A program made the translations under genes and the position numbers. From positions 1-34,012 of the forward strand of contig JABAAY010000005.1 of the NCBI GenBank assembly GCA_014238525.1: a stretch of 34,012 nt of DNA, read 5' to 3'. A model generated the notes under the pieces. The model had not been told where the DNA came from. It did not search any database and was given only the letters and a program-made list of their open reading frames with translations. Below are positions 1-34,012 of this stretch, piece by piece. Origin of the DNA: Mycoplasmatales bacterium. GTDB lineage: Bacteria > Bacillota_I > Bacilli_A > Mycoplasmatales > JABAAY01. Position 1 is the stretch's first letter; every line of letters begins with the position of its first letter.

Positions 1-595
1 CAGTGACTAATGTTGGAAAAACAAAGTCGTATTCTTTTCCGTTTGCATCAATTCCTGTTATAACAATGTTTTCAATGTCGTTAGGTGCCAACGCTTCATC
101 AATTGTTTTGTTTGCGATTTCTACAGTAAAAGTTTGGTATTTTGCCCGTGCGTCTCCAAAGTTGTGATCGGAATAAACTGGCCTAATTCTTAGCGGTTCA
201 TCATCAAGACTTTTAAAACCATAAAAATCAACAATGTTTAGGTTGTTGGGCTCAAGGGTAGGGGGGTTAACTATTAGATTTGCATTGCGTTTGTAGTAAT
301 CACGCTCCTCTTTAGTTACAAAATTTTGAAAAAAATCAAGAAGAGCGGTTTTGGTCTTTTCTTCAATTGTGCCTTTTTCTCATTTTTGTGTGCGAGAGTC
401 ACTAAGTAAAACGTTTTTAACTCTGTTTGTTAATTGGAGAGTTTCTTCGTATGTTGGCATATGTGAACCTATGTCTTCACTCTGAACTGCTTCAATAACT
501 CCGATTGAAACGCCAGAAACAGCACTAGTACCAACTGCAACACCTGAAAGAGATAAAGCAACTTTCTTTTTAGTTCATTTCCTTTTTTGTTTCAC
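1..595 (-). CDS. Exported or membrane-anchored protein of unknown function (5' part; runs off left edge)
   Basis: I do not recognise this protein. The frame is open for about 198 codons on the minus strand to the window edge when UGA is read as Trp (near residues 7 and 57). From a GTG at 595-593 the N-terminus is very basic (VKQKRKWTKKK) and is followed by a small-residue hydrophobic stretch (about residues 12-33, VALSLSGVAVGTSAVSG). That looks like a signal or anchor segment. No lipobox Cys is seen. The visible exported part is hydrophilic and contains no motif I know. An in-frame GTG at 604-602 is an equally possible start. An ATG at 757 also lies in frame, but it would put a -10-like TATAAT inside the gene and add residues of odd composition, so I reject it. 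The gene is divergent from mod. Surface-protein status is inference. Confidence 0.6.
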
Positions 596-614
596 AGTAC
601 CCACTTGTTTTATT

Positions 615-620
615 ATTATA
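615..620 (-). promoter_or_regulatory. Candidate -10 box for the left divergent gene
   Basis: TATAAT on the minus strand ends 10 nt before the GTG at 604 and 19 nt before the GTG at 595. No convincing -35 or Shine-Dalgarno is visible, so the transcript would be leaderless or nearly so. The rest of the 596-817 divergent spacer is AT-rich. It holds another -10-like TATAAA at 789-794 on the plus strand, 23 nt before mod. I see nothing else in it. Confidence 0.33.
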
Positions 621-817
621 CCCTTTAAGAAAAAAAATAATATCCCAAAATGAGTTTTTTTATTTCTGTAAAAATGGTCAATTTTATCAACCAGATGTGT
701 ACATTTATCTGGGATAGTATACTGCTCATTTTGAACATGATGAACAAAGAGATTCATTATCTAAAAATAAATGCTTTCAAAAGAATAATATAAAATAAAC
801 ATAATTGATAAAACATT

Positions 818-2437
818 ATGAAAAAACAAACGGCAATAACAAAAATTCGTGAACTATCTCAAAATACTTTTAATAATGACCAAAAACAAATTGCTATAAA
901 CATAGTAGAATCTGCCAAAAATGAAAATCAAGTTGCTGAATTTTACAGTTTAGTTGTTCAAAAAGTAAAAGTTGGACTAACATTTGATGAATCTGTAAAC
1001 ATTCCAACCGGAGAAATTGCAGTTGTAAGTTTTTCGCCTAAGCAAAGTTTGATTACAGAAAATGGTGTTGATAATTCTTTCATAATTGGAGAAAACTTAG
1101 ATGCTTTAAAAAATTTACGTGTTTTGTATAAAGAAAAAATTGACATTATTTACATTGATCCCCCTTACAATACTGAATCTGCTGAAAATGGCGGTAACCA
1201 ACTTTCAGATTCCGAACAAGAAAAGATACAGAAAAAGCAAAACGAGGGAAAGGGGACGTTTAAATATACTGATAAATTTTCGAGAACTGGATGATTGAAT
1301 ATGATTAAAGCTAGATTGTTAATTGCCAAAGAATTATTAAAAGAAAACGGCATTATATTTGTTTCTATCGATGATAATGAACAAGCATATTTAAAAGTAA
1401 TTATGGATGAAATTTTTGGAGAAGATAAGTTTTTAGGCATGATTACAAGAAAAACTAGTGCAGGTGCCAAAAACAAGGCCGGGGAACTTGCGAAAAATGC
1501 TGATTATATATTGGTGTACAAAAGACAAGACAAGATCTCATTAACAAAAAAAGAAAAAGATGCAGAGGCAAAGAAGTATTCACATTATGATTCTTCTTCT
1601 AAAAGATATTTCAGGAAAAGAACCCTTCAAATGCAGGGAGCGGGACAAGATTTACTAAAATATAGAAAAGATATGGGGTATAGCATTTATTTTAATTCTG
1701 ACAACAACAAAATTAAAATTTTGTATGATTATTCTAAGGAGACACTTATTTACGAAAAACCAAATGAAAAACTCCTTAAAGAAAATTATAAGTGCTATAG
1801 ACCATCTACAGTAGGAAAAGAACCCGGAAGATGAAGATGGTCAAATTTTGAGAAAAATTTTGATAACAATCTTCTTTTTGAAATTGGAAAAGTTTATCAA
1901 AAGGAATGAAAGAAAGCAAAAATTATCAAACCTTTCGATACATTTTGAGCAGGTTTTTTAAATTCTCAAGGTACGAAAGATTTAAAAGCAATTTTAGGGT
2001 ATAAAGCCTTTGATTTTCCTAAACCGGTAAGTTTAATTAAAGAACTTATTTCTATATATGACAACAAAAACGCCATTATTTTAGATTTTTACGCTGGTTC
2101 AGGAACAACAGGGGAGGCAGTTATGGCCCTTAACAAGGACGATAAGGGAACCAGACGTTATATCCTTGCTTCCAACGATGAAAACAAAATAGCTACTGAG
2201 GTAGCTATTCCTCGCTTAAAAAAGATTATTAAAGAAGTTGTTGGATGCAGCAATAATTCCTTGAAGGTGTTTAATTTAGAAAATCATTCAGTGGAATTAA
2301 CAAGCACTATAGACAACCTTGCAGATGACACCAGGGAGAATTTTAAACTGTTGAACAATCAATTTGTACCTACTAGTGAAAAAATTTATTATTCTCTTGC
2401 TTCTTTAAGAAAAGAAAAACATAATGAACACAACTAA
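818..2437 (+). CDS. mod: Type III restriction-modification system, DNA methyltransferase subunit (Mod)
   Basis: N6-adenine DNA methyltransferase that both modifies DNA and supplies target recognition for a type III R-M complex. The protein is 539 aa with UGA read as Trp (1292-1294, 1832-1834 and others). The catalytic DPPY motif is at residues 114-117 (IDPPYNT). The AdoMet-binding motif FYAGSGTTG is at about 424-432, preceded by FDFPKP. Motif IV therefore comes before motif I, the beta-class order typical of type III Mod. The segment between them (about 150-400) should carry the target-recognition domain. The ATG at 818 has no Shine-Dalgarno; an AT-rich -10-like sequence lies upstream. The 3' end overlaps res by 14 nt, as expected for a coupled pair. 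I see no simple repeat tract of the kind that makes some mod genes phase-variable. All key motifs are intact, so it is probably active. The recognition sequence cannot be read from the gene. Confidence 0.93.
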
Positions 2438-4622
2438 CGTTCAAAATAGAGCTATTGACGAACTATTAAGCGCTTATTCTAATAATTATTCGAGTGTTCT
2501 ACTTAATGCGCCTACAGGCTCTGGGAAAACATTTATGCTTTCATCGTTTATTTCACGGCTTATAGAATCCAATTCTAATGAAAAATTAATTTTTGTTATT
2601 GTTACTTTATCATCATCAGAACTTCCAAAACAATTGACAAAAAAATTTCGCGAGTATAATGATTTTTTGAATACACCACTAAACATTGAACATAAAGAAC
2701 CGCCTTCAAAAATGGTTTCGTATGTAAAGGATTATGAATCTGTAATTTTAGCAGAGAAAAACAAAGTTTTTATTTTGGGAAAATCTTCTTTTACTAAAAA
2801 GACAATCTTTTATGAAAGGGGAGTAATAAAAGGTTTTTTAGAACAAATACGTAATGAGAACTACAAATTAATTTATATTAGGGACGAGGCTCATTATGGA
2901 AACACAAGAGAATCTTGAGACTCCGAAGACAAAAAAGCGGAAACTCAAATGCAAGATTCTGCGTCTTTTATATTGGAAATGACTGCCACTCCCAAGTACA
3001 CTCCCGGACGTCAAGTTATTATCAGAAACAGCGAACTTATCGATAACGGGGAAAGATTGATCAAACAAACCGAATTAAAAAACACAGGAATAAAAGAATT
3101 GCAATTGGAAAATATTTCTGATCTTGATTTGCTCCAATCTGCTATAAATCAATTTAAGATTCTGAAAGAGGAGTATATTGATTATTCTATTCAAAATGAA
3201 CAAGAAATAAATCCTGCCATGTTAATACAAGTTGATTCAAAAACTCAAAAAACATCAAAGCAATTTATAGAAACTTTGGCATCAATAAAAAAGAAGTTAA
3301 ACAAAAATAATTTATCCTGATTGCAATATTTTGGTGATGAGAAAATTTCTAGTACCAAAGAAACATATTCACTTCAAGACATTTCTTTGGGCAACAGTTC
3401 TGTAGACGTTATTATTTTTAAAATAGGCCCTGCAATAGGATGAGACATACCAAGAGCAGCAATGTTGGTACAAATGAGAAAAGTGAATTCTTTAGCATTA
3501 AATATACAAACCTTAGGAAGAATTAGACGAAACCCTTCCAAACGTCTTGAGTATAATTCGATTATTGACAAATATTATCTGTATTCCAATTATCAAAAAC
3601 CTACTAGAAATCAAGAAACTTATCTTCTTAAATCTGTATATGAAAAATTAAATTTTAAATGTGGAAAAATAGATAGGAAAAAAATTACAAAAAATAACTT
3701 TGATTATGACTCTTTTGGAGAATGATTTAGTGAAAATTTCGAAAGCGAGGAGAAACTGAATTGATTTAAAAAGTCATATGAAAACGATTTTAAAAACAAT
3801 GAGCCAGTTTTATTAATATTGAATGATGTTGTTGAGGACAGATTTAGTTTCGGTTATTATAAAGAAAAAATCATTGACTTAATAGATCTTAAGTTATATA
3901 ATTTGAATTTTGAAAAAAAACATAAAGACTACTTTATTATTGTAAAACCAATTTTACTTCAATTTATAGAAAAACAAGGATATGAAAACGATAAAGGTTT
4001 ATACATTTTTAATAGATATTTTTTTCAGGAATTATTTGGAAAATATAGAAATGTTAAAGAAAAAATGGAATTTTCTAATTATCATAGTATTGTTTCGAAA
4101 ATGCCAGAATACTATATTATTTGAGATGATCAAAAAAAAGAAAAAGTTAATTTCCACTCTATTAACGAAATATATGGGTTTAATAATGCAAACAATGATG
4201 ACAAATATGTTCAAACAATGGATTCGATTCCAGAAATCATTGTTATGAAAGATATAATAAAATCTGTAAAAAAATATTCGGAAGTTACTTTTTTTGCCAA
4301 AAATCCTGTTTTTTTTGGAGTATATTTTGAATATATTAATGATAACGACTTAATTTCTAAATCTTTTTTGGATTTTGTTGTTAAATTCAGAAACGTGGAT
4401 ATTATAATTGAGGTCAAGGGCTACGGGCAAAGAGACATTGATCTTGAAAAAACCGCATTGCTTGAAAAAGCCTATAGAAAATACTCCAAAACAGAAAAAA
4501 ACTTAATTCTTTGCATAGCTAAAGTAAATGATTCTAATTTTATAGATTATAATTTTCTTTCGAACGAAACATCTGTGAATGATCTTAAAACTGTAGATGC
4601 TTTGTTTAATGTTTTGCTGTAA
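2424..4622 (+). CDS. res: Type III restriction-modification system, restriction/helicase subunit (Res)
   Basis: ATP-dependent SF2 translocase-endonuclease partner of Mod. It is 732 aa with several UGA Trp codons and no frameshift. Helicase motifs run in order: Walker A APTGSGKT (K35), DEAH box at 154-157, motif III MTATP near 190, a GWD motif near 340 and motif VI QTLGRIRRNP near 360. The C-terminal PD-(D/E)XK nuclease motif is present: FLDFVV with D650, then IIEVKG with E663 and K665. The protein is shorter than classical Res proteins such as EcoP1I (about 970 aa), but no catalytic motif is missing. The ATG lies inside the end of mod (14 nt overlap), implying translational coupling. Downstream it meets the IS transposase tail to tail, only 38 nt away. 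Confidence 0.92.
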
Positions 4623-4642
4623 TAATTTTCTGGAAAAATATT

Positions 4643-4665
4643 TTTAAAAAGACTTGTTTTTTAAA
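4643..4665. terminator. AT-only hairpin between convergent res and transposase ends
   Basis: TTTAAAAA and TTTTTAAA form an 8-bp inverted repeat around a 7-nt loop. It lies just after the res stop and over the transposase stop. It might act as a weak bidirectional terminator, but the stem has no G-C pairs, so this is tentative. It also overlaps the likely left end of the IS. Confidence 0.2.
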
Positions 4666-6073
4666 TTTCTATCGGAATTATTTTTCGTCCACTGAATTTT
4701 TGTGGAGATGTTGACAAGGAACTGTGATATCTTTGATTATTGTATATATCTATTCAGTTTCTGGCATTGCGTTTAATTTCTCAATTTTCCATTTTTTCAA
4801 AATATCTATTTTCTACTTTCATAGTTCTGTAAAATCTTTCCATAAAAGCATTATCCGTGGGAGTATAAGGCCTGCTAAGACTCTGGCGTACATTGTTTTT
4901 TAGAAATAATTCTTTCATGTAAGTGTTATAAAATTCTGGCCCTCTATCAGAATGAAAAATTTTTGGAATCGTTATTGTAGTAAAAATTTTTTTTAGCAGT
5001 TCTATCATTTTTTCTCCTCCAAGATTTTTTTCTCAAAAGAAATAACCAACAATGTATCTATCGTAAACATCCATTATGGTAAATATTTTTAATTTTTTGG
5101 TTTTTTGAAAACCGGGTTTTCTTAAAAAAGATGCATCGCTTACCCATAGTTCATTAATTTTTTTAGGATAAAATCTTTCCTTTGTTTCAACATTTAAAAG
5201 AAGATTCTCACATTTGTACGTCGCATTTTTCATTCCCCGATAAACCGCAGGCCTATAATAAGTTTCTGTTTCTAAATTCAATGCTTTTAAATGCCTATTA
5301 ATTTTTTTAATGCCATATACAATTTGATGATTGTTTTGAATTTCTATTTTTAATCTACGTATTCCAAGATAATTTTTGCCTTGGCTCCGTATTTCTCTGA
5401 TAAAACCTGATAATTGTTCATCCAATTTTGGGCCTGAAGGCATTTTGTTTTGTACCCATCGATAATATCCGGATTCTGATACTAAATAATTTTTACAAAG
5501 AGTGGAAACAGAAAAAACGGAATTTCTTGTGCTATGAATGATTCTATATCTCGATATTGTGGTTAGTTTTTTTATTTGATTGAACACATAATCTATTTCT
5601 ATTTTATTGAGTTCGGAAATAATTCCTTTTCGATTTAATCTCAATATAGAATTATATCCTGGCGCTTGCAAAATGCTTTCAATTGGGCCATGAGTTTTCT
5701 TTGATAATTTTCCTTCTCTTTCAAGACCTACTCATCTTCTTAAAGTTGTTTCCGGGAGATTATATTTTTTTAGCGTTGCATTAATTCCTTGTTGTCAATA
5801 ATAATTTACGGCATTTCTTTTCAATCCATAACTATATTTAGTATTGTTTTTCTTGATGCAACGGGTATTTAAATGAGATTTTTTATATTTTTGGTTTTTA
5901 GGAAATAATATACCCAATTTATCTCTTGTTATTCAAGTTCGCAATGTTGTTGATGCAATGTTGTGTTTTCTACAAACAGCCGATATACTATCATTTTCAT
6001 TTATTGTTTTTAAAATTTTTTTAATATAATCTTTTGAATAAGGTTTGGCATTACGTTTTATGTTTTCCACCAT
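4661..6073 (-). CDS. IS3-family transposase with N-terminal HTH modules and DDE integrase core
   Basis: Catalyses cut-and-join transposition of the surrounding element. From the ATG at 6073 the frame encodes 470 aa, with UGA for Trp at conserved places such as LRRW. Two helix-turn-helix-like modules come first: NDSISAVCRKHNIASTTLRTW (about 20-40) and NATLKKYNLPETTLRRW followed by SKKTHGP. Both are orfA-type modules here fused to the catalytic part. The rve core follows: first Asp in WVSDASF, second Asp in FHSDRGPEF, and Glu in DNAFMERFYRTMK. Exactly 35 residues separate the second Asp from the Glu, the DD(35)E hallmark of IS3. The C-terminus (NNQRYHSSL then P) also fits the family. All catalytic residues are present and the frame is intact, so the element may still be mobile. 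Confidence 0.9.
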
Positions 6074-6338
6074 TTAGTTCTTTCAGAATTTGTCTTTTAT
6101 TTATATGAAAATCATGTAGTATTTTTCCAAGCTCAAAATCAGAAAACTCATCTCACTGTTTGTTTAAAATGAATTCTTGATTAATTCTTCCTAATTTAAT
6201 TTTCGAATATTTTAATTCTTTTCTTCATCGAAAAATGGAAACCGACCCAATCTTAAATTTTTTTTGAGTTTCTTTTGTTGTGTGATTTTCGAAATATTCT
6301 AAAACAGCAGTCTTCTTTTTAAGGGATGGCATATCCAT
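6051..6338 (-). CDS. IS3-type OrfA-like small HTH protein
   Basis: A 95-aa frame upstream of the transposase, starting MDMPSLKKK. It has a helix-turn-helix-like stretch (TTKETQKKFKIGSVSIFRWRK) with UGA-coded Trp. In IS3 elements OrfA binds the terminal repeats and is often joined to OrfB by a -1 frameshift. Here it overlaps the transposase frame by 23 nt, but the downstream frame is offset +1 rather than -1, and the transposase has its own ATG. Coupled re-initiation therefore seems more likely than the classical frameshift. The alternative is that this is a broken first module of a once longer protein. The ATG at 6332 is also possible. Confidence 0.6.
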
Positions 6339-6372
6339 ATACTATCATCTTTTATCTATTATATGGCGACAC

Positions 6373-6954
6373 AATAAAAAACCACCCTTCGTAATTTTTT
6401 ACCATGGGGATATATCTTTACTCAATAATAATAATCTTGTTTCTGCAATTGGAACAAGGAACAATACCAAATATGGAGAGATATGTTCTTATAAACTTAT
6501 AACCGAGTTGGCAAAAAATTATGTAACTGTTAGTGGAATGGCAAAAGGGATAGACACACTTGTACACAAATATACTATAAATAATGGAGGCAAGACAATT
6601 GCAGTTTTGGGATCAGGAATTAACTACATCTATCCGATAAATAACACTGTTATTTATAAAGAAATCAAGGAAAAAGGATTAATAATAAGTGAATATCCGA
6701 ACGTTACTGTGCCAGAACAAAAAAACTTCAAAGAAAGAAATAGACTGATTGCATCTCTTGGGAAAGGACTTTTGGTTGTTGAAGCGGCTTTGAAGTCAGG
6801 TACAATGAATACAGTCTCACATGCCTTAAATTACGGTAAAGATATTTGATGTGTTCCCCACACAATGGATAAAAAAAGCGGCTGTAATTTTTTAATAAAA
6901 CAAGGGGCAAAACTAGTTGATAGCGTTTCCGACATAATTGAAGATTTAAATTAA
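6373..6954 (+). CDS. dprA: DNA-processing protein DprA/Smf, 5' end lost at the IS (possible pseudogene)
   Basis: DprA loads RecA onto single-stranded DNA during transformation. The visible frame begins with the family's PPFVIFYHGD entry to the Rossmann fold. It continues with AIGTRNNTKYG, VSGMAKGIDTLVH, GSGINYIYP, SEYP, KERNRLIASLG and SGTMNT and ends at 6954, so the core domain is complete. What is missing is a normal N-terminus: DprA-like sequence starts only 35-45 nt from the IS orfA start, with no ATG, GTG or RBS there. In-frame starts are an ATG at 6235 inside the IS (antisense to orfA), which would give a hybrid of about 239 aa, or a TTG at 6508 that drops the GTR motif. It sits directly upstream of topA, as smf does in Bacillus. 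Identification is firm. Whether a working protein is made is doubtful. Confidence 0.8.
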
Positions 6955-6970
6955 ATATAAAACATAATAA

Positions 6971-6986
6971 AATAATATATATTATT
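6971..6986 (+). promoter_or_regulatory. Perfect AT palindrome containing a -10-like box before topA
   Basis: AATAATATATATTATT is a perfect 16-nt palindrome ending 3 nt before the topA ATG. It includes TATATT at 6978-6983, exactly 6 nt before the start codon. No Shine-Dalgarno is visible. This would fit a leaderless topA transcript, but AT-rich palindromes arise easily here and no -35 is clear. Confidence 0.28.
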
Positions 6987-6989
6987 CTT

Positions 6990-9011
6990 ATGAAATTAGT
7001 TATAGTTGAATCGCCAGCAAAAGCCAAAACAATTGAGGGTTATCTTGGTGAAAACTATAAAGTTAAAAGCAGTATTGGGCACATTATGCATCTTTCAAAA
7101 TCAGGTACTTTTCATTTAGGCATTGATTTAGATACTTTTGAACCCAAGTATTCAGTTAAAAAAGACCACCTAAAACTAGTAAATGAATTAAAAAAAGATG
7201 CGGACAAAAGCGAACATGTTTTTCTTGCTACCGATAAAGATAGAGAAGGAGAAACGATAAGTTATCATTTAATGAATAAGTTAGACATTAAAGACAAATG
7301 TTCTCGAATTACATTTAATGAAATTACAAAAGATGCCATTTTAAATTCAATTCAAAGTCCACAAACAATAAACATGGACATGGTGCACTCACAGCAGGCA
7401 AGAAGAATGTTGGACAGAATTGTTGGTTTCAGATTAAGCAACTTGTTGAGAAAAAAAATATTTGCACCTAGCGCAGGAAGAGTTCAATCGGTTGTTCTTA
7501 AGCTAATTGTTGAAAAGGAAAAAGAGATTGAAAAGTTTGTCCCAAAAGAATTTTGAAAAATAAATGTTGAATTTAAAGATAAAATTATTGCTGAATTACA
7601 TAAACACAACGATAAAAGCATAGAAATTAAGAATGAAAAAGAAGCAACTTCTATTGTTAATGATTTTAAAAATGATTACAAAATAGATAAAGTAAATGAG
7701 AAAATTATTCATCGTAGTCCACCCAAACCCTTTATAACATCCACGCTTCAACAAACTGCTCACAATCGATTAGGTTTTACATCAAGAAAAACAATGGGAA
7801 TAGCTCAAAAATTATATGAAGGAATTACAATCAATAAATCTCATAACGGTCTAATTACGTATATGAGAACCGATTCAATAAGAATATCCGAGACATTTTC
7901 AACGAAAGCAAAAAAATATATTGTAGACAAATATGGAAAAGAATATCTTGGTGAAGATATTCGTCCACAAAAAAAGAAAGCAAATGTTCAAGATGCACAC
8001 GAAGCAGTTAGACCCACGAATATAAAAAATGATCCTGAAAAACTTAAACAATACCTTTCTGTTCCTGAATACAAGCTGTATAAACTTATTTTTGAAAGAA
8101 CGATTGCATCCTTTATGAGTAAAAACGAAATAACGACAAAAAGATACGAGATTATGAATAATAATTACCTTTTTAGTTGTCACAGTTCCAAATTAAAATT
8201 CAAGGGTTTCAGTGTTGTGTATCATTTTGAAGAAAAAGAACACAATGTTTTTAATTCAAAAATTGAAGATTTAACAGAAGGACAAATTCTAAAAGAGAAA
8301 AAAGTCAATAAAGTTCAGTTATTTAGCAATCCACCATCTAGATATACAGAGGCGGGATTAATTAAAATTCTTGAATCAGAAGGCATAGGAAGACCCTCAA
8401 CATATTCACTAATCATAAACACGCTTATTGGGAGAAATTATGTGAAAGTGGTTAGTAAAAGTTTTCACGCAATTAGATTGGGGAAATTAGTTATTGAAGT
8501 ACTTGAAAAGTACTTTTCCGACTTAATTAATACAGGTTTTACAAAAGACATGGAAAATACTTTGGATGAAATTTCTCATGGAGCAGTGGATTATAAATCT
8601 TACATAAAAAATTTCTACAATTTTTTTGAACCAGTTATCGAAAATTTACTGGAAATAATTCCAGTCACTAAAATAAAAATAGAGCCTAAATGCCCTCAAT
8701 GTTCCGGTGATCTTATTTTTATGTATGGAAGATTTGGTGAGTTCATCGGTTGTGATAGATACCCAGACTGTGACTACAGTCGTAAATTTTATCCTTACGG
8801 CTTTATTCCTGAAATAATTGAGAACAGTATTTGTCCTAAATGTGGACAAAACTTAATTACTCGTTTCAATTCAAGACGCGAGGAAGTTTTTATTGGTTGC
8901 ACTATGTTTTTTAGATGCAATTTTGTTGAATCATTAGATGAGCAACCCGATTTTATAAAAAAAATAAAAAACAAGAAAAAAAACGAAAACAAGCCTGAAA
9001 CTCAAAATTAA
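6990..9011 (+). CDS. topA: DNA topoisomerase I (type IA)
   Basis: Relaxes negatively supercoiled DNA by single-strand passage. It is 673 aa with UGA Trp at residue 189. The TOPRIM domain is at the N-terminus (MKLVIVESPAKAKTIEGYLG, then LATDKDREGE with acidic metal ligands). Next are HSQQARRMLDRIVGF and SAGRVQSV. The catalytic tyrosine is Y291 in LITYMRTDS, and EGIGRPSTY lies near residue 465. The C-terminus has two four-Cys zinc-finger modules, the first starting at C568 (CPQC ... GCDRYPDC) and the second at C615 (CPKC ... GC ... C), then a Lys-rich tail. That is fewer zinc modules than many larger TopA proteins have. It follows dprA, as in Firmicutes. The ATG at 6990 starts exactly at the conserved N-terminus. 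Confidence 0.97.
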
Positions 9012-9012
9012 T

Positions 9013-9098
9013 TGTAATATATAAAGTAGAAAAACAAAATAGTGAATTGATGCTGTGTCCGGAAGGTTGCGTTTTGGAAGCTATTTGAGGAGAAACAC
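9013..9098 (+). promoter_or_regulatory. rpsB leader: candidate promoter, structured RNA and Shine-Dalgarno
   Basis: The 87-nt spacer between topA and rpsB has an AT-rich front (-10-like TATATA around 9018-9025). A clearly more GC-rich stretch follows (9049-9081), framed by AAATAG (9037-9042) and CTATTT (9081-9086), which can pair as a 6-bp stem. A GATGC/GCGTT helix (with G-U pairs) could form inside. A strong GAGGAG (9087-9092) lies 6 nt before the ATG, just 3' of the putative stem. S2 often represses its own operon, so this may be an autoregulatory leader. The fold is hand-drawn and unverified. Confidence 0.33.
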
Positions 9099-9995
9099 AT
9101 GATAGATATAGATATACAAAAATTAGTAGAGGCAGGGTTACATTTCGGTCACAATACCGATAGATGAAACCCAAAAATGGCCAAGTACATATATACAAAG
9201 AAATTTATTCCAAGCAGTAGGTCATCCATTCACATAATTAATTTACAGAAAACAAAAATAATGCTTGAAGAAGCATACAAGTTTTTATACGACATGACTT
9301 TGGAGGGCGGAGACATTCTTTTTTTAGGAACTAAAAAACAATCCAAAGACTCTATAAAACACTATGCTGATTTATCCGGCTCCTATTATATAAACGAAAG
9401 ATGAATGGGCGGCACCTTTACTAATTTTCAAACTATAAGAAAACTTATAAGGTCATTGAAACAGTACGAAAGACAAGACCGCGAAGGTTATTTAAAACAA
9501 CTTCCCAATAAAGAAGTAATTAAAATTAAAAAACTAAGATATAAATTTAATCATTTTTACTATGGAATTAAGGACATGTTTCAAATACCTAAAGCAATTT
9601 TTGTAACAAGTGTTATTGATGGAGAAATTGCAATTAGGGAAGCTAAAAGAATGGGCGTTAAAGTGATTGCCCTTTGTGATAGTAATGCTAATCCAGATTT
9701 AATAGATTACATCATTCCAGGCAATGATGATGCATACTTAGCAATTGCTATCGTTTTGAAATATTTAAGCGACGCTATTATTCAAGCAAAAATAGAAAAA
9801 GGCGATATGGAAAAAAGCACCACCGAGGACACTTATTATCAAAACTTAATTGCCTTAAAAGAAGCAGGCATGGCTGATGGTAAAAGAAAGAGTCAACAAA
9901 TTCAAAACGAAATAACCATAACCAACCCAGAAAAAACAAAAAGCTCAATTGATTCCAACGAAACTGCAGAGCCAAAAAAAGAAATTATTGAATAG
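9099..9995 (+). CDS. rpsB: 30S ribosomal protein S2
   Basis: Small-subunit protein needed for the S1/initiation region of the 30S particle. It is 298 aa with UGA Trp in the signature LVEAGLHFGHNTDRWNPKM near the N-terminus and again in RWMGGTFTNFQTI. The conserved FLGTKKQ motif and a NPDLIDYIIPGNDDA segment confirm the family. The C-terminus extends about 50 residues beyond the usual end as a charged, low-complexity tail (KSQQIQNE ... AEPKKEIIE), common in mollicute S2. The start is fixed by a strong GAGGAG 6 nt upstream. It is the first gene of the rpsB-tsf pair, and tsf follows after 9 nt. Confidence 0.97.
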
Positions 9996-10004
9996 AGGAT
10001 ATTG

Positions 10005-10829
10005 ATGAAAACAATTACAGCGAAAGATGTCAAAGAATTACGTGAAGTTTCCAACGCGGGAATGATGGATTGTAAAAAGGCCTTGGTAGAGTGTAATGGA
10101 GATATAGAAAAATCCATTGAATGATTACGAAAAAAAGGAATAGCCAAATCAGTAAAAAAGAACGCGAACCGATCTTCTGAAGGGGTTTGCGATACATACG
10201 TAGAAAACAATGAAGCCGTTATTTATGAAGTAAAATGCGAAACTGATTTTGTATCTTCCAATAAGGATTTTGTTAACTTTTCCTCAACATTCGGTAAAGT
10301 TTTACTGAATCTTAATAATAATAAAGAAGACGTTTTGGAAAGGCAGCACAATGGGAAACAAATTAAAGAATTGCTTTTGGAAAAATCTGCGTTGTTTGGA
10401 GAAAACATTATGATTGGCAAACACGAAATTGTAGAGGCAGGAAATAATGAATTTTTTACAGGTTATACACACACCGGTGGAAAAATTTCTGTACTGATTT
10501 TAGCAAAAGGAAAGCCTTGCGAAGAAGCAAGAAACATTGCTATGCATATTGCAGCAATGGATCCTCGATTTTTGTGTAGAGAAGATATAGGCAATGACTA
10601 TATAGCTAAGGAAAAAGAAATTATTATTGCTCAAAGTAAAGACTTAAAGAGCAAGCCCGAAAATATTCAACAAAAAATAATTGAGGGAAAAATTCAGAAA
10701 ATTCTTTCTGAACAATGTTTGGTAGAACAAGCATACGTAAGAGATTCTTCTAAGAAAATCAAAGATGTGTTAAAAGACAGCAACATTGAAGTACTAAAAT
10801 TTATCAGGTACCAAATAGGTAATAATTAA
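10005..10829 (+). CDS. tsf: Elongation factor Ts
   Basis: Nucleotide-exchange factor that regenerates EF-Tu-GTP. It is 274 aa. The N-terminal UBA-like domain has the signature [19 protein letters not shown], then IEWLRKKG with UGA Trp. The exchange motif [12 protein letters not shown] is near residues 79-90 and contains the TDFV residues that contact EF-Tu. The second core half includes [10 protein letters not shown] and the C-terminal SEQCLVEQ and [10 protein letters not shown]. Shine-Dalgarno AGAGGA overlaps the rpsB stop and lies 5 nt before the ATG. The stop overlaps the next ATG by one base (TAATG), so the following membrane ORF is likely translated from the same message. Confidence 0.97.
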
Positions 10830-11389
10830 TGTCGAAAAAAACAAATCCGATTAAAAAACCCGCAAAACCAAGCAAAAGAAACAAACAAAGAGACTTTTCT
10901 GGAAGCAAAAAAAGCAGAATATTAAAAATTTTAGGCAAGTCATTGTTATATGCGTTAGGAATAGGTGTGGTAGTTTCTGTTGTTACTTTAATTATTTTGG
11001 CTATTACCAATGTTAACAGCGGAACAGCTGATTTAGGAAATTCAACAAATATAGGAATTTTTGTTGGATTTGGGATTGTCTCCTTTGTTATTGTTTTTTT
11101 CTACATTCTAATTTACGAACTAATTATCGAATACCGTTTTGCCACAAATAAAATACCTAACAAAAAAACAATTTTAATTCACGATAATATTTTGAGTGAA
11201 GAAGATGATGTAAGTGTGCACGATGAGAAACATAAATCTAGCAAACAAAAATCTAAAGCAACTAAAAAATCAACAAAAAACGAGGACTTAGAAAATAAAG
11301 AAAAAGAAATGAAACCAAAATTTACCGAAATAAAAACCGTAACTCAAATTCAAGAAATTAAAAAAAATAAAAAAAGAAAAAAAAGATAA
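10829..11389 (+). CDS. Hypothetical membrane protein, two TM segments with Lys-rich ends
   Basis: I do not recognise a family. The 186-aa product has a very basic N-terminus (about residues 1-35, rich in Lys, Arg and Pro). A first hydrophobic segment follows (about 39-60, LLYALGIGVVVSVVTLIILA), then a short Asn/Gly-rich loop and a second segment (about 74-97, FVGFGIVSFVIVFFYILIYE). The C-terminal half (about 100-186) is highly charged and ends in a run of Lys/Arg. The positive ends suggest both termini are cytoplasmic. It shares TAATG junctions with both tsf and pyrH, so it is probably co-translated, yet B. subtilis has nothing between these genes. Its base composition matches its neighbours. 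Function unknown. Confidence 0.8.
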   Translation: MSKKTNPIKKPAKPSKRNKQRDFSGSKKSRILKILGKSLLYALGIGVVVSVVTLIILAITNVNSGTADLGNSTNIGIFVGFGIVSFVIVFFYILIYELIIEYRFATNKIPNKKTILIHDNILSEEDDVSVHDEKHKSSKQKSKATKKSTKNEDLENKEKEMKPKFTEIKTVTQIQEIKKNKKRKKR

Positions 11390-12108
11390 TGAAAGAAAAC
11401 TCGATTTTATTAAAGATTAGTGGTGAATTTCTTACAACGCCTGGCTCTGGAGTTATCAATCTAAAAAACATTAAAACAATTTGTCAAAATCTTGCAAAAC
11501 ATTTTCAAGCAAATAAAAAACATCATATTGGAATAGTTTTCGGTGCTGGTAATATTTGAAGAGGGGAAACATACAAAGATTTTTTTTCTGATTCCATTGG
11601 AAAAAAAGACTACATAGGTATGATAGCGACAGTTATTAATGGTGGTGTTTTTGCAGAATGCTTAAATCACCTGAATATTTCAAATAAAATTTTTTCGCCG
11701 ATACCCTACGATAAGCATTTAGTTCATAAATTTAGTAAGAGAGCAGCAAGAGCTGCACAACAAAAATTCCAGGTCTCTATTTTTGTGGGGGGTACTGGGA
11801 CACCATTCAAAACAACGGATAGCGCAGCATCATTAGTAGCAATGACATTAAATTATAAAAAAATAATTGTATACAAAAATAACACGGACGGGCTTTATAC
11901 ATCAGATCCGAACAAAAACAAAAACGCTAAATTCATAAAGGAAATTTCTAAAAAAGAATATCTTGATAAAAAATATAAAATAATGGATATAAATGCAATT
12001 CAGATGTTAAAAAATAGCGATACAGAAATTGAAATTATTGGTGCCAATCATTTAATTGACACAGATAAACTTTTCAAGCAAAATATTAAAAAGACGTTAA
12101 TTAGATAG
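11389..12108 (+). CDS. pyrH: UMP kinase (uridylate kinase)
   Basis: Phosphorylates UMP to UDP at the head of pyrimidine nucleotide synthesis. It is 239 aa, the normal length for the amino-acid-kinase-fold bacterial enzyme. Motifs: LLKISGEF at the N-terminus, FGAGNIWRGE (GGGNIxRG-type loop with UGA Trp), VGGTGTPFKTTDSAAS for substrate binding, and KNNTDGLYTSDP near residue 165. The stop TAG is part of the Shine-Dalgarno of frr, so the two are tightly linked. The ATG overlaps the stop of the preceding membrane ORF. Confidence 0.95.
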
Positions 12109-12115
12109 GAGAAAA

Positions 12116-12652
12116 ATGAACGAAAACGAATTAAAAGTAAGTTTAGGAAACGCCATCAGCCATTTGGAGAAGGAATTTCAAAAAATAAATGTAGGAAGGG
12201 CAAACCCCATTATTGTTTCTGATATACCAGTCAATAATTACGGTGTAACTAGCAAACTAGACCACATATCTTTGATATCGGTGCCTGATGCAAAACACTT
12301 GCTAATTAGACCATACAATAGGTCTCAAGTAAAAGATGTTATGCAATCTTTGTCAATTCACAAACCAGAGCTTAATTGTCAAGAAGAAGGAGATAAAATT
12401 AGAATTATTTTTACACCTTTAACATCAGACAAGAGAAAATTATTTGTTAAGGACGCAGAAAAACTTGCTGAAACTTCTAAAATTGAAATTAGAAACATAA
12501 GAAGAAAATTTAAAGATGAAATTAAAAAATCTAATGTGTCAGAAAATGAACAAGAACTCGTAGAAGAAAAACTACAAAAAATAGTTGATTTAGCAATAAC
12601 TAAGGTCGTTGAAATGACAGGCAAAAAAACAAAACAACTTCAGCAGGTATAA
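12116..12652 (+). CDS. frr: Ribosome recycling factor
   Basis: Works with EF-G to split post-termination ribosomes. It is 178 aa, close to the usual 185. The diagnostic INVGRANP is at about residues 22-29, followed by IPVNNYGVTSKLDHIS, the LLIRPYNRSQVKDV segment and the C-terminal three-helix bundle with VRNIRR-like EIRNIRRKFKDE. The Shine-Dalgarno TAGGAG begins on the pyrH stop and lies 4 nt before the ATG. The stop abuts uppS directly (TAA then ATG). Confidence 0.96.
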   Translation: MNENELKVSLGNAISHLEKEFQKINVGRANPIIVSDIPVNNYGVTSKLDHISLISVPDAKHLLIRPYNRSQVKDVMQSLSIHKPELNCQEEGDKIRIIFTPLTSDKRKLFVKDAEKLAETSKIEIRNIRRKFKDEIKKSNVSENEQELVEEKLQKIVDLAITKVVEMTGKKTKQLQQV

Positions 12653-13351
12653 ATGACAACAAAAAATCCCGATCACATCGCAATAATAATGGATGGGAAT
12701 GGTCGTTGAGCAACAAACAAAAATAAAAGTAGGGAATATGGACATTTGGCAGGAACTCGTGCACTACTTTACTTGTTTCAAAAAATTAGCAGTATTCAAA
12801 TAAAATACTTGACTGTTTTTGCTTTCTCAACAGAAAATTGAAAAAGACCTAAAAAAGAAGTAGATATGCTTCTAAAGATTATTCCGAAAATCAAATTAAG
12901 AGTTTATAACCATTGTAAAAAAAACAAAATAAATTTAAGGATTATTGGCGACATGACAACTCTTCCTCCTTTCGTGAACGAAGCGTTTGATAAATGAAAA
13001 ACACTGCAACATAAAAATCCTAAAACTACCTTAATTGTGGCATTTAATTATGGAGGCAAAAGTGATATCGTACATTCTGTTAAAACTATTGTTGAAAATA
13101 AAATTCCTTCTAACGACATAACCGAAGCAATGATTAGTGAAAATCTTTATACAAAGAATCTTCCTCCCGTGGATGTCTTAATTAGAACGGCCGGTGAAAA
13201 GAGAATAAGTAATTTTTTGATTTGACAGTGTGCATATGCAGAGTTCTTTTTTCTAGAAAAGTGCTGACCGGATTTTAAAATTAGAGATTTACAAAATGTA
13301 ATAGAAAGTTTCAAGAAAAGAAAAAGAAATTTTGGAAGCATCAGCAGTTAA
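12653..13351 (+). CDS. uppS: Undecaprenyl (cis-polyprenyl) diphosphate synthase
   Basis: Condenses isopentenyl units onto farnesyl diphosphate to make a long cis-polyprenyl lipid carrier. It is 232 aa. Catalytic D14 lies in IIMDGNGRW (UGA Trp). FSTENWKRP follows near residue 60, and the C-terminal signature IRTAGEKRISNFLIWQ is present with the basic diphosphate-binding residues and AYAEFFF. The gene starts 1 nt after the frr stop codon and its last 20 nt overlap cdsA. A mollicute without a cell wall does not need the carrier for peptidoglycan. Its use here, perhaps for glycan export or as a membrane lipid, is open. Confidence 0.95.
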
Positions 13352-14309
13352 AAAAAGATTTTTTACAGCAATAATACTTATAATTTTGATAAGTATTATT
13401 ACTTACTTTATTTCATGAAGCAGCTTTCCTCCAAATGGAATTAGAGGGTTTGTTACCGCTTCTTATGCAATAGTTTTTTCCATAGCCAGTGTTGCGTATA
13501 TGCTAATTTCTTATGAAGTAGTGACAGTTGTTTTCAAGAAAAAAAATAAGAAAACAAAAATAGCTTTATGAATTCTTTTATGCTTATATGGGTTGTATGT
13601 AATATGAAGATATTTCAATATCGAAAACGGATTCCCGAACAGTGATTTTGTTGGAGGTTCAAGATTTGTGGTTTTAGGATTAAGCACAGAACAACTTCTA
13701 GTCACTGTAATTGCTTTAACCGTAGTATTGCTTTTTTCCCTTAAACTAGGGTTAAAAAACATTCTTGCAATGGCAGCCCTTGCTATAATCGGAGCTCTTG
13801 TAATGAAGAACATAGCCTGAATTTCTACAAGAATAGGTTATGAAACAATTTTTTGAATATTTTTAATATCAATTTTCACGGACACTTTTGCATATTTTGT
13901 AGGAAGTAAGTTTGGCAAACATAAAATTTTTGAAAGCATTAGTCCTAAAAAAACCTGAGAAGGAGCTCTTGGAGGCTTAGTTTTTGGTGTAGTAGTGGCT
14001 GTTGTTGTGGGCACTATTTTTTCCGTTTTTCATAATGGAGGACAAGAAGGGTCGCTTTCTGCTAATAGTATTTTTCAATTAGGACCAGGATATTTTTGAG
14101 CATACCTTTTAATAGGTTTTCTTTTGTCATCTTTCACACAAATTGGTGATTTATTTTTTTCTGTTTTTAAAAGAAATTATGGAGTTAAAGATTACTCCAA
14201 TATATTTCCTGGACACGGTGGTATTCTAGATCGTATAGACGGAACAATATTTTCTGTTCTAGCTTTTTCACTTATTTATGTAATTTTTGTATTCCCACCG
14301 TTTTTCTAA
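13332..14309 (+). CDS. cdsA: Phosphatidate cytidylyltransferase (CDP-diacylglycerol synthase)
   Basis: Integral membrane enzyme making CDP-diacylglycerol from phosphatidate and CTP, the entry to phosphatidylglycerol and cardiolipin. It is about 325 aa with 7-8 hydrophobic segments. The family signature near the C-terminus is complete: SVFKRNYGVKD then FPGHGGILDRIDG. The internal TDTFAYFVGSKFGKHK and SPKKTWEG (UGA Trp) segments fit too. No ATG or GTG is available. The only usual start codon is a TTG at 13332 (LEASAVKKRFFTA), inside the 3' end of uppS, so the start is moderately sure. Confidence 0.9.
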
Positions 14310-14337
14310 TTTAGTAAATTTATTCCGTGGTTTTTAG

Positions 14338-14343
14338 TATTCT
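14338..14343 (+). promoter_or_regulatory. Weak -10-like box just before dxr
   Basis: TATTCT lies exactly 6 nt before the dxr ATG in the 40-nt cdsA-dxr gap. There is no Shine-Dalgarno, so dxr could be leaderless. Only four of six bases match TATAAT and no -35 is evident. Confidence 0.2.
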
Positions 14344-14349
14344 TTAATT

Positions 14350-15486
14350 ATGAAGAAAATAACTATTCTAGGTTCAACTGGTTCCATAGGAACACAAACA
14401 TTAGAAATAGTGAGAAAGCACAATAAAGAGATAAAAGTTATTGGATTGGCATGTGGCAAGCAACTAAGCAAATTAATTGAACAAATTAACGAATTTTCAC
14501 CTACAAAAGTGTTCATCCAAGATGAAGAATCATTTACGAAATTGCGCAGTTTGTTTCCGAAAATAAAAATTTTTACAGGAGAAAATGGTATTTCCGAAAT
14601 GATCAGAGAAGCAAATGTTGATTTAATAATCAATGCATTAGTTGGATTTGCTGGAGTTGTTCCCACCTTAACTGCAATCGAACAAAAAATCAATATCGCC
14701 TTGGCAAACAAAGAGAGCCTTGTATCGTGTGGTCATATAATAATGAAAAAAGCCGAAGACAATAATGTGAAAATATTTCCTATTGATAGCGAACACAATG
14801 CAATGTGACAATGTTTACACAGTGGCAAAAAAAGCGAACTTAAAAAAATTCTTATAACGTGCAGCGGCGGTCCTTTTTCTAATTTGACACTTGAGGAAAC
14901 AAAAAAAGTTACCAAGAAAGAAGCCCTAAAACATCCAAATTGAACAATGGGGAACAAGGTGACAATAGATAGCGCCACCGTAACAAATAAAGCATTGGAA
15001 ATTATCGAAGCTAAATGACTATTTAATATTAGCAAAGATCAAATAGTACCCATTTTACACAAAGAGTCAATAATTCACTCGATGATTGAATTTCAGGATA
15101 ACAGTATAATCGCCCAAATGTCAAACCCAAACATGTCTCTTCCCATATCCTATGCCTTGATGGAAGGAAATAGATTTGTCAACGAAACGCCTCCCATTAA
15201 TTTTAATGATGTCTCGCAGTTAAATTTTCAATACATGGATAACAAAAGATGATTACCACTTAAAATTATTTTTGATATTTTTGACAATCCTTCCTTGTGT
15301 GCAGTGTTTAATTCTGCAAACGAGGCAAATGTTAGACTTTTTTTAAATGATAAAATATCGTTTTACGACATTACAGAAAGAAATAAAAGAGCTGTTGAAA
15401 GGCACCAAGACATTCCAAAACAATTGGAAATTAATGAAATTATTCGCTTACACAATTCTGTTATACAGCAAGAGGAATCCATATAA
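14350..15486 (+). CDS. dxr: 1-deoxy-D-xylulose 5-phosphate reductoisomerase
   Basis: NADPH-dependent enzyme making MEP from DXP, the committed step of the non-mevalonate isoprenoid pathway. It is 378 aa, the normal length. The nucleotide-binding GSTGSIGTQTLEIV is at residues 8-21. The metal and substrate residues are in ANKESLV, PIDSEHNA, CSGGPF, HPNWTMGNKVTIDSATVTNK (UGA Trp), LEIIEAKWLF and HKESIIHSM. All catalytic motifs are intact. The ATG starts right at the conserved N-terminus without a Shine-Dalgarno. The stop overlaps rseP (TAATG). Its presence beside uppS implies that isoprenoids are made de novo. The other MEP genes are not in this window. Confidence 0.96.
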
Positions 15487-16253
15487 TGGGGTTTCTTATA
15501 GAAATAGCCGGTATTCTTATTGGTGTTGGTTATATTTTGTTTTCTATTACTTTTCACGAATTTGGTCACTTTATAATGGCCAAGGCATTTAAATTTCATA
15601 TTATTGAATTTGCGATTGGATTTGGTCCAAAACTTTTTTCAGTAAGAAAAAAACCAACGGAATATTCTGTTAGGTGACTTCCGCTTGGGGGATATGTTTT
15701 AGTTGCTCAAAAAGACGCTTTGGAGGATGACGAATTACGGAATGTCCCTTTATATAAAAGGTATGACAAAACCAAACCGTGAAAAGCATTGTTATTTCTA
15801 GCAAATGGTATTTTCTTCAATTTGATTTTAGCCGTTGTTGCTGCCTTTATAGCATCCGCTATAAAGGGCAATATAGGAGACGGATTTATGTTATTAGGAG
15901 ATAATATTTCGGGCTTTTTTCAGAACTATGTTGAGTTATTTAATTTTAGCGGGGCAAGTCCTAGCGGAGAATCCTCTAGCTCTTTTGGCAGATTAATTAC
16001 AGGAAACGCGCAAGAGATAGTGGTTACCAACTTCTCTTATTTAGCGGCTTTAAATATAGGATTAATGATCTTTAATCTTCTTCCCTTTCCTCCTCTCGAC
16101 GGATTCAAGTTTACCGAAGTGTTTTTTGAAATTTTATTCAAGAAACAATTGCCTAGAAAATTACAAATTGGCCTTTATTTTACAGGCTTTGTAATACTAA
16201 TATTATTTTCTATTGCAATATTTGGGGCGGTTATAGCGAACAGTATAATTTAA
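15486..16253 (+). CDS. rseP: RseP/RasP-like site-2 membrane metalloprotease, short form without PDZ
   Basis: Zinc metalloprotease that cuts transmembrane helices, such as signal-peptide remnants or anti-sigma factors. The zinc motif HEFGH is at residues 24-28 in the first TM helix. The third ligand lies in NLLPFPPLDG (D205) in a later TM helix. There are about four hydrophobic segments. At 255 aa it is much shorter than RseP/RasP (about 420-450). The roughly 60 residues between the second TM and the LDG helix are Ser/Gly-rich and too short for a PDZ domain. The position between dxr and polC matches rasP of Bacillus; proS, normally next, is absent. Substrates are unknown. Confidence 0.9.
16244..16249 (+). 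promoter_or_regulatory. Consensus -10 box 5 nt before polC
   Basis: TATAAT lies in the last codons of rseP, 5 nt before the polC ATG. A loose -35 (TTGGGG, 16222-16227) lies 16 nt upstream. No Shine-Dalgarno precedes polC. Use as a promoter would give a leaderless polC message. The box also encodes Ser-Ile-Ile of RseP, so chance is possible. Confidence 0.35.
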
Positions 16254-16254
16254 A

Positions 16255-19200
16255 ATGAATAACAAACTCTTAAAAATATTTCCCGTTGAATTTTTAAAAG
16301 AAAATAAATTTCTTGAAAATTGTCTAATTACTCACATCGTTTATGATCCAACTGACGATGTTGCCACTTTTTCTTTGCAAACAAATAAGATCCTTCTCTT
16401 TGAACAATTTCAAAAAATACAGATAATTTTAATTGACACAAATTCAAAAATGAAAATTAAAATAGTACCAACTGACTTGGACTATGACAATATAATTTTA
16501 GAAAAATATATTGCAGGATTTTTAAAAAATTACGATAAAGAAAACTTTTCTAATAAAATATCCGTCAGAGGCGATTGTCGTCATAATAAAGTGTATTTTA
16601 ATATTGAAAAAAATTTCAGCAATGATTCTTGAAAAACGTTTGCAAAAAACGTTAATTTTTTTCTTGATTCAGCAGGATTTCCACCAATAAACATACTATT
16701 CAACTTTCTTAAAAACGAGGAAACCAGCGAAAGACAGAAAATAATTGAAAATATTCCTGTCGTAGAACCTAAGAAAAACCCTGTTTCTAGCTCATCTAAT
16801 AACAACTTTTGACTTTCGTCTATGAAAGATAATGTTTCTTTAACTAAAATTGGCGAACTCAAAACCGGCATGTTTCAAAATGTAAAAGGACAGATATTTA
16901 AGAAAAATGTTATTAGAACTAGAACTGGTGCAACTATTTTTTCTTTTGCAATTACAGATTTTGAAAAATCTGTGTATTTAAAATTATTTACAATGAAACC
17001 CAAAGATGAAGAGTATATGCATTCTTTTAATGTAGGCGATTGTATTATGGCTAGAGTTAATCCTAAATTTGACACTTTCTTAAAAGAAGACTCCGGATGA
17101 ATTAATAAAATCATTAAAATTAGTTCCATTTTCCCAAAAGAAAATGTTTCAGAAAAAGAAGAAAGGGCAGAACTTTCCATACACACGAACATGTCAACAC
17201 TTAACGGTATCTCTTCTTTTGAAAAATATATCACTAAAGCTGTTGCCCGCTCACATAAAGCAATTGGGATAACTGATTTAAACTCTGTACAATCTTTTTC
17301 CTTAGCTGAAAACACCGTGAATAAATTAAAAAAAGATGGCAAAAACATCAAGATGATCTACGGTGCAGAAATAAATATATTGCCAGAAGAGTTATCCCCA
17401 CTAATTAATTACGACAAACACAAAACAAGATTTGGAAATTCTTCTCTCTCGGATTGCACATATATAAGTTTCGATTTAGAAACAACAGGACTAAGTCCGC
17501 AATGAGATGAAATTATAGAATTTGCAGCTGTGAAAGTTGTAAAAGGAACAATAGTTGAAAAAATATCATTTTTTATCAAAAACAGCAAACCTATCCCGAA
17601 AAAAATATTTTTAATTACTGGAATCTCTGAAGATATGACAAAACAAGGGTTAGACATCGAGGAGGCTTTACAAAAAATAAAAGATTTTTTTGGTAATGAT
17701 ATAATTGTTGCTCATAATGCAAAATTCGATGTTTCATTTTTAGAGCATTCCTTTTTAAAAAACAATATTGAATGAAATCATAACCTTGCAGTTGACACGT
17801 TGCAACTTTCCCGTTTTGTTCACTCGTCTGCTGTGAGACACCAACTAGGCAATGTTGCAAGAAAATATAAAATTACTTACGATGAAGAAATCGCACACCG
17901 AGCGTTGCAAGATTCCTTGGTTTTGTCTCAAGTTCTTTCAAAATTATTAGCAGATTGCAGCAAGAAAAACATACAAACTATCGAGGATTTACAAAATGTA
18001 GACAAAGACAATCTTTATACAAGATATCGAAATAAATCGTTGCTGGTTTATGCAAAAAACCAACACGGACTAAAAGAATTGTACAAAATTATTTCTATTG
18101 CTCACACAAAATACTTTTTTGGAACACCTTCGATCCCCAAAAATATTTTAAAAAATTTTAAAAATGTCTACGTTACAAACTCTGATTTTAATAGCGAAAT
18201 GTATGAGGTTGCATTCTTTGCTGGAGTTAACGAGTTAGAGAAAATTATCGAACAATATGACTGGATTTCATTACACCCGATTCTTAATTTTACTCATTTA
18301 ATAAGTAGAGATGTTCTTGCAAAAAAGGACATTATTAGTGCAATTCACAAAATAATAGATATTGCAAAAAAGAAAAACAAATTAATAATTTCTTCTGGCG
18401 GTGTGTATCATTGTGAAAAAAACGAAAAAGTAATTAGAGATATAATAATTGAAACTAAAGGAATTGGCGGAAAGACCCATTATTTGTATAGCTACAATGA
18501 TAAAAACCCCCAATATCCTGATTCTCATTTTAGAACTCAGGCCGAATTAATGGAATGTTTTTCATTTCTAAAAGACAAGCTTGATATTTTAAGTTTAATT
18601 ACCAAAAACGTAGATGAGGTAATTGATAAATTTGAAGACATAGTTATATCAAACGAGATACTTTCTTTCCCTATTATCGAAAATGCTGAAAATTTACTCT
18701 CTGATCTTTCTAATAAAAAATTAATGGAAATTTATGGAGAAAACCCACCCTTATATGTTTCAAAGAGGTATGAAGAAGAATTGAAAATGATTAAGGAATC
18801 AAAATATTCAGTTATTTATTATATAGCACATCTTCTTGTAAAATTTTCTGTTGAAAACAAATATATTGTAGGAAGTAGGGGGTCTGTGGGAAGTAGTTTT
18901 TTAGCATTTTTATGCGGGATTACAGATGTGAATCCTCTCCAAGCCCATTATATTTGTGATAATTGTAAACACTCTGAATTCATGCTTAACGAAACAACGG
19001 TGAGTGGATTTGATTTGTCTTCAAAAAACTGTTCAAAATGTAAAACTTTAATGAGAGGAGATGGACAAAACATCCCTTTCGAAACATTTTTGGGTTTTAA
19101 GGGAGAAAGCAAGATACCAGACATAGATTTAAACTTTTCAGGTGACTTCCAAATAAAAGCACATAATTTTATTAAAGATAAGTTCGGAGAAAACCACGTG

Positions 19201-20571
19201 TATCGCGCTGGTACCATTTCTACAGTAGCTGAACGTACCGCGTTTGGATATGTAAAAAGTTATCTTGAAAAGCACAATTTGCACGAAAGCGTTTCCAGGG
19301 CTGAGTTGGATAGATTAGTTGCTGGATGTGTTGGAATAAAGAGAACCACCGGACAGCATCCAGGCGCAATTATCATCATTCCAAAAGACAATGATATTTT
19401 TGATTACACACCATATAATTACCCAGCTGATGATAAAAGTTCAGATTGATACACAACACACCTTGACTTCCACTCTCTAGAAAAAAATCTACTGAAATTA
19501 GATATTTTAGGACATGACGATCCAACAGTTGTTAAAAAACTTTCTGAGTTGACAAATATTGATGTTAAAACCATACCTAATCATGATGAAAAGGTTATGA
19601 GTTTATTTTCAAGTAATAAGAATTTAAATCTTGAAAAAGACATTTTAAATGACAAAACCGGAGCAATCGCTATTCCTGAGTTCGGAACACCTTTTGTTCG
19701 AGGAATCCTCTCAGATACTAAGCCCCACAAATTTTCTCACCTTATTCAAATCTCTGGATTATCGCACGGAACAGGCGTTTGACTAAATAACGCAAGAGAA
19801 TTAATTGTTAATAAACAAATTGTATTAGAAGAAACAATCAGTTGCAGAGACGATATCATGACGTTTTTAATAAAAAAAGGCCTTGGCAAGCAAAAGTCTT
19901 TTCGAATTATGGAAAACGTTAGAAAGGGCAAGGGAATAACAAAAGAGGAAATTAAAAAAATGAAGGAATTCAATATTCCTGACTGGTACATTAACAGCTG
20001 TATAGAAATAAAATATTTATTTCCCAAAGCTCACGCAGCAGCATATGTTTTAATGGCATGACGCTTTGCCTGATTTAAATATTATTATCCTCTAGAATTT
20101 TATGCTACATATTTTTCTACACGTTCCTCTGTTTTTGAAATAGAAATAGTTTTAATGGGAAAAGACAAAATAAAACAAAGAACAGAAGAACTATCTAGAA
20201 AACAAAAAAGTCGTGAAAAACCAACACCAAAAGAATCAGAATTAGCGGTGATCTCCGAAGTCATCTTGGAAATGTATTATAGGGGGTATGTCTTTGAAAA
20301 TGTCGATATTAAGAAAAGCAAAGTGAGTGAATTCATAATTAATATGGAAACCAATGCATTGATTCTACCGTTTAATACAATTCCAGGTCTTGGTGTTACT
20401 GCTGCGGAAAGTATTGTAGCCGCAAGAGAAGAAAAAGAAATTAGTTCAATTGAAGATTTTAAAAGCAGAACATCCGTTAATAAAACGGTTATGGGAAAAA
20501 TGAAGCAATTCGGCTGTTTTGAAGGATTGCCTGAAGCAGAGCAATTAAAAATTAAATTAGAATTCCAGTAA
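16255..20571 (+). CDS. polC: DNA polymerase III alpha subunit, PolC type
   Basis: Replicative DNA polymerase of low-GC Gram-positives with built-in proofreading. It is 1438 aa in one code-4 frame. In order: N-terminal region (1-195); OB domain (about 200-290); first PHP part (about 300-390); DEDD 3'-5' exonuclease inserted in PHP with D407 and E409 in FDLETTG, then [11 protein letters not shown] and HRALQDS; second PHP part (about 560-760); polymerase palm with GSRGSVGSS, a four-Cys zinc site (CDNC ... CSKC), D956 and D958 in IPDIDLNF, and D1083 in [12 protein letters not shown]-terminal HhH region ([12 protein letters not shown]). The PHP ligands are degraded: the usual HLHT reads SIHT and TDHG reads TDLN. 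Exonuclease and polymerase residues are intact. It follows rseP directly, where Bacillus has proS between them. Confidence 0.97.
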
Positions 20572-20602
20572 TTATTATTAATAAAATCTTGTAAAATAAT
20601 TT

Positions 20603-20616
20603 TGAGGTAAACCTCA
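20603..20616 (+). promoter_or_regulatory. Inverted repeat in the polC-nusA gap, possible terminator or promoter
   Basis: TGAGGT-AA-ACCTCA is a perfect 6-bp inverted repeat followed by TTTTCTTTT, so it could be a short intrinsic terminator after polC. The same region also offers TTGAGG (20602-20607), 17 nt before TATAGA (20625-20630), a possible promoter for nusA. The predicted RNA start would then fall on or after the AAAGG Shine-Dalgarno, which weakens the promoter reading. Confidence 0.3.
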
Positions 20617-20644
20617 TTTTCTTTTATAGAAACGAAAGGGTATC

Positions 20645-22204
20645 ATGGAAAATAGCATTAAACTTTTATCAGTAATTAATAATGTTTCAGGAAAAACAGG
20701 CATAAGTAAAAAAGAAATTATTGTCAACATTACAGAGGCATTCAAAAAACTACTAGAAAAAGATAATCCTGATGTAGATGCAAAAGTTTTAATAGACCCC
20801 GTAACTGGAGAATTATCAATTACACAAAAATTCATGGTAAAGGAAGTAATTGAAGATTCCTTAAACGAAATTAATGTCAATGACCCCATTTTAAAGAACA
20901 AATATAAAGATGGTGATACCTATATTAAAGAAATGGACCCCATGGAGTTCAATAGATTACACATTCAATATCTAAGGCAGTATATTAGTCAATTTTTGCA
21001 TGAAAGTGAAAAGACAAAAATATACAATCAATTTCATCCATATGTTGGGAAAATTATGATGGGAACCGTTGATACTATCGATGACAACAGATGTCTAGTA
21101 GAAATAGGCGATACACTGACTCTTCTTTTGAAAAAGGAACAAATTATTGGCGAAGAATTATTCGCAGGAAAATGCTTTTTTCTATACATTAAAGAAGTTT
21201 CTGAATTTAACAAAGGAAATCAAGTTCTTGTATCAAGAAGAGATCCAGGGCTTATAAAAGGTTTGTTTGAACACGAGATTCCTGAGGTTGAAGAAAAAAC
21301 AATTATCGTCAAGAGGGTTGTTCGTGAAGCGGGGCGTCGTAGTAAAGTTGTCGTGTTTTCTAATGACGAAGCTGTCGATGCATTAGGAAGTTGTGTTGGA
21401 GAAAGAGGAAACAGAATTCAAAACATTATTAACGAAGTAAGGGGAGAAAGAATTGATGTCATCGCATGAAATGAGGACTTTTTAGAATTTTCAAAAAACA
21501 TATTTTCTCCTGTTAATGTGAAAAAAATTGTTTTTTCTAAGTTTGAAAACGAAGAAGAAGAAACCGTTGATCTAGGGACCTTAATAATTGAAGAATCAGA
21601 TTTTCCAATAATCATAGGAAAAAAAGGTTCTAGCATAAGATTGTCATCTCAATTATTGGGAATCGAATTAGATGTTAAGAATGTAAATGATGCCGTTAGA
21701 GACGGCGTTGACATTAATGAGCCAACCGTAGTTCCTCAACACTTAAAAATTGTAAAACTTCCCGAAACCACCGTATTTAGCGAAGAAGAAAAATCTAAAA
21801 AGAAAGAACTTACTTTTGAGGATATTATTCCAAGTAAATCTGCAGCAAGTGTAGACAGCAAAAGCAACGAGACCGATGAAGCTGACGGAATGGAAGAAAG
21901 CATGGAAGAAGGAACGCCTTCTGAATCTAAAGAAACCAAAATCTCTATGGAAAATCTTTTTTCTCACAAAACAAGATCTATTTCGGAAGACGAAAAAGAA
22001 AAAATTTCTGCAATGTTTTCCCACACTGAGCCTTTAAAGAAAACATCTAAACAAAAAGAAGAAAAAGAAATTTACGAAGATGAAGAAATGGATTTTTTCG
22101 ATGATGATATGAAAGATGAAGAAATGTTCGTAAAGGAAGATTTTTCTGATGCTGAAGATAACGATTATAACGATGATGATTTCGAGGACTATTACGAAAA
22201 ATAA
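20645..22204 (+). CDS. nusA: Transcription termination/antitermination factor NusA
   Basis: Binds RNA polymerase and modulates pausing, termination and antitermination. It is 519 aa. Domains: N-terminal RNAP-binding domain (1-about 130, ending QYLRQYISQ); S1 (about 135-200); KH1 (about 220-285) with the signature [12 protein letters not shown] then [12 protein letters not shown]2 (about 290-350) with IIGKKGSSI at 323-331. From about 370 to 519 follows a long, very acidic, low-complexity tail with two FSH-containing repeats (LFSHKT, MFSHTE) and a C-terminal run of Asp, Glu and Tyr. The Bacillus NusA lacks such a tail (371 aa). The start has an AAAGG upstream. rimP, normally before nusA, is absent. 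The stop overlaps infB (TAATG). Confidence 0.95.
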
Positions 22205-24039
22205 TGGCAAACAAAAAAAGCAAAATTGCAAGCATACAAAAAAAAGTTCAAAATAAATTTGCGAACAACACATTTTATTTTCATATTTCGCCTACAATAA
22301 ATCAATTTTGTGAACTTACCAATACTCCTAAAAATAAAATAATGGAACATTATTTTGAACAAAGCCATTCTTATTCTCCGTTTCAAACTCTAAGCTATGA
22401 TGACGTAGAAGAACTATGTACGGTATTTAATTTTGATTTAGAAAGAGATGAAACGCTTTCTCACGGAACAATAATTGAAAAAACCGCAGTTTTTGATATC
22501 GAAGATGATAAAGACGAAAGGCCACCAATAGTAACAATAATGGGGCACGTAGATCATGGTAAAACCACTTTACTTGATTATCTAAGGAAAAGTACGATAA
22601 CAAATCAAGAAAGCGGAGGAATTACCCAACATATTGGCGCATATACAGTCGAATACCAGGATAAAAGCATCACAGTTATTGATACACCAGGGCATAAAGC
22701 TTTTACAACAATGAGGGCAAGAGGTGCCAATTTAACAGATATTATTCTTTTAGTTGTGGCAGCGGATGACGGAGTTAAACCTCAAACGATCGAAGCAATT
22801 GAACATGCAAAAAATGCTAAGGTTCCCATAATCGTAGTTATAAATAAAATTGACAAACCCGATGTAAACTTTGAGAAAATACAAACCGATCTTGCTAGTG
22901 CCGGCATTACTCCTGAAGAATGAGGCGGAGACACCATTTTTGTTAAAATTTCTGCTATAACGGGTGCTGGCATTAACGATTTAATGGAGGCAATACTTCT
23001 TACTACCGAGATTTTAGCTCTTAAAGCAAACAGAAATAAAAGCGCTGTTGGTACAGTCATTGAGTCAAGAAACGAAAAAGGCAAGGGGAATACTGCCACG
23101 GTTATAGTTCAAAACGGAACATTAAAGAAAGGTGATTCCATGGTTATTAGCAATTCCTATTGTAAAGTTAAACATATCCTTAATCAAAAATTCCAAAGCA
23201 TCGATAAAGCCCTTCCTTCTACGCCAGTTCGCATATCAGGGTTAAGCGAACAAGCGCTTGCTGGGGATAAGTTTGTTTGTTTTAAGAATGATAAAGAAGC
23301 ACGTAAAATTGCTAATTCTAGATCTCAACATCAGAAAATTTTAAAAGGCAGAGAAGGAATGCCAATCCAAACCTCTCAAATTGAAAAATTTTTAGAAGAG
23401 AAGAAAACCAAAGATCTAAATTTCATTATTAAGGCCGATACAGAAGGCACGGGTGCAGCGTTAAAAAACATGATTGAAAAAATTAAAAACGACGAAATCA
23501 CAATCAAAGTTATTTCAAGCAATACAAGCCCCATCTCTGATTCAGATGTTCTTCTGGCGGCAGTAAGTAATTCTAATATAATTGCTTTCAATAATTATCC
23601 TTCATCAAAAGTTTTAAGAACGGCTTCTGAAAACAAAGTTCAAATTAAAAGATACCAAGTAATATACGACATAGAAGACGACATAAGACAAGCCATGAAG
23701 GGATTAACGACACCTATTCACGAAGAAATACTAGTAGGAGAAGCGGAAGTCCGAGAAGTGTTTAAATCTACAAAAATAGGATTAATTGCAGGATGTATGG
23801 TTGTGAGTGGATCAGCATATAATAATAAAATTGCAAAGGTAATAAGAGAAGGAAAATTGATTTTTTCAGGAACCGTAGCATCTTTAAAAAGATTTAAAAA
23901 CGATGCAAAGGAAGTGCGTCAAGGCATGGAATGCGGAATTACGATTGGCGATTTTAAAGATGTTAAAAAGGCAGACTTAATTCAATTTTTTGAAAACAAA
24001 GTTTTAGAAGATGATAACAAAAAAAGAACTACAAAATAA
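22204..24039 (+). CDS. infB: Translation initiation factor IF-2
   Basis: GTPase that places fMet-tRNA on the ribosome. It is 611 aa, a short form with only about 100 residues before the G domain (an IF2_N-like region). G motifs: GHVDHGKT at 114-121, DTPGH, and NKID, plus the conserved [12 protein letters not shown] switch segment. Domain II follows, then domain III with [10 protein letters not shown], and the fMet-tRNA-binding C-terminal domain with AEVREVFK and IAGCMVV. UGA Trp occurs in ITPEEWGG. ylxR and ylxQ, which separate nusA and infB in Bacillus, are missing here. The gene starts in the nusA stop and runs 29 nt into rbfA. Confidence 0.97.
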
Positions 24040-24355
24040 AAGACTAGAATCTGAATACGAATATTTTCTATCTTCCGTTTTAATGAGCTATTGTCAAGAC
24101 AATTTTTTAAATTTTGTCTCTATTTCAAAAGTTCTGCTTTCTAGAGATCATGGTTTTATAGATGTGTATATATTTTGTCCTAAAAAACACGAAAAAAATA
24201 CGATGGAAAAACTTAATCATGCAAAAAAGCACATTAGATATCAATTAACAACTTTTTTAAAAACAACCAGAAATGTACCCAATATTCGGTTTTTTTACGA
24301 TAATTCCATGGATGTTTATGAGGAAATTCAAGATTTAATTGAAAAAGCCAAATAA
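24011..24355 (+). CDS. rbfA: 30S ribosome-binding factor A
   Basis: KH-fold protein assisting 16S rRNA maturation and late 30S assembly. It is 114 aa, in the family's usual range. The pattern SISKVLLSRDHGFIDVYI (second strand and helix), HAKKHIRYQL and VPNIRFFYDNS matches RbfA, and the order infB-rbfA-truB supports it. The start used is an ATG 29 nt inside infB. No better Shine-Dalgarno start is seen, and the overlap implies coupling. The stop shares a base with the truB ATG. Confidence 0.87.
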   Translation: MITKKELQNKRLESEYEYFLSSVLMSYCQDNFLNFVSISKVLLSRDHGFIDVYIFCPKKHEKNTMEKLNHAKKHIRYQLTTFLKTTRNVPNIRFFYDNSMDVYEEIQDLIEKAK

Positions 24356-25029
24356 TGAATGGGTATATTTTAGTTAATAAAGAAAAAAATTGAACGAGTT
24401 TTGACGTCGTGAAGTTCCTCAGAGGAAGACTTAACTGTAAAAAATTAGGACATTCTGGAACTCTCGATCCTCTGGCAACAGGATTATTAATTCTTCTTGT
24501 AAATGATTACACAAAATTATCATATGAATTCACCTCTCTTTGTAAAACTTACTCATTTGTAATAAAATTATTCGAGACCACAACTACTGGCGATGCAGAA
24601 GGCGAAGTGTGTGAAACGAAGGAACCCATTTCTATTGAAGAAAATCAAATAAAACAAATGCTATCACAAAGTCTTGGTGAAATGAAACTAAGAGTTCCAG
24701 AGCTTTCTGCCAAGAAGGTCAATGGTCAAAAACTTTATAATTTGAAAAGAAAGGGGAAAGAAGTCCCCGTTATTTTTCAAGACGTAAAGATAAACACAAT
24801 TGAATTTATTTCTTACAAAGCTCCATTTTTATCCATAAAGGCCAATGTTTCATCAGGCACTTATATAAGGTCTTTGGTACAAAAAATTGCTAAAGATTTA
24901 AAAACAATTGGTTATATGTACAGTTTAGAAAGAAATAGTATTGGAAGGTTTGATGTCAAAGATTCAAAATTTGTAAAAAAAATAACAAAACACGACATTA
25001 TTAAAAAAGATGATTGTAAAAACTATTAA
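24355..25029 (+). CDS. truB: tRNA pseudouridine-55 synthase
   Basis: Forms pseudouridine 55 in the T-loop of tRNAs. It is 224 aa, short because the C-terminal PUA domain seen in larger TruB is missing, as is common in small Firmicutes forms. GYILVNKEKNWTSFDVV (UGA Trp) opens the protein. Catalytic D38 is in GHSGTLDPLATG. KTYSFVIKLF, PELSAKKVNGQKLY and SSGTYIRSLVQ follow in the right order. The start is the ATG overlapping the rbfA stop. The last 20 nt overlap ribF. Confidence 0.94.
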
Positions 25030-25951
25030 TAAGGAAAATTCGGAAAAAGAAAATCATGAATTAACAATTTGTATAGGAAAATTTGATGGATTTCATCTTG
25101 GTCACAGAAAAATAATAGAAACAGCAAAAAATATCGCTAAAAAAAATAAAACGAAAATTGGGATATTAACTTTCGATGTCCCTCCCAAAGAAATAGTAAA
25201 ACACAAAAGTCATAAAATTTTAACTTCACACGATCAATTATATGATCACCTGCTTAACGATAAAATTGATTATTTTTATATTTTAGAATTCACTGATGAA
25301 ACGAGTCAATTAAGTCCGGAAGATTTCATCCGAATATTTTTACTTAATATGGGAGTAAACAACATAGTTTGTGGTGAAGATTTTAGGTTTGGCCATAATG
25401 CGGAAGGTGATATTACACTATTGAAAAAACACTTCAATGTTCATGTGGTGGATTACAAAAGAATAGGAAATTTAAAGATAAGTTCATCCAAGATAAAAAA
25501 CTGCATTACAAATGCCAATATAGAAAAAGCTAATGAAATGTTAGGAAGGTCTTACAGCGTATATGGAACAATTATACACGGTAATCAACTAGGCAAACAG
25601 ATTGGCTTTCCTACCGCAAACATTTTGTTTTTGTACAACTATTCTTGACCGGGAATTGGGGTTTACGGCGGGAAAGCACACATAAATGACGAAACATACA
25701 AATGTGCTATAAGCATAGGGTACAATCCGACTATTAATGAGCAAAAAAAACCACGATTTGAAGTTCACATTTTAAATTTTGGTGATGATATTTATCATAG
25801 AAATATAGTTATAGATATCGATTTCTTCGTAAGAGAACAGAAAAAATTTAACAACATCGGCGATTTAAAAAAACAATTAATAAATGATTGCCAAACGATA
25901 AATAATTTTTGCTATAATTATAAAAAAATAAAAGAGGAAAAAATTGACTAA
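25010..25951 (+). CDS. ribF: Bifunctional riboflavin kinase / FAD synthetase
   Basis: Converts riboflavin to FMN and FMN to FAD. It is 313 aa. The N-terminal nucleotidyltransferase has IGKFDGFHLGHRKII (HxGH-type motif, about 22-36), ILTFDVPP and GEDFRFGHNAEG, followed by SSSKIKN. The C-terminal riboflavin kinase has RSYSVYGTIIHGNQLG and GFPTANI, then PGIGVYGG (UGA Trp just before) and KPRFEVHIL. The 3' end carries the rpsO promoter and overlaps the rpsO start by 8 nt. Start ATG 25010 lies inside truB; no strong Shine-Dalgarno. Confidence 0.93.
25888..25918 (+). promoter_or_regulatory. Promoter for rpsO inside the end of ribF
   Basis: A perfect extended -10 (TG-C-TATAAT, 25910-25918) is preceded by TTGCCA (25888-25893), 19 nt upstream as a -35. 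RNA would start near 25925, leaving a leader of about 20 nt with AGAGG (25932-25936) before the TTG start. It is the best-matched promoter in the window. Confidence 0.5.
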
Positions 25952-26210
25952 AAACACTTACAGTACACTAGTAAAAGAATTCGCACACCAAAAGAAGGAT
26001 GTAGGAAGTGCAGAATTACAAATTATCTCATTGACTTACCAAATAAAAGAATTAACTGAACACATGAAGAAAAATAAAAAAGATGTTCATTCTAGAAAAG
26101 GCTTGATTGGAAAAGTCTCTAAGAGAAAAAAACTTTTAAAATATTTACAACGAACTGATACAGAAAAACAAGTAAAACTTTGTAAAAAACTAGAACTGAA
26201 GTATAAATAG
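25944..26210 (+). CDS. rpsO: 30S ribosomal protein S15
   Basis: Primary 16S rRNA-binding protein of the 30S platform. It is 88 aa, the standard length. DVGSAELQIISLTYQIKELTEH, then KDVHSRKGLIGKVSKRKKLLKYL, are the S15 signature helices with the conserved His/Ser/Arg rRNA contacts. The start is TTG, chosen because it has AGAGG 7 nt upstream, fits the normal length, and no ATG precedes the conserved region. It has its own extended -10 promoter and is followed 24 nt later by pnp, the classic rpsO-pnp pair. Confidence 0.95.
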   Translation: MTKNTYSTLVKEFAHQKKDVGSAELQIISLTYQIKELTEHMKKNKKDVHSRKGLIGKVSKRKKLLKYLQRTDTEKQVKLCKKLELKYK

Positions 26211-26234
26211 TTTTTTTTCTTTAGGAGGAAAAAA

Positions 26235-28298
26235 ATGAAAAATTACACTTTTCAATTAGATAAAAAAGTATTAACAATTAATACAGAAAAATACGCAAGG
26301 TTAGCAAATGCTAGTGTGTTTTTGGAATTTGAAGGAACCACAATGATTACAACAGTGGTATCGAGTAAAAAACCATCGACATTAGGGTATTTTCCCTTAC
26401 AAGTTGTGTTCCAAGAAAGATTATATGCAGCTGGTAAAATCCCAGGAGGATTTTTAAAAAGAGAGGGAAGGCCATCAGATCACGAAATTTTAACTGGACG
26501 TATAATTGATCGTTCTTTAAGACCACTATTCCCCAAAGACTACAACAATGAAGTTCAAATCGTCGTTACTGTGCTTGCTTACGATGACAAAACAGATTTA
26601 AGAACGCTTGGATTATTTTCCGCTAGTTTGGCTACATTAATTTCAAATATACCTTTTAATGGTCCTGTTTCAGGGTGCAGTGTTAATGGTAAAAAAGATA
26701 AATTATCATATTTTGTTTCTGAAGATATAGAAGAAGTGAATGATTTGAATATGTTTGTTGCTGGTACTGAACAAAAAATCAATATGCTTGAAGCCGATTG
26801 TAAACAAAGCAATGAAAAGTTCATCATTAAAGGTATTTCTGGAGCTCATAAGCAAATAAAATCTCTTAATAAGTTCCAAAAGAGTATTCAAAAAGAAATT
26901 GGAAAAACCAAAATTAAATTTAATTCTCCTGATACCAAAAATATGTACAAAACCATTTCTTCAAAATATAATGATGAATTTGACAAAATTGTAAATGCTG
27001 CCATATCAAGCAACAGAAGTCTTGAGATAGAATTGTTAATAAATGAAATAATGTCTAACAAGGATTTAGATTTCAGCCCTAACAATTCTCTTATTTCCGG
27101 CGTTGTCAATGAAATTTACGTACAGAAAATGAGGGACAACATTCTTTATGAAAAAAAGAGACCAGACGGAAGAAATGAAAATGAACTTCGTAATCTTCAC
27201 TCTGAAATTGACATATTAGGCATGGTGCATGGTAGTGGGTTATTCGAAAGAGGAGAGACACAAGTATTGTCGATTTTAACATTAGGTTCCTTAAAAGAAG
27301 GAAAAATGATGGATAGTATTCAAACTAGCGAAGATAAAACGTTTATGCATCACTATAACTTTCCACCATTTTCAGTTGGAGAACCTGGTAGAATCGGGTT
27401 TACTTCCAGAAGAGAAGTAGGTCACGGAGCGTTAGGTGAGAAAGCATTAAAACAAATATTACCAAGTACAGAAAAATTTCCCTACACAATAAGATTGGTT
27501 GCCGAAGTTTTAACAAGCAACGGAAGTACTTCACAGGCAGCTATTTGCGCAGGTACTTTAGCATTAATGAGCGGTGGAGTTCCTATTAAAACACCGATTG
27601 CAGGTGTTGCCATGGGTTTAGTTAAAGAAAATAAAAAACAAGTTTTATTAACAGATATAAGCGGATTAGAAGATCACATCGGAGACATGGATTTTAAAGT
27701 CTCAGGCTCTCGCTCAGGAATATGTTCTATTCAATTGGACATTTGTATAGATGGGTTGGACATTAAAACAATTACGGAGGCACTTGATAAGGCGAAAGAG
27801 GCGAGAATAAAAATGTTAGACGTAATGGAAAAAACAATTAATAAACCGAGGGAAGAACTATCTAAAACCGCCCCTAAATTTATTAATTTTAAAATTAAAA
27901 AAGACAAGATTAGAGTTGTTGTAGGCCAAGGCGGGAAAACCATTAATGAAATTATCGATAATTGTGGAGATGTAAAAATAGACATAAACGATAATGGATT
28001 AGTAAACATTTATCATAACGATAAAGAAATGATAAATAAAGCTTCGGAATGAATAAAATCTTTAATTTGAGAACCAAAAATGCACGAAGTATACGAAGCA
28101 AAGATTATGAGAATCGAAAAATATGGCGCATTTGCAAAAATTGGAAACACTAAATTTGAAGGTTTAATACATATTTCTAAAATTTCGAAAGAACGTGTTG
28201 AAAATGTTGAAAGTGTTTTGAAAATGGGACAAAAAGTAAAAGCAAAAGTTTCGCGAATTGATGAAAAAGGTAGAATACAACTATCAATGATTCTTTAA
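26235..28298 (+). CDS. pnp: Polyribonucleotide nucleotidyltransferase (PNPase)
   Basis: Phosphorolytic 3'-5' exoribonuclease and part of the RNA degradation machinery. It is 687 aa. First RNase PH domain: FLKREGRPSDHEILTGR and DRSLRPLFPK. Alpha-helical linker about 210-310. Second RNase PH domain: KRPDGRNENELR, HGSGLFERGETQ, LEDHIGDMDFKVSGS with the catalytic Asp residues. KH domain about 555-610 (VVVGQGGKTINEI) and a C-terminal S1 domain about 615-687 that ends without the usual extra tail. Two UGA Trp codons (SEWIKSLIWEP) join KH to S1. The strong AGGAGG 6 nt before the ATG suggests high translation. Confidence 0.97.
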
Positions 28299-28301
28299 AC
28301 A

Positions 28302-29951
28302 ATGAACGATAATATAAAAATAATCCATTTTGGTGGGCAAGATGAAGAGGGCAATTACATGACTGCCCTTGAAATTAAGAACAATATTTTTATATTTAAT
28401 TCTGGCTCCAAAACACCTAGAAAATACGAATTAGGTTTCGAAACCGTGATACCATCTTTTGAATATTTGAAGCAAAATGCTGGAAAAATCAGAGGATTAT
28501 TTATAACCCATGCCAAAAAAAATTGTTGAGGTTCGTTACTTTATTTAATTAAAGAAGTAAAATGTCCAGTTTTTTGTTCGCCGTTTACAGAATTTTTAAT
28601 TGAAGAAGAACTTGCTAAAATAGAGAACGTTAAAGGTAAGTTAAGAGTTGTTGAAAGAAACCACACATACTCAATAAACGACGTTAAATTTCATCTTTTT
28701 TCACTAACCTCTTCACAACCAGACGCTTTTGGTTGTGCAGTTGAAACCCATCAAGGTATGATTTACTATATGACTGACTTCATAATAGAAACCGATAGTA
28801 AAGAAGCATTTTCTATGAACCTTAGAATACTTTCTAAAATTAGTTCAAAAAAAACGCTTTTACTAATGATGTCGGCAACTAATTTCCACATCCCCTCTTT
28901 TACTGCGCCTTTTCACAAATTATCCAATTTTACAAAAAGACATTTAGTTGGTTCCAAGAAAAGAATAGTAGTTGCTAATTACGAACACAGAATTACTGAA
29001 TTAATTGAAATCATTTTAATGGCTTCTGAGGCTGGAAGAAAAATATTTTTTCATGGCGAGCATTTTATTAATCTTTTCACCCGTGTTTGCTTATTAAAGT
29101 ATATAGATACTCAAAAGATCCAAATTGCAACGGAAAAAGAATTAGAAAATGGCAAGGTTTTAATTGTAATTACTGGCGATAATCTTTCTCTTTTCCCTTC
29201 AATAGAAAAAATTGCAAATAATTTTACAAATAAAGGGTTAGCCTTTCGTGATAACGATACATTGTTGGTTGTTTGTAATCCTAAATCTGGTACTGAAATT
29301 GATGCTGCTAGATCGCTCGATGCAGTTGCTGCACATAATGTGGAAGTATTCACGGTTAACAAGAAAGACAAATACGACATGCATCCTTCTTTCGAAGACG
29401 CAAGACTAGTTGTTAACCTTATTAAACCTAAATTTTTTATGCCCATTAATGCTAGATACAACAGAATGATTGCTGCACAACACATTATTGAAAAAACCAA
29501 TATGGATAACGATAAGTTGTTAATGCTTGATAATGGTGATGTTGCCGAATTTAAGGACGAAAAACTAGTTTTTTCCAAAAGTTATAAAAGAGTTCCAGCT
29601 GGAAATATATATGTTTCGACAAATCAAATTAGAAACGTTAGCGACAAAAATACAGTGGAGAGAATGCGAATTGCAACAAACGGACTTATTTTAATTGGTC
29701 TTGGCGTAGATTTAGAAAAAAAATCAATAACATTTAAGCCATCTGTTGAAGCAACAGGATTTTCAAACAACAATATAAGGAATCTAAATTACGAACTATC
29801 ACAAATCATTTTTAAGCAATTATTGATGAAAATAAACACTTTCTCAAGCAAAAGCGAAGTCGAAGGGTTCGTTCACGATGTTGCCAAAGCTTATTTTCAT
29901 AATTATAATCAAGATAAAATCCACATCGTTACAGTTTGTAAAGCAACATAA
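28302..29951 (+). CDS. rnjB: RNase J-family protein, probably catalytically inactive (RnjB/J2-like)
   Basis: Metallo-beta-lactamase/beta-CASP family protein of 549 aa, full length for RNase J, with the whole fold recognisable: LGGxGExGxNM appears as FGGQDEEGNYM, then VIPSFEYLKQN, KIRGLFITH, CPVFCSP and, late, LIKPKFFMPINARY and KRVPAGNIYV. The metal site is eroded. The HxHxDH motif reads HAKKNC (70-75, UGA Trp next), DAG reads NSG, HSIPD reads SSQPD, DSTN reads SATN, SGHA reads HPSF and PVHGE reads PINAR; only isolated ligands such as H70 and D159 remain. Hydrolysis is therefore unlikely. It lies between pnp and ftsK, matching rnjB relative to spoIIIE in B. subtilis, so it may be a structural J2-type partner of an active RNase J encoded elsewhere. 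The orthology is inferred. Confidence 0.88.
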
Positions 29952-29977
29952 AACTTAATTAATCTAAATATTAAAAG

Positions 29978-29983
29978 TATAAT
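29978..29983 (+). promoter_or_regulatory. -10 box for leaderless ftsK
   Basis: TATAAT lies exactly 6 nt before the GTG start of ftsK in a true intergenic gap (29952-29989). There is no Shine-Dalgarno between. A weak TTAATT (29955-29960) lies 17 nt upstream as a -35. RNA would begin at or within a base or two of the start codon. Confidence 0.45.
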
Positions 29984-29989
29984 TATAGT

Positions 29990-32599
29990 GTGAAAAATAA
30001 ACTTGAAAAAAATTCTTTTTCAACCAAAGTCTTAATTTTTTGAGCCGTCTTGGCAATTATTTTGTTCATTTCTTTTATTAGGGTTCCATATGTTGGAGAA
30101 TTTATAGACGATATCTTCTTTAAGTTTTTGTTTGGATATTCAAAGTTCTTTATTTATGCCATTCTTTTCTATTTTTGCATTACACAACTTTTTTTAATCA
30201 CTACATACGGATGGTTTAAAAAAACGTGACCAGGAATAATGGTAACAATACTTTCTACAAGTTTTATTATATCAGTTGCTGTTTTCTTTACATTATTCCC
30301 GGATGTAGACCGTCCTGCGAATATTCCAAACGATATAAATATTTTTAGCAATGAATGAATTGGTAATTCGGTATTTAGAAATCCCGCAGGAAGTTTTTTT
30401 AATTCTGACTGAATATTAAATCCTGCAGGAGGCTTCATAGGTGTTTTATATTCATCTATTTTTCAATACACTACTTTCGTTCCATCGATTATAATTGCTA
30501 TCCTGTTGTTTACATTTGGCATTAGTTGAATTATTACAGGAAGTTTTTTTGGAATTTATGTTATATTTGCAAAAAACATAAGTAGAAGAAGCAAAGTTGT
30601 AATAGAGACAATTACTAAAAATAAAAAAGTTACCGAGACCACTCCTACAAAAAACTATAATTCCAGAGTTCTTTTTTCACCAATAGCAACAAGCAAGGTT
30701 GTTGATAACGAAAAGACAGGAGTTTTTTATATGGAACATAATGATAATTTTGAATCAAAAGACTTTGCTGAGGAAAAAACGAGTAAAAAACAGAGCAATT
30801 GGAATAAATCAAAAGTCAATATTGTAAACACACAAGAACAAAAAGAAGGCCGAAAAGAAAATGAAGAGCAGAAACCTAAAACTAGTAAAAAAAACTTATT
30901 TCATCCTTTTTCTGAATTATTAAAAAGAAACAAATCGCGGAAAAAAATACAAACCAAACAACATGAAGAAGATAAACAAAAAACAGAATTAGAGATACTA
31001 ACAGGTAAAAAAAATGTCGAAGCATTTGGACAAGGGTATAGAAGCATCGTTAGCAGCACGAAACATAGTGAAGAAAACACTAGTTTTTTTGAGAAAGATA
31101 ATGAAGACACAGAACACGATGCTGTCAACAATATTGAAACAAAACAAGAAAAATCCCTAAATGAAACAAACTTTCTTGAAACTCAGGCGACTGAACAGAA
31201 TTTACAAAATAGAAATCACCGAAAGCAAGGTCATTCCAACATACATGTTCCTGATGCCGATACATCCTTTTTTGAAGAAAATTTAAAAAAGGCTAATACA
31301 CTTCATCCCGAAGAGAATACAATTACAAAATCGCAATTAGATGAAAACACCATTTCTGAAGAACAGGGAAAAGAAATAGAGCAAAAGCACGAAGGAATAG
31401 TTTTTAAGGGAAAACGCGTTCAGTATAATTTACCACATATAAACCTATTGCATGATACTTCAAAAAAAGTTGATAAGAAAAAAGTAGAGGAGTATGCAAA
31501 AGAAATTTCTTCTAAAATAAAACACGTTTTCAGTGTTTTTTCTATCAAGATACAAGTTAATAGTTATATCGTAGGTCCTAAAATTATTAAATACGAAATT
31601 CAGACACAACCAGGAGTAAGAATAAGTAAAGTAACTCAGTTGGAAAATGAAATTAAATTAGAGCTCGCAGTTACTGATTTAAGAATAGAGGCTCCAATCC
31701 CTGGAAAATCAGCAATCGGTATTGAGATACCTAACCCTCAACCAGAGTTAGTAACTTTTAAAGAAATGGTTGAACAAATACCTAAAAAATGCAAGGACAA
31801 TAATACATGCGTAGTAGTTGGGAAAAACATTTATGGAGAATCTATTTTTGCCTTTATTGATTCATTGCCACACTTACTAATTGCAGGAGCAACCGGAAGT
31901 GGCAAATCTGTTTGTATAAATAACTTCATCACCTTCTTAATTTTGAATTCTAAACCTAGTGACTTAAGACTATTATTAATTGATCCAAAACGTGTTGAAT
32001 TATCGTTTTTTAAAAAAGTCCCACATCTTCTTTCCGAAATAATTGTTGATTCGAAAAAAGCAATTTTTGCTCTTAAGAAAATAGAAGAAGAAATGGATAA
32101 CAGATATAAGTTATTACACGATTTAGGTTTTAGAAATGTTAAAGACTACAATAACCATCAGTCTAATTACGAAAAGCAATTACCCACCATTATTGTTTTT
32201 ATTGATGAACTTGCTGATTTAATGAAAATAGCTGGTAAGGAAGTAGAAGGAAGCATACAAAGAATCAGTCAACTTGCAAGAGCGGCAAGTATACATTTAA
32301 TAGTGGCCACGCAAAGACCCTCCGCAGACATATTAACTGGTATTATCAAAGCAAACATACCCGCAAGACTGTCTTTTAGATTGCCTTCTGCCATTGACTC
32401 AAGGACCATTTTAGATCAAAAAGGCGCAGAAAGTCTATTGGGAAGAGGGGACCTTTTATTTATAGACCCACTACAAAACTCTGTATTTCGTCTACAAAGC
32501 CCATTGATTAGTGACAGTGATCTTAGAAGATTAATAAATCACGTTTCTACAAAAACACAACAACGATTTGAAACTAAATTTACAGAATCCGACGTATAA
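29990..32599 (+). CDS. ftsK: DNA translocase FtsK/SpoIIIE family
   Basis: Membrane-anchored ATP-driven DNA pump clearing chromosome ends from the division site. It is 869 aa from a GTG at 29990, the first usual start after an in-frame stop at 29972. Four or five TM segments (about residues 10-185) include the FtsK_4TM-like NPAGGFIGVLY. A hydrophilic, Glu/Lys/Gln-rich linker follows (about 210-470). The alpha/beta motor comes next: Walker A GATGSGKS at 633-640 and Walker B FIDELADL with D739 and E740, then VATQRPSADILTG and DQKGAESLLGRGDLLF. The protein stops soon after (LRRLINHVSTKTQQ), so the C-terminal gamma winged-helix domain that reads KOPS/SRS sequences is missing. Oriented translocation would then need another means. 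Confidence 0.93.
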
Positions 32600-32604
32600 A
32601 GGAG
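32599..32604 (+). promoter_or_regulatory. Shine-Dalgarno that fixes the uvrC start at an ATA codon
   Basis: AAGGAG begins on the last base of the ftsK stop and ends 6 nt before ATA at 32611. The uvrC frame contains no ATG, GTG or TTG between the upstream in-frame stop (32575-32577) and the conserved GCYMF region, so the spacing picks ATA. Confidence 0.5.
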
Positions 32605-32610
32605 AATCGT

Positions 32611-34012
32611 ATAGAGCAGTTAATTTCTAAAAAATTTATTCAAAATATACCTAGTAGTGCAGGATGCTACATGTTTCTTAATAAAGATGAAAAAATTTTA
32701 TACATTGGTAAATCAAAAAATTTACATAAAAGGGTAGCTAGTTATTTCTCAAGATCAAAAAGCTTAAAAATCACTAAACTTATTTCGGAAACAGAACGTA
32801 TAAAATTTATGATTACAAACTCTAACAAGGAATCGCTTTTGTTGGAGCAAAACTTAATTAATAAACACAAACCTAAATTCAATGTTTTGCTACAGGATGA
32901 CAAAAAATATCCTTACATACAAGTCACAAAAGGCGATAATCCCAAGCTAAACTATGTAAGATCTTCCGATAAAACCAAAGGAGAAAATTTTGGCCCTTTT
33001 CCTGATGGATTTTCAGCAAGAGAATTTTTAAAATTATTAAATAAAATATTTCCCTTTCGCAAATGCTACAAAATTCCTAAAAAAACCTGTATTTACTACG
33101 ATATTGGTCAATGTCTTGCACCATGTGTAAACAAAATTGACTCAATTGTTTATGAAAGAATGAAGCAGCAAATAAGAGATATTTTTAATGGTAATATTTC
33201 ACAAATAAAGGGAATTTTATTGAAGAAAATGTCTTTCTACAGTGAAAGAGAAGAATATGAGGCAGCCAATAAAATGAAAAACATTATTCTTAACTTGGAG
33301 GAATTTGTTAAAAAACAAAATGTCATACTGCCCGATTCTGACAACGTAGATGTTATTAGTGCATTTTCGAAGGAGAGTTTCGTTGTTCTCAACATTCTAA
33401 TAATTAGGTTTGGAAAATTAATTAATCAATTTCAATACTTTGACAAAATCAAACTAGATGAAAAAACGGATCTTAAACAAATAATAAATCAATACTATTC
33501 ATTCAATATGTATCCAAAAAAGATATTATCTTTGGAAGACTACGGGTTTTATGATGTCAAAAATTTTGGTGATTGCAAAGTTGTTGTGCCCATCAAGGGA
33601 GAGAAAAAAGAGCTGATTAATCTATCACTTACTAATGCAAGAAATTTTTATAATTTAGAAATTATAAAACACAACAATAAAAAGATAGAAGAAAAAGAAC
33701 TGAAAGAAACATTTGAACAATTAACAGGAATAAAGGGGGCATCGTATTTTGAAATGTTTGATAATTCACATCATTCTGGACAAAATATGGTTTCAGGCAA
33801 GATCGTAATGAAAAATTATAAACTAGAAAAAAATCTTTACCGCAAATATATTCTAAAACACTCATCACCCGGAAATGATGTAGAGGCCATGTACGAGGCG
33901 GTGTATAGAAGCACACTTAGACATTTAAATCAAAAAGAAAGCTTACCCGATATTATATTTGTAGACGGAGGAAAACCACAAGTTAATTCTGCACAACGAG
34001 CATTAATTGATT
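32611..34012 (+). CDS. uvrC: Excinuclease ABC subunit C (5' part, non-standard ATA start; runs off right edge)
   Basis: Makes both incisions around DNA damage in nucleotide excision repair. 467 codons are visible. N-terminal GIY-YIG nuclease: AGCYMFLN ... ILYIGKSKNLHKRVASYF (3' incision). Then LLLEQNLINKHKPKFNVLLQD, YPYIQVT, the Cys-rich CIYYDIGQCLAPC, a UVR motif (about 205-230, YSEREEYEAANKM) that binds UvrB, and the start of the RNase H-like nuclease (5' incision) with FEMFDNSHHSG and DIIFVDGGKPQVN, both Asp residues kept. The C-terminal HhH lies beyond the window. No ATG, GTG or TTG precedes the conserved region. ATA at 32611 (or a nearby ATT) behind a good AAGGAG is the likely start. Spacing from ftsK is 11 nt. 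Confidence 0.93.
   Translation, partial: MEQLISKKFIQNIPSSAGCYMFLNKDEKILYIGKSKNLHKRVASYFSRSKSLKITKLISETERIKFMITNSNKESLLLEQNLINKHKPKFNVLLQDDKKYPYIQVTKGDNPKLNYVRSSDKTKGENFGPFPDGFSAREFLKLLNKIFPFRKCYKIPKKTCIYYDIGQCLAPCVNKIDSIVYERMKQQIRDIFNGNISQIKGILLKKMSFYSEREEYEAANKMKNIILNLEEFVKKQNVILPDSDNVDVISAFSKESFVVLNILIIRFGKLINQFQYFDKIKLDEKTDLKQIINQYYSFNMYPKKILSLEDYGFYDVKNFGDCKVVVPIKGEKKELINLSLTNARNFYNLEIIKHNNKKIEEKELKETFEQLTGIKGASYFEMFDNSHHSGQNMVSGKIVMKNYKLEKNLYRKYILKHSSPGNDVEAMYEAVYRSTLRHLNQKESLPDIIFVDGGKPQVNSAQRALID

Follow-up and report, generated by a model that had tools for sequence, protein, structure and literature searches.

Gene content and frame of the rnjB locus

The analyzed stretch, hereafter called the window, comprises 34,012 nucleotides of a Mycoplasmatales genome (contig C83, JABAAY010000005.1) in which TGA encodes Trp. 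Read with genetic code 4, its right end carries truB, ribF, pnp, an RNase J gene, ftsK, and uvrC in this order; all coordinates given for this region refer to the plus strand. The RNase J gene (28302-29951) is of the rnjB type, encodes an RNase J2 ortholog of 549 amino acids, and has a full-length ortholog with 94% identity in the sister species G001 (Mycoplasmatales bacterium bin5p, contig JABABL010000007.1). Its frame is open only under code 4, with the single TGA codon of the gene at 28527-28529 encoding W76, whereas a table 11 reading stops at 28529. The stop codon of pnp, encoding PNPase (26235-28298; NF008805, 820 bits), lies 3 nt ahead of the rnjB start codon. Directly downstream of rnjB, we found a gene for an ftsK/spoIIIE-type translocase (29990-32599; frame and profile match), followed by uvrC (32671-34011), an open-ended frame that runs past the window end and was assigned by conserved gene order. 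The order pnp-rnjB-ftsK-uvrC bears out the rnjB position that had been assigned in an initial annotation of this DNA. An Rfam scan of the window found no RNA families.

The same annotation had described a protein with the length and fold markers of RNase J, and full-length profile and phmmer matches agree with this. The RNase J fold, consisting of the metallo-beta-lactamase (MBL), beta-CASP, and C-terminal domains, extends over about 550 amino acids, and phmmer matched the window protein to Staphylococcus epidermidis J2 (E 3e-51) and to Bacillus subtilis J1 (3zq4, E 4e-49). The beta-CASP domain spans residues 219-338 (28956-29315; Pfam PF22505, RNase_J beta-CASP, 38 bits). The C-terminal domain (residues 453-534; 29658-29903; Pfam PF17770) is weak in the window protein and was matched by all 27 aligned mollicute J2 proteins. 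The MBL half was recognized via full-length alignment, as the loss of the motifs leaves its own Pfam models with poor scores. The TIGR00649 match (279 bits) lies under the 400-bit curated cut-off of the model, which several other mollicute J2s also miss. A predicted structure of the window protein together with one ortholog had a pLDDT of 41, which is too low to read a dimer surface.

Elsewhere in the window, a complete dxr gene, encoding DXP reductoisomerase (14350-15486; 437 bits), is present, suggesting that the MEP isoprenoid pathway is at least partly retained in this lineage. At 818-4622, a DNA methyltransferase-like gene overlaps a helicase/restriction-like gene, forming a restriction-modification-like pair with weak matches. 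At 4661-6954, a minus-strand IS3-family transposase gene adjoins a dprA frame, with a slight overlap at the 5′ end of the latter; this frame does not cover the beginning of the DprA profile.

Active-site residues of the window protein and its relatives

B. subtilis RNase J1, with its seven metal ligands H74, H76, D78, H79, H142, D164, and H390, served as the reference. According to the alignment, the window protein has H70, K72, N74, C75, S137, D159, and N383 at these positions, so that the ligand set of a catalytic RNase J (HxHxDH, H142, D164, H390) is reduced to two of seven, H70 (H74 in J1) and D159 (D164 in J1; 28776-28778), the latter being the sole acidic ligand position kept. HxHxDH is represented by HAKKNC (residues 70-75; 28509-28526), in which H74, H76, D78, and H79 have become H, K, N, and C. 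DAG is replaced by NSG (residues 33-35; 28398-28406), HSIPD by SSQPD (residues 137-141; 28710-28724; ligand H142 to S137), DSTN by SATN (residues 191-194; 28872-28883), and PVHGE by PINAR (residues 381-385; 29442-29456; ligand H390 to N383). All five substitutions had been listed in the initial annotation and were recovered by the alignment, whereas its sixth, SGHA to HPSF, was misplaced: SGHA, on the substrate/5′-phosphate side, aligns with DMHP (residues 359-362; 29376-29387). Likewise, its statement that nearly every metal-binding motif is changed holds for the five lost ligands but passes over H70 and D159. By alignment, a check that it had proposed, the window protein was compared with 43 intact and 55 eroded sequences, and no metal ligands turned up at shifted positions. 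The 5′-phosphate pocket residues H364, S366, and H368 read K, D, and H in the window protein, with H361 as the formal counterpart of the substrate-side H368; the pocket as a whole is lost here and is not conserved across the 55 mollicute J2s. The altered motif residues show zero amino acid changes between the window protein and its 94% identical ortholog in G001, so that neither chance nor sequencing error is the source of the motif changes.

To place these changes in the order, we gathered RNase J copies from 58 relatives and aligned 98 distinct Mycoplasmatales sequences. Forty-three were intact, with seven of seven ligands, and 55 were eroded, keeping no ligand (14 sequences), one (30), two (10), or four (1). 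All 43 mollicute J1 proteins belong to the intact group, and genomes in which both copies were aligned always have one intact and one eroded copy. The initial annotation had regarded the window protein as a possible extreme case. As an isolated oddity this does not hold, because all 55 distinct mollicute J2s are eroded, 54 of them at at least five of the seven ligands. Active-site loss, as read from these alignments, is thus a property of the whole order and not of this species alone. The sole mollicute J2 with four ligands, L026 (G058, contig C112), has HGHTQQ and HSIPG; its intermediate active site is useful for ordering the ligand losses.

All 147 other Mycoplasmatales genomes of at least 95% completeness contained at least two RNase J matches. 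Four genomes with weak J2 scores (g74) were checked as exceptions, and all four have an eroded J2 with E332, the J2-specific Glu described below. Three of them have an intact J1. The fourth, G142, has a J1 of the intact type that is split into two frames, L213 and L214 (G142, contig C1, 473408-475074), which could stem from a sequencing error or from a genuine break. No full-length PNPase was found in the majority of the 59 relatives, where searches gave S1-domain matches alone or nothing. Families f1, f5, f7, and f9 alone have it at full length; f2 has a partial, diverged form, and the remaining families have either S1 matches only or no PNPase at all. In G009, the PNPase gene is split into two adjacent frames.

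Orthology, selection, and the probable J1 partner

In a tree built with the motif columns removed, the eroded copies were monophyletic (SH-aLRT 99) and lay outside the J1 clade, within which the mollicute J1s formed a single clade of their own. The branching order inside the mollicute J2 clade is unsure because some branches are long. A single mollicute-only RNase J clade was rejected by the AU test with motif columns excluded (delta lnL 181, p-AU 5e-49). A profile of the mollicute J2s had its best match in S. epidermidis J2 (E 7e-136), aligning over the entire length, C-terminal domain included. Bacilli J2s outside the Mycoplasmatales keep three to six of the seven ligands, forming a graded series.

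Three residues set the J2 group apart. E332 (29295-29297), corresponding to B. subtilis position 338, is a J2-specific Glu found in 55 of 55 mollicute J2s and in none of the 43 mollicute J1s; its equivalent is also present in 25 of 26 Bacilli J2s and in S. epidermidis J2. D14 of the GGxDE loop (28341-28343) is J2-enriched and occurs in 52 of the 55 mollicute J2s. D366 (29397-29399) is, in the alignment, invariant in mollicute J2 and mostly Glu in J1. Many Bacilli J2 genes adjoin ftsK, with pnp nearby in some, and the S. aureus genes pnp (SAR1250) and rnjB (SAR1251) directly follow one another (PMC4419217). With its separation from J1 in the tree, the J2-specific Glu, and the pnp and ftsK neighbors, the eroded mollicute copy is, on sequence and gene order, orthologous to RNase J2 (rnjB) of the Bacilli.

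The window gene is under strong purifying selection. Comparing it with its counterpart in G001 (Nei-Gojobori, code 4), we obtained a dN/dS of 0.052 (bootstrap 0.036-0.073) at an unsaturated dS of 0.62. This value is as low as those of infB (0.050) and uvrC (0.044), with nusA at 0.070 and the neighboring genes ranging from 0.036 to 0.091, showing that the gene is not decaying. Together with the intact frame, it upholds the view of the initial annotation that the gene is maintained.

Neither protein nor DNA searches found an intact J1 in the window's own assembly, which is fragmented and 77% complete and contains only the eroded copy. An intact RNase J elsewhere in the genome, for which the initial annotation had suggested to look, is thus absent from this assembly but present in the sister genome, where G001 has a fully intact RNase J1 (L035). 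Since the whole 16-kb stretch surrounding J1 in G001, which includes housekeeping-type genes, is absent from the window's assembly, the missing J1 most likely reflects an assembly gap.

Proposed role and known systems

Since nearly all metal ligands and the 5′-phosphate pocket are lost, mollicute J2 very probably cannot hydrolyze RNA. We consider it likely that the window gene represents an order-wide rnjB ortholog that has lost its active site and serves as the non-catalytic half of a J1/J2 heteromer. By analogy with the J2 proteins of Staphylococcus, Bacillus, and Enterococcus, it would form an RNase J1/J2 heterodimer or heterotetramer in which J1 provides the active site, while J2 would provide the dimer surface and shape or stabilize the grip of J1 on RNA. 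A J1 partner is favored over a one-off case because the same loss is seen in every Mycoplasmatales second copy examined. Of the two roles that the initial annotation had offered, a non-catalytic subunit and an RNA-binding scaffold, the former, as a partner of J1, is the best reading, and the scaffold is disfavored by the unconserved 5′-phosphate pocket. Studies of related systems provide the background for this proposal. In S. aureus, the main 5′ exonuclease in vivo is the J1+J2 complex, and a J2 active-site mutant grows like the wildtype whereas the deletion mutant is sick (PMC3937233). J2 has been proposed to stabilize or modulate J1, its role beside J1 being posed as an open question (PMC5289998). 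The inactive H69A and H71A variants of E. faecalis J2 still bind J1 with a Kd of about 80-90 nM; one E. faecalis phenotype requires J2 activity (PMC5383250), so J2 is not non-catalytic everywhere.

A non-catalytic J2 could instead act independently of J1, in RNA or ribosome binding or as a degradosome scaffold, via D14, E332, and D366. Such a role would fit the near-invariance of several residues in mollicute J2 that are less constant in J1, and also the family-specific states that some eroded positions have newly adopted, as in family f8, where identity at the former ligand positions is 72% compared to 50% overall. However, conservation at these positions falls below the average in family f11 (33% vs. 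42%), the 5′-phosphate pocket is unconserved, and J1 is also kept in the adequately complete genomes. Furthermore, E332 also occurs in Bacilli J2s, including known partners of J1, so that no new role is needed to explain this residue. We therefore regard a J1-independent role as unlikely, and slightly less likely still the broader proposal that mycoplasma J2, as a pseudo-nuclease retained universally, has acquired a conserved function of its own, beyond helping J1, built around the same three residues.

Weak or altered hydrolysis, with one metal only or with newly recruited ligands, would have a precedent in S. epidermidis J2, which works with one metal bound by H76, H78, H80, H144, and E166 (PMC7864078); in addition, the window protein retains H70 and D159, and L026 keeps four ligands. 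This appears improbable, given that only two of the S. epidermidis single-metal-site positions carry a His or an acidic residue in the window protein and that the 55 sequences share no alternative His at the site. The long branches and separate clade of the mollicute J2s might also be taken to indicate a diverged J1 duplicate specific to mollicutes. The AU test (p 5e-49, motif columns excluded), together with the E332 signature and pnp-ftsK location shared with Bacilli J2, makes this origin very improbable, and a mollicute-specific duplication is rejected by the tree and the AU test. Ligand loss on its own would be compatible with a decaying pseudogene, the least probable reading by far, which is ruled out by the dN/dS of 0.052, a frame intact in two species, and full-length copies across the order.

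A likely J1 partner without an active site bears on several published accounts. Although its active site is lost, J2 is retained by all adequately complete genomes that were checked in this order, in which genomes are reduced and many members have given up other RNases such as PNPase. The retention of J2 despite the lost active site provides natural evidence that selection preserves its non-catalytic role. The mollicute surveys that we found take both copies to be nucleases; one of them lists J1 and J2 in all Mollicutes and reasons as if both could be 5′-3′ exonucleases (PMC4014445), an assumption that the order-wide loss calls into question. Our results may also bear on why the minimal cell Syn3.0 unexpectedly keeps RnjB (MMSYN1_0257; PMC4993169). 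We found no papers on ligand loss in mollicute J2 in the open-licence literature, and it may be noted elsewhere.

An inactive metallo-beta-lactamase/beta-CASP paralog paired with an active one is familiar from CPSF100 (CPSF2) with CPSF73 and, in Integrator, from INTS9 with INTS11. CPSF100 and INTS9 differ from mollicute J2 in belonging to eukaryotic 3′-end processing and show weak, partial sequence matches to it, making them an analogy and not members of the same group. B. subtilis RNase J1 (RnjA, 3zq4) shares its fold and domain order with the window protein over almost the whole length but has all seven ligands, of which the window protein keeps two. Closest in kind are the J2 proteins of S. 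aureus and S. epidermidis, which, like the window protein, belong to the J2 group by E332 and gene position, have a damaged HxHxDH motif (HGHEHA in Staphylococcus), and have H390 replaced. Staphylococcal J2 still binds one Mn and is weakly active (PMC7864078), whereas the mollicute proteins are without nearly all ligands and without the pocket. In the best reading, mollicute J2 takes to its extreme a trend already seen in Staphylococcus and Bacillus.
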